This document shows, in pieces, positions 1 through 64,000 of a DNA stretch of 64,000 nt. Origin of the DNA: Dehalococcoidia bacterium (GTDB taxonomy: Bacteria > Chloroflexota > Dehalococcoidia > Lucifugimonadales > Lucifugimonadaceae); assembly GCA_012959765.1 (NCBI GenBank), contig DUCO01000046.1:62001-126000 (forward strand). The letters run 5' to 3'. How positions within the stretch are numbered: the stretch's first letter is position 1; each line of letters starts with the position of its first letter. The notes under the pieces were generated by a model. It saw only the letters and a program-made list of their open reading frames with translations, ran no database searches and was not told the DNA's origin. A program made the translations under genes and the position numbers.

Positions 1-160
1 TTATCCCCTGACGACCCAGCATGCGGGCGTGCGCGATCGACCCCGCAATGTCCTCACGATACAACCTGCGGTCGTAGTGAATCGACACCGTGAAATCGCT
101 AGCAAGCTCGCTACCGCGAGCAGCAGCGGCGGGGTTTTTATTTTCGTTTTTGTTTGTCAT
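1..160 (-). CDS. argH: Argininosuccinate lyase, N-terminal part (cut by window edge)
   Basis: Reading the minus strand from the ATG at 160 gives about 53 residues running off the left edge. After a low-complexity Asn/Ala-rich lead (about 15 residues) comes [19 protein letters not shown] followed by [13 protein letters not shown]. This is the characteristic start of argininosuccinate lyase (fumarase/aspartase superfamily), which splits argininosuccinate into arginine and fumarate in the last step of arginine synthesis. argG lies 645 bp upstream on the same strand, separated by a lipoprotein gene. Only the first tenth of the protein is visible, so the catalytic residues cannot be checked. Confidence 0.88.
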
Positions 161-234
161 GTTCAGAGTGAGGTTCGATTATCGTCTGCCCCAGAATTCT
201 TGATAACAAGAACTTATTGTTCCTCATCAGATTC

Positions 235-774
235 CTAGTAGTCGTCACATTTGTTTTCGGGAAGTTCTCGATAGTTCGGATTCAGAATTAGAGGATCATC
301 AACAATGATGACGGGGCTTGCAGCGATCTGACCTTCGGGAGGCGTAAACGAATCTAGAAAATTCGTCAATGATTCGGTTACCGATACCTCACACCGTGCT
401 TCTAACAAGGCATTGTTGCTGACCCAGAAGAAGTAATTGTCAGAATCCGTAACCAATAGGACGGTATATACCTCTGCAGAGCCAGGTGCACCATCGTAGA
501 ACTCGATATCTAACAGATTGCCAAGCGGTAATTTTGTAGTTCCAAACACTTCTATGGGACGTGTGATCATTACATCGTCCTTAGGAGATATGACAGGGTT
601 AACTCTAATTTCAATGTCGTGATCCAGTTCATTTTGAACACTGAGAAACCACTGGTCTCCGCAACCGATCACAGGTGCGAGGCTCAGAATTACCGCGATG
701 ATTAGCACCTGCTGGAAACGTCTGGTAACCAGTTTTTTTAGGCGACATATGTTTGGTCCTCGCTTGAGCCTCAA
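235..774 (-). CDS. Putative lipoprotein of unknown function
   Basis: A 179-residue protein. Basic residues at the N-terminus (KKLVTRRFQQ) are followed by a hydrophobic stretch and a lipobox-like APVIGC near residues 33-38, suggesting export and lipidation at Cys38. The mature part is acidic with beta-rich character and no family I recognise. It sits between argG and argH in the same direction, 30 bp downstream of argG, so it is probably co-transcribed. Its position does not by itself imply a role in arginine synthesis. Confidence 0.6.
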   Translation of the reverse strand: MRLKRGPNICRLKKLVTRRFQQVLIIAVILSLAPVIGCGDQWFLSVQNELDHDIEIRVNPVISPKDDVMITRPIEVFGTTKLPLGNLLDIEFYDGAPGSAEVYTVLLVTDSDNYFFWVSNNALLEARCEVSVTESLTNFLDSFTPPEGQIAASPVIIVDDPLILNPNYRELPENKCDDY

Positions 775-804
775 ATTCGTCGCGATGGCAGCATATAAGC
801 CTCG

Positions 805-2028
805 CTACCGCTTTTCTGAGTTGGTTTGCTTTCGGCTTTGGGTTCGGGCTGCCAGCGAGTAGATGTCGATGAATCCGGTGGCTGCCTCGTGATCGAACGA
901 GTCGGTTGTCGAGTAGGTCGCCAGATCGAAATCATATAGCGAGAACGGCGAGCGTCGGCCCACCACGATGCAAGAGCCCTTGTGCAGACGTAGGCGAACA
1001 TCACCGGTTGAGTATTCATGGGCGCTGTCCATGAACGCCGCAATGTTCGTGCGAAGCTCGGTGAACCAGCGACCGTCGTAAACGAGATCGGAATAAATCG
1101 CTGAAAGATTCTCTTTCACACGCTGCTGCTCACGAGACATCGTCGAGGTCTCAAGCGCCTTTAGGGCGGTGTGCAACACGATTGCAGCCGGAGTTTCGTA
1201 AACCTCGCGAGACTTGATGCCGACCAAACGGTTCTCGATGTGATCGATACGACCCACGCCGTGCTCGCCAGCCATGTCGTTCAAGATTGAGATCAGTTCG
1301 ACGCCCGACTTCAGCGAGCCATCGACCGAAACCGGGATCCCCTTCTCGAAACCGACCACCACCTCGACGTATTTATCGGGAGTTTCTTCGATTGGCTTGG
1401 TCCAGGAGTAAGCATCTTCGGGCGGCACGAGCCATGTGTCTTCAAGGTCTTCACCCTCGATCGCCTGACCCCACAGGTTGCGGTCGATCGAGTAGACGCG
1501 CTGGTCGGATCCGACTTCGCGAAGTTCGAGTCCGGCTTTCTGAGCGTATAGCTTTTCCTCGTCACGGGTCATGCCCCATTCACGGGCAGGTGCAACGATT
1601 TTCAAAGGCTCGCCGGCGGCTGATAGCGTCATGATTCCAGCGTCGAAGCGAACCTGGTCGTTGCCTTTACCGGTGCAGCCGTGTGCAACCGCGGTTGCTC
1701 CGACTTCACGTGCGGCTTCAACGAGCTTCTTCGCCATTAGCGGACGACCAAGTGCTGTCGAAAGTGCGTATACACCTTCGTACATGGCTCCGGCCTTGAG
1801 ACCGGGAAACACATATTCGTTCACGAACTCGTCTCGAACGTCCCAAACGAGGGAGTCGATGGCGCCAGCCTGTTTGGCTCGTTCCTTCACTCCAACGATT
1901 TCGGGGCCTGCGCCCAGATCGACAGTAAGAGTTACAACATCCATGTTGTAGTTCTCCTGGATCCAGACTGTTGAGATTGTCGAGTCCATGCCCCCGCTGT
2001 AAGCGAGAACGCACTTTTCCCTTGCCAT
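805..2028 (-). CDS. argG: Argininosuccinate synthase
   Basis: A 407-residue protein, normal length for the family. It ligates citrulline and aspartate using ATP, the penultimate step of arginine synthesis, in the cytosol. The N-terminal PP-loop AYSGGMDST (residues 9-17) is the ATP-pyrophosphatase signature, with Met in place of the commoner Leu. Further family motifs include AHGCTGKGNDQVRFD (ATP and citrulline/aspartate binding) and SREVYETPAA near the C-terminal helix. The tail is polar and ends RKQTNSEKR. The gene is followed on the same strand by a lipoprotein gene and argH. The ATG at 2028 puts the PP-loop at the expected position. Confidence 0.96.
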   Translation of the reverse strand: MAREKCVLAYSGGMDSTISTVWIQENYNMDVVTLTVDLGAGPEIVGVKERAKQAGAIDSLVWDVRDEFVNEYVFPGLKAGAMYEGVYALSTALGRPLMAKKLVEAAREVGATAVAHGCTGKGNDQVRFDAGIMTLSAAGEPLKIVAPAREWGMTRDEEKLYAQKAGLELREVGSDQRVYSIDRNLWGQAIEGEDLEDTWLVPPEDAYSWTKPIEETPDKYVEVVVGFEKGIPVSVDGSLKSGVELISILNDMAGEHGVGRIDHIENRLVGIKSREVYETPAAIVLHTALKALETSTMSREQQRVKENLSAIYSDLVYDGRWFTELRTNIAAFMDSAHEYSTGDVRLRLHKGSCIVVGRRSPFSLYDFDLATYSTTDSFDHEAATGFIDIYSLAARTQSRKQTNSEKR

Positions 2029-2188
2029 GTTTGAGTATTTTTCCTAACGGGTTTTGGCGTACGAGGAGCGTGATGTTGCGATTGCGATAAGAAGCAACCT
2101 AACTATTCTCTCGCTAGTTGGGGTAGATGTCATCTCAACTCAAAAAATCGCTTGTCGAGCTCCTCATTATGAGGATATAGCGACAGCC

Positions 2189-4525
2189 CTACTTTCGGCG
2201 TCGCAATCGATCTACGAGACTGAGGCCTGCTTCGTAGATTCCCTGGGCATCGATACCGAAATGGCGGTACAGGTCGTTTCTCGAACCAGACTGCCCGTAG
2301 CCGGTGACGCCAAGTGCTGTTGAAGGGCTATCGAGTGCAGCACCGAGAAACGACATCGAGTGAGGGTGCCCGTCGATAACGGTCAGCACGGGCTGGCCGA
2401 TTTCACGATCGTCGAGCAGACCAGTGGGATCCCACCTGCCCTCGTCGTTGCCTGCCTGCTCTTGTGCTGAAGCGTCGTTCATCTGTCGATAGAGAAGATC
2501 GGGACTGGTCACTACGAACAGGCTCACGCCAATGCCTTCTCGCTCAAGCGGTTCTATGGCGCTGATCGCCTCGTCTACCATTGCCCCGACAGCGAACACA
2601 CTCAAGATTGCATCGCTTTCAGGCGGTGCAGTCCGGAATCTGTAACAGCCGGCCAGCACCGCTTCCTGCAACTGCTGCGACGGCTCTGGGAACTGCGTCT
2701 GGTCAATGGGTTTCGTGCTGAGTCGGAGCATGTACGACTCGCCCTCTCCCGATCCGATCGATCTGACGGCATCGAGCAGTATCCACTCGACTTCACGAGC
2801 AAACGCCGGTTCGAAGTACGTTATTCCGGGCGTGTTGATGCCAAGAGATGGCGTTATCAATCCCTGATGCGCACCACCTTCCGTGCTCAGCGAAACACCA
2901 GATGGAGTAGCGACGAGAATGAACCGTGATCCCTGGTAGAGGCCGTTGATCAATGCATCGGTTCCACGGGCGATAAAAGGGTCGTACACCGTGCCGATTG
3001 GAATGAGCCGCTTGCCCGACATGCTGTCGGAAAGTCCGAGCTGTGATAGCAGGAGGAACATGTTCATCTCGCTCAAGCCGAGCTCGATATGCCGTCCGTT
3101 CGGGGTTGGTATCCACTTCAGAAGACGTTCACCGAACCCCAGATAGTCGGGGTCTTCCTGGCGCGCCCAAACGGAGGCTCGGTTTATCCACGACGAGAGG
3201 CCCGTCGAAGTGGCGACGTCGGCTGATGTCGTAACAACTCGGCTTGCAGATTCCGGCGAACTGCGGTCGAGTTCCAGGAGCATTCTGCCGAACGCGTCCT
3301 GTGTCGACGCTACATTTGGAATAGTTAGGTCGGTGTCATTGAACTGCAGCGGTGGCTCTGAAGTTTTGTCTCTTATTCCGAGCCGTTTTATAGCGGCGTC
3401 GATGTACTCGTGCTCGGGGCCGTCTTCGGGGAATCGCTCCCACGGATTTTCTGGGTCACGGCCAATGGCTTCCGCCAGTTGGTCGTACTGTTCGGGTGTC
3501 AGAGTTGCGGCGTGATTACGTGGATCGGCAGCGCTCTGCAGCCCCCATCCCTTCACGGTGTAGGCGAATACTGCGGTGGAGCCTTCGGTTTCGTCCGCTT
3601 CTTTCAGGAGTCGGGAGAGATAGCCGACATCGTGGCCGCCGAGATTGGTGATGCGTTCGTAAAGCTCGTCGTCATCGACATCGGTGATACACCGATTGAG
3701 GTCGCTGCGGCCCTTACCGGATCCGTATAAAAGCCGACCCCGTAGCTCGCTTCGATCAGATACAAGTAGCCCCTGATACTCCTCGTTCGACATGTCATCG
3801 ATGCGCCTTCTGAGGGCTTTCCCGCCCGGGCGCTCCATGAGTTCGGTCAGCCGGTCTCCGTACTTGGCGGTGAATATCGTCCAGTCGTTTGCAATCAGCA
3901 TGTCGGAGAACTGGCGAACTCGAATGCCCGGCACCACCCGGTCGAGGCTCTGCCGGTTCACATCTACCACCCACGTACATTGATCGACTCCGTTCAATGC
4001 CGGTTCGATTACTGCCTCCCACATCGAGCCTTCGTCCATTTCGGCATCGCCCAGATGCGCGTAAAAACGGCCGGATGTCGGTTCGAGACCGTGAGTTTGA
4101 AGATAGTCGCGTGTCAATGCCCCGAACGATGCAGCGGGGCCTGCGAGTCCGACCGATCCGGTCGAGAAATCGACTGTTTCGGGGTCTTTTGTTCGGCTCG
4201 GGTACGCCTGCAGCCCGCCGTATGCACGGAATCGTTCTAGATACGACTCGTCCAACTCACCCAGAAGGTATTGAATCGCATGAAATACGGGCGAGGCGTG
4301 GGGCTTGATGGCGATGCGGTCTTCACGTTCCATCGATTCGAAAAATATGGCTGAGAGGATGGCGACCGATGACGCTGAGGAGGATTGGTGTCCGCCGACC
4401 TTGGTGCCATCTGAGTTGGGACGGACGTTGTTGGCGTGGTTGACGATGGAAGTAGCGAGCCAGAGAACTCGATCGCGGACGCTGGCCCTGATCTGGTCGA
4501 TATTGGTGGTGGCGGTATCGACCAT
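2189..4525 (-). CDS. Pyruvate dehydrogenase E1 (homodimeric)-like thiamine-diphosphate enzyme
   Basis: A 778-residue transketolase-fold protein, shorter than E. coli AceE (887). The N-terminal third carries HQSSSAS (46-52), KPHASPVFHAIQYLLG (74-89) and the ThDP motif GDAEMDE...N (159-190), all closer to AceE than to transketolase. A central pyrimidine-binding domain contains ELGLSEMNMFLLLSQLGL, and a C-terminal transketolase-like domain ends GYGQSGSRNDLYRHFGI. It likely decarboxylates a 2-oxoacid or acts as an AceE-like transketolase. No E2 or E3 gene is near, so the substrate and complex are not established. An AAGGA-type ribosome site precedes the ATG at 4525. It is divergent from the RraA-like gene across about 170 bp. 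Confidence 0.78.
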   Translation of the reverse strand: MVDTATTNIDQIRASVRDRVLWLATSIVNHANNVRPNSDGTKVGGHQSSSASSVAILSAIFFESMEREDRIAIKPHASPVFHAIQYLLGELDESYLERFRAYGGLQAYPSRTKDPETVDFSTGSVGLAGPAASFGALTRDYLQTHGLEPTSGRFYAHLGDAEMDEGSMWEAVIEPALNGVDQCTWVVDVNRQSLDRVVPGIRVRQFSDMLIANDWTIFTAKYGDRLTELMERPGGKALRRRIDDMSNEEYQGLLVSDRSELRGRLLYGSGKGRSDLNRCITDVDDDELYERITNLGGHDVGYLSRLLKEADETEGSTAVFAYTVKGWGLQSAADPRNHAATLTPEQYDQLAEAIGRDPENPWERFPEDGPEHEYIDAAIKRLGIRDKTSEPPLQFNDTDLTIPNVASTQDAFGRMLLELDRSSPESASRVVTTSADVATSTGLSSWINRASVWARQEDPDYLGFGERLLKWIPTPNGRHIELGLSEMNMFLLLSQLGLSDSMSGKRLIPIGTVYDPFIARGTDALINGLYQGSRFILVATPSGVSLSTEGGAHQGLITPSLGINTPGITYFEPAFAREVEWILLDAVRSIGSGEGESYMLRLSTKPIDQTQFPEPSQQLQEAVLAGCYRFRTAPPESDAILSVFAVGAMVDEAISAIEPLEREGIGVSLFVVTSPDLLYRQMNDASAQEQAGNDEGRWDPTGLLDDREIGQPVLTVIDGHPHSMSFLGAALDSPSTALGVTGYGQSGSRNDLYRHFGIDAQGIYEAGLSLVDRLRRRK

Positions 4526-4696
4526 GTTCTGATCCTTTCAACAACCGGTGTGGGTTGAGCCGGATACTACTTGGGCGAAGCAGCTGGCACCAGCCTAAAT
4601 GATATGGAGTTTATGTGGTCAGCGGGTAACTGCTCCAGTAAAGTGCAGCCATAATCGCGAAGAATATTTACAGAGACAGCAAGAGCAGGCACCGGA

Positions 4697-5473
4697 ATGG
4701 CAAGCACAGAACCCAAGATAGATCTTTCAGACGATATTTTACGGCGATTCGAGAAGGTTAGTTTGCAAAGCTGCACCGGGGCGTTGTCGTACATCACCAA
4801 CCAGGCTATAGCGGCAAAAAACGGTGACACCAGCTCTTCCTGGAACAACTGCTACATGAAGAACGTGAAGCCGCTCACGAGTGGTCGGAAAATTGCAGCT
4901 CGTGCTCGCACTTTGAGCTTTCTCCCACCACGTCCCGACATGGCTGCGGCCCTTAGACGTGGAGAGGATTCACCTGAGTTTGAGGCGATTGAGACCTGTG
5001 GCCCTCGCGATGTGCTGGTGGTCGACATGAATCGGATGGCGGATATTGGAATTCTCGGGAATATGAAAACACGCCGACTCTGGTCTCGAGGTGCCACAGG
5101 GCTGATCACAGATGCGTCGGTTAGAGATCTGGACAAGATTCGAGACGACTACGGGCTTGCGGTTTTCGGAGCCGGGCGTTCGGCGATAACCGGATTGGCA
5201 GGAAGCCCGTTCCACGAGGTCAACGTTCCGATTAGTTGTGATGGTGTACTGGTGGTGCCGGGCGACTTGATAGTTGCTGATGACGATGGCGTAGTTGTCA
5301 TTCCACAACAGCTTGCTGAGCAGGTGATCGACTGGATCGAGGAGCACGATCAGGTCGAGGGTTTCATCGCAAAATTGGTGGACGAGGAGCAGGTTCCAGC
5401 GGGTCGCTACTATCCACCAAGCGAAGAACTCAAGCAGCGGTTCCGTGACGAGCAGGCGCAGAAAGCGAAGTAG
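4697..5473 (+). CDS. RraA-like / HMG-aldolase-fold protein
   Basis: A 258-residue protein of the RraA-like family. Members include regulators of RNase E and class II metal-dependent aldolases acting on 4-hydroxy-4-methyl-2-oxoglutarate or oxaloacetate. The conserved core is visible: an MADIGILGNMKTRRLWSRG segment near 115-134, then GLITDASVRDLDKI with the Arg-Asp pair used for substrate and Mg binding, and PGDLIVADDDGVVVIP near 188-203. The N-terminal extension (about 30 residues) and charged C-terminal helix are usual for the larger catabolic members. An aldolase or lyase role is more likely than RNase control, but the substrate is unknown. It faces a convergent HxlR regulator 6 bp away. Confidence 0.82.
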   Translation: MASTEPKIDLSDDILRRFEKVSLQSCTGALSYITNQAIAAKNGDTSSSWNNCYMKNVKPLTSGRKIAARARTLSFLPPRPDMAAALRRGEDSPEFEAIETCGPRDVLVVDMNRMADIGILGNMKTRRLWSRGATGLITDASVRDLDKIRDDYGLAVFGAGRSAITGLAGSPFHEVNVPISCDGVLVVPGDLIVADDDGVVVIPQQLAEQVIDWIEEHDQVEGFIAKLVDEEQVPAGRYYPPSEELKQRFRDEQAQKAK

Positions 5474-5479
5474 CGCGAA

Positions 5480-5845
5480 CTACGCGTCCGACCCCCCAGG
5501 CATCCACTTTTCGGCCCAGTTCTGGAGGGCGTCGAACACAGGCGAGAGTTCATGTGCCATCTGGGTCGAAGCGTATTCAACCAGCACTGGTCGTTGTTTC
5601 ACATCAACTTTGCGTTCGACCATGCCGATTTCTTCGAGTTCGACGAGGCGCTGCGAAAGCATTCGGTCGCTGATTCCATCGACTGCGGTACTGATTTCAG
5701 AGAATCGGGCAGGTGTTCGCATCAGCGAAGTGAGGATGAGGCCGGTCCAGCGACGTGCAAGCAGTTCCATTGCCGCTTCGTAGTGCGGGCACATGCCGGC
5801 TGATGCTGCGTGGTCGTGTTGGTGTTCCTGTTTAGCCTGCGCCAT
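5480..5845 (-). CDS. HxlR-family winged-helix transcriptional regulator
   Basis: A 121-residue single-domain regulator. A Cys followed by ELLARRWTGLILTSL, then RFSEISTAVDGISDRMLSQRLVELEEIGMVER, is the HxlR winged-helix pattern, ending with the typical PVFDALQNWAEKW helix. An N-terminal His-rich lead (KQEHQHDH) precedes the domain. HxlR proteins often sense aldehydes, quinones or redox state through the early Cys. The gene is convergent with the RraA-like gene, and its target is not evident. Confidence 0.88.
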   Translation of the reverse strand: MAQAKQEHQHDHAASAGMCPHYEAAMELLARRWTGLILTSLMRTPARFSEISTAVDGISDRMLSQRLVELEEIGMVERKVDVKQRPVLVEYASTQMAHELSPVFDALQNWAEKWMPGGSDA

Positions 5846-5920
5846 ACATTCAACCCTACACGAAATTTCACAAGAGGATAGTTACTAATGTTTTGTTAGT
5901 GGTGTTTGGGGTGGTATATC

Positions 5921-6085
5921 TGTCATTGCGAGGAATTCGATAACGTGGCAATCGCGTTCATTTCCTGAAGATGAGCCATCCTGCAGTATGTGTTCAGAGT
6001 TGAAAGCATTCGACTGAATCGAGTGGCTATTCTGCTGAGTCCACCGATTGCCACGTCGCCTCAGGGCAGGCTCCTCGCAATGACA
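5921..6085. repeat. Dispersed inverted-repeat element, family 1 copy A
   Basis: A 165-bp element in the gap between the HxlR and argD genes. The outer arms are a perfect 14-bp inverted repeat, TGTCATTGCGAGGA (5921-5934) with its complement at 6072-6085. A second, inner perfect 12-bp pair, ACGTGGCAATCG (5943-5954), is mirrored at 6045-6056. The roughly 90-bp interior has no open frame. The same arms recur at 7524-7739 and 21007-21207. It is a MITE- or REP-like non-coding repeat; no target-site duplication is obvious. Confidence 0.88.
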
Positions 6086-6090
6086 GAAGA

Positions 6091-6125
6091 AAAAGCCCTC
6101 GCCGGCATTGTCGACGAGGGCTTTT
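6091..6125 (-). terminator. Rho-independent terminator of argD
   Basis: An 11-bp perfect stem AAAAGCCCTCG (6091-6101) / CGAGGGCTTTT (6115-6125) with a 13-base loop. Read on the minus strand it ends in a T run and lies 25 bp beyond the argD stop codon. The A/T flanks on both sides would let it work in both directions. Confidence 0.88.
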
Positions 6126-6150
6126 AGATGACAGTTATGAGAAGAACGCC

Positions 6151-7353
6151 CTAAGCGCCGGTCTCTTCGAGTACTTTGTCGAGAATTGCTACTGCTTCGT
6201 CGATTTCGTCTCGGGTGACGTTCAGCGGCGGCATGAAGCGAATCATGTTGGGTCGAACTGCGTTCATGAGCAGACCCTCGGGCAGGCTCGCGGTAACCGT
6301 AGCTCCGGCGATTTCCTTCGACATCTCGACTGCTATCAGCAGACCCATGCCTCGAACCCCGGTGATGAAATCGTACTTCTCAGCGAGTGCGTTCAGCTTG
6401 CCCTGGAAGTAAGCACCGGTTTCGTTCGCAAGCTCAGGAATGTTTTCATCGACAATGACCTTCGCCGCAGCTGAACCTGCAGCAGTAGTCAAAGCGTTAC
6501 CGCCGAACGTGGATCCGTGATCCCCGGGCTCAAGTACCGAACAGAACTCTTTGGTTGTGAATGCGCCCAGAGGAGCACCCGAACCGAGAGCCTTCGCCAG
6601 CGTCATAACGTCGGGCTCAACGCCCTCCCACTGCTGGTAGCCGAACAACGTTCCGATTCGACCCATGCCGGTCTGAACCTCATCGAGCATGAACAGAATG
6701 TTCTTCTCGTGGCAGAAGTCCATGACATCTTTCAGGTAGTTGTCAGACGGAATGTTCACTCCACCTTCACCCTGAACTGGCTCCAGTAACACCGCACACG
6801 TGCGACCTTCGACGTAGGCATCTTTGATCGCCTGAACATCGTTGTAGTCAACATTCACGAATCCCGGCATTAGCGGGGTCCACTTCTCCTGATACGCAGG
6901 CTGGCCGGTGGCTGCCATCATCGCCTGAGTGCGACCGTGGAACGAATCGAACGTGGTGATGATCTCGTATGCGCCGTCGAGCTTGGTCTTGCCCCACTTG
7001 CGAGCAACTTTGCATGCGCCTTCGTTTGCCTCTGCACCAGAGTTGCAGAAGAAAACACGATCGACGGCGGAGTTGTCGACGATGATCTGTGCGAGCGGAA
7101 GCTGCGGTGTCGTGTAGAACAGGTTCGACATCTGCATGATCTTGCCGGCCTGGTCACGAATTGCTTCGGTGACTGCCGGGTGGCTGTGTCCCAGATTGAG
7201 AACCGCCCAGCCAGCTGTGAAGTCGAGATAGCTCTTGCCGTCGTTGTCGAACACTCGGGTGCCTTCGCCTCGCACCAGCACAGGCGGCATTCGGTTCACC
7301 ACTTGCATGTAGTACTTGGATTCGAGGTCCTTATAGTCAGCCGAGCTAGTCAT
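6151..7353 (-). CDS. argD: Acetylornithine aminotransferase (class III)
   Basis: A 400-residue PLP enzyme that converts N-acetylglutamate semialdehyde to N-acetylornithine. Seen: TAGWAVLNLGHSHPAV (46-61), the phosphate-binding FFCNSGAEANEGACK (101-115), the cofactor Asp in FMLDEVQTGMGR (221-232) and the Schiff-base lysine in TLAKALGSGAPLGAF (Lys254). The GSTFGGN motif follows. Length and motif spacing fit ArgD, and argB and argJ lie upstream on the same strand. GABA or other omega-aminotransferases share the fold, but context favours ArgD. It ends at a strong terminator. Confidence 0.92.
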   Translation of the reverse strand: MTSSADYKDLESKYYMQVVNRMPPVLVRGEGTRVFDNDGKSYLDFTAGWAVLNLGHSHPAVTEAIRDQAGKIMQMSNLFYTTPQLPLAQIIVDNSAVDRVFFCNSGAEANEGACKVARKWGKTKLDGAYEIITTFDSFHGRTQAMMAATGQPAYQEKWTPLMPGFVNVDYNDVQAIKDAYVEGRTCAVLLEPVQGEGGVNIPSDNYLKDVMDFCHEKNILFMLDEVQTGMGRIGTLFGYQQWEGVEPDVMTLAKALGSGAPLGAFTTKEFCSVLEPGDHGSTFGGNALTTAAGSAAAKVIVDENIPELANETGAYFQGKLNALAEKYDFITGVRGMGLLIAVEMSKEIAGATVTASLPEGLLMNAVRPNMIRFMPPLNVTRDEIDEAVAILDKVLEETGA

Positions 7354-7523
7354 ATTGATTCTCTTTTGTTCTAAACGAGGGTGTTCGTCCGGGTCGACAC
7401 TCTGGGGTGATCCCTATTCCAAAAACGCCGCCAATACGGTGACATCTGCAAGATGCGTACTGCGTTTTGCAGAACGAGAACTATATCGCAGAGCCGATGA
7501 GGTTGGGGTGAGGGCGTTGAGAT

Positions 7524-7739
7524 TGTCATTGCGAGAAGTGAGGTACGAACGACGTGTCAATCACGTTCAGCGCGTCGCCGCTTGACCGACTTAGACCATC
7601 TTCGGTCTTGCCATCGACTGCTCGCCGGTAGGGACGCGAACAGGTCAGAGGTGGCAAGTTAGCTGAATTCTGATTCCAAACGAAGGTTCAAGTTGTCCGC
7701 TGATTGCCACGTCGCTCAGGGCAGTTCTTCGTAATGACA
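7524..7739. repeat. Dispersed inverted-repeat element, family 1 copy B
   Basis: The 418-bp gap between plsY and argD holds this 216-bp element and no gene. The left arm TGTCATTGCGAG (7524-7535) is followed by GACGTGTCAATCACGTTC, matching copy A with one substitution in the inner motif. The right arm has GATTGCCACGTCGCTCAGGG then TTCTTCGTAATGACA ending at 7739. The arms are less perfect than in copies A and C, suggesting an older copy. Confidence 0.82.
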
Positions 7740-7771
7740 ACAAACGTTTGAGCCCTTCTGACCGAGTGAGG

Positions 7772-8365
7772 CTAGTCCTTGGGGCCGGGTTTCCAGCCTC
7801 GGGCGGCTGCTCTGCCGAAGAGGATGATCGCAATGCCTATGGCCGCGGCCATGGCTGGCCATTCGGCTCCGACGGGCCAATCCGAATCGATCAGGTAAGC
7901 AGATACAACGATCACTATTAGACCCGCCAGCGCGCCGTGTCCACTGCTTTTCACTTTTGCGATAACGAGCATGCCCAACGCTAATCCGATCAGCCCGGCC
8001 AACGGCATGAGCGCGACCACCGCCCCCGCACCGCTCGCAAGCCCGGCGCCGCCTTTGAACCTGTTGAACAGCGGGTACCAGTGCCCGACAACCGCCGCCA
8101 CTCCACCGATGAACCACAGATCCTGCGGTGCTCCCATAGCCCACGCCATCAACACCGGAACTGAACCCTTCAGACCGTCGGCGAAAAAGACGGCAGTGCC
8201 AATTCGCTTGTCGACCTTGCGAAAAACGTTGGCTGAACCGGGATTGCCGGTACCCGTTTCGAATAGATCGACACCCGCCCGCATGGTCAGGAGCTTGGCA
8301 AACGGAATCGACCCCAACAGATAGCCGACAATCAGCATCGCAATGACGTGACCGGCTGTGTCCAT
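7772..8365 (-). CDS. plsY: Glycerol-3-phosphate acyltransferase PlsY
   Basis: A 197-residue integral membrane protein with about five hydrophobic segments. It transfers an acyl group from acyl phosphate to glycerol-3-phosphate, the first step of phospholipid synthesis. The three PlsY loops are visible: GYLLGSIPFAKL near the N-terminus, GTGNPGSANVFR (about 39-50), and GHWYPLFNRFKGGAGLASG (about 94-112). DGLKGSVPVL lies between the last two. It sits between argB and argD on the same strand; the lipid role is independent of arginine synthesis. Confidence 0.94.
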   Translation of the reverse strand: MDTAGHVIAMLIVGYLLGSIPFAKLLTMRAGVDLFETGTGNPGSANVFRKVDKRIGTAVFFADGLKGSVPVLMAWAMGAPQDLWFIGGVAAVVGHWYPLFNRFKGGAGLASGAGAVVALMPLAGLIGLALGMLVIAKVKSSGHGALAGLIVIVVSAYLIDSDWPVGAEWPAMAAAIGIAIILFGRAAARGWKPGPKD

Positions 8366-8444
8366 GTTGAGCCCCTTGTTTCCGCGCTACTTAATTGGCA
8401 GCATGATCGGCCGCTGATTTAGACAGGCTGTGCCTGCCTAGCAT

Positions 8445-9251
8445 TCAAACGATTCTCGTGCCGATATCTTGGCCGCGAACGCAGGCTAACAGTGCCCCAG
8501 CAAGCCGACCGTCGATGATGTGGCCCGATCCAACAACTGCCACTGCATCGACACACGCCTCGATCTTGGGAATCATGCCACCGGCAGCAATTCCGCCTGC
8601 AATCAAATCCATAGCCTGACCACGAGTCATACGGGGGATGAGGCGTCTACGGGCGTCCAAAACACCCTCGACATCGGTCTGGAACACCAGTTGATCAGCC
8701 CTTACGGCTTTTGCGATGTGACCGGCCGAGGTATCGGCATTTACGTTCAAAATGCGGTCTTCACCCGTTTCTGAAGGGTAAAGGTGAAGTGCTGTTGGAG
8801 CGATCACAGGAATGCTGCCGGAGTCGAGTACCGTGTCAACCGGCTTGGAGTTTGCCTTGACGATCTTGCCAACGTAGCCGAGATCGGGATCAAGCACTTC
8901 GGCCTGAAGTAGTCCACCCGAAACACCAGATATTCCAACAGCGTCTGCGCCTGCAGCCTGAAATTCAGCTACTAACTGCGAATTAACAAGGCCTGCAAGA
9001 ACAGCAACCGCCACATCGAGAGTCGCTTCATCGGTGCGCCTGAGCCCACGAACGAATTCAGGGTGAATGCCCTGCTTGATGACCCAGTCGCTGATGACCT
9101 TGCCGCCGCCATGCACAACAACCGGCTTCACGCCCTGCTTCCACAGCTCGACGATATCGGGAACAGTGCTGTCGCCCTCGCCGAGCGTGCTTCCGCCGAT
9201 TTTGATGACGATTGTCTTGCCAGAAACGTCGCGTTTGTTCGAAGTGGTCAT
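8445..9251 (-). CDS. argB: Acetylglutamate kinase
   Basis: A 268-residue amino-acid-kinase-fold protein that phosphorylates N-acetylglutamate. Seen: IVIKIGGSTLGE (14-25) for phosphate binding, PVVVHGGGKVISDW, the substrate-binding FVRGLRRTDEATL, and ILNVNADTSAGHIAKA near 170 for nucleotide binding. The C-terminus has the GGMIPKIEACVDAV motif typical of ArgB. It is followed by plsY and preceded by argJ on the same strand. Confidence 0.95.
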   Translation of the reverse strand: MTTSNKRDVSGKTIVIKIGGSTLGEGDSTVPDIVELWKQGVKPVVVHGGGKVISDWVIKQGIHPEFVRGLRRTDEATLDVAVAVLAGLVNSQLVAEFQAAGADAVGISGVSGGLLQAEVLDPDLGYVGKIVKANSKPVDTVLDSGSIPVIAPTALHLYPSETGEDRILNVNADTSAGHIAKAVRADQLVFQTDVEGVLDARRRLIPRMTRGQAMDLIAGGIAAGGMIPKIEACVDAVAVVGSGHIIDGRLAGALLACVRGQDIGTRIV

Positions 9252-9353
9252 TTCTGATCCACCTTTGAACAGTACAAATACGAATGGGCGGGGTTAATGA
9301 GCAATGGCTCGCCCCCAAATTGGCCTCTCACAGCGATGTCCCTTTGATGATGA

Positions 9354-10574
9354 CTACGTCGTGTAGGCCGAGTTGAAGACCACGTACTCTTCGGTGAGGT
9401 CACAGCCCCACGCCCGACCGTAGCCATCGCCAACGTTGAGAGCGACTCGAAGCCGCACCACATCGCCGCCAAGCGCACTGACCACGCTCTGGATGTTGTA
9501 CGAAATACCTTTGCCGTCTGCGACGATCTGAATGTCGTTCACGAAGGTATCGATTTTCGACTCATCGAGCGGAATCTCTGACTTACCAATCGCCATGAAA
9601 ATCCGGCCCCAGTTGGGATCACGTCCGTAAACGGCTGTTTTGACGAGCAGGGATGACGCACATTCGCGGGAAGCCTTCAGTGCATCGTCGTCAGAGTGGG
9701 CACCTTCAACTGTTACTTCGATCAGCGTTGTTGAACCTTCGCCGTCTCGTGCGATTTCTATCGCCAGATGCTCGCAAACCTGGTGAACCGCCTCGGAAAA
9801 CGCTGTTGAAGCATCGTCGCCGCCTGAAATTTCGGCACCACCGGCTGCACCGTTCGCCAAGAGCAATACGGTGTCGTTCGTACTCTGATCACCATCGACA
9901 TCGATCTGGTTGAACGAAAGTTTTACGGCCGCAGAAAGCGTCGCTTGCAAGAACGCAGGATCTACGTTTGCATCGGTCGTTACGTAGGCGAGCATCGTGG
10001 CCATGTTAGGGTGAATCATCCCCGAGCCCTTGGATACACCGCCAACGGTGTGAGTCACGCCATCGACATCGAACGACACCGCTATCTCTTTCGTGCGCCT
10101 GTCGGTCGTGAGAATAGCGTTTGCGAAATCGCCTCCGCCATCCTCAGCTACTTCGATCTTCGGAATGAACTCACGCATGAGAGCCATCGGTATCTCGACA
10201 CCGATAACTCCTGTCGAACTGACCAAAGTCTGCTCAACATCTATGCCGAGATGTTCTGCTGCAATTTCAGTCATCTCTTTCGCATCGAGAAGGCCGTGTT
10301 CGCCAACGGCGGTGTTTGCGCAACCGCTGTTCACGATGACAGCCCGAACTCGTTTGTCGACGCCAACCCTCTCTCTATCTAGAGTTACGGTAGGCGAAAC
10401 GATGCTGTTCTGCGAGAAGGTTCCTGCAACCGTGCACGGCTGGTCTGAAACCAGTAGTCCAATGTCGAGTTTTCCGGGTCCGGGTGTTTTAATGCCGGCG
10501 AAAACACCTCCGGCAGAAAAGCCCTTGGCTGAAGAAACGGTGCCGTTAGGCACTGAGGCAATAGGGAGTGTCAT
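9354..10574 (-). CDS. argJ: Bifunctional ornithine acetyltransferase / N-acetylglutamate synthase
   Basis: A 406-residue Ntn-like enzyme that recycles the acetyl group from N-acetylornithine to glutamate. The autoprocessing site KGSGMIHPNMATMLAYV is visible near 184; cleavage in this family occurs before the Thr of MATML. GCANTAVGEHGLLDA supplies the oxyanion-hole region and GRDPNWGRIFMAIGKS is the conserved C-terminal segment. The presence of argJ implies the cyclic acetyl pathway. It reads towards argB, separated by 102 bp that hold no gene. Confidence 0.95.
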   Translation of the reverse strand: MTLPIASVPNGTVSSAKGFSAGGVFAGIKTPGPGKLDIGLLVSDQPCTVAGTFSQNSIVSPTVTLDRERVGVDKRVRAVIVNSGCANTAVGEHGLLDAKEMTEIAAEHLGIDVEQTLVSSTGVIGVEIPMALMREFIPKIEVAEDGGGDFANAILTTDRRTKEIAVSFDVDGVTHTVGGVSKGSGMIHPNMATMLAYVTTDANVDPAFLQATLSAAVKLSFNQIDVDGDQSTNDTVLLLANGAAGGAEISGGDDASTAFSEAVHQVCEHLAIEIARDGEGSTTLIEVTVEGAHSDDDALKASRECASSLLVKTAVYGRDPNWGRIFMAIGKSEIPLDESKIDTFVNDIQIVADGKGISYNIQSVVSALGGDVVRLRVALNVGDGYGRAWGCDLTEEYVVFNSAYTT

Positions 10575-10828
10575 GGCAAATGTTGGTTCGGTTCGCTATT
10601 CAGAATCAAGTTCTAATCAGCGAGGTCCGTGGCTAGGTGGGGCTATGCGTTTGGGGCTGTGTGTAGCGAGTGCTAATTAAGTTCGCAAATGAGAAAATAC
10701 CGCACTAAACAAGAACGTTCCAGCCTGTGATCAAACAGATTCGTTGATTTTGGCTAAAACTTGAAAGTGTGGCAGTTCAAATCGAACTGGGAGTATAACA
10801 GCAGCGGTTGAAGCGATTCCTGATGGAA

Positions 10829-11044
10829 TTAGGCTGCTGAATCGACGTCAGAGATCTCGTTCATTCGCCGGACGGCAGCTTCCACGCTTCGGCCGAGGGT
10901 GCCCAAATGCTCGCGAGAACCGCCTCGTTCTTGCGCTACGGCAAGTTCGCCGAGTGCGTCGAGGAGTTCGCTTGCGATATCCGTTCCAGTGCGTGTCACT
11001 TGAGAATCCTTCTCCGTAGAGAAATTGAGGATGTCAGCTGCCAT
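10829..11044 (-). CDS. Small hypothetical protein
   Basis: A 71-residue acidic, probably helical protein (residues about 20-65 form an amphipathic helix containing LLDALGELAVAQE). No family recognised. The ATG at 11044 and a clean stop support it, and it is divergent from the glycosyltransferase gene to the right. It could be a small regulatory or accessory protein; confidence in it being real is moderate. Confidence 0.45.
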   Translation of the reverse strand: MAADILNFSTEKDSQVTRTGTDIASELLDALGELAVAQERGGSREHLGTLGRSVEAAVRRMNEISDVDSAA

Positions 11045-11382
11045 ATCTAATAATTTACCTAACTAGTGTTACCGAAGCGTTGAGTATTCGATGCGAGTTA
11101 TAGGAAGTTTGACCCATATTCCGGGTTCGTGAAGTGAGTCTTTTTGTCACTTAGAGTTTCAGATATGCGATATAGCAGTTGGTGCGATGCAACCACGGCG
11201 CAGTGAGCGAACCCACTACATCCGGGAGGTCGTACAGGGGTGACACTGGTAGTCAACGTTAATGTACGGGCGTAGAGCAATTGCGCAATTTGCCGAATGC
11301 CCAAATATGTCGATCTGGCTACTACTTCTTTGAAGTTGTTCAGCAGGATTCGCGAGATCGACAGAAATGCCAGATGCCCCAT
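11045..11382. other. Intergenic gap, no gene seen
   Basis: A stretch of 338 bp between a divergent small gene and the disrupted glycosyltransferase. A minus-strand open frame through here has no recognisable protein character and runs under the glycosyltransferase. I see no clear tRNA, riboswitch or terminator. It presumably carries the promoters of both flanking genes. Confidence 0.4.
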
Positions 11383-13134
11383 ATGACAGGGGAAGAACTC
11401 CAAATAGACTTCCAGCCGCAGCCCCGTGGCATTGCGGTGGTTACGCGCTGATTTCTTCGATCGCCGAGAGTGGACACTACTCAGCGTTTCAGGACGTGAT
11501 CGACGGGTACGCATCGTCGTTTGCGAAAGTTCATGTCTTCTCTCCAAGTGGCGGCCAGGTTGTAAAACCTCTTAAAGACCACAGAGTTTCATGGCACAGC
11601 GGACCCAGTTGGCTTTCGCAAACAAACGGTCTCTGGTGGTCGGTACTGGCAAATCGGCGCGAATTCCGTGATATCGAACTTGTTAGAACGTTAGGCCCAC
11701 GGGCTGGAGTTGTCGGCAGGTTCGTTTCAATGCGCTCGTACGCACCTCACGTTTCGTCGGCCGATGATCTGGTATACAACTTATGGACCGACAAGACTGG
11801 CCTGCGAGCGATCCCTTCGAAGCTCGTGAATAATCTGGGTGTACTGAGAGCAAACGTTCTTTCAGCGACTTTTGATTGGGAGCTTGAATACCTGTCTGAA
11901 ACCGGATACGAGAAAGGCTTGCTGCTTGGTTCGATAGGGCTTGCTACCGATCCCGATAGGCATCCTGTTGTCTTGTGTGGGGGGGTCTGTGACTGGTGAC
12001 GATTCGATTTCACTGATCGAAGAGGCTGCTTCGGAGACTCAAGACATGATCGAAAACGTCGAGTTTGTAGTCGTAGTGCGGGGTGATGAGGCAGATCAGC
12101 TCAAAGCGGACATTGCTGAACGTGAACTGCCGATTACAGTGGCTGTGATCGAAAATGTCGAACCTATTGTCGATTTGATCGAACGGTCATGGGCATGTGT
12201 AACGGTGCCCGGGCGTGGGTTGCCGTACGGTCTTGCAATGTTTGCACTTTCTGCCGGTGTGCCTCTAATTTCGCTGGGCGAGCTCGATGGGGATCACGGG
12301 TTTGAGAACCATCTGAACTACATCGGTATCGAAGATGAACCAGATGCCGTTGCATACGCGCTTCAGCTTCTACACCGCTGGACTACGTGGTCGCTTCGTA
12401 TTGGGATAGCCGGGCAAAAACTGGTTGAGGAACGGTACTCGACCCGTTCGGTTGCTATCAAAGAAGGTGAGCAACTAGCCCGCATTGCCAGGGGTGAGGA
12501 GCTCGAGTCGAATGCACTGCCAAAAGAGGCGAAAGTCCTACGGACGTTCGTTTCTCCAGCCGAGGGTGAAGTTCCAGAGCTGTTCACGAAAGCTGCTGCT
12601 GAGGTTGAAGCTGAAGATCAATACTCAGCACCCGGGTTTGATCTTGTGACCGCAGCTCTTGCCGATATTTCAGTAAGTAAGCCATCTGAATCACCCGAAC
12701 TTGAAACTACTACTAGCGACTCCGTAGATTTGGGCCAGGACGCTATTTCCGCGCTGTTCGCTGCTGGTAACGATGATCCGGAACCCGAGTCAACGGCTGA
12801 ACCTGAAGAAGCGGCGCCGGCTGGCGATCTCGGTCAAGATGCAATATCAGCTCTGTTTTCTGCCAACGACGAGTGGGAGTCCGACACCACAGCCGAACAG
12901 CCTGAGCAAGCCGTAATCTCAGCTCTAGTTGAAGCGAAACAGAAAACCGCAGAAACGTTTACGCCATCCGACGATGAATCTGAAGACGACCTGCCAGAAG
13001 TAAATTTGGTCAACTTCAATGCGGACGACGGCTTGGAAGCTGAGCCATACCCGCTCGATCCTGATCTTGACGACGTCGATGAAGACTTAATAGCGTCGAT
13101 GCTCGAGTTGAAAGACGAAGATCCTGCCGCTTAG
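11383..13134 (+). pseudogene. GT4-like glycosyltransferase with two compensating frameshifts and a repeat-bearing acidic tail
   Basis: The ATG at 11383 opens with a lead ending PRGIAVVT, then hits TGA at 11449. The protein continues in another frame from about 11450 (ISSIAESGHYSAFQDVIDGY) to a run of seven G at 11979-11985. Removing one G there restores VVLCGG-SVTGDDSIS and returns to the first frame, running to 13134. So one base appears missing near 11450 and one extra at the G run. The joined product is a two-domain GT-B protein; GRGLPYGLAMFALSAGVPLIS is the usual C-terminal donor-site region. After about residue 390 comes an acidic, disordered tail with two exact copies of DLGQDAISALF (DNA 12727-12759 and 12826-12858) and looser ones after. 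Sugar substrates are unknown. Confidence 0.7.
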
Positions 13135-13361
13135 TCAGCCACAGGTTCGGAACTCATTGCATCCCTGTTGCATCTAAACTTTTAGACAACCCGAATTCTT
13201 CGGTCGAACAGATTGATTGTGAGAATGACGGACTTAAAGGGTGAAGCGCCTATCGACACAATTGCCGGGTGCTTCTAAGCTTGCCAATAGGTAACGGTGA
13301 ACCGCAGCGGAGCGATTCCGCGATTGTCTTCAGACACTGTTACTTTGCGGCGCGAGGGAAT

Positions 13362-14360
13362 ATGAGCGAAATCAAGCAAGTTGATGTTCTGATCGGTGGT
13401 CAGGGTGCTGCTGCGTTCGCAGCTGGCCTGTACTCGTCGCGCTATCAGGTAAACACTCTGATAGCCGGGGAGCAGTTCGGCGGTGAAACTGCAACTGGCG
13501 GGATGATCGAAAACTATCCCGGCCAGCCCGACATGGACGGCTTTGATCTTATGATGAAGTTCAAAGAGCAGGTCGACAAACTCGAAACTCCAACCGCCTA
13601 CTCGAATCTGAAATCGGCTACAAAGAACGGCGATGTGTTCAGGGTGGTGCTTGATGATGGCACTGAGATCGACGCTATAAGCGTGATTCTCGCTGTTGGA
13701 CGTGAACGCCGGAAACTCATGCTTCCTAACGAGGAAAAGTGGACTGGCAACGGCGTTTCGTACTGCTCTACTTGCGATGCACCTCTTTACCGTAACAAGG
13801 CGGCCGCAGCAGTTGTCGGCGGCGGTAACGCTGCCGTTGAAGGCGCAGTTCTTCTCGCTAAATACGCTGCAGATGTTTATCTCATCTACCGACGAGGCGA
13901 GTTGACTCGACCAGAGCCAATTCTTCTAAAAGTGCTTGAGCAAACGAAGAACGTACACGTTCTTTTCAACACCGAGGTATCGGAACTTCTTGGTTCGGAT
14001 GAAGCCGGGCTAACCGGAATTGGGTTGAGCAAGCCGTGGGAGGGTCAGGACGAACTGACCATCGATGGCCTGTTCGTTGAAGCGGGGGCGGATCCGCGCC
14101 TCGAGATTCCGAACCAGCTGGGCCTGGAGATCAACCCGAACACCGGTGAAGTTCATGTGGATAAGGGCTTGCATACTTCAGTTGAGGGTATCTACGCCGC
14201 TGGCGACCTTACAGACGGCACTGAACTGAAACAGACGGTCACTGCGGCGGCTCAGGGTGCAATAGCTGCTCTGTCTGCCTATCAGCATGTGATGGAAGTG
14301 AAGTCGGGCTGGCAAGAAGAGGCTGAAGCATCGGCCCCTGCCAGCGTTTCGGGCGACTAA
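13362..14360 (+). CDS. Thioredoxin reductase-like FAD/NAD(P)-dependent oxidoreductase
   Basis: A 332-residue pyridine-nucleotide disulfide oxidoreductase. The start at 13362 is chosen over an in-frame one at 13269 because a GAGGGAAT ribosome site precedes it and MSEIKQVDVLIGGQGAAAFAAG begins the FAD fold at once. The redox motif CSTC is in YCSTCDAPLY (about 133-142), GGGNAAVEGA is the NADPH fold, and AGDLTDG with QTVTAAAQGAIAA closes the FAD domain. Most TrxB proteins have CATC; the CSTC variant and GGQGAA (rather than GxGPAG) are small departures. It probably reduces thioredoxin or a related partner. Confidence 0.86.
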   Translation: MSEIKQVDVLIGGQGAAAFAAGLYSSRYQVNTLIAGEQFGGETATGGMIENYPGQPDMDGFDLMMKFKEQVDKLETPTAYSNLKSATKNGDVFRVVLDDGTEIDAISVILAVGRERRKLMLPNEEKWTGNGVSYCSTCDAPLYRNKAAAAVVGGGNAAVEGAVLLAKYAADVYLIYRRGELTRPEPILLKVLEQTKNVHVLFNTEVSELLGSDEAGLTGIGLSKPWEGQDELTIDGLFVEAGADPRLEIPNQLGLEINPNTGEVHVDKGLHTSVEGIYAAGDLTDGTELKQTVTAAAQGAIAALSAYQHVMEVKSGWQEEAEASAPASVSGD

Positions 14361-14612
14361 TCTCGGCTGTTTCCGATTGGGTGCGTCGCCTTGACGATGC
14401 ACGCATTAACTTATCCCATAACCAAGTTGTGCCGAGTTAAACCAGTCTAGAAATGAAACTTTAGGCGCATCCTGCTAAGTAACAATACTTACAAATACTA
14501 GTGTTCACTCGCACCAGTTCGACATCGTTACACGGGAAGCGCAGTGCACTTACCCGGTAGTGTGAACGGATAGATAACCGCGGAAACGCACGTGAGCAAG
14601 GTGACCTAACCG

Positions 14613-14849
14613 ATGAGAGTGCCTAAATTTACAAAGTGCCCGAGCTGTGGAGTAAAACCTGCGCCAGTTCGTAACGACCGAAAATATTTCGGAATGTGGT
14701 GCGAGGAATGTGGGTTCAACTCGAATATAATTGATGAGATGCACGCCGATTACCTCGTGCAGTTCTACCCACGTATCAACCCGAAAACTGTTGCATACCG
14801 AATCAAGCACCGACTGCCGCTGATGCATTCAAAGGCAAAAGTCGCTTAG
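14613..14849 (+). CDS. Small zinc-ribbon protein
   Basis: A 78-residue basic protein. Two CxxC pairs, CPSCG near residue 9 and CEECG near residue 31, form a zinc ribbon; the remaining half is basic and tyrosine/arginine rich. It may bind nucleic acid, but I recognise no family. It is followed by a strong hairpin terminator 25 bp downstream. Confidence 0.65.
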   Translation: MRVPKFTKCPSCGVKPAPVRNDRKYFGMWCEECGFNSNIIDEMHADYLVQFYPRINPKTVAYRIKHRLPLMHSKAKVA

Positions 14850-14874
14850 CTTTCTGCTGAACATGTAAGTAAAC

Positions 14875-14906
14875 AAAAACGCCCCGATTTTCGTCGGGGC
14901 GTTTTT
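14875..14906. terminator. Strong bidirectional terminator
   Basis: A 13-bp perfect stem AAAAACGCCCCGA (14875-14887) / TCGGGGCGTTTTT (14894-14906) with a six-base loop TTTTCG. A/T tracts on both sides suit termination from the zinc-ribbon gene on the plus strand and the VTT gene on the minus strand. Confidence 0.92.
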
Positions 14907-14951
14907 GTTGTTAAGAGCTGCAAGTTTATTTTACAGCCGCGATAGCGGTGA

Positions 14952-15567
14952 TCAGAGAATAGTGAAGAGTTTTTCGCCAAGCGTGTGCCCCAGATACGCG
15001 ATTACCGATGCCTGCGCAATTTTGCCTGCGAACGTACCCGCCAGAAACCTGCGGACATCGAGTCGACCCGCCCCGGCTATTAACCCGGCGTAGTCGAACA
15101 TCGGGTTGGGAGTGTCCGCTATAAGGAATGAGGCTGTACCAACGTTGTCGGTCGACCATGAGTACAGATTCGATATTGGCGCTGGCAGGTTGGGCTGCGA
15201 TTCGGCTACCCGTGCAGCCCACGAGTGGTCCCGCCGACCGAGCACGTAGCAAAACAGCCATGCCCGCTGTGATGCTGGCCGCAGCGGCGAGAACCAATCC
15301 AATCGGATTCAGTATCGCTGCTCCGGTGAAAACCAGAGGTAGGACAGGTACCGGGACAACGACAGTTGCGCTGCCGATGAATCCCAACAGAATGATCATT
15401 GGAATGCCCACCATTCCGATCACCGCAGGGTCGATCACCAAAAACTCTTGTATAGCTATTGGCATGACGCATGCGAGCAGTATCAGCGCCCCCGCGTCGA
15501 CCGTCGCATACCTCGAAGATTTCGTTTTTTCCTCAACCACTTTTTCACCTGTTATCAGGTTATTCAT
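14952..15567 (-). pseudogene. VTT/DedA-like membrane protein disrupted by a frameshift
   Basis: From a start near 15567 (MNNLITGEK) or 15630, the minus strand reads hydrophobic segments and GFIGSATVVVPVPVLPLVFTG, then ASITAGMAVLL. Thereafter this frame loses sense. In the neighbouring frame FCYVLGRRDHSW continues through ADTPNPMFDYAGLIAGAGR to LGHTLGEKLFTIL at 14952. Removing one base from the AAAA run at 15251-15254 joins them. The family (VTT/SNARE-associated, DedA-related) contains predicted membrane transport or lipid-scrambling proteins. The disruption is either a real one-base insertion or a homopolymer sequencing error. Confidence 0.7.
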
Positions 15568-15767
15568 CCCGATACCTCGCTGAATTCGTGGAAGTCGCCA
15601 TTCCACCCTGACCGAAACAATCAAGTTCATGGAGTGGCGGAGGATTGCATTCCGACGGGAGCCAGTGAGGAAAGCGGGGTGCTAGGCGCCTTTTTTTCAG
15701 CGTGAACGCTCATGTCTTTCATCGAAGGGCGGGAGGGGGGTGGAGAGTAGGGACTAAGCAGGTAGCC

Positions 15768-17060
15768 CTAGACAGCACCTAGTTTTCGTAGGATGTCGCC
15801 GGCTATCAGGAAGCATGCGGCGTGGAATCCGATGACGCTCAGGCCAGTGCCCTGCGCTGTATATCCGGTGGGGTAAAGACCTGGAATGTCGACCGATTCG
15901 AAGGTCGCCTGATCGACCACCAGCTGATTCAGCTGGAAGCGAAAGTTGTCGTGCTTGGCGTGGAAAGTGAGATTGCCATCAAAAGATTTGAGCAACTCGT
16001 AATCGGGATCGCCACCTATTTCAACCACGACGTGATCTACCTGAAGTTGTATCGGCCCCTCAGAGGTCGAAATCGCTGTGACACCGTCTGGCTCGAATGC
16101 CGTTACGTTGGCTCCATACAAAAGCCCCATCCGTTCCTGACCGCCCGCGAGAATCTCGGCCCAGCGTCGGTAGTACGGCAGGTACCGGGAGTCGTTGATC
16201 AGCTTGAGGTGTCCTTCCGGGTGCTGTCTCATGGCGTACACAACCATGCGTCCTGCGTCGTGAAGCTCCTGCGCCGCCCAATCGGCCGATCTCCCGCCAC
16301 CGATCACGAGTATTCGCTCGCCCGGGTAGTCGTCCGGGTGGGTGTAGGCGAACGAAATGTAGTCCTGATCCGTACCCCGGGCGGTTAGCTTCCTTAGAAC
16401 TGATCTCGGTCCCACGCCAAACACAAGATGGTCGCAGGAGTAGCTGGTTTCGCTGCCTGTCTCTTGATCAACCGTTTCGACCACAAAGCGAGCCGCTACA
16501 TCGTCGTCGGCAGGTTTGATGCTTGTGACCTTGATACCGGATCGAATGTGAGGTGTAAGCCCGAGTTCTTCTGCGTATGCCTGGTAGTAGGGAACCAGAT
16601 CTTCGCGGTGCACGAGTGCGTTGAGATCCCGATTCCTGCCGGTCTGTTCGTAGAACTTACCGATTGGGTAGTGCGATAGCTCCATCCAGTGAGCCGGACC
16701 CAGCGTCATCTGCTCCCGCGGCACGCTGTTCCAAAGCCCACCCGGCCCATCGGTTGTAAGCATCAACCAGTCGGCTCGATTCCGCTTTGTGAACTTCAGT
16801 GTCCACTCGTCCAGCGGCACGGCGTCTTGAATCGGGTGGTGACGCATGCGAAAGAACTCGATCGGCCGGTGCCCCTGTTCGAGAAGCACGTGCTGATCAA
16901 GGGCGAGGGGATTTTGCTCGTGCTCGCGTGCGAGCGCCTGCACGTCGTCAGAAGGGAACTCGTAGTCGCCTTCGAATCTTGGATGCCAGCCCTCGAGGGT
17001 TGCGGCCACACCAAGCCCGCCGGGTCCGCCTCCGGCAATAATCACGCTGTGGTTTTCCAA
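15768..17060 (-). CDS. FAD/NAD(P)-binding oxidoreductase, flavin-monooxygenase-like
   Basis: A 430-residue two-dinucleotide-fold flavoprotein. The FAD motif is IIAGGGPGGLG (7-17) and a second Rossmann motif ILVIGGGRSADWAAQEL lies near 257-273, as in flavin monooxygenases and lysine/ornithine N-hydroxylases. The C-terminus GLYPTGYTAQGTGLSVIGFHAA is a typical closing FAD segment. The substrate cannot be named; long linkers and the PLDEWTLKF segment recall FMO-like proteins. It diverges from a tetR gene across a region with a palindromic operator, which probably controls it. Confidence 0.8.
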   Translation of the reverse strand: MENHSVIIAGGGPGGLGVAATLEGWHPRFEGDYEFPSDDVQALAREHEQNPLALDQHVLLEQGHRPIEFFRMRHHPIQDAVPLDEWTLKFTKRNRADWLMLTTDGPGGLWNSVPREQMTLGPAHWMELSHYPIGKFYEQTGRNRDLNALVHREDLVPYYQAYAEELGLTPHIRSGIKVTSIKPADDDVAARFVVETVDQETGSETSYSCDHLVFGVGPRSVLRKLTARGTDQDYISFAYTHPDDYPGERILVIGGGRSADWAAQELHDAGRMVVYAMRQHPEGHLKLINDSRYLPYYRRWAEILAGGQERMGLLYGANVTAFEPDGVTAISTSEGPIQLQVDHVVVEIGGDPDYELLKSFDGNLTFHAKHDNFRFQLNQLVVDQATFESVDIPGLYPTGYTAQGTGLSVIGFHAACFLIAGDILRKLGAV

Positions 17061-17249
17061 GAATTATCCACTCTCTCGCTCGGTTCGCCATCGACTTCTG
17101 GGGCCGTTATGAAATCCCGAAATAAAATTACCCGGTTTTTAGCCGCGCTGGTAGACAATTATTCGCACAGGACGTGATTTTTGGTCTACGGGGATGGTTC
17201 GGCTGCGATTTGCGTCGCTGAGTTTCGTCACGATGATCATTCACTTCTG

Positions 17250-17387
17250 ATTTCCCGAGTGGAGTCATCGGAACCGAGGGATCTGGCGGTGGGACGCTTG
17301 TGGTTTGATAGAAATGCCGTGCATTGTGCGAGGTATGCGCGACACCCCTACAGATCCCTCCCCTCCACTTCGTTGTGGTCGGGAAAT
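17250..17387. repeat. Dispersed inverted-repeat element, family 2 copy 1
   Basis: The 450-bp gap between the FMO-like and tetR genes holds this 138-bp palindromic element. The left arm (17250-17286) has ATTTCCCGA, GGAGTC and GAGGGATCTGG; the right arm (17351-17387) has CAGATCCCTC, CTCCACTTC and TCGGGAAAT in mirrored order. The left arm is nearly repeated at 59747-59782. It is non-coding and was probably once mobile. Confidence 0.75.
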
Positions 17388-17455
17388 AAGAGCCTGCGAG
17401 CAGACTCATCGACCCGTCCGACTTGCACGTCATCTGTGGCACGTGCATAATAATG

Positions 17456-17469
17456 ACTGGCCGGTCAGT
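17456..17469. promoter_or_regulatory. Palindromic TetR-type operator upstream of tetR
   Basis: ACTGGCCGGTCAGT is a 14-bp near-palindrome (6 of 7 half-site pairs match), 44 bp before the tetR start and in the shared divergent promoter region with the FMO-like gene. A similar palindrome follows the tetR gene at 18168-18183, which supports it being the autoregulatory site. Confidence 0.6.
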
Positions 17470-17513
17470 ATTGATCGTTTTAGACAGTTGGTAGCCAGTT
17501 GATAGGAAGCTGA

Positions 17514-18122
17514 ATGGCACCGAAAGTTAGCGCCGAGTACATGCGGGAGCGACGGGGAGAAATCCTTGATGCCGCAACCAAAGTGTTCTCGCAAAAAGGC
17601 TTTCATGTTGCCACGCTCGACGATATCTCGACCGAGGCTGATGTCTCAAAGGGTTCGATCTACATTCACTTCGAAAGCAAAGAAGCGATGATCGACGGCT
17701 TGAGCCAGTTGTGGCAAACGATAGATGACGAGGTGTTTGAAACGGCCGAGACCATGCCTCGGGCCATTGACGGCGTTGCACACGTAGTAAAGGCAACCAT
17801 TCGGCGATCTCAGCGCGCTGACTTCAAGGACTCGATCAGGCTCGGCATGTTTGTTTGGGCTGAGGTTCTGATCAACCCTGCGGTGCGCAAAAGTCAATCG
17901 AAGCTGGGAGAAGAGTGGGCCAGGCGATTCACTGCTCTTGTTCAATCAGCCAGAGATCAGGGCGGGATAGGTCCTGCCTACTCCACCGATTCGGTGATCT
18001 CGTTTTTAGGGTCGCTGGGTGGCGGTTACTTCTTGAGCCGGGGAGTTTGGGATGCTAACCCCGACCTGGCTGATGCTGAGAAGCTCGTCGACTCGTTCAT
18101 CGAAGGTCTCAGCCAAGGCTAA
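17514..18122 (+). CDS. TetR-family transcriptional regulator
   Basis: A 202-residue regulator. The helix-turn-helix lies at about 15-60: ILDAATKVFSQKGFHVATL then DDISTEADVSKGSIYIHFESKE, the textbook TetR pattern. The C-terminal ligand domain is TetR_C-like and unassigned. The ATG at 17514 is preceded by a GATAGGAAG ribosome site. It probably represses itself and the divergent FMO-like gene through the palindrome at 17456-17469. Confidence 0.92.
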   Translation: MAPKVSAEYMRERRGEILDAATKVFSQKGFHVATLDDISTEADVSKGSIYIHFESKEAMIDGLSQLWQTIDDEVFETAETMPRAIDGVAHVVKATIRRSQRADFKDSIRLGMFVWAEVLINPAVRKSQSKLGEEWARRFTALVQSARDQGGIGPAYSTDSVISFLGSLGGGYFLSRGVWDANPDLADAEKLVDSFIEGLSQG

Positions 18123-18167
18123 CGGCTAACGAAGGGATTTGCGATCGATAAAAGCGCGATAAATAAA

Positions 18168-18183
18168 AACTGACTGGTCAGTT
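18168..18183. promoter_or_regulatory. Second TetR-type palindrome, downstream of tetR
   Basis: AACTGAC-TG-GTCAGTT is a perfect 7-bp inverted repeat about 45 bp after the tetR stop. It shares the ACTG..CNGGTCAGT core with the upstream operator. No intact gene follows on the plus strand, so it may have served a gene now lost. Confidence 0.55.
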
Positions 18184-18466
18184 TATGAATTGGTAGCACA
18201 ACTGAGCAGTTGCGAGTGGAGCAAATGAGTTCTGCGTTCATGGCGCCCATTGCTTTTGGTTAGAACCGGTTTTGTAACCTTGGTCATGCCGTTTGTCATC
18301 ACCTGATCCAGCATCGCGACTAGTTCAGGAAGGTCGTTGTCGTAATCGACCAGTCGTATCTCGTAAGTCAGAGGCGTCTCTTCTACTCAGGGTTTTTCGA
18401 ATCACCCGCAGTCTAAGACCTGATTCTGACGATTTCGGAGTCCTGAGTGGTTATTTTTTGCGCCGG
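18184..18466. other. Intergenic region with possible gene remnants
   Basis: After the second operator a plus-strand start with a GAGTGGAG ribosome site gives only 12 codons (from about 18224) before a stop. On the minus strand, about 70 codons between roughly 18404 and 18186 are open and protein-like (TYEIRLVDYDNDLPELVAML), but they lack an upstream start and an in-frame TGA precedes them. No family recognised. This may be the debris of a lost operon. Confidence 0.3.
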
Positions 18467-19609
18467 TTACTCCACCAAGTGCGCGTTAACTACGTCCATA
18501 TCCAGCTCAACGCCCAGACCGGGGCCTGTTGGCGGGGTGATGAAGCCGTTTTCGAACACCATTGGCTCTTTGAATATCGTCTTGTGCAGCGACCCCTGGT
18601 TCGCTTCTTGAATTACGAAGTTCGGCGAGCAGGTATCGACCTGAATGGCTGCAGCGGCGGCGATGGGCCCGCAGTACATGTGAGGGGCGATCATGGCGTA
18701 GTGCGCTTCGGCGATTGCCGCCACTTTTTTGGCTTCGAGAATTCCACCTGCCTGCCCAACGTCGATCTGAATGATCGAGGCTGCGCCCTTTTCGATCAGT
18801 TGCGAAAATTCGTACTTGGTCACAAGTCGTTCACCGCTGGCGATTGGGATGCTGGTGTGTGCAGCAACTTTCGCCATTTCATCGTAGTTTTCGGGCGGCA
18901 CAGGCTCTTCGAACCAGAACGGGTTGTACTGCTCAAGGATGTTTGCGACTCGGATCGCCGAGTACGTTGTCAGCTGGCCATGAGTGCCGATTCCAACCTC
19001 AAGATCGTCACCGACCTCTTTGCGAATGGCCTCGAAAATGTTTGCGGCTTTTCTGATTTCCGGAAGCGAAATATCACGTGGTCCGGGGTGGAGCGGTGAG
19101 AAGGGGTCGAGCTTGCATGCCGTGTTGCCTTCGTCGAGAAGTTGGCGCGCTATTTCACCCGCTCGCTCAGGGCTGTCCTGCCAGCCATTGGGCATGTAGG
19201 CATACGCTCGAAGCTGCTCGTGAAACTTGCCGCCAAGCAGGTTGTAGATCGGCTGATTTGCTGCCTTGCCGATGATGTCCCAGCACGCCATATCGATTGC
19301 TGCAAGCACCGACGTGTAGTGAAGGCTCGGGTGCCGATAGTCGTGCCGGCTGCCGTATGCGTCACTCCAGATTTTCTCGATATTGTAGGGGTTTTGCCCG
19401 ATCAGAAACGCTTCGCATGTTTCGTGGATCAGCTGGATCTGCGAGGTGAACGCCTTCCATCCGCTGTTGCTGAAAGAGCTGCCGGTAACTTTCTCGCCGA
19501 GCCCCGTTATCCCTTCGTCGGTTTCAACTTCAAGAAACAGAAAGTATTTGCCACCGATGTACGGAGCCTCGTTCTCGATAACGGTTGTCTTGATGCCAGT
19601 GACTTTCAA
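18467..19609 (-). CDS. Mandelate racemase / enolase-superfamily enzyme with an altered metal ligand
   Basis: A 380-residue enolase-superfamily protein. The N-terminal capping domain contains VETDEGITGLGE (28-39). The barrel carries metal-binding glutamates in FWFEEPVPPEN (Glu234) and ASGERL (Glu260), IQIDVGQAGGI (280-290) and MIAPHMYCGP (His310). At the first metal-ligand position, where family members usually have an Asp two residues before a His (D-x-H), this protein has IGTHG, with Gly208 instead of Asp and His210 kept. It is probably a sugar-acid dehydratase or relative, but the change leaves catalysis uncertain. It stands alone on the minus strand with no sugar-acid transporter nearby. 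Confidence 0.86.
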   Translation of the reverse strand: MKVTGIKTTVIENEAPYIGGKYFLFLEVETDEGITGLGEKVTGSSFSNSGWKAFTSQIQLIHETCEAFLIGQNPYNIEKIWSDAYGSRHDYRHPSLHYTSVLAAIDMACWDIIGKAANQPIYNLLGGKFHEQLRAYAYMPNGWQDSPERAGEIARQLLDEGNTACKLDPFSPLHPGPRDISLPEIRKAANIFEAIRKEVGDDLEVGIGTHGQLTTYSAIRVANILEQYNPFWFEEPVPPENYDEMAKVAAHTSIPIASGERLVTKYEFSQLIEKGAASIIQIDVGQAGGILEAKKVAAIAEAHYAMIAPHMYCGPIAAAAAIQVDTCSPNFVIQEANQGSLHKTIFKEPMVFENGFITPPTGPGLGVELDMDVVNAHLVE

Positions 19610-19687
19610 CGGGATTACCTCGGGGTGAATTGTTAGACAGGACGCTGCCGCCGGGAGTGTATACCTGCTGATGATTCAGAGACTTGA

Positions 19688-20101
19688 TCAGTCGAGCAGG
19701 CGTGTGACGATGCTGATGGGTTTTAGGCGGATGATGCCTCGGGTGCCACGGGCATGGACAGTTTCCATATAAGGATCGAACTCTTCTGGCGTTTTGTACT
19801 TGCGAACGATCTCTGTGGTGATTTCGAGAGGCTCAACTTCGGTCGAAAGTTCGGCGATACCCGCAATGTATATGTACCTGCCGTCGGGGTGATCGATTAT
19901 TCCGCTACAACGTTGGTCCCGCTCCAGGTTGCGCCACTTTGCGGTTGCCGGTGTTGTCGATATGAAAAAAGTGCCGTCACGCCACACGAACCAGACCGGC
20001 GATAGCTGAGGACCGGCGTCTTTCCGGAGTGTTGCTAGGATCAGGTTTGAAGTGCTGGCCAAGTACTCTTCGGCGGCTTTAGTGGTGAGGCTGTTGGTCA
20101 T
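19688..20101 (-). CDS. PPOX-fold flavin- or F420-dependent protein
   Basis: A 137-residue pyridoxamine-phosphate-oxidase-fold protein. LILATLRKDAGPQLSPVWFVW (about 18-38), ISTTPATAKWRNLERDQRCS and the GIAEL strand fit the small split-barrel class, many of which bind F420 or FMN. Substrate unknown. It lies between the enolase-superfamily gene and a lipoprotein gene on the same strand, 4 bp downstream of the latter, so co-transcription with the lipoprotein is likely. Confidence 0.8.
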   Translation of the reverse strand: MTNSLTTKAAEEYLASTSNLILATLRKDAGPQLSPVWFVWRDGTFFISTTPATAKWRNLERDQRCSGIIDHPDGRYIYIAGIAELSTEVEPLEITTEIVRKYKTPEEFDPYMETVHARGTRGIIRLKPISIVTRLLD

Positions 20102-20105
20102 TCGA

Positions 20106-20672
20106 TTACTCGATTACCTGTGGATCGACCGCAGTCATCAGTGCGGCACAGTGGCCAAGGGCATGCTCTTCGTTCGCTCCCTCGCACAGAAGTACCATGT
20201 TGGCGTAGATCGCATAGCCGCCATACAGGGCCTGAACGCTTCCGCTGCCATGAGACGATGGAGCCGCGAAGTACGCCTTACGATCTTTGAGCCCTTCATC
20301 CCAGGTGGCATCTTCTTCATCGAGTAACGCTGTTTCACCGGATCCTTCGATCGCGTAACTGGTTCCAAACGTCTTGGCCTCGGCGTGGGAGCCGTAAAAC
20401 CGTATTTCGTATTCTTTAGAAACTGTTCCCGATGGTGTCCAGAAGCCGAACCACGCGTCGGTAGCGGCAGGAAGTTCCGAGACGTCGTATTCAGTGTTGG
20501 TCTTGAATCGAACCGCCTTGAAATCGTCGATAGAGAAAATGCGCTCAGAAGGCGTAATTTTCTCGAATGACTCCCGATGTGCAGCTGTGGCATCGCCGCT
20601 GCCGCAGGCTGCGGTGGCGGTAAGTGCGATGGCGAGGACCGGTATCAACAGTCGAATGTTCGGAAGTTTCAA
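20106..20672 (-). CDS. Putative lipoprotein of unknown function
   Basis: Taking a TTG start at 20672 gives a lipoprotein signal at once: [17 protein letters not shown] then TAAC as the lipobox, followed by a Ser/Gly/Asp linker. An in-frame ATG at 20756 would add 28 residues without a signal and fits less well. The mature domain (about 160 residues) has no family I recognise; a paired CEGAN...HC near the end may form a disulfide. It reads into the PPOX gene 4 bp away. Confidence 0.6.
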
Positions 20673-20807
20673 AGCTAAATATCTCGGAAATGGAATGGCA
20701 AATCGAGCACCGGAATCATAACCCGTCGGGAGCCGAGTGGCGATTCGGGTTCGCATATTTGGTTCAAGTTTTGTGTTGGTTAATGAGAATATGGGTGACT
20801 ACAAACG

Positions 20808-20839
20808 AAAAGCCCCGACCGTTGTGGTTGGGGCTTTTT
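20808..20839 (-). terminator. Terminator of the tRNA-Pro gene
   Basis: A stem AAAAGCCCCGACC (20808-20820) / GGTTGGGGCTTTT (20826-20838), one mismatch in 13, with a five-base loop. Read on the minus strand it ends in TTTT and lies 16 bp beyond the tRNA 3' end. It also falls past the upstream end of the lipoprotein gene, so it shields that gene from tRNA transcription. Confidence 0.88.
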
Positions 20840-20854
20840 GTTATTTGCAATACA

Positions 20855-20931
<77 letters not shown>

Positions 20932-20947
20932 ACTGATGAGCTATTCA

Positions 20948-20953
20948 ATTATA
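20948..20953 (-). promoter_or_regulatory. Consensus -10 box for tRNA-Pro
   Basis: TATAAT on the minus strand, 16 bp before the mature tRNA 5' end, which places transcription start a few bases upstream of the tRNA. The -35 region (about 18 bp further) is a poor match, TGCCAA or similar. Confidence 0.6.
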
Positions 20954-21006
20954 GCGGTGGATACGGGATTGTTGGCATGGAGATTTTTGGGTGGAACCGC
21001 CGGTTT

Positions 21007-21207
21007 TGTCATTGCGAGGAGGTACGACGTGGCAATCAGCGATCAAAGTACGAGGGTTGTTCATTCCAATTCAAACTGAACATGCTCGTATGTGGTACAT
21101 CGGTTCGCAGGTAGCCTCGCTAGGTTCACGACTGGCCGAATCGCGCTGAATTCCCTTATCGAGAGCTGATTGCCACGTCACCGCAGGGCCGGCTCCTCGC
21201 AATGACA
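21007..21207. repeat. Dispersed inverted-repeat element, family 1 copy C
   Basis: A 201-bp element filling most of the 328-bp gap between tRNA-Pro and the hydroxyacid dehydrogenase gene. Outer arms TGTCATTGCGAGGA (21007-21020) and its complement (21194-21207) are perfect, as in copy A; the inner ACGTGGCAATC is mirrored by GATTGCCACGT around 21169-21179. The interior differs from copies A and B apart from short stretches. No gene is seen in the gap. Confidence 0.88.
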
Positions 21208-21259
21208 GATGTTGACCTGTCATCTCAGCTATGACTTGATGAAAACGTGCCCCCGGCAC

Positions 21260-22252
21260 TTATACCGGTTTTACGATCCAGTCTGGGGTTTCGCCTCGAA
21301 CCATTCGGCCTGCGTTTTCCATCGTGAACTGTGCGCCGTTCAATTCCGATTCCAGCGCTCGAGTCGCAACGTGCGGGGTAACTACAACGTTGGTCATAGT
21401 CGGCAGTGGATTATCGGCTTCGATCGGCTCGATCTCAGTCACATCAAGACCCGCACCGAAAATCTCTTTCGCCTCAAGACCCCGGATCAAAGCGTTCTCG
21501 TCGACCACCGGTCCCCGGCAGGTGTTTATGAGGATTGCGGTGGGCTTCATCAATTTCAGCTCACGATCGGAAATCATGCCAGTGGTCACCCTGTCCTGCG
21601 GAACATGAAGAGTGATGATGTCGGAAGTCGACAGCAACTCATCCAACTCGACGCGTTTGGCACCAGTGGCTGCAACGTATTCAGCATCGTGGTCAACAAC
21701 GTCGTGGTAAACGAGTTCGCACTCCCAGCCGTTAAGTCGCTTTGCCACCCGTGACCCGATTCTCCCGAGACCAATAATTCCGACGCGCTTGCCGACGAGC
21801 GTGTGGAACTCAGTTCGATCGCCTTCAACACCGGTCATCCACGTACCGTGTTTTACACTTTCGATTTGCACATCGAGCTTTCGGTTGACCGCGAACATCA
21901 GCCCAATGGCGTGCTCGGCCACTGCCACGGCGTTCGCACCGCCGTTGTTGGCAACATCCACGCCCATCTCGGCGAGTGATGCCTTGTCTATCCAGTCGGT
22001 ACCGGCGCTTGAGGTCTGGACCAGCTTTACGGTTCCGAGCTTGTCGACGAGTTCGACCAGCTTCGGATATCGACCCTTTGGAAGAATCATCACAGCACCC
22101 TGGCACTGGTCAGCAATTTCGTCGAACGAGAGATCGCTATCGACAAACCTGAGGTCAATTCCGCCTACGCGGTCCGCTGCCGCCTGTGATTCCGTGTTGC
22201 CTCTTTCAGCAAGAGGAGATTTCGGACCGAGGATTACTACGATGTTCGACAT
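21260..22252 (-). CDS. D-2-hydroxyacid dehydrogenase, NAD-binding
   Basis: A 330-residue two-domain enzyme. The NAD fold motif GIIGLGRIGSRVAKRL lies near 158-173. The catalytic triad pattern is present: Arg in NTCRGPVVDE, Glu in TEIEP and His in VTPHVA. It would interconvert a 2-keto acid and a D-2-hydroxy acid (glycerate, phosphoglycerate or lactate-type), but the substrate cannot be named and there is no C-terminal ACT domain as in many SerA proteins. It diverges from thrB across about 215 bp. Confidence 0.88.
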   Translation of the reverse strand: MSNIVVILGPKSPLAERGNTESQAAADRVGGIDLRFVDSDLSFDEIADQCQGAVMILPKGRYPKLVELVDKLGTVKLVQTSSAGTDWIDKASLAEMGVDVANNGGANAVAVAEHAIGLMFAVNRKLDVQIESVKHGTWMTGVEGDRTEFHTLVGKRVGIIGLGRIGSRVAKRLNGWECELVYHDVVDHDAEYVAATGAKRVELDELLSTSDIITLHVPQDRVTTGMISDRELKLMKPTAILINTCRGPVVDENALIRGLEAKEIFGAGLDVTEIEPIEADNPLPTMTNVVVTPHVATRALESELNGAQFTMENAGRMVRGETPDWIVKPV

Positions 22253-22467
22253 ATTTTGTGCTGCTCTGCTTCTGGGCTTGTGGCTATTAATGTGGCTAAA
22301 ACGAATTACTTACTCGTACGTGCGTATGTACGACGGCAGATTATACTTACAAGGTTGGATCGAAATGCAAGTCAATGAGCGATTCTTCAAAATTGCCAGC
22401 TCCAGTCCATTCACCGTTCGGCTTTTATACAACCTGACATCTCAATCCCATCCCCACCACTACGAAT

Positions 22468-23373
22468 TTGAACTCAGTAACAGTACGCGCCCCAGCAACC
22501 ACCGCCAATCTCGGACCCGGATTCGACAGCATTGGCATGGCACTCGATATTTGGAATGAGTTGACGCTGACGCGTGGAGATTTCAGCGTGTCGGCATCTG
22601 GCGAAGGCGCGGACATCGTTCCTCTCGATACCCGGAACCTCGCGGTAACAGGTGTTGAAGCGGTATTCAACTACATCGGCGAGCCAGTGCCCGGGCTGCA
22701 ATACGAACAGACCAACAGGGTGCCTTTCGCCCGGGGCATGGGCAGTAGTTCTTCGGCGATTGTGAGCGGACTTATTGCGGGATCGGTGATTTCTGGTGCT
22801 GATCTTTCGAAAGGGGAGATCACCGTTCTGGCTGCCGATATCGAAGGCCATCCCGACAACGTTGCTCCTGCTATCTACGGCGGGTGCACGGTGGGTGTGC
22901 GCAATGGCACCGACAAATGGATCGTCGATCAGGTGAAGTTCCCCGAAGAGCTATATGCCGTGCTGTTTGTTCCTGAAATGGAGATGAACACTCACGAATC
23001 GAGGGCACGGCTTCCAGATCAGATCAGTCGTACCGACGCCGTGTACAACATTGGGCGTGCGGCGCTACTTGTGAATGCGCTTTCTTCAGGGCGTCTGGAA
23101 CTGCTGAAATACGCCACCGATGACCGACTTCATCAGCCTCATCGTGCGCAGGCGTTCACCGCAATGCCGCATCTTATTGAAGCCGCAATCAAGGGTGGTG
23201 CTCATGGCGCTTTCCTATCGGGTGCCGGACCCACAGTGCTTGCTCTGGCGACCGGGCGAGAAGTGACTATCAGCTACGAAATGGCGGAATCGGCTCGGAT
23301 TCTGGGCGTTGAAGGTAAGCCGATGATTCTGGCAATCGCAACCGAAGGCGCATCGGTGATCTCGAGCTCATGA
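22468..23373 (+). CDS. thrB: Homoserine kinase
   Basis: A 301-residue GHMP kinase that phosphorylates homoserine for threonine synthesis. APATTANLGPGFDSIGMAL (8-26) and the ATP-binding PFARGMGSSSSA (86-97) are the family signatures, and GAFLSGAGPTVLAL is the C-terminal GHMP motif. The start is a TTG at 22468, placing the first motif immediately after the initiator. It overlaps lysC by four bases (ATGA), so the two are translationally coupled. Confidence 0.94.
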   Translation: MNSVTVRAPATTANLGPGFDSIGMALDIWNELTLTRGDFSVSASGEGADIVPLDTRNLAVTGVEAVFNYIGEPVPGLQYEQTNRVPFARGMGSSSSAIVSGLIAGSVISGADLSKGEITVLAADIEGHPDNVAPAIYGGCTVGVRNGTDKWIVDQVKFPEELYAVLFVPEMEMNTHESRARLPDQISRTDAVYNIGRAALLVNALSSGRLELLKYATDDRLHQPHRAQAFTAMPHLIEAAIKGGAHGAFLSGAGPTVLALATGREVTISYEMAESARILGVEGKPMILAIATEGASVISSS

Positions 23374-24620
23374 CGACTCAATCCGAACAAGATCATCGCC
23401 CGGTTATCGTCCAGAAATACGGCGGAAGCTCGCTTGCCGATCCCGAGATGATTCACAAAGTTGCTTCCCGCATCATCGCAAAAAGCGAAGAGGGTGTTGA
23501 TGTAGTTGTGGTCGTATCGGCGATGGGCGATTCAACCGACGAGTTACACGCACTGTCGAAAGCCGTCACAAAAGGAGCGACTCCGGATCCACGCGAGATG
23601 GACACTTTGCTTTCGACCGGTGAACTGGTTACCTCAACACTGATGGCTATGGCGCTAAAGGCACGTGGGCACGATGCCGTGAGCTTGAGCGGTCCGCAGG
23701 CCGGAATAAAAACCGACGCCGTGCATGGATCGGCGCGTATCGCAGATATCAAGACTGATCGACTCCGTCGGGAGCTCGACAAAGGTCGCATCGTTATTGT
23801 CGCCGGGTTTCAGGGTCTCGCCGAATCTGGCGATATAACGACTCTTGGTCGTGGTGCTTCGGATACGACTGCAGTTGCGCTTGCGGTAGCCACGAAGGCT
23901 GAACGATGCGAGATATATACAGATGTCGAAGGGATCTACACAACTGATCCACGACTCACCGATAAAGCTAGAAAACTTGCCGAAATTGGCTTCCAGGAAA
24001 TGCTGGAAATGGCTGTTCTCGGGGCGAAAATGAACCCTCGTTCGATTGAACTTGGCCTTGTGTACGACATGCCTATCTACGTGGCATCGTCGTTCTCAAA
24101 CGAAACCGGTACGCTTATCCACGGAGGAGAGCACACAATGGAAGTCCGCAAGGTCGTAACCGGTATTGCTGTCGATCGAAATGTTGGAAAAATTACCGTT
24201 CGCGGCGTAATCGACCGCCCCGGTATCGCAGCAGGACTGCTTCAGCCACTGGCCGATGCAGGAGTTAGCGTCGACGTTATCGTTCAGAACACATCTTCAG
24301 ACGGCACGACCGACTTCACGTTTACAACTGCATTGGCGAGCGTGGAAAAAGCAGCGGAAGTTATCGAAAGCGATTCCACGGTTGAATACGCCGAAGTTGT
24401 TACCGGTTCCAATCTTGCCAAAGTCAGCGTTGTCGGCACTGGTATGGAAAATGCGCCCGGATATGCTGCCAAAATGTTCTCTACGCTTTCAGAAGTTGAT
24501 GTGAATATCGATATGATCACGACTTCAGAGATCCGCATCACAACAATCATTGAGCGTGATCAGGTTCAGAAAGCAGTTCAGGCGTTACACGATGCGTTTG
24601 AACTCGAAAAGACCGAATAG
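23370..24620 (+). CDS. lysC: Aspartate kinase
   Basis: A 416-residue monofunctional aspartate kinase: the first step from aspartate to lysine, threonine and methionine. VQKYGGSSLADPE (14-26) is the kinase signature, TLGRGASDTTAVALA (about 150-164) and EIYTDVEGIYTTDPR follow, and two C-terminal ACT domains (from about 260) include GMENAPGYAAKMF and provide allosteric control. It overlaps thrB. lysA lies about 12 kb away and is not in this operon. Confidence 0.95.
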   Translation: MTTQSEQDHRPVIVQKYGGSSLADPEMIHKVASRIIAKSEEGVDVVVVVSAMGDSTDELHALSKAVTKGATPDPREMDTLLSTGELVTSTLMAMALKARGHDAVSLSGPQAGIKTDAVHGSARIADIKTDRLRRELDKGRIVIVAGFQGLAESGDITTLGRGASDTTAVALAVATKAERCEIYTDVEGIYTTDPRLTDKARKLAEIGFQEMLEMAVLGAKMNPRSIELGLVYDMPIYVASSFSNETGTLIHGGEHTMEVRKVVTGIAVDRNVGKITVRGVIDRPGIAAGLLQPLADAGVSVDVIVQNTSSDGTTDFTFTTALASVEKAAEVIESDSTVEYAEVVTGSNLAKVSVVGTGMENAPGYAAKMFSTLSEVDVNIDMITTSEIRITTIIERDQVQKAVQALHDAFELEKTE

Positions 24621-24674
24621 ACTCGTGACGTGAACACCTGATTCACGGTACAAAGCCAAACCCGAATACATATC

Positions 24675-25472
24675 TTGACCCAGCCGCACCTAAGCGTAGT
24701 GATTCCCGCCTACAACGAAGAGGCTCGGATCGCGTCGACGGTGAAGGCGCTGGTCGACTATCTGGAGATATGGTATGGAGAGTCTACTGAGTCGCAGGGC
24801 GCTCGTTTATGGGAGCTACTGGTAGTAAGCGATGGTTCTACCGATTCGACGGCTGCGATCGTCTCTGAGATAAGTGCTACAGACGAACGCGTCAGGCTAA
24901 TCGACGCTCCTCATGGCGGAAAAGGCGCAGCCGTAAGACGAGGCATGGATGAAGCGACCGGAGACTGGCGATTCCTCTGCGATGCCGATCTTTCGATGCC
25001 TGCCGACAATCTGGGACGATTTTTCGGTGAAGAAGATACCGGCGGGCATTCCGGTTCTCCACAACCTCGATTCGACGTATCCATTGGTTCACGTGAAGCT
25101 TCTGGAGCGCGGCGGTTCAACGAGCCACGCAGCCGCCATATAAAAGGTCGTCTCTTTAACTACGCTGTGAAGGTTCTCGCACTGCGAGGGATAGAAGACA
25201 CTCAGTGTGGCTTCAAGCTGTTCTCGGCTGAAGCTGCCAGCAAGCTGTTCCCGCACCAGTCGCTCGATGGCTGGGCCTTTGATGTCGAACTACTTGTGAT
25301 GGCAAAAAAAGCCGGATTCACCGTTGTTGAGGTGCCTATCGACTGGTGCTATGGTGAGGGTTCGAAAATGACGCTGTCGAAGGGTGTGCTTGCAGTGCTA
25401 GATGTGGCTCGTGTGGGCGTGAATAGTTTATTTGGCAAGTACAAAATCGTTGCGCGAAAGGGAGATTCATAG
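24675..25472 (+). CDS. Family 2 glycosyltransferase (DPG-synthase type)
   Basis: A 265-residue GT-A enzyme starting at TTG 24675. SVVIPAYNEEARIASTV (7-23) is the nucleotide-sugar fold, GGKGAAVRRGM (about 81-91) and the DADLSMP metal-binding motif (about 103-109) follow, and QCGFKLF with GWAFDVELL are typical of dolichyl/polyprenyl-phosphate glucosyltransferases. It likely loads glucose or a similar sugar onto a lipid phosphate. No membrane segment is evident. It is followed within a few bases by the CoA-binding and Dpm1-like genes. Confidence 0.85.
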   Translation: MTQPHLSVVIPAYNEEARIASTVKALVDYLEIWYGESTESQGARLWELLVVSDGSTDSTAAIVSEISATDERVRLIDAPHGGKGAAVRRGMDEATGDWRFLCDADLSMPADNLGRFFGEEDTGGHSGSPQPRFDVSIGSREASGARRFNEPRSRHIKGRLFNYAVKVLALRGIEDTQCGFKLFSAEAASKLFPHQSLDGWAFDVELLVMAKKAGFTVVEVPIDWCYGEGSKMTLSKGVLAVLDVARVGVNSLFGKYKIVARKGDS

Positions 25473-25474
25473 CT

Positions 25475-25894
25475 GTGATTCCAAACCCTTCAACTCCCGA
25501 AATCCGCTCCATTCTCAATGATTCAAAGACGATAGCTGTTATCGGTATCTCAAATCGCGAAGATCGAGCTAGCAAGTACGTTTCTGAGTACATGCAGCGC
25601 TCCGGCTACACGATCTACCCCGTGAATCCGAATCTTGACGAGTGGAACGGGCTGGACGTTTACGATTCGATTCTGGATGTCCCGGTCAAAGTCGATATCG
25701 TCGATGTATTCAGGCGATCAACTGAAATTATCCCTCTGGCGAGGGATGCCGTCAGCGCTGGGTCGAAGGTACTGTGGCTGCAACAGGGTGTTGTAAATGA
25801 CGATGCGGCAGTTATCGCATCGGAGGGCGGGCTGACCGTGATCATGGATTCCTGCATCATGGTCGAGCACAAATCTATGAAGTTGGGTCTCTAG
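25475..25894 (+). CDS. CoA-binding domain protein
   Basis: A 139-residue protein of the YccU-type CoA-binding Rossmann family, starting at GTG 25475 after a GGGAGATT ribosome site. TIAVIGISNREDRASKYVSEYM (19-40) is the nucleotide fold; YTIYPVNPN, VDIVDVFRRS and LWLQQGVVND are conserved family segments. The role is unknown. It lies 2 bp after one glycosyltransferase gene and 2 bp before another. Confidence 0.87.
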   Translation: MIPNPSTPEIRSILNDSKTIAVIGISNREDRASKYVSEYMQRSGYTIYPVNPNLDEWNGLDVYDSILDVPVKVDIVDVFRRSTEIIPLARDAVSAGSKVLWLQQGVVNDDAAVIASEGGLTVIMDSCIMVEHKSMKLGL

Positions 25895-25896
25895 GA

Positions 25897-26658
25897 TTGA
25901 CTAACGAACCGGCAAATATGGCGACTGGGTCAAATGAGAATGACAATCCGCTGAAGGTAGCGGTTGTCGTTCCGACTTACAACGAAGCTGAGACGCTGCC
26001 CGTGTTGATAGCGAAAGTTGCCGAACAGAACATCGATGGGCTTGGGTTCGTGATAGTTGACGATGGGTCGCCAGACGGTACCGGCGACATCGCTGACCGA
26101 CTTGTCGACGACTATCCCGGTGTATTTATAGTCATTCATCGTGAAGCCAAGCAGGGGCTGGGTACCGCCTACATGGCCGGCTTCCAGGCCGCTCTCGACG
26201 CCGGTGCCGAGTGCATCGTCGAAATGGACGCCGATCTTTCACACCCACCTGAAGTTATTAGTGGCCTGCTGGGCGAGCTTGCGCACGCCGACGTCGCGGT
26301 GGCTTCGCGATATACGCCCGGCGGCGGAGTCGATCCCAGCTGGAGTTGGGGGCGTCGCCAGATCAGCTACTGGGGCAACGTTGGCATTCGACTGATCCTT
26401 GGGCTGAAGGTGACAGACGCCACGGCAGGGTTCAAGGGATTTCGTCGCAATACGCTCGAATCTATCGGAATCAAACGCTTGCGACTCACCGGATTCGGAT
26501 TCCAGGCAGAAGTGGCCTACAGGTGCCAGAAGGCTGGAATGAACGTCGTCGAGCACCCTTATGTGTTCATGGATCGAACACGAGGTTCTTCCAAGATGTC
26601 GTTCGGCATCATTGTCGAAGCCTTCTTCCATCTTTCGTGGTTGCGAATTCGCGGATAG
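25897..26658 (+). CDS. Polyprenol-phosphate mannosyltransferase (Dpm1-like)
   Basis: A 253-residue GT2 enzyme beginning at TTG 25897. VAVVVPTYNEAETLPVLI (about 20-37), IVDDGSPDGTGDIAD, the metal motif MDADLSHPP, and DATAGFKGFRRN with MDRTRGSSKM identify the Dpm1 branch, which makes polyprenyl-phosphate-mannose for later protein or lipid glycosylation. It lacks the C-terminal membrane domain that some bacterial versions have. It is tightly linked to the preceding GT2 gene. The glycosylation partner is not in the window. Confidence 0.88.
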   Translation: MTNEPANMATGSNENDNPLKVAVVVPTYNEAETLPVLIAKVAEQNIDGLGFVIVDDGSPDGTGDIADRLVDDYPGVFIVIHREAKQGLGTAYMAGFQAALDAGAECIVEMDADLSHPPEVISGLLGELAHADVAVASRYTPGGGVDPSWSWGRRQISYWGNVGIRLILGLKVTDATAGFKGFRRNTLESIGIKRLRLTGFGFQAEVAYRCQKAGMNVVEHPYVFMDRTRGSSKMSFGIIVEAFFHLSWLRIRG

Positions 26659-27005
26659 CCCCCAGAATCTGAAAAAAAGCCTGAAAATCGATTTCCGTCG
26701 GTCCCGGCTGAAATATGCCCCGCAATTCGTGGCTTACGTCGCGCAAACGATTCGTTAAACCTTCTCTTAAACGTCGTCTCACACCGTTTGAGTGGGTTGG
26801 TGTGAAACACGCCTCCGCTCGTTGGTAATCAGATGCCGCACACCTTAATCACAAGTTCCGCCTAGACGAAACCTACGTGCAGGCGCACATTAAGAATGGT
26901 GGGTTAACCCCGATAAAGAGGTCTAAATCTGGAGATATCACGTCTGTAGTAAAGCAGAGGACACTGCAATTACTCGCTGAAATCACTGCCTAGGGAACTC
27001 CAATA
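26659..27005. other. Intergenic gap with one hairpin
   Basis: 347 bp between the Dpm1-like gene and the TPR gene. A 7-bp inverted repeat TCACACC (26779-26785) / GGTGTGA (26799-26805) with a 13-base loop has no T tract, so it is not a good terminator. No gene, tRNA or riboswitch was seen. Confidence 0.4.
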
Positions 27006-27836
27006 ATGGTTAGCCAGAGTCAGTCCTACCAGAGCCCACGATCCTTCAAGAAAATCGCCGAAGATGCTGTTGAGCACGCTTTAGCCGGTCGCTGGGAATC
27101 GGCCGTTGAAGTGAACCTCGAAGGCCTGGAGATTGATGCGAATGACGGTAGCTGTTTGAATCGGCTGGCGAAGGCTTATTTGGAACTGAGTCGATACAAG
27201 GAAGCGCGCACGCTCCTCGACAAGGCCATTGGGATAGATCCTCTCAACAGAGTTGCGATCCGCCAGATAGACAGGCTTTCGAAGCTCGACAGTAGCGGTA
27301 TTGCTCGACGGACATCGGGCGGCACTGCGACCAACTCTGCACTATTCATTTCCGACCCCGCGGTGGCTACCGTTTCCGAACTGAAAAAAGTGGCAAACTC
27401 CGAAGTTCTTGCCGCTGTTTCTCCCGGCGACAAGTTCAAGCTCGTTATCGAGGATTCGATAGCCAGTGTGAATACTTCGAGCGGCGAGTACGTCTGAACG
27501 CTGGAAGTGCGAATTGCCACCCGGATTCGCAAGATGATCGATGGTGGCAACAAGTACGAAGTGCTCGCTGCAAAGCTAACCGATTCTGAAGTGATCGTCG
27601 TCGTGCGAGAGACTAAGCGATCTGCAACTCAGGCTCGTATCGCATCCTTCCCCTCCTACCTTCAGAAGAAGATAGGCGACTTCGATCTCGATGATCCGAT
27701 GGAGATCAACGACGAACTTCGAATGGAAGATGACATGGACGAGTTCGCGCCGGCACCTGTCGAGAACGAGTCGATGAAGTCGATCATGCGTGGAGAGTTC
27801 GGCGGCGCGGGCGAAGACTCAAGCATCAAGTTCTAA
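27006..27836 (+). CDS. TPR-domain protein with an in-frame TGA
   Basis: The frame from ATG 27006 is open for 163 codons, meets TGA at 27495-27497 and stays open in the same frame to 27836. Residues about 15-85 are two tetratricopeptide-like helices. After a linker a beta-rich domain runs straight through the TGA: ASVNTSSGEYV, then TLEVRIATRIRKMIDGGNKY. The sense on both sides shows one gene, about 276 residues. From memory of similar TPR proteins the position usually holds Gly, so a GGA to TGA change is one explanation. A 7-bp hairpin TGCGAAT/ATTCGCA with a 10-base loop begins 11 bases after the TGA. So readthrough (Sec or other) is possible, or a nonsense mutation or sequence error. Confidence 0.7.
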
Positions 27837-27841
27837 GTTCC

Positions 27842-27873
27842 TTACGAACTGAGCGATTTAGGCTAGTTCGTAA
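27842..27873. terminator. Perfect hairpin between convergent genes
   Basis: TTACGAACT (27842-27850) and AGTTCGTAA (27865-27873) form a perfect 9-bp stem, exactly between the TPR stop and the aminomutase-like stop. There is no long T run, so it is a weak bidirectional terminator at best. Confidence 0.55.
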
Positions 27874-27874
27874 A

Positions 27875-29215
27875 TTAGGCGTAGCCGGCACGCTTCAAAA
27901 CGTTCCCAACCGCTGCTACGAACGCGTCGACATCGTCTTCGGTGTGAACCGTCGAGACATTTCCGGCGCACCTGTTAGACATCAGGAATCCTTCGTTTAG
28001 GAGACCGATAAACATCGTTTCTGCCATGGTCTTATCGTTGGTGGCGAACGTTCGGTAGTCGACTACTTCTGTCGATGTGAATTGCAGCGCGAAAAGCGAT
28101 GCAATCCCGGTGACCCCCATCGGGACTTCCAGTTCGGCAAACAGCGCCCTTAGCTTTGAGCGCAACGATTCTCCGAGTGCATCCAGATATTCGTACTTCT
28201 CAGGTGTGAGCGCTTCGAGCGTGGCGACTCCAGCAGCTGCGGTCATTGGGTTGCCGTTAAAGGTTCCAGCGTGTTGAACCGTGGCACCTCCGTCAGACGG
28301 ATCCCACATCGACATGATGTCGTCACGGCCCCCAAAAGCACCAACCGGCATACCGCCGCCAACTACCTTGCCGAAGCAGGTGAGGTCGGGGGTGACGCCG
28401 TAGTAGTCCTGCGCACCACCGTAGGCGATTCGGAAGGCGATAACTTCATCGAAGATGAGAACGATTCCGAGTTCGTCAGTAATTCGCCTGAGTCCTTCAA
28501 GGAACTCTGGCTTACCTGCCACCATTCCGCACTGACCGTTCACTGGCTCTACGATAACCGCCGCCAGTTCATCGGCGTGTTCTCGGATGACTCGCTCGGC
28601 GGTTTCGATGTCGTTGAAGGGCGTGATGAAAATATCGTCAACTGCGGTTTCTGAAATCCCAGGGAATGCTGCGACGGCGTTTGGCGAATCGGCATCTCCG
28701 GCTTTATCGAGCGGCGGATATATGCTGATCTGGATAGCGTCATGGTTTCCGTGATACGCACCTTCACACTTCACGAGTTTCTGCTTGCCGGTGAACGCCC
28801 TTGCGGCTCGAATAGCGTTGAGAGTCGCTTCGGTTCCAGTGTTTACGAACCTGACCTTATCGAGTGACGGCACCCGTTCGCACATTAACTCGGCCCATCG
28901 AACAACAGATGGGCTTGGGGCCGGGTATGACACGCCGTGGTCGAGTTGATCGGCCAGAGCGGCGCTCACTTCAGGTGCACGGTGACCCAGAATCAGTGTC
29001 GTCATGTTGTTGACGAAGTCGGTGCGCTTGTTGCCATCGACGTCTGTGAGGGTGATGCCGGTGCCGTCGGTCACGTAAACAGGGAAGGGATCCCAAAAGA
29101 TCGAATTTCGAGTGTCGCCACCGGGCATGAACCTGGTTGCTTTTTCATGCAGTTCCGCCGATTTCGGGTTTGCAGCAGAGTAGTTTGCGAGTTCTTGTTC
29201 GAGTGGGGTCGTCAT
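27875..29215 (-). CDS. Class III aminotransferase, glutamate-1-semialdehyde-aminomutase-like
   Basis: A 446-residue PLP enzyme. RFMPGGDTRNSIFW near the N-terminus, VRFVNTGTEATLNAIRAARAFTG (PLP phosphate), EGAYHGNHD, LIFDEVIAFR (cofactor Asp) and the Schiff-base Lys in CFGKVVGGGMPVGAFGG are those of glutamate-1-semialdehyde aminomutase (HemL) and close relatives. It is unlikely to be HemL itself: no heme genes surround it, and many HemL-like paralogues act on other amino acids. The substrate is open. Confidence 0.82.
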   Translation of the reverse strand: MTTPLEQELANYSAANPKSAELHEKATRFMPGGDTRNSIFWDPFPVYVTDGTGITLTDVDGNKRTDFVNNMTTLILGHRAPEVSAALADQLDHGVSYPAPSPSVVRWAELMCERVPSLDKVRFVNTGTEATLNAIRAARAFTGKQKLVKCEGAYHGNHDAIQISIYPPLDKAGDADSPNAVAAFPGISETAVDDIFITPFNDIETAERVIREHADELAAVIVEPVNGQCGMVAGKPEFLEGLRRITDELGIVLIFDEVIAFRIAYGGAQDYYGVTPDLTCFGKVVGGGMPVGAFGGRDDIMSMWDPSDGGATVQHAGTFNGNPMTAAAGVATLEALTPEKYEYLDALGESLRSKLRALFAELEVPMGVTGIASLFALQFTSTEVVDYRTFATNDKTMAETMFIGLLNEGFLMSNRCAGNVSTVHTEDDVDAFVAAVGNVLKRAGYA

Positions 29216-29243
29216 TTTGTTTGTTGCCAGTATCGAAATATCG

Positions 29244-30065
29244 TCATTCAGACAGGATTTTTAGCAGTGCAGGCAATGCCTCGCCTGCGGACGAGCGCAA
29301 AGATACCGCACAAAGTGAGGTAAGTTTCGTTTCTGTGGGGTTGATTTCGATAATCGTCGCTCCGGCAGCTTCGGCGATCCACAACAGGCCGCTCGCAGGG
29401 CGAACAGTGGCGGAAGTGCCGATTGCGAGTACACAGTCGGCCTTGTCGATCTCAGCTCGTGCGGCAGTCATCACATCATCGGGAATTGGCTCTCCGAACA
29501 TCACGGTGTCGAACTTGACTAGCCCTTCGCACTTTTCGCAGGGGTCAGGAGCGAACAGCGGAACGAACTCGCCGAGCGATACGCGGTCGCCGCACTCGAT
29601 GCAACGAAGCTTTTGGCGATTGCCGTGAATCTCTTTCAGGTTCTTCAGCCCGGCCTTTTCATCGAGTCCGTCTATGTTCTGGGTTACTACCGATTGCAGC
29701 GAACCCTGTTCCTCTAACGCGGCAAGGGCATAGTGACCGGCGTGGGGTTTGGCGTTCGCAAGGGCGTCGCGTAGCTCAAGGATATGAGCGTCGATCTTCT
29801 CGTTTGTTCTGCGATTCCACCAACCAGTCGGGTCCTCTTTGAATTTCGAGTAGCCATCCATCGGCGGGTTGCCATACTTGGTCCACAGCCCGTCAGCGCC
29901 TCTGAAGGGTGGTATACCGCTTTCGACCGACATCCCGGCGCCGGTCATGCCTACTACGTACTCAGATTCTCGAATGATATCTGCGATTTCTTCCGCTTGA
30001 GATTCGAGTCCAGATGAGGATGACGATGAGCCTGATGCGGATGAGGTAGTTGGCGAATTAGTCAT
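29244..30065 (-). CDS. Sir2-family NAD-dependent protein deacylase
   Basis: A 273-residue sirtuin. A Ser-rich lead (first 20) precedes the NAD motif MTGAGMSVESGIPPFRG (40-56), TQNIDGL (128-134) and the catalytic EIHGN (His147). The zinc pairs are Cys155/158 and Cys176/179. GTSATVRPASGL closes the NAD fold. It removes acyl groups from lysines with NAD. It starts inside the last bases of recF on the same strand (8-bp overlap), so the two are co-transcribed. Confidence 0.93.
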   Translation of the reverse strand: MTNSPTTSSASGSSSSSSGLESQAEEIADIIRESEYVVGMTGAGMSVESGIPPFRGADGLWTKYGNPPMDGYSKFKEDPTGWWNRRTNEKIDAHILELRDALANAKPHAGHYALAALEEQGSLQSVVTQNIDGLDEKAGLKNLKEIHGNRQKLRCIECGDRVSLGEFVPLFAPDPCEKCEGLVKFDTVMFGEPIPDDVMTAARAEIDKADCVLAIGTSATVRPASGLLWIAEAAGATIIEINPTETKLTSLCAVSLRSSAGEALPALLKILSE

Positions 30066-31353
30066 TTGAACTGAGATTGGCGATAGCGTCCTGGGTGACT
30101 CGTCCGTTCATCACGGTGTAGATGTCGGCTGTCTTGAGGAACGGTTCGGGCACGATCCCCGGTTCTGTAGATGTGAGCAGAACCTGCTCGTGCTTTATGG
30201 CGGCTTCGAGAACAAGCTCGCGCCGCTTGGGGTCGAGTTCGGAAAGGATATCGTCGAGGGCAAGTACGGGAGTCCGGCCTGTCGATTGAGTGACAAACAC
30301 CGCTTCAGCCAGCTTCAGTGACAGTGCGATAGTTCGCGCCTGTCCACGTGATGCGAACTGCCCCGCCGACTGGTCGTTCAGCCGAATTTCCAGATCATCT
30401 CGATGCGGCCCGATTGCGGTTACTCCCTGCGCTATTTCACGCCTTCTGAGCGCGGGCAACGCCTGTTTCACCTCTTGCTCGATCATCTCGGCAGTCATCG
30501 ATCCAACGTCTGGCCGGTCGCTTGATGATGCCGTAATACGAGGGAGGTACCTGAGTTCGAGCTTGTCGCCGTCGGTCAATTCGCTGTGAGCAGGCACGGC
30601 GTGATCGTTTAGTCCATCGATCGAGCGTCTCCGTGCGTCGGTGACTCGTGCACCCTCGTACGCCAGCCGTTCGTCCCAGAAAAGCAGTTCGTTCTCTTCA
30701 GAAACGCCATCTCTGATACGCCGTAGTAGCTGGTTTCGCTGGGTTACGACCTGGCCGTATCGCTGGAGCGACTTCAGATAGGCAGGATTCGACTGTGAAA
30801 TCAGTATGTCCAGATACCTGCGCCTTCGACCCGGCGAGCCATACACAATTTCCAGGTCATCGGCCTCGAAGAACACGATGTTCAGGTTTCCAACGAAGTC
30901 GATTGCCGAGCGCTTGATGCCATTCACACGAAGCCCCTTGCGGAATCCTGGAGTTCCTTTAGGCGTACCTGCTGCAGTTACATCGACGTCGATCTGCGCC
31001 TGAATCGTCGTATCGCCGTCACGCCCAACACCAAGAATTTGCATGTGACCGCCGGTTTCGGCTAACGACCAGTTGACCAGTTCTCGTTCGTGGGAGGATC
31101 TTGGCGATTTCGCTATCGCCAGCATGTAGGCGGCTTCGAGCAAGTTGCTTTTGCCGTGACCGTTCTGGCCCTGAAACAGCGTTAGCCCGGGGCGGAGTTC
31201 TAGTTCGGTGTTTGTGTGGTTTCTAAAACCAGTTAGGGAAAGCCTCGATATGTAGATCGGAGTGCCTTTCGTGAGTTCTGGCTGACGTAAGTTCTGGTGG
31301 GCTGGCGTTGATCGGACCTGAAAATAGGTTTTAATCAGGCCCGGTGACGGCAA
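30058..31353 (-). CDS. recF: DNA replication and repair protein RecF
   Basis: A 431-residue SMC-like ATPase, longer than the usual 360-380 owing to an N-terminal extension from a TTG start at 31353. The true start may be further in, since the conserved part begins at about residue 32 (PIYISRLSLTGFRNH). Walker A GQNGHGKSN (62-70), the signature region SRGQARTIALSLKLAE and Walker B PVLALDDILSELD are clear. RecF loads RecA at gaps and helps restart replication. dnaN and gyrB, its common neighbours, are absent. It overlaps the Sir2 gene. Confidence 0.95.
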   Translation of the reverse strand: MPSPGLIKTYFQVRSTPAHQNLRQPELTKGTPIYISRLSLTGFRNHTNTELELRPGLTLFQGQNGHGKSNLLEAAYMLAIAKSPRSSHERELVNWSLAETGGHMQILGVGRDGDTTIQAQIDVDVTAAGTPKGTPGFRKGLRVNGIKRSAIDFVGNLNIVFFEADDLEIVYGSPGRRRRYLDILISQSNPAYLKSLQRYGQVVTQRNQLLRRIRDGVSEENELLFWDERLAYEGARVTDARRRSIDGLNDHAVPAHSELTDGDKLELRYLPRITASSSDRPDVGSMTAEMIEQEVKQALPALRRREIAQGVTAIGPHRDDLEIRLNDQSAGQFASRGQARTIALSLKLAEAVFVTQSTGRTPVLALDDILSELDPKRRELVLEAAIKHEQVLLTSTEPGIVPEPFLKTADIYTVMNGRVTQDAIANLSSND

Positions 31354-31432
31354 ATTTTAGCATCGGTGCTGGGTCGAAAACCCAAGTAGTGGCATCTAAC
31401 GTATTACTGCGTACAGATAAACGAGTTGTGGG

Positions 31433-32522
31433 GTGATGATGCACAAGGATGTTGGAATCGGGTTAATCGCTTTGCTGATGGGGTATGTCCTATGGATTAC
31501 CACGGCGGGGACGACGGTGGCGCAGGGGGAAACCGTGGTGATAAATTCAGATTCGGCCAGAAACGCCACCGAAGAGAAGTCACTCGAAATCGTGACGCTA
31601 CTTGACTTCGATTCGATCCGTTCGATAGAGGATCCGCGCTTCGTGGATCCTGAAATCGCCGATGAGACCTATTATCCGGACGAACTCGTGCTTTGAGTCG
31701 AGATAGATGGCGACGCCCGAGCTTATTCGGTGCCGCTTCTGAGTCGACACGAAATAGTTAACGATGTGGTTGGCGGCAAACCTATAGCCGTCACCTGGTG
31801 ACCGCTTTGCTTTACTGGAATCGGGTATTCCAGAGAGATAAACGGTGAAGTTCACGAATTCGGGGTTTCAGGAAAGCTCATCATGAACGCCCTCGTCATG
31901 TACGACCGAGAGACCGAATCGCTATGGAGCCAGTTTCTCTCGCAGTCGGTCCGAGGCGAACTTATGGGCACGAAACTCGAAACTATTCCACTGACACTCA
32001 CAACATGGGATAAATGGAAGGAAACGCACCCGGAAACGGTAGCCCTGCGTAAGGGTAATCGTGGGGGCGATCCGTACATTGGCTACTACGGTGGGCGTTC
32101 GGCTGGTGTGATCGGCGAGTCGAACAAAGACGATCGGTTGCCGACCAAAGAGTTGGTGCTGGATCTCGGGTTCGATTCTGAACCTGTTGCGTTCCCGCAT
32201 TCTGAGTTGCGTTCGCAGCAACTAGTTCACACGTCACACGACGGGGCTGCGACTATTGTTTACTTCGACCCCGCTACCGGCACAGCGCTGGCATACGGGG
32301 CTGTTGTGGCCGACCAGGAACTTCAGCTTCAAGTTGATCGAACGTGATGGCTGTGAGTGGCTTCAGGACGATCAAACCGTCACATTGTGGGTGCCATTCA
32401 CCGGTCAGGCAGTTGACGGGAAATTATCAGGAAACGCTCTGGAACGTCTGCATGCGAACAATGTTTTCTGGTTCGCATGGAACGATTTTTACCCACAGAC
32501 ATCAATTTGGGGTTTAGGATAG
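31433..32522 (+). pseudogene. DUF3179 protein: candidate selenoprotein, or pseudogene
   Basis: From a GTG at 31433 the frame reads an N-terminal signal-like helix (IGLIALLMGYVLWI), then FDSIRSIEDPRFVDPEIAD, the DUF3179 start. It meets TGA at 31694-31696 (VL-TGA-VEIDGDARAY, where the family has Gly) and again at 31799-31801 (AVTW-TGA-PLC, where the family has the first Cys of CPLC). It then continues open as FGVSGKLIMNALVMYDRETE to 32347. A one-base insertion near 32320 moves the tail (FKLIERDGCEWLQDD to WGLG) to another frame. The second TGA sits where a redox CxxC Cys belongs, followed by a hairpin at 31815-31833, so selenocysteine (UPLC) is plausible. The first TGA and the frameshift argue for decay or sequence error. 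The domain's function is unknown. Confidence 0.6.
31815..31833 (+). promoter_or_regulatory. SECIS-like hairpin in the DUF3179 gene
   Basis: CTGGAAT (31815-31821) pairs perfectly with ATTCCAG (31827-31833); the five-base loop is CGGGT. The loop opens 21 bases after the TGA at 31799-31801 and has G as its second base. That fits the bacterial SECIS rule as I know it (loop 3-14 bases, G in the first two positions, about 16-37 bases after the UGA). Confidence 0.55.
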
Positions 32523-32591
32523 GCGTTCTTTCCCTAAGTGTGCGTCGCTGTGCCCTCTGCACTGGAGGTGCGGCGGGCTGTATGCACACAA

Positions 32592-33125
32592 ATGATCTGG
32601 TGGTTTGACTTGGATCTGAAGTCACTGATTCGTGATGTACCCGACTACCCCTCAGAAGGCATCCTGTTCCGTGATTTAACGCCTCTCATGGCGAATCCCG
32701 GGGCGATGCAGCGCGTTACAGAAGTGCTATCAAACCACCTGAAATCGCTTCAGATCGAAGCCATTGCCGCGATAGATTCTCGCGGATTCATTTTCGGGGC
32801 ACCAGTTGCCGCAGTACTCGATATCCCGTTTGTTCCGATTCGAAAAGCAGGTAAGCTTCCGCCTCCGATTGTAGGAACGGATTACGCTCTCGAATATGGC
32901 ACGGCTCGCCTTGAAGTGAGTACAAATTCGGTGACCGATGGACAAAGGGTGGCTGTGGTGGATGATTTGCTTGCAACTGGTGGATCGGCGGGGGCTGGGG
33001 TGAAGCTGATCACATCTCTGGGGGCGGAAGTCATTTCGGCTACATTTCTGGTTGAATTGGAATTTTTAAAAGGCAGACATGTTCTGCCCAGCGGACTCGA
33101 CGTATTCAGTATGGTGAAGTACTAG
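32592..33125 (+). CDS. apt: Adenine phosphoribosyltransferase
   Basis: A type I PRTase, about 177 residues from the ATG at 32592. An earlier in-frame start at 32538 adds 18 residues without family match. The PRPP loop VAVVDDLLATGGSAGAG (about 119-135) and IEAIAAIDSRGFIFGAPVA are the APT signatures, and FVPIRKAGKLP is the adenine-binding segment. It salvages adenine to AMP. It begins about 70 bp after the DUF3179 gene and is followed 2 bp later by the HAD gene. Confidence 0.93.
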   Translation: MIWWFDLDLKSLIRDVPDYPSEGILFRDLTPLMANPGAMQRVTEVLSNHLKSLQIEAIAAIDSRGFIFGAPVAAVLDIPFVPIRKAGKLPPPIVGTDYALEYGTARLEVSTNSVTDGQRVAVVDDLLATGGSAGAGVKLITSLGAEVISATFLVELEFLKGRHVLPSGLDVFSMVKY

Positions 33126-33127
33126 CC

Positions 33128-33913
33128 GTGATATTAGAACGACCAGCCGCGGCCACTTTTGATTTATGGGATACGCTGATATTTGAACCTGATCAACAGC
33201 AGGTTTCAGGGGAACGTCGTGCCCTCAGGGCAGAGTACGGCGTCGACGAATTGAGTTCGATGGGTGAATCGGTCGACCGCGACGTGTTGTTCAAGGTACT
33301 CAATGACGTGTCTGACGAGATAACAAAAGGGCACGGCCGTGGACGTGATTTGCACTTTGGTGAGTGGGTGCGTTCTGCCCTTTCTGAGATTGATGCGGGA
33401 TTGCCTGGTCGAATCGGTGAGGTTGGCGTCGCTACTTTTGGTGCCGCTATCGACAGGGCTTTTCTTGAACTACCCCCAACGCTGCTCGATGGTTCCCTTG
33501 AGGTGATCGACGAAATTGCAGAGCTCGGGCTGAAGATTGGGCTTGTGACCAACACCGGGCTCACGAGTGGCGGCACTCAGCGCGATTGGTTCGCTACTAT
33601 CGGCCTTCTCGGCAGGTTCGATTACATGGCCTTTTCGAACGAAATCGCAATTGCCAAGCCGAACAGAATTATTTTCGATGTGACCATTCGAGCGCTTGAT
33701 GTATCGGCTTCACGAGTGCTTCACGTGGGCGACAATTTGCACACGGATGTACGCGGTGCAGCCGCGCTGGGGATGTCGACTGTCTGGGCGAAAGGCGAGG
33801 TTCCTTCCGAACAAACGATTACCGCCCAGACCGCCAAACCCGATTTCACAGTTGAAACGGTGCTTGAACTGCCCGCGGTTGTCGGTAAGTGGATCGAATC
33901 ACTGGACGACTAG
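33128..33913 (+). CDS. HAD-superfamily hydrolase
   Basis: A 261-residue phosphatase-fold protein starting at GTG 33128. Motif I is FDLWDTL (about 11-17), motif II VTNTGLTSGG, motif III AIAKPN and motif IV HVGDNLHTDVRGA. These fit the class with a helical cap (type I), a phosphatase or dehalogenase. The substrate is unknown. It follows apt by 2 bp and overlaps the next, convergent gene by four bases. Confidence 0.86.
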   Translation: MILERPAAATFDLWDTLIFEPDQQQVSGERRALRAEYGVDELSSMGESVDRDVLFKVLNDVSDEITKGHGRGRDLHFGEWVRSALSEIDAGLPGRIGEVGVATFGAAIDRAFLELPPTLLDGSLEVIDEIAELGLKIGLVTNTGLTSGGTQRDWFATIGLLGRFDYMAFSNEIAIAKPNRIIFDVTIRALDVSASRVLHVGDNLHTDVRGAAALGMSTVWAKGEVPSEQTITAQTAKPDFTVETVLELPAVVGKWIESLDD

Positions 33914-34668
33914 CCCAGACGCTTGCGGGCGAATCTTGCGGCTGCTGTAATTAGCCCGAAGTCGATGATCGTCAGCAACCCGATGAACAGTGTCGCTTCG
34001 AAGAAGAACTGCTGCGGGAACATGATGATCAGGTAGTCGTTGTAGGGATCCAATAACCACAGGTCGTTTGCGAAGCTCAAGAAGTGGAACTGGGTGAACA
34101 GCCAGCCGAAATTGATCGCCGCGATTGCCCCGAAACTTACGAGAAACGCACCAGTTCCTATTGCCGACCACTTGAGCGCTCTTAGAAGCAGGGCGAATAC
34201 ATCTTGCTTGAGAACTATCAGGCCGATAGCCAGCAGCAGAAGCAAGGCGACACCCGACCAACGTGTGATGGCAAATACCGACTGCATTAACGCTTTGACA
34301 TCGACCATGTGGAGGACTTCTCGTTCTTTGTAGAGCGAGACCTCGGTGCCTGCATAGTCGACTCGCAGATAAATAAACTCGGCGTCGTTGTTGAAGTATT
34401 CCTTGATCTGGTCTGCGCCCCGATTGAGCTGATCGGCCGGCAACCCTGTTCGGTTTGCGATGTCGTTGCGCCACCAGCCATAGTCATAGAGCCATTCAGA
34501 GTTCGTGATGTAGCTGGTGTTGAAGAGAATCAGAAAAATCGGGAGAACGATCGCGAATATGGCCGCTCCGACGAGTGGCAAAGTGTGCCCGTTTTGATGT
34601 GATGTGCGACGTTGGTCTGCGTTTTTGGACGTTGGTCTGGGTGAGTTGGTGGGCGATTTGGCGGGCAT
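33910..34668 (-). CDS. TIGR01906/DUF1461-type integral membrane protein
   Basis: From ATG 34668 (MPAKSPTN) this is 252 residues. An in-frame earlier start exists at 34980 but would overlap the divergent mazG gene. A polar N-terminus is followed by about four hydrophobic segments (GAAIFAIVLPIFLILF near 35; LLLLLAIGLIVL; FLVSFGAIAAINFGW; EATLFIGLLTIIDFGLI). A large extracytoplasmic loop contains SEWLYDYGWWRND. Function unknown; it converges with the HAD gene, with a four-base overlap. Confidence 0.75.
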   Translation of the reverse strand: MPAKSPTNSPRPTSKNADQRRTSHQNGHTLPLVGAAIFAIVLPIFLILFNTSYITNSEWLYDYGWWRNDIANRTGLPADQLNRGADQIKEYFNNDAEFIYLRVDYAGTEVSLYKEREVLHMVDVKALMQSVFAITRWSGVALLLLLAIGLIVLKQDVFALLLRALKWSAIGTGAFLVSFGAIAAINFGWLFTQFHFLSFANDLWLLDPYNDYLIIMFPQQFFFEATLFIGLLTIIDFGLITAAARFARKRLG

Positions 34669-34741
34669 GGCAGTTAGGATACGTGGCACAAGTTGAATTA
34701 GTACGTGCGCAAGCCAGTCAGCCAGCCAAACGGAGAAGTCA

Positions 34742-35530
34742 TTGAGTTCCCAAGGTTCCCAAGGAATAAGGACCGAACAAGCGAAAGCGGCAGGAGAGGC
34801 GTTTGCCGAGCTCACCGCGACTGTTGAGTTGTTGAGAGATCCCGGAGGCTGCCCCTGGGACGCCGAGCAGACGCATGTTTCGTTGCGACCCAACTTGCTT
34901 GAAGAGACATACGAAACGCTGGAGGCGATCGATTCAGGCGACTCGAAGAATCTTGAAGAGGAGCTCGGGGATCTGATCATCCAAATTCTGTTTCACGCCG
35001 ATATTTCTCGCCGAGAAGAAAATGGCTTCAGTGCGGCATCGGTTTGCGACACGGTTCGAGAAAAGATGATCCAGCGGCACCCTCATGTTTTCGGGGATGA
35101 TGATTCGATCAGCAATTCGGAGCAGGTTGTTGATCGATGGGAGTCCTTGAAGCGGGCTGAGTCGGGTGGTAAACGCTCGATCATCGCTTCGTTGCCTTCT
35201 GCGATGCCTGCGCTTGCTTATTCGTCGTCAGTACAGCGACGTGTGATGCGGGCCGGGTTGCCGTGGCCGGAACAACACGCAATGCCACTGGCGTTTGGAT
35301 CGATAGACGGTGAATCGCGTGAAGACGGCGAAGAGCGAGCCGGGGAGTATCTGATGGCGGTTGCAAGGCAGGTGCACGCGGCTGGAATCGACGCTGAAAC
35401 CGCTCTGCGCAAGGCAACAGTTAACCTGCGAGATCACGTGATGCGTGCAGAAGCAGTGGCAGGTGATGATGTGCTTGCCGAGATGGACGACACCGAGCGA
35501 TCACGAATTTGGGACGAGACGGAAGCGTAA
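34742..35530 (+). CDS. mazG: MazG nucleoside triphosphate pyrophosphohydrolase
   Basis: A 262-residue protein with two tandem MazG modules. GGCPWDAEQTH (about 36-46) begins the first; the metal-binding EETYETLEA and EELGDLIIQILFHADI carry the EExxE and ExxD residues. The second half (from about 150) is a more degenerate repeat, as in E. coli MazG. It hydrolyses non-canonical or excess NTPs to NMP and PPi. The start is TTG 34742. It converges with selD. Confidence 0.92.
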   Translation: MSSQGSQGIRTEQAKAAGEAFAELTATVELLRDPGGCPWDAEQTHVSLRPNLLEETYETLEAIDSGDSKNLEEELGDLIIQILFHADISRREENGFSAASVCDTVREKMIQRHPHVFGDDDSISNSEQVVDRWESLKRAESGGKRSIIASLPSAMPALAYSSSVQRRVMRAGLPWPEQHAMPLAFGSIDGESREDGEERAGEYLMAVARQVHAAGIDAETALRKATVNLRDHVMRAEAVAGDDVLAEMDDTERSRIWDETEA

Positions 35531-35574
35531 TTGGCGTAGAGCTGGAAGCAGCTAAAACTTCCACCCTCACCTTA

Positions 35575-35597
35575 GTCCTCTCCCCGCCGGAGAGGAC
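35575..35597. terminator. Perfect 9-bp hairpin between mazG and selD
   Basis: GTCCTCTCC (35575-35583) / GGAGAGGAC (35589-35597), five-base loop CCGCC. It lies between convergent mazG and selD and might terminate either. The preceding CCCTCACCTTA resembles a palindromic repeat common in many bacteria, so it may be a repeat unit instead. Confidence 0.55.
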
Positions 35598-35603
35598 TTC
35601 TCG

Positions 35604-36656
35604 TTACTGCCAGACGGTTACTATACCCGGATCGCCATCGAACACTTTGCCCACAACAGAACTGTAAAGTGTTTGGTTAGCAACTAAACTATTTACAAGA
35701 GCTTCAGAACGCTCTTCCGGAATTGAAATCAGCATGCCGCCGGACGTCTGCGCATCGGCAAGAATCGTGAACTCGATATCGCCAAGGCCGTCCTCAAAGT
35801 TCACAACATCTCGAATCGCCTCGATGTTGCGAGCTGTACCGCCAGAAACAGCGCCCGCCGTGGCGAGTTCCAGTGCTCCAGGAAGAAGCGGAATCTTCGA
35901 CCAGTTCAGCGCAGCCGAAGTGCCGCTGGCCTTCATCATCTGAGAAAGGTGCCCGAGTAGCCCAAATCCAGTTACATCGGTAGCAGCGTTCACGCCAACC
36001 TCGAGCATGGCATCGGCTGCGCCCTTATTAAGCGTCGCCATCGATTTCACAGCAGCCTGCACGGATTCGTCAGGTGCAGTACCGGCCTTCGCAGCAGTTG
36101 TAATAACGCCAGAACCGATCGCCTTCGTAAGAATCAACACATCACCGGGCTTAGCCGAAGCGTTCGTAATCTGTTCGCCGGGAACCACAACACCTGTAAC
36201 TGCGAGCCCGTACTTGGGCTCCTTGTCGTCGACGGTGTGCCCGCCAATGATCAGGATCCCGGCCTCTTCAGCTTTGACCTGTCCGCCCTCGAGAATCTTC
36301 GCAATCACATCAGGTCCAAGATCCCGCGGGAACGCAGCAATATTCAGTGCCGTAATCGGCGTTCCGCCAACCGCATAAACATCGCTCAAGGCATTCGCAG
36401 CAGCGATCTGACCGTAGTCGAACGGGTCGTCAACGATTGGCGCAAAGAAGTCATTTGTGAGTACGAGAGCGACGCGATCGTTTATCCGGTAGATGGCAGC
36501 GTCATCTCCGGTCTCGAGTCCAACCAGCACATTTGGATCAGTGATGGTCGGTGTTGGCAGCTTGCCCAAGACCTGGGCAAGTTCGCTCTGGCTGAGCTTC
36601 CCAGCTCAACCGGCGCAGGTCGCCAGTTCGGTTAGTCGTACAGGTTTGTCACTCAT
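35604..36656 (-). CDS. selD: Selenide, water dikinase with selenocysteine (UGA codon)
   Basis: From the ATG at 36656, 350 codons including one internal TGA at 36606-36608 (codon 17). The N-terminus reads RLTELATCAGUAGK, matching SelD, where the catalytic residue is Cys17 in E. coli and Sec in many species, with the essential Lys three residues on (Lys20). Later: ETGDDAAIY, TNDFFAPIVDDPFDYG, GGHTVDDKEPKYGLAVTG, TDVTGFGLLGHL and DAQTSGGML. It makes selenophosphate from selenide and ATP. A standard start would be TTG 36569, which would delete the catalytic region. A SECIS-like hairpin follows the TGA. No selA, selB or tRNA-Sec gene is seen in this window. Confidence 0.9.
36561..36581 (-). promoter_or_regulatory. 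SECIS-like hairpin of selD
   Basis: On the minus strand CTTGCCCA (36581 down to 36574) pairs perfectly with TGGGCAAG (36568 down to 36561) over loop GGTCT (36573-36569). The loop opens 33 bases after the TGA and starts with G, as expected for a bacterial SECIS. Confidence 0.7.
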
Positions 36657-36730
36657 AGCCTCTGAATCGTGCCATAACTGTGCGGATAAAGACATATTCG
36701 CTGAGTGAATATCGAGTGTTTCTCGCTCGT

Positions 36731-36799
36731 GTTCATGTCATTTGATACATAAATGGGGCTTTGAGGTGTATCAAACTTGTTATCCGGTTCATGTCATTT
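36731..36799. promoter_or_regulatory. Direct and inverted repeats upstream of lysA
   Basis: GTTCATGTCATTT occurs twice (36731-36743 and 36787-36799), 56 bp apart. Between them lies a perfect 9-bp inverted repeat TTTGATACA (36741-36749) / TGTATCAAA (36767-36775). The region separates divergent selD and lysA, so either could be controlled. It is too short for a lysine riboswitch. Confidence 0.5.
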
Positions 36800-36938
36800 C
36801 AAATTGACGTATCTCCACCTGAGAACGACAATTGGTTTTTCGGCCGACCGCCTACCTGACCAAACGCCCGCAGCCCGATCAATTCCATTAGCATCTGCTC
36901 AGAGCAGCAAATTCGCACGACACGACACGAAATACCCA

Positions 36939-38264
36939 ATGCCAGGCATTCCTGAAGCAGAAGTTCTACCGATAACCGCTGGCCTGAGCGACGAGGGTCG
37001 CTTGGCGATAGGCGGCTGCGACGTGCGCGATCTCGTCGAGCAGTACGGTAGCCCGCTGTACATCTACGACGAAGCGACCCTGCGAGCCATGTGCAGAGAC
37101 TTCATCGGCAGCTTCAAAACCGAGTATCCAAACACCCGCGTCGAGTACTCGGCGAAGGCCTTTACTAATCCTGCAGTGTCGAGAATCGTCGAAGAAGAGG
37201 GCCTCGACATGGACGTTGTGACAGGCGGTGAGCTGGCCGTTGCGAAGGCGACGAACTTCCCTGCTGAGCGGCTTAATTTTCACGGCAACAACAAGGGCCG
37301 AGAAGAGCTTACCGAAGCCGTTCAATATGACATTGGGTGCATCACTCTTGACTCGTTCGCCGAGATCGAACTACTGAACGAAGTTGCTGGCGATCTTGGT
37401 GTGAAGCAGAAAGTAATGCTCAGGCTCTCGCCCAGTATCGACCCCCACACGCACCTGCTCACATCAACCGGAATCCTCGATTCCAAGTTCGGGTTTTCTA
37501 TCGAAACCGGCGATGCCGAAGTAGCGGTTGAACAGGTGCTGAAACAGGAAAACCTCGATGTTGAGGGTCTTCACTTCCATCTGGGATCGCCAATATTTGA
37601 ACTCGAACCGTACTCCGAGGCGATCGACTACGTGCTGAGTTTTGCCGCCGATATGCGCGACAAATACGGACTCGACATGAAACGATTCAGCCCCGGTGGC
37701 GGATTCGCTATCGGCTACGTTACCGACACCCTGCCACTGCCCTTGAGCGACTATGCCAAAGAGATTGCAACGGCGGTTCGAAAGGGTTGTGACACGTATG
37801 GTCTCGACGAGCCTGAACTGAGCGTGGAGCCGGGTCGTGCCCTCATTGGTCGTTCTGGCGTTGCGGTGTATACCGTTGGCGGAATCAAAACCATTCCAGA
37901 CGTGCGCACATACGTAAGCGTCGATGGCGGAATGGGCGACAACATTCGCCCTGCGCTGTATCAATCTGAATACGCAGTTGTGCCTGTGGATCGCCCGCTC
38001 GCAGACCGCCCTTCCAATGTCACGGTTGCTGGAAAGTTTTGCGAGTCTGGCGATGTGCTTGCTCGTGATGTCGCCCTGCCAGATGTCGAAACCGGCGAGC
38101 TTCTGGCGCTACCCGCTTCGGGTGCTTACTGCCTGATGATGGCGAGCAACTACAACATGCAGACCCGCCCGGCCGTCGTGATGGTGAACGAGGGCAGCGC
38201 ACGATTGATTCGCCGACGTGAGACCTACGCCGATCTACTCGCTTCGAGCCTCGATCTTGACTGA
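36939..38264 (+). CDS. lysA: Diaminopimelate decarboxylase
   Basis: A 441-residue fold-III PLP decarboxylase giving lysine from meso-diaminopimelate. The start at ATG 36939 is chosen because the earlier in-frame start at 36777 adds 54 residues with no match. VEYSAKAFTNPAV carries the PLP lysine (about residue 70), GLHFHLGSPI the PLP/His region, FSPGGGFAIGY the phosphate loop, and GKFCESGDVLARD the active-site Cys of the second subunit. SEPGRALIG-type residues appear as SVEPGRALIGRSG. It overlaps holB by 8 bp. Confidence 0.93.
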   Translation: MPGIPEAEVLPITAGLSDEGRLAIGGCDVRDLVEQYGSPLYIYDEATLRAMCRDFIGSFKTEYPNTRVEYSAKAFTNPAVSRIVEEEGLDMDVVTGGELAVAKATNFPAERLNFHGNNKGREELTEAVQYDIGCITLDSFAEIELLNEVAGDLGVKQKVMLRLSPSIDPHTHLLTSTGILDSKFGFSIETGDAEVAVEQVLKQENLDVEGLHFHLGSPIFELEPYSEAIDYVLSFAADMRDKYGLDMKRFSPGGGFAIGYVTDTLPLPLSDYAKEIATAVRKGCDTYGLDEPELSVEPGRALIGRSGVAVYTVGGIKTIPDVRTYVSVDGGMGDNIRPALYQSEYAVVPVDRPLADRPSNVTVAGKFCESGDVLARDVALPDVETGELLALPASGAYCLMMASNYNMQTRPAVVMVNEGSARLIRRRETYADLLASSLDLD

Positions 38265-39426
38265 TTCCACCACGCCCACAACCAATCGTCCTGCGGTCGT
38301 CGGATGGACAACTTTTGGTCACCCGGGTGCGACGCGGCTACTTTCGAAATCGTACGAAACTGGGCGACTTGCTCACGCCTATCTGATCACGGGACCCGAC
38401 AAGGTTGGTAAGCGGACTCTGGCAATCGATATCGCCTGCATGGTCAACAGCGAGCCGGTTATCGACATGTTCGGCGAGGCCGACAATATGGACCTTTCGA
38501 CATCGCAGCAGGCAGAACGAATTCGCAAAGGGATTCACTCGGACGTACGGATGATCGATCCGAATACGGAGTTGGACAAGGACTCGAGAAAAACGACCAA
38601 TTCTAACGGCGGTGATGGCGACGGTGATGATGCGCCCGCACGAGGTCGGCAAACGATCTCTATCGAGCACATCCGTGATCTGATCAAAGATTCGGCCACA
38701 ACCCCGTTCGAGGGCGCGAAGAAGGTGTTCATCATCGATGGGGCACACCGGATGGTCGAGGCGGCGTTCAATGCAATGCTCAAGACACTCGAAGAGCCTT
38801 CGGACGATGTACTGATTATTCTCACAGCTCCAACCGATGAATTGTTACCTGAAACAGTTGTTTCACGGTGTCAGCGGATCGACCTTCGTCCTGTCGATGC
38901 CGATGTGATCAAAACAGAACTCATCGAAAAACTTGAGGCAGAAGAGTCACAGGCACATACGCTTTCTCGACTCGCTCGTGGCTGTCCCGGCTGGGCGATC
39001 GATGCGCTGAACGACCCGACGATCATCGATGCTCACAATCAGGCGATACTCAGGTTCGCCGAGATCATCACCGGGAACGTCGAGGAACGGTTAAGATACG
39101 CCCGTCAGACGGGCGGACAGTTCTGGCGAGATCGTGATGCCGTGCTGGCCGAGATGCAACGCTGGCTCGAGTGGTGGCGCGACGTTGCGATGCTGCGTCA
39201 CAAGCTTGAAGATCAGGTGACCAACACAGAATGGGTGGAACTGCTCTCTGAGATAGCGAGTCAGTTGAAAGTCGATCAAATCGCAGGGGCCGTAACCTCG
39301 ATCCAAAACGCTCTGACAGCGCTCGAAGCCAACGCAGTACCCCAGCTAACGTTGGAAGTTTTGATGCTCGACCTGCCATGGGCAGACCCGGCAAAAGTGC
39401 CTTCGCTCAGCTTCGACGAAGAGTAA
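38257..39426 (+). CDS. holB: DNA polymerase III, delta-prime subunit (HolB-like)
   Basis: About 389 residues from TTG 38257, which overlaps the end of lysA by 8 bp; the coupling suggests one operon. HAYLITGPDKVGKRTLAIDIA (about 42-62) is the clamp-loader P-loop region (degenerate GPDKVGKR). IEHIRDLIKDSATTPFEGAK then KVFIIDGAHRMVEAAFNAML and LKTLEEP, with SRCQRIDLRP, are classical delta-prime motifs. It assembles the clamp loader at the replication fork. No zinc-ribbon Cys set is visible in the N-terminal domain. Confidence 0.87.
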   Translation: MTDSTTPTTNRPAVVGWTTFGHPGATRLLSKSYETGRLAHAYLITGPDKVGKRTLAIDIACMVNSEPVIDMFGEADNMDLSTSQQAERIRKGIHSDVRMIDPNTELDKDSRKTTNSNGGDGDGDDAPARGRQTISIEHIRDLIKDSATTPFEGAKKVFIIDGAHRMVEAAFNAMLKTLEEPSDDVLIILTAPTDELLPETVVSRCQRIDLRPVDADVIKTELIEKLEAEESQAHTLSRLARGCPGWAIDALNDPTIIDAHNQAILRFAEIITGNVEERLRYARQTGGQFWRDRDAVLAEMQRWLEWWRDVAMLRHKLEDQVTNTEWVELLSEIASQLKVDQIAGAVTSIQNALTALEANAVPQLTLEVLMLDLPWADPAKVPSLSFDEE

Positions 39427-39498
39427 GTGGATGGGTCACGTTTTCTACGAGATTGGGCGCTGTTGGCCGGGGTGCGAAGAATGCAGCCCCATGGCGCG

Positions 39499-40077
39499 TT
39501 AGTAACTACCCGCCGCAGCCGTAAAGTTACCTTCTGAGAACGACTCGGGTGCAAGCCATGGCACAAAAGGCAGCCATGTCTTCTTCAGCGATTCGATCTT
39601 CAGGAACGAATACGGGTTGGGTCGTGGCTCGAAAGGCTTGTTGCGCAGGCGCATACCGGCCTCCTGCGGCGTTCGACCCGCCTTACGGTGGTTACACGCC
39701 TTACAGGCCGTCACAACGTTCGTCCAGATGTACTCGCCGCCCTTGCAGCGGGGATGAACGTGGTCGATCGTCATATCCCGCGGCTTCGCACCGCAGTACT
39801 GGCACGAATGGTTGTCGCGGGCGAAAACTTCGTTGCGTGACATCTTCCGACGCTGGAGCGGCCGGCTCACCATGTAGACCAGCCTGATCACATCGGGTCG
39901 GTCGAAAATATCGTCGACTGTGTTCACATAAAGCCCGGTGTCCTGCACCGATTCGGCCTTCCCTTTACCCACAAGTTTCACCGCCCTGCGAATATCGCAG
40001 ATGTTGAGCGGCTGATAGTTCTGATTAAGCACCAGTACTGGTGCCCTTGTGCTTTCGCTCGCATGGGCGGTCGTCAT
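39499..40077 (-). CDS. HNH endonuclease domain protein
   Basis: A 192-residue protein. An N-terminal half with VLVLNQNYQPLNICDIRRAVKLV is typical of the widespread single-gene HNH family. The HNH domain is FARDNHSCQYCGAKPRDMT, IDHVHPRCKGG (His pair) and VVTACKACNHRKAG, with two CxxC zinc knuckles. It probably nicks or cuts DNA, or processes it, but its role is not known. It stands alone, convergent with holB. Confidence 0.87.
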   Translation of the reverse strand: MTTAHASESTRAPVLVLNQNYQPLNICDIRRAVKLVGKGKAESVQDTGLYVNTVDDIFDRPDVIRLVYMVSRPLQRRKMSRNEVFARDNHSCQYCGAKPRDMTIDHVHPRCKGGEYIWTNVVTACKACNHRKAGRTPQEAGMRLRNKPFEPRPNPYSFLKIESLKKTWLPFVPWLAPESFSEGNFTAAAGSY

Positions 40078-40202
40078 TTAGGTTTCCGGTTTCGGTAGTG
40101 ACTCTTTCTGGGCCACTTATTGCTGGTTTCTGATTTTAACAGTTAGTTATAAAACGTCTGCTTCGATGATTAGGATTCGGATGTCGTGAATGAAATCGTA
40201 AA

Positions 40203-40853
40203 TCAGGCCTGTTCGTCTACTGCCGGTTCTAGTTTATCGAGTGCAACTCCAAATTCACCGGGAGCGAACTCAATTACGAAGCTACGCAAGTTTAAGAGTG
40301 AAGGAACAATCGTGGATTCAACTAACAATTCTCGACCATTTTTCTGACCAGCGTTAGTTGCGAACTTGATCACGTTCCCGGTGACCTTGTCCTTCATGCC
40401 CTCGATCCCATCGGTCATAACGTCTGCTGCATTGATTTCTTCAGCGGCCTGATCGTCAACGAACGAGTAGCGAGCGACGACGGTCATTATTCCGCCCGAA
40501 ATCAGCACACCGGCAACAAGACCGATCACGATTCCGCCAACATTGTCGATCCAGCCCATAAATGTGACTTTAAGCGCCTTCTTGATGATTGACGAAACGA
40601 TGCGACTGGCCAAAAACACAGCAACAAAAATAATCAGGTAGCCGATCGCGGTAGAAACTGCTCCGCTCTCAACTCCATCCCAAATAAGGCTCAACACACG
40701 GCCCGCGAACAGTCCGCTTAAGAATAGACCAACGTAAATTGCCACAGCGTTGAGCACCGCGTTGACCAACCCGGTTTTGTATCCCCAGAGAGCCGTTAAC
40801 GCGAAAGCTATTACAAGCACCCAGTCTAGTGCGTTCATGTTCGAATCACTCAA
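40203..40853 (-). CDS. CvpA-family membrane protein
   Basis: A 216-residue protein with four hydrophobic helices, opening WVLVIAFALTALWGYKTGLV and containing ASRIVSSIIKKAL and GWIDNVGGIVIGLVAGVLI, which are the CvpA pattern. The C-terminal 75 residues are soluble. CvpA proteins are linked to colicin V production, purine-related regulation or cell-envelope stress in other species; here no purF gene is near. Confidence 0.82.
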   Translation of the reverse strand: MSDSNMNALDWVLVIAFALTALWGYKTGLVNAVLNAVAIYVGLFLSGLFAGRVLSLIWDGVESGAVSTAIGYLIIFVAVFLASRIVSSIIKKALKVTFMGWIDNVGGIVIGLVAGVLISGGIMTVVARYSFVDDQAAEEINAADVMTDGIEGMKDKVTGNVIKFATNAGQKNGRELLVESTIVPSLLNLRSFVIEFAPGEFGVALDKLEPAVDEQA

Positions 40854-41038
40854 CTTTTGCCGTTCAGACGTTCCGTTAGTTCATCGTCACTAAACGACGA
40901 TGGTATCGATCAAGCGTTACTGAAATATTCATAACGCGTATATGTCGGGTGAACGGGATTTTAGCAGCAGGCGACTATGCTACTCGGAGTGAAGTGCAAA
41001 CGCATGCGATCAAATGAGCGTGTTGCCTACACTGACAC

Positions 41039-41740
41039 ATGAACGGATATCGATTGTCAGAAACAGAATTTGAACGCCTGACGATAGCCATAGATGGGCC
41101 GGCTGTATCGGGTAAATCATCGGTTGGCAAGGCGTTCGCATCGCGTATCGGATACCGGTTTCTCGATACCGGCCTCATGTACCGTGCTGCAACTTGGAAC
41201 GCCGTTCAATCGGGCGTTGATGTGAACAACTCAGGCGCAGTATCGGTTGCGGCTGAGCAGATGCAGTTTTCAGTTGTAGATGATAATCACGGTGGCAACT
41301 CGATCATTGTTAATGGCGAGGACGTAACCGCTCAACTCCACTCCACTCAAGTCGATGATTCCGTTTCTGCGGTTGCTGCCGTTGGGAGAGTTAGGGAAAT
41401 AATGGTCGCCGAGCAGCGTCGATTGGCGGGGGAAGGCGGAATCGTGATGGTCGGGCGAGACATCGGAACAGTCGTCATTCCCGATGCTCCGCTGAAGATC
41501 TACCTGACCGCTACGGCACGAACACGAGCGATTCGCCGACATCGCGACTTCCTCGCAGAGGGCAATGAAGTAGAGCTGGAAGATATTCTGCGTTCGATGG
41601 AGAGGCGAGATCTTATGGATTCATCTCGTGACGATTCGCCGCTCAGGCCCGCCGACGATGCGCGTGTAGTCGACACCGACGATCTTTCATTCGACCAGGT
41701 TGTCGATCATCTGACCGAACTCGCTAAGGAAATTCTTTAA
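41039..41740 (+). CDS. cmk: Cytidylate kinase
   Basis: A 233-residue NMP kinase that makes CDP from CMP. IAIDGPAVSGKSSVGKAFA (17-35) is the P-loop, RFLDTGLMYRAATW the CMP-binding segment, VMVGRDIGTVVIPDAPLKIYLTA the insert characteristic of Cmk, and RRDLMDSSRDDSPLRPADDA the C-terminal signature. It ends one base into the start of plsC. Confidence 0.96.
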   Translation: MNGYRLSETEFERLTIAIDGPAVSGKSSVGKAFASRIGYRFLDTGLMYRAATWNAVQSGVDVNNSGAVSVAAEQMQFSVVDDNHGGNSIIVNGEDVTAQLHSTQVDDSVSAVAAVGRVREIMVAEQRRLAGEGGIVMVGRDIGTVVIPDAPLKIYLTATARTRAIRRHRDFLAEGNEVELEDILRSMERRDLMDSSRDDSPLRPADDARVVDTDDLSFDQVVDHLTELAKEIL

Positions 41741-42426
41741 TGGCCCAGTGGCTGTTCCCGTTCTGCAACAGAGGGTTCAAAACTACTCTGAAACTGTTCT
41801 CCGACTACAAGGTTGAAGGACGCGAGAACATACCCGAGTCTGGGCCGATGCTGGTCGCTTCAAACCACCTGTCGAACCTCGATCCGGCGATAGTTGCAGC
41901 AGCCCTTCCTGGACCACCAGTGTTTCTTGCCAAAAAAGAGCTGTTTAAATTTCGACTCGGTGCCGTGTTGATGCGGGCTTATGGTGCGTATCCGGTGGAT
42001 CGAAAGCGTGCCGATTTGCGGGCACTCAACTGGATCACCGATCAGTTATTAATTGAACACCGTATAGCGATGGTGTTCCCGGAAGGAACTCGCAGCAGGA
42101 CTGGCGGACTGTTGCGCGGTCAGCCCGGCCTTGCGCATCTTGCGATATCGACCGGAGTGCCGGTTGTTCCCATCGCACTCACCGGTTCAGAAAACCTTCA
42201 GAACGTGCTGAAAGTGGTGAAACCAACTGCGATTCTCAGGCTGAAAATAGGCAAGCCGTTTGTTGTGACCGAATCTGATATGCGTCTTTCGCGTAGAAGA
42301 GCCACCGATGTGACCAGAGAAATCATGGTCAGAATTGCGAAAATGCTTCCCGAAGCCAAGCGGGGCGAATACTCTGATCAGTGCGATATTGAATTGACCG
42401 AGACTGTTGAGTACGTTTCACAGTGA
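41740..42426 (+). CDS. plsC: 1-acyl-sn-glycerol-3-phosphate acyltransferase
   Basis: A 228-residue acyltransferase making phosphatidic acid. The NHxxxxD motif is NHLSNLD (42-48), and FPEGTRSRTG with PVVPIALTGSENL are the other PlsC blocks. The first hydrophobic segment is weak, so membrane attachment is probably peripheral. The start codon overlaps the cmk stop (TAATG), so translation is coupled. The cmk-plsC pairing is a common arrangement. Confidence 0.93.
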   Translation: MAQWLFPFCNRGFKTTLKLFSDYKVEGRENIPESGPMLVASNHLSNLDPAIVAAALPGPPVFLAKKELFKFRLGAVLMRAYGAYPVDRKRADLRALNWITDQLLIEHRIAMVFPEGTRSRTGGLLRGQPGLAHLAISTGVPVVPIALTGSENLQNVLKVVKPTAILRLKIGKPFVVTESDMRLSRRRATDVTREIMVRIAKMLPEAKRGEYSDQCDIELTETVEYVSQ

Positions 42427-42464
42427 TAAGTGATATTAGGGAACTGAAGGGGGGGACTGTCTGA

Positions 42465-44318
42465 GTGTGTGGGATATTTGCATATGCCGGAACTGAAAAC
42501 GCCGTTCCGCTCTTGATCGAAGGACTTCGATCGGTCGAGTACCGCGGCTACGACTCTGCTGGAATTTCGGTTATCGACTCGTCTGGAGCTATTCAAACGG
42601 TCAAGCGAGGCGATCACAAGGCATCGCTCGAAAACCTTGCAGCGGCAGTTGGCGATGGTCAGCTTTCGGGCGGAGTTGGCATTGGGCACACACGTTGGGC
42701 AACTCACGGCGAGGTGAACCAGAAGAACTCGCACCCGCATGCGTCGACCAGTGGTTCAGTTTCGATCGCCCACAACGGCATTATCGAGAATTTTCTCGAA
42801 CTTAAAGACGAACTTGTTGATTCGGGCATCGAGTTCGTATCGGATACAGACTCAGAAGTTCTGGCCCATCTTGTTGGTAGATCCGTTGCGAACGGGAGCA
42901 ACCTGCGGGAGGCGGTCATCAGTGCTGCCAGCCGAATCAGTGGTAACACTGCGGTGGTTGCAGTGTCTGCTGCCGAGCCTAGCATTGTTGTGGGGCTGCG
43001 GGTGGGTAACGCAGGCGGGATCGTTGTTGGGAAGAACGTCGACGCGGCAGTCATGGCGTCCGACACTATCGCTCTTTTGCCTTATACGTGTGAAGTGATC
43101 TACCTCGAACCCGGCGAAGTTGTCGAAATTGCACAGGGTTCAGTTCAATTGTTCGATCTCGAAGGCAGCGCAACCAAACGCGATCCGGTCGTAACGAACC
43201 AGAACTTCGAAGCCGCTAAAAAGGGCAATCACCCACACTTCATGTCGAAGGAAATCGCCGAGCAGCCGGAAGCGATTCAGGGCGCAATGCGGGGTAGGGC
43301 AGATTTTGCTGCGGGTACGCTGTCGCTTCCTGAAATTAGCCTGACTCACGATCAGATCATGGCCATCGACCGGGTCGTGCTCACTGGCATGGGTACATCG
43401 CTTCACACCGGGATGTTTGGTGCTTCGGTAATCGAAACTCTTGCCAGAATTCCGTCGGTGGCAGAGAACTCATCTGAACTCAGGTACCGCAACCCGGTAC
43501 TTGGCTCGAACACGCTGGTCATTGCGATGACACAGTCGGGCGAAACTGCCGATACGCTGGCCGCCATGGAACACGCACGTCGGGCGGGCGCACCGCAGGG
43601 TGTGATACTCGAAATGGAAGGCTCACAGGCGACCCGAGTCGCCGATTTCACGCTTGGAGTGCGAGCAGGACAGGAAATCTGTGTCGCATCGACCAAAACA
43701 ATGATCGCCAGCATGACGACCCTCCTCGAACTGGCGATATTTCTCGCGCAGGCTCGTGGCGAGATCGACGCGAACCATGTCAAGGAAATCGTTGGCCAAA
43801 TGGCTGAGTTGCCGGCGCTTGTGGCAAAGGCTCTTGATCTCAATGGTGAAGTTACGGATCTCGCCGACCGGCTGGCAAAATACGAAGACCTGCTGTATCT
43901 CGGACGCGGCCCCCAGTTGCCGATCGCACTCGAAGGCGCTCTCAAGATGAAAGAGATCGCCTACATTCATGCCGAAGGCAACCCGGCTGGCGAGATGAAG
44001 CACGGCATGAACGCCCTGCTGGGACCCGACATGGCAACCGTTGCCTGCGCTCCCAACAACGATCTCTATCCCAAGATGCTGTCGAATATCAGCGAGGTAA
44101 AAGCCCGTGGTGGTGAAGTCGTGGCGATTGTTACCGAGGGCGACGGCACGGTGGAGCGAATCGCAGACAACGTTATACGAGTTCCCGAATGCCCCGAACT
44201 GCTTCAGCCGTTCATGACCCTCATACCGCTACAGCTACTCGCCTATCGCACAGCCTTGGCATTGGGACGTGATCCCGACAAGCCCAGAAACCTTGCCAAG
44301 ACCGTAACGGTCGAATAG
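42465..44318 (+). CDS. glmS: Glutamine-fructose-6-phosphate aminotransferase
   Basis: A 617-residue enzyme starting at GTG 42465. MCGIFAYAGTENAVP places the Ntn nucleophile at Cys2, and VEYRGYDSAGISV and GHTRWATHG complete the glutaminase domain (to about 240). Two SIS domains follow (VVLTGMGTSLHTGMFGA; LYLGRGPQLPIALEGALKMKEI), ending DPDKPRNLAKTVTVE. It makes glucosamine-6-phosphate for the cell envelope. No glmS ribozyme was recognised in the short upstream gap. Confidence 0.96.
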   Translation: MCGIFAYAGTENAVPLLIEGLRSVEYRGYDSAGISVIDSSGAIQTVKRGDHKASLENLAAAVGDGQLSGGVGIGHTRWATHGEVNQKNSHPHASTSGSVSIAHNGIIENFLELKDELVDSGIEFVSDTDSEVLAHLVGRSVANGSNLREAVISAASRISGNTAVVAVSAAEPSIVVGLRVGNAGGIVVGKNVDAAVMASDTIALLPYTCEVIYLEPGEVVEIAQGSVQLFDLEGSATKRDPVVTNQNFEAAKKGNHPHFMSKEIAEQPEAIQGAMRGRADFAAGTLSLPEISLTHDQIMAIDRVVLTGMGTSLHTGMFGASVIETLARIPSVAENSSELRYRNPVLGSNTLVIAMTQSGETADTLAAMEHARRAGAPQGVILEMEGSQATRVADFTLGVRAGQEICVASTKTMIASMTTLLELAIFLAQARGEIDANHVKEIVGQMAELPALVAKALDLNGEVTDLADRLAKYEDLLYLGRGPQLPIALEGALKMKEIAYIHAEGNPAGEMKHGMNALLGPDMATVACAPNNDLYPKMLSNISEVKARGGEVVAIVTEGDGTVERIADNVIRVPECPELLQPFMTLIPLQLLAYRTALALGRDPDKPRNLAKTVTVE

Positions 44319-44414
44319 CAACCTCTCGCCATAAAACTCACAGTGCATGCCAACGAGGCGTAAGATCATCGTTTCCCGCAAACGATCGTATTCAGAATCG
44401 ATTTTTAGCTAAGT

Positions 44415-45686
44415 TTGGCCACGACCACAGAAGAACAGGCACCGGTTGGATTCCGAGAGAATCTGGCTACGAAGCTTGGTGCGCTAAGTAACAGAAATTA
44501 CCGTCGTTACTGGTTTGGATCACTGGCCTCTGTGGGTGCGATTCAGATCGTCACCATGGCGCAGGGCTGGCTGATCGTCGACAAGCTCGGTGGAACAGAG
44601 CTCGACGTGGGAATTCTTGGCGGTGCGACTGCAGTCCCAACGATTCTTGTCAGCCTGTTCGGCGGTGTTCTCGCTGATCGAGTAGATCGACGCAAGTTGA
44701 TCATGGTCGTTTCGGCTGCATCTACGGCGTTGTTGCTCCTGCTTGCAGTTCTCGACGCCACCGGCGCTGTACAGATTTGGCACGTAGTAGCAATTGCCTC
44801 GGCTCAGGGTCTCGTAATGGGTTTCGATGGTCCGGTGCGAAGCTCGTACTTCCCGCTATTGATCGAGCGTAAACACATGACCAGTGCGATTGTTCTTGGA
44901 ACGGTCATGTGGCAGTTCAGCCGACTGGTCACCCCCATTATCGGTGGCGTGATTATTACGTTCGGGGGCACCCAGTCAGTCTTCTTCGTTGGCGTTCTCG
45001 GTTGGACCAGCATGCTGCTTGTGATGATCTCGTTGAAGGTCGCCTCGCCGCGTGCCGACAAGTCACGTAACGTAATCGGCGACATCGTAGAGGGTGTGAA
45101 GTTCATTCTTTCCAGACGAGACTTTGTTCTGCTGATTGGACTTACCTATTCGACCCATTTCTTCGGCATGCAGTACCTGCAGTTGATGCCTTTCTTTGCA
45201 AAGCGTTTCGAGCGCGATGCCGACGGGTTCGGGATCATGTTGTCGGCACTGGGTCTCGGGGCGTTAACTGGCACTTTGATAGTTGGAAAGGTGCGCAGCA
45301 AACCTCGAATTGGGTACATCATGCTCGCCGGGTCGCTCACGTTTACAGCCGCAGTTATCTCATTTGCGTTTGCGCCGTCGTTTTATATAGCCCTCGGGTT
45401 TCTGTTCATTGGCGGGATGGCCAATACGATTTTCTTTGTCGTTGCGATGACCGTGCTGCAGTTGAGAGTGCCTGAGCAAATGCGAGGGCGGGTGATGGGT
45501 ATCTACACGATCACCTTCAGCTTCATACCGCTTGGCGGAGTGATGGGTGGGATCATTGCCCGGGCGTACGATGAACGGATAGCGGTGATGATTGGCGCAA
45601 TAATTCTCGCTGCGATATTCGTGTTCGTTGGGATTACCCAACCGATGATTCGCAACCTTAATGGCCAAAATCTGGAAGAGGCGTGA
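44415..45686 (+). CDS. MFS transporter (EntS/MdfA-like)
   Basis: A 423-residue major facilitator with about 12 hydrophobic segments. The first repeat has FGGVLADRVDRRKLIM (the cytoplasmic MFS signature); the second half has VPEQMRGRVMGIYTI, typical of the enterobactin-exporter-like branch. TTG start at 44415. It overlaps the next MFS gene by four bases, so the two are likely co-transcribed and perhaps act as a pair. Substrate unknown. Confidence 0.85.
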   Translation: MATTTEEQAPVGFRENLATKLGALSNRNYRRYWFGSLASVGAIQIVTMAQGWLIVDKLGGTELDVGILGGATAVPTILVSLFGGVLADRVDRRKLIMVVSAASTALLLLLAVLDATGAVQIWHVVAIASAQGLVMGFDGPVRSSYFPLLIERKHMTSAIVLGTVMWQFSRLVTPIIGGVIITFGGTQSVFFVGVLGWTSMLLVMISLKVASPRADKSRNVIGDIVEGVKFILSRRDFVLLIGLTYSTHFFGMQYLQLMPFFAKRFERDADGFGIMLSALGLGALTGTLIVGKVRSKPRIGYIMLAGSLTFTAAVISFAFAPSFYIALGFLFIGGMANTIFFVVAMTVLQLRVPEQMRGRVMGIYTITFSFIPLGGVMGGIIARAYDERIAVMIGAIILAAIFVFVGITQPMIRNLNGQNLEEA

Positions 45687-46960
45687 GCGAGGTAGAGACG
45701 AGCTCTGTTTCGTCATCCCCAAAGGCGCCCGCGCCAGCTCAGATCGAACGCCGAACAAGCGCCCTATCGTTCAAGCCGTTCCGCATTTACTTCGGTGGCA
45801 CCGTACTGGCGATGAACGCACTCAGGCTCGGTGCCGTGGCTCAGGGCTTGCTGATGTGGGAACTCACTGGATCGCCCCTGAGCCTTGGCGGGGTCGCTGC
45901 GGCAACTGCTATCCCGATGATGCTTGTGAACGTGTTCGGCGGCGTGTTTGCCGATCGATTCGAGGCGAAGCTTCTTCTGGGTGGATCATCGTTTATTGGC
46001 GCAATGATGTTCGTGCTGCTCGGCGTGCTCGATGTCACTAATACAGTCGAGCCGTGGCACATATTCTCGATAGCCACCTTCTCTGGATTCGTAGCCGGGG
46101 CCGATCAGCCATCTCGCCAGGCCTACTTCCCTTCGCTCGTGCCAAAGTCTGCAATGAAGAGTGCTATCACGATCAACGGATCGCTCATGGCGTCGGCGTC
46201 TGTTGTGGCACCGACCGTTGGGGGAATACTCATGACGGCATTCGGGACACCGCTCGGATTCTTCATCGCGTCGCTCGGCTGGTTCTCGATGTTCGTTGCA
46301 ACGCTGATACTGCCACGTAGAGGTACTTTCAAAGTTCAGCGCAGTGTTCTTCGGGATCTTGGCACCGGAATCGGCTACATACGTTCTCATCGCGTGCTGT
46401 TGGTACTGCTGATACTGGCTTTCTCGAACATGCTGATGGTCTTCGGGTGGATCGGCATGCTTCCGGCATTCGTCGAAGAATTCGGCGGCGGCAAAAGGGA
46501 AGTCGGCTTCATGTTTTCGTCGGCCGGAATCGGGGCGTTCAGCGGCATCATGGTTGCCGGTCGACTCTCACCGGGCCGTCGTCTCGGTTGGTTGATACTG
46601 GGTGGAGCCGCGTCTTTCTCGACAATCATGCTGGTCGTTTCAAACTCGCCTTCGTTGGCAGTGGTAATGATCCTGGCTGCGTTCGCCCATTTTGGCAACG
46701 GATTGTTCAACATTTCATCGATAGTTGCGGTGCAGTTGCGAGTGCCGGAAGACATTCGAGGCCGTGTAATGGGCGTGTTCGCAATCTCACAGAGCATTGG
46801 AATACTTGGCGGGCTGTGGACGGGTACTCTGGCGTCGCTGATAGGCATACGGGCTGGAATGATGGTTGGGCCGGTGATCATGCTTGTAATGATCTTCACG
46901 ATCTTCGTTACCCAGCGAAAAGTCAGAAAATTGCACGAAGATCCAACGCATGATGAGTAG
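45683..46960 (+). CDS. MFS transporter, second of a tandem pair
   Basis: A 425-residue major facilitator with the same architecture as its neighbour: FGGVFADRFEAKLLL near 90 and VPEDIRGRVMGVFAI in the second half. The two probably arose by duplication, as the motifs match closely. It begins four bases inside the previous gene and its end overlaps dgt by 11 bases. Substrate unknown; a heterodimeric exporter is possible but not shown. Confidence 0.85.
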   Translation: MSEVETSSVSSSPKAPAPAQIERRTSALSFKPFRIYFGGTVLAMNALRLGAVAQGLLMWELTGSPLSLGGVAAATAIPMMLVNVFGGVFADRFEAKLLLGGSSFIGAMMFVLLGVLDVTNTVEPWHIFSIATFSGFVAGADQPSRQAYFPSLVPKSAMKSAITINGSLMASASVVAPTVGGILMTAFGTPLGFFIASLGWFSMFVATLILPRRGTFKVQRSVLRDLGTGIGYIRSHRVLLVLLILAFSNMLMVFGWIGMLPAFVEEFGGGKREVGFMFSSAGIGAFSGIMVAGRLSPGRRLGWLILGGAASFSTIMLVVSNSPSLAVVMILAAFAHFGNGLFNISSIVAVQLRVPEDIRGRVMGVFAISQSIGILGGLWTGTLASLIGIRAGMMVGPVIMLVMIFTIFVTQRKVRKLHEDPTHDE

Positions 46961-48119
46961 TACGTCAGTCCCTTCGCATATAGTCTTTTATCCGATGGAC
47001 ACGATCTCTAGAAATACGAAGCCCGACCTCAATTCTGTTCGCAGACGTCTGGAACTTCGAGAAGAAAGTCTTTCGCCATTCGCTTCGAAATCGGTTGATT
47101 CAGTTCGAGCGATTCCTGAAGACCCCGCATCCACCAGAACAGAATTCCAGCGAGACCGTGATCGCGTAATCCACACCAACTCGTTCAGACGGCTCAAGCA
47201 CAAGAGCCAGGTGTTTGTTGCGCCTCAGGGCGATCACTTCACAACTCGCCTGACCCATGTCATTGAAGTCGCACAGGTGGGCCGTTCTATCGCACGAGGA
47301 CTGAACCTGAATGAAGATCTGGTTGAGGCGATCGGGCTGGGACACGATCTTGGGCACACCCCGTTCGGGCATATCGGTGAAAGCGTGCTCAACCAGATGC
47401 TCTCCGGTGGATTCCATCACAGTCGACACTCGGTGCGACTTGTGACGCTGCTTGAGAAAGACGGCCGGGGGCTGAATCTCACCGAGCACGTTATCGATGG
47501 GATTCGTAATCACTCGAAGCCTGAAGGGCAGTTTCTTTCTAGATCAGCGGTAGAGAACCTTTCTCTGGAAGCTCAGATCGTAAGAATTTCCGATGCGCTG
47601 GCGTATCTGGCGCACGACATTCTTGACGCACTCCGATCCGATTTCATCAAGCTCGAAGACCTGCCCAAAAAGGCGGTCGAAGCCCTTGGCGAGCGCCACT
47701 CTCAGCGGGTCGACACTGTCATAAGTAATGTTGTCGAATCATCGTGGGATTGCACCGGCGAGATCGATGTTGAAGGCTCTGACGGATCGTATGAAGGCGA
47801 TAGTTCAAAGCCGTGGATCAGGATGTCGCCTGAGCTTGGCAAAATCGTCACCGATCTCAGGGTTTTCATGTTCGAACGGTTCTATCACCCGATCAGCGCG
47901 TCGGTTGAAGGGCGCAAGGCAGCGGCTATCGTTGGCTTGCTGTTCGAGCACTTCAACCGTAAGCCGGAATTGATCCCGGCCAAGCTGCGCGAACTGTCGG
48001 GATCTGACGAGCGAGCCGCAGCCGATTATGTCTGCGGAATGACCGACAACTATGCGCTCATGATGGCCGAGCAGGTTAAACCGGGACTCAGTGCCGGGGT
48101 ATTCCAGGGCCGCATATAA
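46950..48119 (+). CDS. dgt: Deoxyguanosinetriphosphate triphosphohydrolase-like HD protein
   Basis: A 389-residue HD-domain protein. TSFRR-type start FHTNSFRR appears as VIHTNSFRRLKHKSQVF. The HD pattern is TRLTHVIEVAQVGRSIAR (His), GLGHDLGHTPFGHIGE (HD) and ISDALAYLAHDILDA (final Asp). It hydrolyses dGTP or another dNTP to nucleoside and triphosphate. An internal start (MDTISRNTK at about 46995) is possible; the upstream one overlaps the MFS gene. dnaG follows 145 bp on. Confidence 0.9.
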   Translation: MMSSTSVPSHIVFYPMDTISRNTKPDLNSVRRRLELREESLSPFASKSVDSVRAIPEDPASTRTEFQRDRDRVIHTNSFRRLKHKSQVFVAPQGDHFTTRLTHVIEVAQVGRSIARGLNLNEDLVEAIGLGHDLGHTPFGHIGESVLNQMLSGGFHHSRHSVRLVTLLEKDGRGLNLTEHVIDGIRNHSKPEGQFLSRSAVENLSLEAQIVRISDALAYLAHDILDALRSDFIKLEDLPKKAVEALGERHSQRVDTVISNVVESSWDCTGEIDVEGSDGSYEGDSSKPWIRMSPELGKIVTDLRVFMFERFYHPISASVEGRKAAAIVGLLFEHFNRKPELIPAKLRELSGSDERAAADYVCGMTDNYALMMAEQVKPGLSAGVFQGRI

Positions 48120-48264
48120 AAATGACCCAAAATGACCCTCTGCCCGGCGTTTATGCGGGAATAGTGTCCGTATACTCTCGGGAACAGTTCAGCCTACCCG
48201 AATCCGTGTGGAAATCCCCACTGTGACATCAACGCATGGAGTTCGTAGCCGCATCCGCTAGGAT

Positions 48265-50112
48265 GTGTTGAGTTTCAACGATATGGCGCTAGTCGACGAG
48301 GTAAAAAGCCGGTCAGATATTGTTCAAGTCATCTCAGATTATGTCGACTTGGACACTTCGTCGCGCCAGCCAAAAGCTCTCTGTCCGTTCCACTCTGAAC
48401 GCTCGCCATCGTTCGTAATTTATCCAGAAACAGGCAGCTGGCGTTGCTTCGGTTCGTGCGCCGAGGGCGGCGACGTGATTTCCTTCATGATGAAGCAAGA
48501 GAACATGTCGTTCCCCGAGGCTTTAGAAAATCTGGCAAATCGTGCCGGAATCAAGATCGAAGAACGCAAGAACGAACCCCGCAAGAAGCCAGTTACGGGT
48601 CTTATTGAAGCTAACGAAATCGCCTCCGATTACTTCCTTTCGAGGCTGAAAGCACCCGTTGGCGAAGAAACCGTTACATATTTGAGCGACCGGGGAATCG
48701 ATATCGAAACTGCTGTACGCCGTGGGTTGGGGCTTGCTCCAAGCGGAATGGAAACTCTTTCGGGGCATCTGCGTACCCGAAACGTACCGGCGCGTACTGC
48801 TCGGGATGCCGGGCTCATCACTAGCAAGGACGATGGCTCTTGGCGAGATATGTTCACGGGACGTCTTACGATCGCAATTCGCGACCCTCGCGATCGATTA
48901 GTCGGATTTGGCGCTCGAACTCTCGATGGTTCCGAGCCAAAGTATCTAAACACCCCGCAAACCGACGCCTTCGAGAAGTCTTCGATTCTGTACGGCCTCA
49001 ACTGGGCTGGCGATTCGATTCGTGCTGCAAATGAAGCGATTGTTGTCGAGGGGTACATGGACGTTATCGCAGCCCATGAGCATGGCTTCACGAACGTTGT
49101 CGCCTCGATGGGAACGGCCGTAACCGCGCAGCAACTCGATACGCTTGCGAGGTTCGCTTCAGCTGGCGAGACGGGCACCATTATTTTGTGCCTAGACTCC
49201 GACGCCGCGGGACAGGCCGCCACGATGCGGTCACTCGATGGGCTTGCTGATGAGATCAACGCCGGGCGTAACCGAAACGTCGAGGTAAAAGTTGCCCGCC
49301 CGGACGGCGGAAAAGACCCCGATGAGGCGATTCGTTCGAATCCCGATAGCTGGCGAGCGTCGCTGGGCGACGCCGAGCCTCTGCTTGACTACCTGATAGT
49401 TGCAAAGTCAAAGCTTCATAACCTAGAGTTGGGCCAGGGCATTGCTGATTTCGCGAACAGCGTCGCTAGCCTGATCTACAAGGTTAAGAACGACTACGAT
49501 CAGGATCGCTACTGGTCAGCCACTGCAAAGCTTGCCGGGGTTACCGAGCAGCGGCTCAAGTCGATCGTGGACAAGCCTCGGTCTACTTCACGCTCAGGGG
49601 CGCGGCGAAATTCCTCTTTCAAAAGGGGAAACAGGCCGGAATTGCGCGATACGGGACGAATTTCGTCAGAGCAAGCAAGCGATGTTCTCAGTGGTTCCGG
49701 AAGCGATGCTTTAGAAGAACATCTGCTCGCACTGCTACTGCAGAGAGACGATTTACGAGAGCACGCAATTGCGATGCCATCGGAATTTATACACCAGTCA
49801 GAAAACCGGGCTTTGTTTACGGCGTGGCAATCCTCGTCTAAAATCGGCGAAATTTCGCACGAACTTGGCGATGATTTGACGGAAAAGGCACATCAACTGG
49901 CTGAACGTGAACTTCCTCCGTTGGATCAGGCTGGTCATATTGAGGAAATCACCGAGTGCGTGATGCGCCTGAGAGAACGGCACTTCAGGGACATCAAAAA
50001 GTTACAAACCGAACGGCTCAAAGAGCTGGAGGGTGAGGAAGCAGAGGAGCTTTTGGACCAATCGCTCCTACCTAACGAAAATCTTCGCAAAGTAATGACA
50101 GGGCGGGCATAA
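48265..50112 (+). CDS. dnaG: DNA primase
   Basis: A 615-residue primase. The N-terminal CHC2 zinc finger has C40, H43, C61 and C65 ([18 protein letters not shown] then WRCFGSC). The catalytic core follows from about 125 to 250, with [20 protein letters not shown] and [12 protein letters not shown] being the Toprim acidic residues. The C-terminal third is helical, for DnaB contact. GTG start at 48265. rpoD begins 2 bases after its end, the usual dnaG-rpoD coupling. Confidence 0.95.
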
Positions 50113-50114
50113 AA

Positions 50115-51656
50115 ATGGCACGATCCACCCCAACAACCGATAACGAAGACCAGCTTCAGGATCTTGTTAACTCAGGAGAATTATTGCTGTCGAACAGCAG
50201 TAACAATCTCGATGGGGGCGAGACTGAGGACGACGATACCGGGGATCGTGCAACTCCAGCCGTGCTCCGTTCATCTGCAGTGCTCGCAAGTTCGTCTGAA
50301 CTTGAATCCTGGGGCAACGCGAAACAGTCCGAAGGCTTTTCGTCACTGAATTTCAACCCTGCGGTTGAAGATTCTGAAATTCCCGACGACCCGGTTCGAA
50401 TGTACCTGCGAGAGATCGGGAGAGTTGGACTGCTCACTGCCCAAGACGAGCGCTTTCTGGCGCGTGGCATGGAAGTTTCACAGCGACTATCTGATATTCA
50501 GGCCGAAATGGCCGCCCAAACAGGCCGGATGCCTACTGCGGCAGACACCACGCTCGAACTGCTGAGCCGCGTCGGATCGCAGAGCGATGTTGCAGCCGCA
50601 ATCGCAGGATTCGTCGGACTCCCTAAGGGAACCACTCTTGGGACTCTGCTCGGAATCCCCGAAATTCGTGAGTTGATCGACGGTCCGCACGATGAGCCGC
50701 TGCTGGCTTTCCTTTCCGATGCGTTCAACTGCGAACTAGAGCAGGCGCAGGCGATGGTCAAATATCTTTCGATTGATTCCGCTCTGGTAGCTCCGGAAAC
50801 TCTGGACGCGCTGGATGCCGATCCGAAGCTCGATCAACTGGTGAAGAAGTCCGGAACGAAGGCCTATCGTGAGCATTTAGTAGTTTACGAATTCCTGCTC
50901 GGTGCACATTTTTCGAGAATAGAAAACCAGGCTGAGCGGTCCGAGCGTCATCTGGCAGAAGCCAATTTGAGATTGGTCGTGTCGGTCGCCAAAAAGTACA
51001 TCGGCCGCGGAATGTCGCTTCTTGATCTTATTCAGGAAGGGAATATCGGCCTGATACGTGCGGTCGAGAAGTTCGACTATCGCAAGGGCTACAAGTTCAG
51101 CACGTACGCAACGTGGTGGATCCGACAGGCGATCACCAGGTCGATTGCTGATCAGGCTCGAACGATCCGTATTCCGGTTCACATGGTCGAGACGATCAAC
51201 AAACTGCTTCGTGTAAGTCGACGACTTGTTCAGGAGTTTGGCCGAGAGCCGACTTCCGAGGAAATCGGCCGTGAAATGGGGATGCCGGCGGATCGAGTTC
51301 GAGAGATTCTGAAAATTTCGCAGGAACCGATTTCTCTTGCGACTCCGATCGGTGAGGAAGAGGATTCTTCGCTTGGTGATTTCATTCCCGATAACAACAC
51401 TCAGGCGCCCTCAGATGCGGCGTCGTACCAGTTGCTAAAAGAGCAGGTGGACGATGTGCTCGACTCGATTAGCGAGCGAGAGCGCAGGGTGCTGCAGTTG
51501 CGGTTCGGTCTGGAAGACGGTCGAAGTCGCACACTTGAAGAAGTCGGGCGTGAGTTTGGCGTTACTCGTGAGAGAATTCGCCAGATCGAAGCTAAGGCTC
51601 TGCGAAAACTTCGCCACCCAACGCGATCGAAGAAGCTTCGGGACTTCCTGGAGTAG
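50115..51656 (+). CDS. rpoD: RNA polymerase primary sigma factor
   Basis: A 513-residue sigma-70. Region 1.2 begins [18 protein letters not shown] (about 91-108), followed by a non-conserved insert of roughly 140 residues. Region 2 has [41 protein letters not shown] and [20 protein letters not shown]. Region 3 follows, and region 4.2 ends [22 protein letters not shown]. The N-terminal 90 residues are acidic (region 1.1-like). It recognises the -10 TATAAT seen before tRNA-Pro. Confidence 0.96.
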
Positions 51657-51762
51657 TTAGCCCTCGTGAGGTTGGCCGCTCTTGTTCTCGTCTTAGGCTC
51701 CGGGCGTCATCGGATGACTTGGTCGCAGCTGCAAATTACCCTTCGTTCGGTACCAGTGAACC

Positions 51763-52592
51763 ATGCCAGAAGCTCCTGATCTAGTCGTAATTCGGGAGTT
51801 TTTACTGACGCGCCTTGTTGGTGACGAAATCACTGGTGTTACTGAACGAAAGCCGCTCGTGCTTCGCAACATGCTGACGTCGATTTTGCGAACGACCTTG
51901 TGGGCAAGCGGGTCGATTCGATCGAACGGTACGGCAAGCTGCTTCTATTCAGCCTATCTGGAAACCGCGAGCTGATCGTCAGCCCGATGCTTACCGGTGC
52001 GCTGATGTGGCGCGAGCCTGCTACCAGAGTGATGGCATCGACCATATTCATATTCGATATGAAATCGGGTCAGCAGCTTCGGTATATCGACCAGAAGAAG
52101 ATGGGCCAGATGTACTACCTGTCGCCCGATCAACGCAGCGAGATTGTCAGGCTCGAGAATCAGGGTCCAGATGTGTTCGATGAACAGCTCTCGTTCGACG
52201 AGTTTCTGTTGGGGTTGAAACCGTTTCGCGGCGAAGTGAAGGGCGTGCTTACACGTGGCCAACTCGTGTCGGGAATCGGGAACGCCTGCGCTGACGAAAT
52301 CTTGCACGATGCGATGGTCTACCCGTTCAAGAAAGTCACCCGACTTTCCGACGACGAGAAGGCACGAGTGCACGGGTCCGATCTACTCGGTGACTTTGAA
52401 TCGGCTATAGAAGTGTTGCGTGAGCGGGTTGGCGACCAGATCCATCGGAAGATCAGGGATTTCCTCAGCGTTCATGGCAAGAAAAATGAAAAGTGCCCTC
52501 GATGTGGTAGCAGTATCACCGTTATCACAGCGAATAAACGGGAGACGAGTTACTGCCGGGCCTGCCAGCCGGGGTCTCTTTTCGGTAGATAA
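51763..52592 (+). pseudogene. Formamidopyrimidine-DNA glycosylase family, frameshifted
   Basis: ATG 51763 opens MPEAPDLVVIREFLL, the Fpg/Nei start where Pro2-Glu3 form the active site. After LRNMLT (about residue 39) this frame loses sense. The neighbouring frame continues VDFANDLVGKRVDSIERYGKL, and on through the glycosylase core to the C-terminal zinc finger CPRCGSSITVI and CRACQPG at 52592. One base appears missing near 51875. The product would excise oxidised bases. The break may be a real mutation or a sequence error. Confidence 0.75.
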
Positions 52593-52624
52593 TAAAGCAA
52601 ACGCTTATGAAGTGGTTGCTTTAT
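52592..52624 (+). terminator. Hairpin after the glycosylase gene
   Basis: ATAAAGCAA (52592-52600) pairs perfectly with TTGCTTTAT (52616-52624) over a 15-base loop, directly after the stop codon. The descending strand is T-rich, so it may act as a terminator. Confidence 0.55.
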
Positions 52625-52750
52625 ATTATTGCAAATATCAACCACCCACTGGTACCATGAGCTCATGGGAACACACCAGTTCCAACCGTAAAACGCTCAT
52701 TTTCAACTTGATCTGAACGTGAAATCGGTGGATTCGACACTGAACTACCT

Positions 52751-53083
52751 ATGACTACTGCCGAGAATATTGCCCAGATAAAAGACATCGTACTGATCGT
52801 CTTCCTCGTGTTTTCCTTCGCAGTTCTGCTGTTCGGGGTGATTCTTTCCCTGCGGCTGTACCACCGGGCGAGTAGCTTCATGGATCGAATGGAGCAGGTT
52901 GCAACGGGATTCGAAGAAACGTTCGGCAGAGTTGCGATAGCTCGCAAGGCTATTGAAGATGCCGCGGCGGTGTTGAAGCCCGTCGCCACAGGACTGGGCA
53001 TAGTCGGCATGTTCCAAGGATTTGGTCGGATGTTCGGTTCGAAAAGTCCCGAGAAGAGCGAATCGAACGGTGATAGCGATTAG
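52751..53083 (+). CDS. Small membrane protein of unknown function
   Basis: A 110-residue protein with one strong helix (IVLIVFLVFSFAVLLFGVILSL, about 13-34) followed by a cytoplasmic helical region (MDRMEQVATGFEETFGRV), similar in shape to DUF948-type proteins. The tail is acidic and Ser-rich. It precedes a YtxH gene by about 60 bp, a pairing seen in envelope-stress or sporulation-related small proteins elsewhere. Confidence 0.65.
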   Translation: MTTAENIAQIKDIVLIVFLVFSFAVLLFGVILSLRLYHRASSFMDRMEQVATGFEETFGRVAIARKAIEDAAAVLKPVATGLGIVGMFQGFGRMFGSKSPEKSESNGDSD

Positions 53084-53144
53084 AGAAGGTGCGGTTGGCA
53101 GTGCCGAATTTACGATCACTGCCAGCAATCACCAGAGGTAAGTA

Positions 53145-53429
53145 ATGGCTGAGAAAGACAACGGCGGTGGAGGAGGATTCCTTCTCGGACTGCTCATGGG
53201 TGGCATCGGCGGATTCGTCGCCGGGATGATTTTCGCCCCGAAATCGGGAGAAGAAACTCGTGCCTTCATTCTGGATCAGAGTCGAGAGTGGCGTGACAAA
53301 GCAGACGAGCTTACTTCTGCCACGAGAGAGCGCATGGCGACCGCCGCCACTGAAGGCCGTCGTGCGGCATCGATGATGCGAGACGACGATGGTTTCGACG
53401 ATCTCGACCTCGACGACGAGGATCTTTAG
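53145..53429 (+). CDS. YtxH-domain protein
   Basis: A 94-residue protein with a Gly-rich N-terminal helix, FLLGLLMGGIGGFVAGMIFA then PKSGEETR, the YtxH signature. The remainder is a charged helix ending in an Asp-rich tail (DDLDLDDEDL). It is a membrane-linked small protein of unclear role. A GAGGTAAGTA ribosome site precedes the ATG. It faces the convergent pheA gene. Confidence 0.82.
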   Translation: MAEKDNGGGGGFLLGLLMGGIGGFVAGMIFAPKSGEETRAFILDQSREWRDKADELTSATRERMATAATEGRRAASMMRDDDGFDDLDLDDEDL

Positions 53430-53441
53430 AAGAGCGGCGAC

Positions 53442-54284
53442 CTAACGGATCGCCAGCCCTTCAGCTCTCGGGAACGTCCCGAACACTTTGAACGTCGCTG
53501 TGTGCTTCGTAAGCTCTGCAACCGCCTCTTTGACGTTTGCGTCATCAATACTGCCTTCGAAGTCGAGCAAAAATATATAATTGCCCATACCCTTGCCGGT
53601 TGGGCGTGATTCGATCTTCAGCAGGTTGATTCCACGTTCAGCAAACGGGCTAAGCGCTGCGAAAACCAATCCCGGCGCATCGGGCCGGTCAAAATCGAAC
53701 GCAATCGACGTCTTATCGCTTCCATCCGGGGTATCGCCATTGGCGCTGAGCACCACGAATCGGGTCACATTGTTCTGGCGATCTTGAATTCCCTGAGCGA
53801 GAATCGGCAACCCTGCCAGTTCTGCCGACCTTCGTGGACCGATAGCAGCGGTGCGATCGTCAGCCTCTTTTAGATCCGTAACTGCAAGCGCCGTGCTTGT
53901 TGTTGGGATTTGTTCAGCAAAACGCAACTCCGCCGACAAGAACTGGCGGCACTGTGTCAGCGCCTCCTGCTTCGACATAATGACCCTGATATCGGCAAGT
54001 TGAACACCTAGACGGGTGATCAGGCAGTGGTCGATCGGCAGAAGAATTTCGCCCTTAATGTGGGCTTTATCCGAAGAAATCAGGTAATCGACAACTTCAA
54101 TTACGGTGCCACCAAGTGAGTTTTCGATCGGCACAACCGCTTCATCGACCTTGCCATCTTCGAGTGCCCCGGTCACAAGCCCGAGCGACGCGAACGGCAC
54201 CCGCTCCTCATCGGGAGCGTAGAAGAAGCAGGCCTCGTCGGTGTAAGTACCTTCGGGGCCAAGGAATGCGACCGTCTTGGGCAT
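53442..54284 (-). CDS. pheA: Prephenate dehydratase
   Basis: A 280-residue enzyme from ATG 54284 (an earlier in-frame start at 54314 adds 10 residues). VAFLGPEGTYTDEACFF opens the catalytic domain, VPIENSLGGTVIEVVDYL and the TRF motif in NNVTRFVVL are catalytic, and the C-terminal ACT domain (about 200-280, with GINLLKIESRPTGKGMGNY) senses phenylalanine. It converts prephenate to phenylpyruvate. It begins 2 bases after the TrkA-type gene and is probably in its operon. Confidence 0.94.
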   Translation of the reverse strand: MPKTVAFLGPEGTYTDEACFFYAPDEERVPFASLGLVTGALEDGKVDEAVVPIENSLGGTVIEVVDYLISSDKAHIKGEILLPIDHCLITRLGVQLADIRVIMSKQEALTQCRQFLSAELRFAEQIPTTSTALAVTDLKEADDRTAAIGPRRSAELAGLPILAQGIQDRQNNVTRFVVLSANGDTPDGSDKTSIAFDFDRPDAPGLVFAALSPFAERGINLLKIESRPTGKGMGNYIFLLDFEGSIDDANVKEAVAELTKHTATFKVFGTFPRAEGLAIR

Positions 54285-54286
54285 GA

Positions 54287-54952
54287 TTACCTCAGTTCTG
54301 TCAGAAATTCCCACAGCTCTGCCGTGGAGTTGGCGGGCGACAGGGCGAATATTTCGTCTTCGGCTTCTACCAAAGTATCGGCGTCGGGCGTTTTCGACCG
54401 GCCGTCTGCAGTGATCATCAATACTATTTTAGTGCCGTAGGGAAGCGTGAGTTCTGAGAGGGTACTGCCTACCACTGTTCCGGCCGCCGGGAGTTTGATT
54501 GCAACGAGTTCCTGAGATCGATCGGCCACTGGCATGAGCCTGATCAGCGGGTGCGCTGGAAGTGCGGTTGCCAAGTTCGATAGAACCAGATCGGTAGCAT
54601 TCACAACGAGATCTATTCCTGCGAGATCGAACAGTTCGGCGTTTTCGGGAGAGTGAGCAACGGCAATCGTTCGAGGCACATCGAAGTTGGTTCGCGCCAG
54701 TTGGCACGCTGCAAGGTTGTCTTCATCAGAATCGGTTGTCGCGATTATCGCCCCGGCTCGTGAAGCTCCTGCGTCCCGAAGTGCCCGAACTGAAGTTGCA
54801 TCGCCGATCGTAGCAACCATGCCCAGATCGCGTTGGAGCGAAGCAACGGTATCGGGGTCGTGATCGAGCACAAACACCTCGTGCCCCTCGTTTATGAGAG
54901 ACGATGCGAGTGGTGCTCCGACTTTTCCGCCGCCGACGATTACGAGATACAC
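54287..54952 (-). CDS. TrkA-type NAD-binding potassium-transport regulator
   Basis: A 221-residue protein with an RCK_N fold, YLVIVGGGKVGAPLASSL (2-19), and the nucleotide Asp in VLDHDPDTV, followed by a TrkA_C-like domain (AIKLPAAGTVVGSTLSEL). These subunits gate Trk/Ktr potassium transporters in response to NAD or nucleotides. The membrane pore gene is not in the window. It lies 6 bp from the next TrkA-N gene. Confidence 0.85.
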   Translation of the reverse strand: MYLVIVGGGKVGAPLASSLINEGHEVFVLDHDPDTVASLQRDLGMVATIGDATSVRALRDAGASRAGAIIATTDSDEDNLAACQLARTNFDVPRTIAVAHSPENAELFDLAGIDLVVNATDLVLSNLATALPAHPLIRLMPVADRSQELVAIKLPAAGTVVGSTLSELTLPYGTKIVLMITADGRSKTPDADTLVEAEDEIFALSPANSTAELWEFLTELR

Positions 54953-54958
54953 AGCGTG

Positions 54959-55375
54959 TTACTTCTCCTCGCCCAGCAGCGCTACTAGCTGGTCAGCAGC
55001 GATAGACGCCTTGTTGATCGTGGTTATGCCGAGTGAGTCGTAGAGGGTTCTGGCGCCTTCATCTTTGACTGCAGTCATCACCTCTTCAACCCTGAAAATA
55101 GACTTCGCCCGTTGTGCCGCGAGTCCGTTCAGTGAATCTTTACCGGTAGCAGCGATAAACACATCGGCATCTGCGATTCCGGCTTCAATCATGGCGGGAC
55201 CTGTCGAGCCGTCACGGAGAATGATGGTCATAGCTCCGGAATCGACTCGGCCGCGTGGCAGCAGTGAGACTAATTTGGGGTTTTTCTCGATCACGGTGAT
55301 CCGGTGCCCAAGATCGCTCAGTTTGCGAGCCAGTGATGAGCCGAGGTTCCCGGCTCCCACAATTATCACGTTCAT
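54959..55375 (-). CDS. Single-domain TrkA-N protein
   Basis: A 138-residue RCK_N domain only: VIIVGAGNLGSSLARKL (3-19) and VIEKNPKLV. It lacks a TrkA_C domain, unlike its neighbour downstream. It may pair with that neighbour to form a complete regulator (a split arrangement) or act alone. Confidence 0.8.
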   Translation of the reverse strand: MNVIIVGAGNLGSSLARKLSDLGHRITVIEKNPKLVSLLPRGRVDSGAMTIILRDGSTGPAMIEAGIADADVFIAATGKDSLNGLAAQRAKSIFRVEEVMTAVKDEGARTLYDSLGITTINKASIAADQLVALLGEEK

Positions 55376-55457
55376 TCAGGTTTATTTTCTGATTCGACTG
55401 GTGTGTTCAGCGTTGTTGAGTAGGTCTGGTGTTCGCCAATTCAGGCAAAGCCTACGG

Positions 55458-55925
55458 CTACCCTCGGCCATTTCTCGAAGTACGAGCCGCTGGTTTGGCT
55501 GCACTGCTGTGTTCTCGCCACAAAATTACATCACATGGCGCATGTTCAAGTATGTAGGGAATGTCGTTTCCGAGCGAAAAAGAGCCGTAATCGGTGGGGT
55601 ACGACGTTCCGATCACGATTGCATCGGCATCTCGCACGATCGCTTCGTGAACAACCGCAGGTCCTATATCTCGTGCCTGAAGCAGTTGCGAATCGATGTC
55701 CTGGCGGGCAAGTCGGGCAAGGCGTTCTGAACGATGCAGTACCTGCTCGCCACGAGCGATTTGATCTTCGATCTCGGCGTCGAGCGGAAGTGATCGTTGA
55801 ACTTTAATAACGTAAATGACGTACAGCCGTCCACGATCGTCTCGGACGATATCGGCTGCCCGAGAAACGGTGTTGATGTCAGATGGATCGTCGGTAACGA
55901 CGGCCAGTACGCGGTTGAATGGCAT
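55458..55925 (-). CDS. Universal stress protein family
   Basis: A 155-residue UspA fold. The nucleotide region is DADAIVIGTSYPTDYGSFSLGN, a variant of the G-2x-G-9x-G(S/T) motif, so ATP binding is uncertain. The C-terminus is a basic, disordered tail. It lies among TrkA-type regulators in the same direction; UspA proteins are often paired with potassium-transport regulators or channels. Confidence 0.85.
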   Translation of the reverse strand: MPFNRVLAVVTDDPSDINTVSRAADIVRDDRGRLYVIYVIKVQRSLPLDAEIEDQIARGEQVLHRSERLARLARQDIDSQLLQARDIGPAVVHEAIVRDADAIVIGTSYPTDYGSFSLGNDIPYILEHAPCDVILWREHSSAAKPAARTSRNGRG

Positions 55926-55945
55926 AGAAAATCAGCGGTGTTTAT

Positions 55946-56608
55946 TCAGTTAGTAATGTGGCTAACGAACTCGTCACGTCCTGCAACCACAAGCACGTCT
56001 CCGGCACGAAGTCGTTCTTCTGAATCAGGACTCAGCGTAATGTCGTCACCTCGCTTGAGAGCGACGATAGCAATTCCGTACTTATCTCGAGCGCTGGCAA
56101 ATCCGGCCTCATTGAGAGTCATATTCGTAAAGCGGTCGGGAACCTGAAGCCTGCTCACTCCGAACGCATCGGCAAGCTCCATGTATTCCTCTACGTCTGG
56201 GTTGAAGAGACTGTGTGCGAGTCTTCCGCCCATCTCTTCTTCTGCGTGGATAACCCGGTGACAACCGAGTCGGCGCAAGGTGTTGCCGTGAAGGGCGCTG
56301 TGGGCCCGGGCAACGATGTACGGTAGGTTCATGGTTTGGAACAGAACGCTCACCATGATGCTCGCTTCAATGTTGGCACCAATGCCTACGATCCCGATGT
56401 CGAAGTTGTGAACTCCGAGCTCACGCAAAACTGCTTCCTGAGTAGCGTCACCGGCAACCGGGTAGGTCACCTCACCCATGAGGGCCTGGACGCGCTCTTC
56501 ATCAATATCGATTGCCATTACGTCGTGACCAAGTTGGTAAAGTGTGCGTGCGACGTTACCGCCGAATCGACCGAGTCCAACTACTACGACTTGCTGCTTT
56601 GTTTTCAT
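55946..56608 (-). CDS. KtrA/TrkA-type potassium uptake regulator
   Basis: A 220-residue protein with both RCK_N (VVVVGLGRFGGNVARTL, 7-23, and the Asp in AIDIDEERV) and TrkA_C (about 140-220: RLQVPDRFTNMTL, RAGDVLVVAGRDEF). It is the most complete of the three regulators here. It is the first gene of a minus-strand set that continues with the UspA gene and the other two TrkA-type genes. No KtrB/TrkH membrane subunit is nearby. Confidence 0.88.
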   Translation of the reverse strand: MKTKQQVVVVGLGRFGGNVARTLYQLGHDVMAIDIDEERVQALMGEVTYPVAGDATQEAVLRELGVHNFDIGIVGIGANIEASIMVSVLFQTMNLPYIVARAHSALHGNTLRRLGCHRVIHAEEEMGGRLAHSLFNPDVEEYMELADAFGVSRLQVPDRFTNMTLNEAGFASARDKYGIAIVALKRGDDITLSPDSEERLRAGDVLVVAGRDEFVSHITN

Positions 56609-56928
56609 ACGGTACCGAGGATCGTATCCTCTTCATCTCCGTTCAAATACACGCAAACGTTACACGGATCCATTATCCGGTAGCGGTCAACTGCGAACGC
56701 TCACTTATTCTACCCGCAGCAGTATTACTCGATCATGCCTAAAACTGTGTGCGAATTGCTGAATTTGGAGTTTGCAACATTCGTTGTCCGATCTCAAACT
56801 CATCTAGTCGTTAGTAAAAATTCCCCCTTACCTCACAGCACAGACTTGCGAACGGGGAATGTGTTCGACACAGTGACCGGTTAGGCTTGCACTGCAAGCG
56901 CATTGCAACATTAGCTAAAGGACTTCTA

Positions 56929-58533
56929 TTGGAAGCGGCTGGTTCTACTTCACACAACCTGCGAAACATGCTGGAAAACAGCGATCGATTTTTGACTGCG
57001 GTCGAAATCGAAACTTCCCGCGGGCTGCTCATGGCAGAGGCTTCAAGAAGAACAGCCGAGCTTGCGAAACGGCTTTCCGAATTCGACAAGGTCGATTTTG
57101 TTTCGCTAACCGACAATCCGGGCGGCAATCCGCATATTCGACCCGAGGTGCTTGGTCAGGATCTTCTGTTCCGCGGTTGTGACGTTGTGATCAACATGTC
57201 GTGTAAGGACTACAATCGGAACGGCGTTGAGAGTCGGCTCTGGGCATTAGGTAGCCAGGGGTTCTCGAACGTACTGGCGTTATCTGGCGACTACCCCATT
57301 GGCGGGTTTCAAGGCCAGGCACAGCCGGTTTTCGATATCGACTCAGTCGGCCTGCTCGAACTGATGAGCAAGATGAACGATGGGCTACCGAATCAGATGT
57401 GGGGTTCCGTCGGGCGAGAAGATCGCCTTGAAAAGACCAACTTTTTCGCCGGTTGTGCTGTAAGTCCGTTCAAAAAGCTTGAAGGCGAACTGATGACTCA
57501 GTACTTCAAGCTGGCGTTGAAAGTGAAGACCGGCGCTAAGTTTGCGATTACACAGATCGGTTACGACTCCCGCAAGGCTGCAGAGCTATATCAGTACGTC
57601 CAGTCGAACGACATCAACATCCCGCTCATCGGCTCTGTTTTTATTCTCACAGCCCCCGCAGGCCGATTCTTCAATAACTGGGGCGTTCCGGGTGTTTGGG
57701 TTTCGGACGAGCTTCGAGATGAAGCCAATAAGAAGGCCAAGTCGAAGGATCGGGGCAAGGCGTTCTTCTCGGAACTTGCTGCCAAACAGATAGCGATTTT
57801 AAAAGGCATCGGCTATCGAGGGGCGTACATATCGGGGCGACCGCAGCTCAAACGAATGCAGGGCATTCTCGAGATGGCCGATTCTTTTGGCGAAAACGAC
57901 TGGAAAGACTTCGCAAAAGAGATCAACTTCGCCCAACCCGACGAGTTCTACTACTACGAACAGGGCGACAATCCCGGCCTCAGCTCAAACGAAGTGAATC
58001 CGAGTTACCGGGCATCAAAATCGAAATCGGCCCGAGCCAAGGCACAAGTAACTGTTCCGCTGCAGTTCCGAGTCGGCAAGTTCGTGCATGATCGTGTGTT
58101 TACCGAAGGAACGGTTGGCTTCAAGGTCGGCAAGGCGGTCTACAGCCAGGTCGAGAAGAGCAAGAAACTTTCGAAAATTGCTCACATTGCGGAACAGGCT
58201 ACGAAGGTTCCCGCTTATCAGTGTCGAGACTGTGGCGACTGCTCACTGCCCGACATCGCGTACCTTTGTCCCGAGTCGCAGTGCGTCAAAAGCCAGCGAA
58301 ACGGGCCATGTGGCGGTACCAAGGCTGGAAAGTGCGAAATTCTCGATCAGGAGTGCATCTGGATTCGGGCTTACGACCGGCTAAAGCCTTTCGGAGACGA
58401 GACAAAAATGCTTCAGCGGCCTATCGTGTTCCGAGATGCGTCGCTTCGTAATACATCGGCGTGGGCAAACACGTTTCTTGCACGAGATCATCACGCGAAT
58501 AGGAACCCCGAAGATACCGACTCTCGGGCATAA
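56929..58533 (+). CDS. Methylenetetrahydrofolate reductase-like protein with Cys-rich C-terminal domain
   Basis: A 534-residue protein. The start at TTG 56929 is preferred to 56887 because an AAAGGA site lies just before it. The N-terminal two thirds is an MTHFR-type barrel (VDFVSLTDNPGGNPHIRPEV; NVLALSGDYPIGGFQG; GVPGVWVSDELRDE). The C-terminal domain has a Cys-rich cluster, CRDCGDC, then LCPESQC and GPCGGTKAGKC, of the MTHFR C-terminal type, a likely Fe-S or zinc site. It probably reduces methylene-THF. The next gene is a pterin-binding methyltransferase. Confidence 0.83.
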   Translation: MEAAGSTSHNLRNMLENSDRFLTAVEIETSRGLLMAEASRRTAELAKRLSEFDKVDFVSLTDNPGGNPHIRPEVLGQDLLFRGCDVVINMSCKDYNRNGVESRLWALGSQGFSNVLALSGDYPIGGFQGQAQPVFDIDSVGLLELMSKMNDGLPNQMWGSVGREDRLEKTNFFAGCAVSPFKKLEGELMTQYFKLALKVKTGAKFAITQIGYDSRKAAELYQYVQSNDINIPLIGSVFILTAPAGRFFNNWGVPGVWVSDELRDEANKKAKSKDRGKAFFSELAAKQIAILKGIGYRGAYISGRPQLKRMQGILEMADSFGENDWKDFAKEINFAQPDEFYYYEQGDNPGLSSNEVNPSYRASKSKSARAKAQVTVPLQFRVGKFVHDRVFTEGTVGFKVGKAVYSQVEKSKKLSKIAHIAEQATKVPAYQCRDCGDCSLPDIAYLCPESQCVKSQRNGPCGGTKAGKCEILDQECIWIRAYDRLKPFGDETKMLQRPIVFRDASLRNTSAWANTFLARDHHANRNPEDTDSRA

Positions 58534-58617
58534 TCGATAGCCTCGCTTTAGACTTCAGTCGTTCTCGCAACTCAGCTCTATTCGTTCGAAATAGAGTGCG
58601 CCCAAGAGTGGAAATAC

Positions 58618-59655
58618 ATGCCCAGAGCCATTAACAGTTCCGATCAGTTCACCGTTATCGGTGAGAATATCCACGCCACTCGAGTTGTGAAGCGCGGCGG
58701 CGTTCGAGGCCACGTATTCGACGATGGAACCGAGGCCGTGAAGTACAGGCTAGACGGCGAGCGACACTATGTGCACATTCCCGAACACTTCACAAAAACT
58801 CAGCCGTATGAACAGGGCAACCTGAAGCACTTCATGATCGCTATGTGGAAGGGTCTCAATGGCGATGCAGACGAATCGGCTGAAGGCAAGGCGTACATCA
58901 CGTACGAAGTGAACCGCCAGATTAAAAACGGTGCGAATTATCTTGACCTGAACGTCGATGAATCTTCCTACCGATTGCATGAGCAGAAAGAGACCATGGA
59001 GTGGCTCGTGAAGTTCGCGGAATCGGTATCGAGTGTTCCGCCGAGTATCGATTCATCGAATCCCGAGATCATCGAAGTTGGCCTGGCTACCTACAGTGGA
59101 ACGCAGGGACGCCCGATGCTCAACTCGATCGCCCTTGAGCGACCCGAGGCGATCGACATGGCACTGAAGTACGACGCACGGGCAGTTGTGATGGCTTCGA
59201 ACGAGGTCGGAATGCCTGCGGATGCCGATGAGCGCGTCGAGAACGTCGGCAGGATTCTCGAAATGGCACTCGAAAAGGGAATGGCCGAAGAGGATATTTT
59301 CGTAGACCCGCTTTACTTCCCGATTGCAGTTGATTCGAACTACGGCAAGCATGCTTTCGACGCCATCACAAAGATCAGGGCTGAGTTTGGCGACAAAATT
59401 CACGTCGCAGGCGGCATGAGTAACGTGTCGTTCGGGATTCCAAAGCGTCGACTTATTAACGATCTGTTTTTGTACCTTGCGATTGAAGCTGGTGCAGATG
59501 CCGGAATTATCGATCCGATGACGACATCTGCCGAGCGCTCGCTCGATATCGACCTGGAAGCGGGGCCCGTGAAGCTGGCGATGGAGCTGCTTCAAGGCAA
59601 CGACGATTTCGCAATGAATTACATCACAGCGTTCAGAGCAGGCGAACTCGACTAG
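58618..59655 (+). CDS. Pterin-binding methyltransferase-like protein
   Basis: A 345-residue TIM-barrel of the dihydropteroate synthase / methyltetrahydrofolate methyltransferase class. NGANYLDLNVDESSY (about 100-114), PPSIDSSNPEIIEVGL, LNSIALERPE and IHVAGGMSNVSFGIP match the pterin-binding family, which includes the domain of MetH and AcsE. It would pass methyl groups between folate and a corrinoid or another acceptor. No corrinoid protein lies next to it. It follows the MTHFR-like gene by about 85 bp. Confidence 0.8.
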   Translation: MPRAINSSDQFTVIGENIHATRVVKRGGVRGHVFDDGTEAVKYRLDGERHYVHIPEHFTKTQPYEQGNLKHFMIAMWKGLNGDADESAEGKAYITYEVNRQIKNGANYLDLNVDESSYRLHEQKETMEWLVKFAESVSSVPPSIDSSNPEIIEVGLATYSGTQGRPMLNSIALERPEAIDMALKYDARAVVMASNEVGMPADADERVENVGRILEMALEKGMAEEDIFVDPLYFPIAVDSNYGKHAFDAITKIRAEFGDKIHVAGGMSNVSFGIPKRRLINDLFLYLAIEAGADAGIIDPMTTSAERSLDIDLEAGPVKLAMELLQGNDDFAMNYITAFRAGELD

Positions 59656-59746
59656 GGTGCCAGCGGGTGCCATTGGCACTTTTTCTACTTGTCTGGACAT
59701 TGTTCCTGGATTGTTGGACTGACGGTGATTGACGCGTGGGCCACCG

Positions 59747-59782
59747 TTTCCCGAGTGGTGTCAGCGGAGTCGAGGGATCTGG
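59747..59782. repeat. Dispersed element, family 2 copy 2 (one arm)
   Basis: The 297-bp gap before the BrkB gene holds this arm: TTTCCCGAGTGG, GTCA and CGAGGGATCTGG match copy 1 (17251-17286) in 31 of 36 positions. Next to it, GTGGGG and CCCCAC (59784-59811) frame a small palindrome CATGGCCATG. The second arm seen in copy 1 is not found here. Confidence 0.65.
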
Positions 59783-59952
59783 TGTGGGGATGCGCATGGC
59801 CATGACCCCACGACAAGTGCCACATTAATGCGAGCCAATAATCTGCATCAACACGCTACAAATCCACTCCCACCAATCGCCAGTCATCGCCGAATTACGT
59901 TTAATGCACTGATTGCACGTACGGCATTTGTGTTGGCACAATAGTCAGCCTG

Positions 59953-60972
59953 ATGTTTAGCGTGGTCGTTTTTATCTATAGATTTATTACCAGTAACTTC
60001 AACGAGTTCCTCGGTAAGAACGGGCCGTACATGTCTGCGGCCATTGCGTACTACGCTTTCTTTTCGCTCTTCCCGCTCTCGCTGGCACTCATCGCCGTGT
60101 TCTCCCTTGTTCTAGGAATAGAAGGGGTTGAGCAAAACCTAATCACCGGGTTGAAAGAACAAATTCCGGTTCTGGCCGAGGCCGACGACGAATTTCTCAG
60201 CAACTTCTTCGAAAGCATTTCGACTGGTCGTACTGCCGGTGGGGTGGTCGCCATCATTGGGTTGTTCTGGGTGTCTCAACAGGTGTTCAGTGCGATTCGT
60301 AAAAGCATCAACGTTATCTGGGGTATCAACAAAACTCGCCCGTTCCTGACCGAGCGGCTCATGGACCTCGCTCTGATGTTCGGCGCGGCAACCCTGTTGT
60401 TCGCTTCAATTTTCATTACCGGGCTTATCACGTTCATTCAGGAACTTTCGGCTATCTGGCTGCCCGATGCGCCGATCAGCGACGCAAGGTTCTGGCAGAA
60501 GGCCGCCGTGTTCGTACCGCTGATCCTGAACTTCACCGTGTTCCTGACGCTTTACTGGTGGTTGCCCAACACGAAACTGCGATTCAAGGAAGTTTGGGCC
60601 ACGGCACTTGCGGGCGCAGCAGCGTTCGAAATTTCGAAGGCGATATTTGTTTTCTACCTGCGGAACATGAGTGGTGTCGCAACCAACATCTACGGCGGTG
60701 TCAGCGCCATCATCGTGTTGATGATTTTCGTTTACGTTTCAGCAATTATTCTGCTCGTCGGGGCGATGCTGACATCAAGATATGCGTTCTATCTGGCTGA
60801 AACCGAACAGAAGAAGCGAAACAAGTCGCTGTCACGAAGTCTCGAACGTATCCGTGGAACCGCTTCGCTTCCAGGCATGCCGAATCTGGTTCCGGAAGGC
60901 GCCCAAGAAACCGATTTCAATGCAGGACCTGGAGCGATGCGCCATGACTCAAACGAGGACGATGCCAGATAA
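59953..60972 (+). CDS. YihY/BrkB-family membrane protein
   Basis: A 339-residue protein with about six hydrophobic helices. MSAAIAYYAFFSLFPLSLALIA (near 27-48) and WATALAGAAAFEISKAIFVFYL with GGVSAIIVLMIFVY are the BrkB pattern. The function is unresolved in the family; it is a predicted inner-membrane protein, once proposed to be RNase BN in error. The C-terminal 65 residues are soluble. Confidence 0.9.
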   Translation: MFSVVVFIYRFITSNFNEFLGKNGPYMSAAIAYYAFFSLFPLSLALIAVFSLVLGIEGVEQNLITGLKEQIPVLAEADDEFLSNFFESISTGRTAGGVVAIIGLFWVSQQVFSAIRKSINVIWGINKTRPFLTERLMDLALMFGAATLLFASIFITGLITFIQELSAIWLPDAPISDARFWQKAAVFVPLILNFTVFLTLYWWLPNTKLRFKEVWATALAGAAAFEISKAIFVFYLRNMSGVATNIYGGVSAIIVLMIFVYVSAIILLVGAMLTSRYAFYLAETEQKKRNKSLSRSLERIRGTASLPGMPNLVPEGAQETDFNAGPGAMRHDSNEDDAR

Positions 60973-61078
60973 CTGGCGATTCGACCTGTTGGTGACCGCG
61001 CGCTCTTATACCGTCATTCTGAACTAGCCTGCCCAGAAGCAATCGGAGGATTCAGAACCTCGACTGACGCTGACAACC

Positions 61079-61567
61079 ATGATCAACGCTTCAAACATCA
61101 GAGCCGCAACCGAGTCCGACCTCGCGGCCCTTGTCCAAAGCCTCGCACCAGAACTGGCGCGCGCTCAACTAAAGAATAGATTCACCGAGCAACGGGCAGG
61201 ATTTCGATTGATACTCGTACTTGAGCACAAAAATGAACTCGCCGGCACCATCAGCATCGATCCCGGTGTCGATCGAGATGGTTTCACCCACCGACTGTTC
61301 GCGCTCGACGTTGGTCAGCGATTTCGCCGACAGGGATTCGCAACACAGCTGATTCGTGCTGTTGAAGAACATGTGCTCGCTGACGGCCACACGACATTGC
61401 GGCTCGACGTGGCGATCGACAACACGGCCGCCATTAACCTGTACAAGAAGCTCGGATATGAACCCGTTGGGGAGCCAACCCGGCTGCAGTGGAGCATTCA
61501 GACCGATGGTGGTTCATCAGAGGTGATCGTCGACACCTGCCAGCGAATGGTGAAACGGCTTGGTTAG
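61079..61567 (+). CDS. GNAT-family N-acetyltransferase
   Basis: A 162-residue acetyltransferase. The acetyl-CoA motif is GQRFRRQGFATQLIRAVEEH (about 79-98), and VAIDNTAAINLYKKLGYEPVGE is the closing segment. It could acetylate a peptide N-terminus or a small amine. Its stop codon overlaps the end of a convergent MFS pseudogene. Confidence 0.9.
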   Translation: MINASNIRAATESDLAALVQSLAPELARAQLKNRFTEQRAGFRLILVLEHKNELAGTISIDPGVDRDGFTHRLFALDVGQRFRRQGFATQLIRAVEEHVLADGHTTLRLDVAIDNTAAINLYKKLGYEPVGEPTRLQWSIQTDGGSSEVIVDTCQRMVKRLG

Positions 61568-62904
61568 TTAGAGTCGGTCCCATCGGATTCACCGGATTCG
61601 CCAGATTTAGCCGAATCGCCAGGCGATTGCGGAATCGTTTTCATCGACCGTATAGTCGGGTGTAACAGCACCACTCCTGCCAGCATGAATATGGCCGATC
61701 CTGTCGCAAGGGCGATTCGTAGTCCAACCAGTTCGGCCACGATACCGGCGATCGATGCTCCGATCAACATCCCAGTCTTTTCGGAAACTTTCAGCGCGCT
61801 GGCGACTCTTCCTCGAAGATGCTCGGGCGTAACTGCCTGTTGAACGCTTGCCTCGTTGATATCGTGCATTATCCAAAAGCCATCGCCGAATACTTGCGGT
61901 ATCACGAAAAACACCATCGCCAACCAGATTTCAGTCGGCGCCAGCGGCATGAAGAAGCTGACGCTGCCGTAAATAAACAACCCCAGTGCCATAGTTGGCC
62001 CGACGCCTAATTTGCGGGTTACTCGGGTGGTGTATATGGCACCAACAAACGAACTGGCACCGCCGATTCCGATGATGATTCCAAACGGCCCCGGCTGAAT
62101 ACCGATCTCACCAATCGCAAATAGCGCGATCATTCCACCAAGAATTCCGCCTGATACCGACACGATGACGCTGCTGATGGCTATGAGAAGCAGGATTTGG
62201 TTCCTTGCGATAAATCGATAACCCTCCATAATTTCGCTGCGAATATTGCCTTTTTGGTCGGGTTTTTCCGGTTCAGGTTCACGTTGGCGAATCAGCAGAA
62301 TCAGTATCCCGGATATGGCGAAAGTGACTGCCTAGACAATGCTTGCGCTTATTGCCGACGCCAACTGTGCGATGAATCCACCAACGTTGAATCCGATCTG
62401 CTCAGCAACTGAATCGGCAGCTCCCATCTTAGCGTTGGCTTCGAGCAGTCGATCGCGCCCGACAAGGCTTGGCATGTACGCTCGGTTCGCTACCTCATTG
62501 AAAATTCCCAGCGAGCCGTTGATGAATGCCACTACGTAGAGGTGTTCGATGTGAAGTTCGAATACAAAATGCGCTACTGCAAGGCTGGCGATAGAAAGCG
62601 ATTGCAGCAGATCGGTGGTTGCAAGCACTAATCGACGTTTCGTGCGGTCGATCCACGGTCCGGCCATCAGCCCGAACGCCAGACCGGATGCAGAACTTGC
62701 GCCTCCGATGATCGCCATCTGATAGGGACGAGCGTCGAGAACCAGGATGGCAATAAGCGGAAGCACCATCATCATCCGACCAAGATTTGAAGTCGACTGG
62801 GCTGCCCAAAGTTTTAGAAAATCGGGGTTGCGCCAGAGGCTATCTCGACTCTGTGATGGCGTGGTCTCGGGCGAATCCGTTGAGGGTATGCCACATGATG
62901 ACAT
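61564..62904 (-). pseudogene. MFS transporter interrupted by an amber codon
   Basis: The minus strand reads a clear MFS start (SLWRNPDFLKLWAAQSTSNL, ILVLDARPYQMAIIGGASSASG) from 62904 to SASIV, then TAG at 62332-62334. The same frame continues AVTFAISGILILLIRQRE and on through MALGLFIYGSVSFFMPL to 61564. Only one codon breaks it, likely CAG to TAG. A natural stop is unlikely, since the sequence on both sides is continuous membrane protein. Substrate unknown. Confidence 0.82.
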
Positions 62905-62980
62905 GCCCCGGGAGATACGTTGCTAACTGGTTTTTGTTAGGTCGGTGCGCGCCTCTGGCAATGAAAGGTGCGCCCACCCC

Positions 62981-63958
62981 CTACCCAAGCTCAGCGATGA
63001 TCTTGCCTTTTACGTGGCGGGTTTCTAGCTGGGCGAGACCTTCCGGGATGTCGGCAAGGCCGATTGTCTGCTCGATCATGGGGTCGATCTTCTTGTCGGC
63101 GACTAACGCGATCATCTCTTCTGCCATTCGGGCAAGATCGATTTGAGCTGCACGGTTAGTTGAAGAATGCGCACCGCCGTAGGCGATGTTGTGGATCGAC
63201 TTTGCGCCGGCGAACGTTGTGTCGTCGATCGTTGGCATTCCGGCAACGCAGGCGATGCCGCCCCTGAAGTTCAGCACTTCGATTCCTTCGTTGGCGGTGT
63301 TTACATCTACGGCTCCAAGTACGCGGTAAACTCCAAGTCCAGCAGTGATCTCCATGATCCTCTCGACCACGTTCTCGGTGTTGTAATCGATCACGAAATC
63401 GGCTCCCAGCGACTTCACAAACTCGTGGTTGTGCGCAGACGCCGTCGTGATGACGGTCGCACCTATATGGGCGCATATCTGCACTGCGAAGCCGCCTACG
63501 CCCCCGGCACCGCCCTGCATCCACACTGTGTGCTCTGGTTGCACATCGAGCCGGCGGGTTACGGCTTCGTAGGCCGTGAGTCCGGCACAGGGGATAGCCG
63601 CTGCTGCTGTGAATGAGACAGCGTCGGGGATTCTGGCGGTTGTGTGTGCAGTTGTGATTGCGTACTCGGCGAATCCGCCGGGCTTGCTGAGATCGCCGTG
63701 GTAGAAGACCCGATCTCCTGTCGTCCACTGCGTTACGTCAGCGCCCACCCTATCAACCACACCCGCCACATCAAGCCCTAGCACGTGCGGCCACGCCCAG
63801 TTTTCGTTCCCACGCCCCGCAAGCTTGTAATCGACAGGGTTCAGGCTCACAGCGTGCACCTTCACTCGAATTTCGTCGGGACCAGGCTCCGGCGTTGGCA
63901 GTTCGCCAACACGAAGATCGCTAACAGGACCGGGCTTATCGAGTAGTAGTGCTTTCAT
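62981..63958 (-). CDS. Quinone oxidoreductase-like medium-chain dehydrogenase
   Basis: A 325-residue MDR protein. HVLGLDVAGVVDRVGADV (about 58-75), GDRVFYHGDLSKPGGFAEYA and the NADPH motif GGAGGVGGFAVQICAHIGA are typical. The structural-zinc Cys cluster is absent, which fits the zinc-free quinone-reductase branch. Substrate unknown. It is the last complete gene before the right edge. Confidence 0.88.
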   Translation of the reverse strand: MKALLLDKPGPVSDLRVGELPTPEPGPDEIRVKVHAVSLNPVDYKLAGRGNENWAWPHVLGLDVAGVVDRVGADVTQWTTGDRVFYHGDLSKPGGFAEYAITTAHTTARIPDAVSFTAAAAIPCAGLTAYEAVTRRLDVQPEHTVWMQGGAGGVGGFAVQICAHIGATVITTASAHNHEFVKSLGADFVIDYNTENVVERIMEITAGLGVYRVLGAVDVNTANEGIEVLNFRGGIACVAGMPTIDDTTFAGAKSIHNIAYGGAHSSTNRAAQIDLARMAEEMIALVADKKIDPMIEQTIGLADIPEGLAQLETRHVKGKIIAELG

Positions 63959-64000
63959 GTTTTGGGGACCTTATCTTCTGGCTGGAGCGCCCTACGCTTT

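Follow-up and report, generated by a model that had tools for sequence, protein, structure and literature searches.

A predicted selenocysteine codon in a probably inactivated DUF3179 gene of SAR202 Chloroflexota

SAR202 bacteria abound in the deep ocean. In the window, by which we mean the whole 64,000-nucleotide stretch of DNA that was analysed, a gene for a DUF3179 protein carries an in-frame TGA in place of a cysteine codon. Does this TGA specify selenocysteine (Sec), and is the gene that carries it still alive?

The DUF3179 gene of the window

With the TGA read through, the window gene matches PF11376 (DUF3179) in Pfam at 31433-32522 (E 4.3e-70). Its residues 60-307 score 236.9 bits against a curated cut-off of 27, which places it in the family, and the frame that encodes the C terminus gives a separate PF11376 match of 35 bits. 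The features of the locus are as follows.

30058..31353, minus strand: recF-like neighbour, a syntenic flank (order conserved in congeners)
31439..32522, plus strand: DUF3179 gene of the UPLC orthogroup, ATG at 31439, with an extra TGA and a frame change (PF11376 on two frames, tblastn)
31694..31696, plus strand: extra in-frame TGA, Gly in seven intact relatives; a nonsense change or sequence error (orthologue alignment)
31799..31801, plus strand: predicted Sec codon TGA at the first position of UPLC (TGA in 7/7 aligned intact orthologues and 51/52 named loci)
31815..31833, plus strand: putative bacterial SECIS hairpin, 7-bp stem, loop CGGGT (covariation on 49 sequences; unformed in 16 Cys homologues)
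32316..32335, plus strand: reading-frame change relative to intact orthologues (tblastn pieces overlapping in two frames)
32538..33125, plus strand: phosphoribosyltransferase (apt-like) neighbour, a syntenic flank (order conserved in congeners)
35604..36656, minus strand: selD, own Sec codon at 36606-36608, start set at the nearest upstream Met

Three elements predicted from the window alone were confirmed. First, the TGA at 31799-31801 stands in the context AVTW-TGA-PLC, where it replaces the first Cys of CPLC. Second, after 13 intervening bases, CTGGAAT-CGGGT-ATTCCAG forms a perfect 7-bp stem with a G at loop position 2. Third, selD, with an in-frame TGA of its own, lies about 3 kb downstream. 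Synonymous codons were resampled with the amino acids fixed, at the codon frequencies of 12 genes of the window; all seven standard pairs reappeared in 1,515 of 200,000 draws, and seven Watson-Crick pairs in 418 of 200,000. Taken singly, the window hairpin is suggestive of Sec; the comparative data are decisive.

The original prediction also held that the protein continues normally after the TGA. This is true for about 170 codons; the last ~45 domain positions are in another frame, the change falling within 32316-32335. Upstream of the Sec codon, the second in-frame TGA (31694-31696) occupies a site that is a Gly codon in all seven intact orthologues compared. With these two lesions, the window copy has no single open frame even when the Sec codon is excepted. 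Identity to the intact orthologues (n=7, tblastn) is 60-82% in the first frame and 52-76% in the second.

The genome encodes the Sec machinery: selB on contig C36, selA on C40, tRNA-Sec on C25, and selD in the window, all over cut-off. ARAGORN confirmed the tRNA-Sec with anticodon TCA (UCA), a weaker hit being a tRNA-Ser. Among 40 genomes, selA and selB exceed the cut-off in 37 and selD in 35, as does tRNA-Sec in 38, with a model that also scores tRNA-Ser.

The TGA and its hairpin across relatives

Finding TGA at this site in homologues, and the hairpin preserved in relatives, had been proposed as a check, and both were found. We scanned named genomes with the orthologue of Ca. Lucifugimonas marina JH1073, a SAR202 isolate in culture, as query and obtained 52 loci, all titled as Chloroflexota and several from the same genomes as our numbered set. 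TGA occupies the Cys site in 51 of them, JH1073 included (48 by script from the tblastn frame and range; L127, L137, and L168 by eye). The own match of L127 reads ULLC, and L168, L169, and L171 have other damage or are truncated. The 52nd locus, L166, has an Arg codon instead of TGA in a gene wrecked by other stops. No Cys orthologue was found among these 52 loci of the UPLC orthogroup. In two degraded orthologues, L103 (contig C70 of G010) and L166, an Arg codon has taken the place of the Sec codon.

We compared the hairpin across 49 sequences, with the window included, L171 left out, and the second DUF3179 copy of L127 standing in for that locus. Here, 97.7% of 308 cells are paired, and five of the seven pairs have changed on both sides in a compensatory manner (32 such cells). 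The covariation score is 0.346, against 0.078 ± 0.016 for shuffled alignments and at most 0.072 when the pairing is slid. As judged from this conservation, the TGA of the UPLC orthogroup is a selenocysteine codon at the family level.

Of 40 genomes, the window's own among them, 31 have DUF3179. Several paralogues per genome are frequent, and many are full length with exactly one in-frame TGA. A motif search of 40 stretches around such matches yielded 30 distinct TGA forms: 13 with 7/7 stem pairs, seven with 6/7, six with 6/6 in the UPIC register, and four (L027, L057, L063, and L069) with fewer in both registers. Cys-type DUF3179 (CPLC) proteins share the domain and the two-cysteine motif with the window gene but have TGC or TGT for TGA, and all 16 Cys forms examined have at most four stem pairs in either register. 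Motif searches demand the motif, so that a TGA elsewhere in a gene escapes them; TGAs at other sites do occur, in copies with certain or possible damage (C36, C27, the window, and L068). Nine more TGA forms lie beyond that search, reading UTLC in L058, L059, L062, and L078 and UILC/UIKC in L064 and L072-L075. Their TGA is at the same site, and each has, by eye, a stem in a slightly different register. TGA forms of SAR202 Chloroflexota comprise four motif types (UPLC, UPIC, UTLC, and UILC/UIKC). In a tree of 31 proteins, which omits the UILC/UIKC type, a branch separates each of the UPLC, UPIC, UTLC, CPLC, and SPVT forms from the rest. We noted by eye a 6-bp GGGATC-type stem downstream of the TGA in L064 and L072-L075, and in L072-L075 the UILC/UIKC domain is the first of two matched domains in a frame of ~500 aa.

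A draw of 100 other genomes from the phylum, including a few of the same class, contained DUF3179 in 22. TGA-bearing matches were found in G049, G066, G090, G099, and G132, and a broken one in G136. TGA forms are therefore concentrated in this order yet not confined to it.

Inactivation or sequence error

We examined the same site in 17 congeners, where the flanking genes, which we take to be recF and apt, stand in the same order. An intact DUF3179 gene is present in six (G004, G009, G011, G012, G013, and G017), a broken one in four (G001, G010, G015, and G007), and C-terminal scraps only in two (G006 and G018). The gene was not found at this site in the other five (G002, G005, G008, G014, and G016). 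In G007, the second Cys codon is changed and the gene is cut by the contig end. The recF-apt gap measures 1,327-1,430 bases in five measurable intact loci, versus 126-275 in five without the gene. The losses may be partly common by descent.

Until recently, purifying selection acted on the window copy. Its pN/pS is 0.13-0.21 against six congeners and 0.10-0.26 among the 15 pairs of those six, a coarse measure because dS is saturated between most species. In this genome, the CxxC/UxxC-type DUF3179 genes found, the window copy included, number three (C36, C27, and C46), all interrupted, whereas the SPVT-type gene on C15 is whole. Together with the frequent decay or absence of the gene in the genus, this pattern favours decay.

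We suggest, at a probability of about 0.6, that DUF3179 is a conserved SAR202 selenoprotein, decoded with Sec where the gene is intact, and that the window copy was recently inactivated. The genus of Ca. Lucifugimonas would keep a DUF3179 selenoprotein, probably membrane-anchored, given a predicted N-terminal helix. Where the gene is intact, the hairpin 13 nt downstream of the UGA would recruit SelB and tRNA-Sec to read that codon as Sec, as its conservation implies. The window copy would have acquired its second stop and frame change after long purifying selection, and is for that reason most likely a recent loss, in line with the decay or loss that this locus often shows in related species. 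As it stands in the assembly, the copy is most likely either a young pseudogene or a carrier of assembly errors. Intact TGC or TGT codons and a missing hairpin in close relatives, or several additional nonsense changes in the gene of other strains, had been named as signs of a pseudogene. The extra nonsense codon, the frame change, and the broken or missing gene of several congeners point that way; the intact relatives, however, carry TGA and the hairpin at the Cys site, not TGC or TGT.

The most serious competing explanation is that the cell holds an intact, working selenoprotein gene and that both lesions, the second stop and the frameshift, are base errors in the metagenome assembly. The unraised pN/pS fits it, as do the division of the genome into 49 contigs at 92% completeness and a stretch of N adjoining the C36 paralogue. 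Three other well-conserved window genes have single breaks (14955-15489, 27006-27833, and 61597-62889), one likewise a Gly-to-TGA change (27495-27497), so the breaks in the DUF3179 gene may be errors too. In a quality control, a script flagged broken genes by comparing the open frames of one genome with another. Against the window, it flagged six of 47 open frames of G013 (two being the DUF3179 gene, one a start-region difference, and three other genes) and four of 30 of G012 (two being the DUF3179 gene, and one the same as in the G013 run), versus none of 37 for G013 against G012. The reverse comparison also raised raw flags (3/49 for the window against G013 and 2/29 against G012), so the control is imperfect. 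Nevertheless, sequence error would have to place two breaks within one 1.1-kb gene and to strike all three CxxC/UxxC-type DUF3179 genes, as against three of the 45 other window genes compared with G013. The chance of that excess is ~0.0012 (from 6/47), a figure formulated post hoc. In 11 of 17 congeners, moreover, the gene has decayed or was not found, and the PacBio-closed isolate likewise has a UPIC paralogue with an extra TGA. On balance, we regard sequence error as plausible but somewhat improbable.

The three other interrupted window genes differ in kind. The conserved gene at 27006-27833 (TPR-like by eye) is intact apart from its TGA, a site without a stop in G012 and G013 and Gly in G012. 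The minus-strand gene at 61597-62889 (MFS-like by eye) is 66% identical to its G013 counterpart and has one in-frame stop, Gln in the relative. At 14955-15489 (minus strand), a small membrane-protein-like gene is split by a frame change near 15252.

Could both TGAs (31694 and 31799) be read, as Sec or as Gly/Trp, in a doubly recoded gene? Paralogues repeatedly have additional in-frame TGAs, at a Gly site in the UPIC gene of JH1073, at a Trp site in C27, and inside the domain of C36, at a site read as Trp. These TGAs, however, fall at differing residues, TGA is the terminal stop in three of the seven intact orthologues, and the frame change would be left unexplained. The seven intact orthologues have no second conserved TGA. 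We consider double recoding very unlikely, and we rejected a changed genetic code or a second recoded TGA on the Gly found at the first site in relatives. Among the paralogues concerned, the UPIC-type gene L068 (G013, that is JH1073; C1:2387562-2388431) has its extra TGA eight codons before the Sec codon, and the remainder of the gene is open. L009 (C27) and L008 (C36), both of the window's own genome (G000), have TGA at a presumed Trp position in the C-terminal domain, and C27 also has a frame change.

Least credible of all is a chance nonsense mutation at the Cys codon of a Cys-type gene, a plain pseudogene without Sec, which would suit the other damage in this gene but is refuted at the family level by TGA in 51/52 loci and a covarying hairpin in dozens of orthologues, and faces a full Sec machinery and 52 loci with no Cys orthologue.

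A known selenoprotein family and its possible fold

The Sec form of DUF3179 had been proposed as a new family. Sec at the Cys site is well supported across relatives, but the family is already on record: selenoprotein tables in two reviews (PMC9312934, 2022; PMC13188914, 2026) list DUF3179/PF11376 with the motif UxxC/T, each citing Zhang & Gladyshev 2007. Novelty at the family level therefore fails, and the window gene represents a Sec codon in a known selenoprotein family, in a probably inactivated copy. By its title, the 2007 study is said to concern a symbiont of the worm Olavius algarvensis. Like the tabulated selenoprotein, the window gene belongs to this Pfam family and has Sec at the first Cys of UxxC; it differs in coming from SAR202 Chloroflexota, with four motif types and an interrupted copy in the window. 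PMC9230427 is also among the full-text matches for DUF3179, and the word is absent from the marine survey PMC2398784. The main text of the paper on the first cultured SAR202 strains has no word starting with "selen", and our literature search for SAR202 with selenocysteine or selenium returned papers with a single mention of the selenium word each. The importance of the locus lies mainly in the SAR202 expansion of DUF3179 Sec forms and in a lead on their fold. Because a cultured isolate whose genome is closed has an intact orthologue, Sec incorporation and the role of DUF3179 are directly testable.

Judging from structure models, DUF3179 would consist of two Rieske-like domains that lack the cluster ligands, the first bearing Sec in a beta-turn, a reading to which the uniformity of the VIA rows would point. 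The U-P-L-C motif would sit in that turn and, from its chemistry and fold, is probably a selenol/thiol redox pair outside the membrane. We tentatively propose an exported protein with a double Rieske fold, missing Fe-S ligands, and a Sec-x-x-Cys redox turn, whose Sec paralogues multiplied in SAR202 and are being lost species by species, though we would not bet on this composite as a whole. If true, this double Rieske-fold selenoenzyme could be tested directly in cultured Ca. Lucifugimonas marina.

Rieske [2Fe-2S] clusters are held by two Cys and two His (CxH and CxxH). Among 56 N-domain sequences, 12 columns are invariant, two of them Cys (73 and 76, with Sec read as Cys) and none His, and no conserved CxH/CxxH pairs were found, so that DUF3179 lacks the ligands of a Rieske [2Fe-2S] protein. 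DUF3179 differs in this from Rieske-fold proteins such as NirD, Rieske ferredoxins, and the Rieske subunits of bc1 and arsenite oxidase, and also in its two tandem domains, its Sec in a hairpin turn, and its lack of sequence-profile similarity to them. Profile-profile comparison of the N-domain with 16 SAR202 Rieske domains gave a probability of 0.5%. Foldseek against the PDB returned no E below 0.001 for either model, and its lists also include unrelated beta proteins. A sequence search for a solved homologue (query P0001) gave no match up to E 1, and NCBIfam gave no family for three Sec forms and one match far under its cut-off for a Cys form. The literature searched held no publication joining the Rieske fold with selenocysteine, nor a description of DUF3179 as a double Rieske-like fold with a Sec turn; we came across no structural clue to DUF3179 other than this fold lead. 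Sec at a Rieske ligand position was considered and dropped, as the aligned ranges put Sec some ten residues ahead of the first ligand loop, on ligand residue numbers that we assumed. Rieske domains proper are greatly expanded in three genomes of the same order (G027, G030, and G031), with 59, 55, and 37 matches, respectively.
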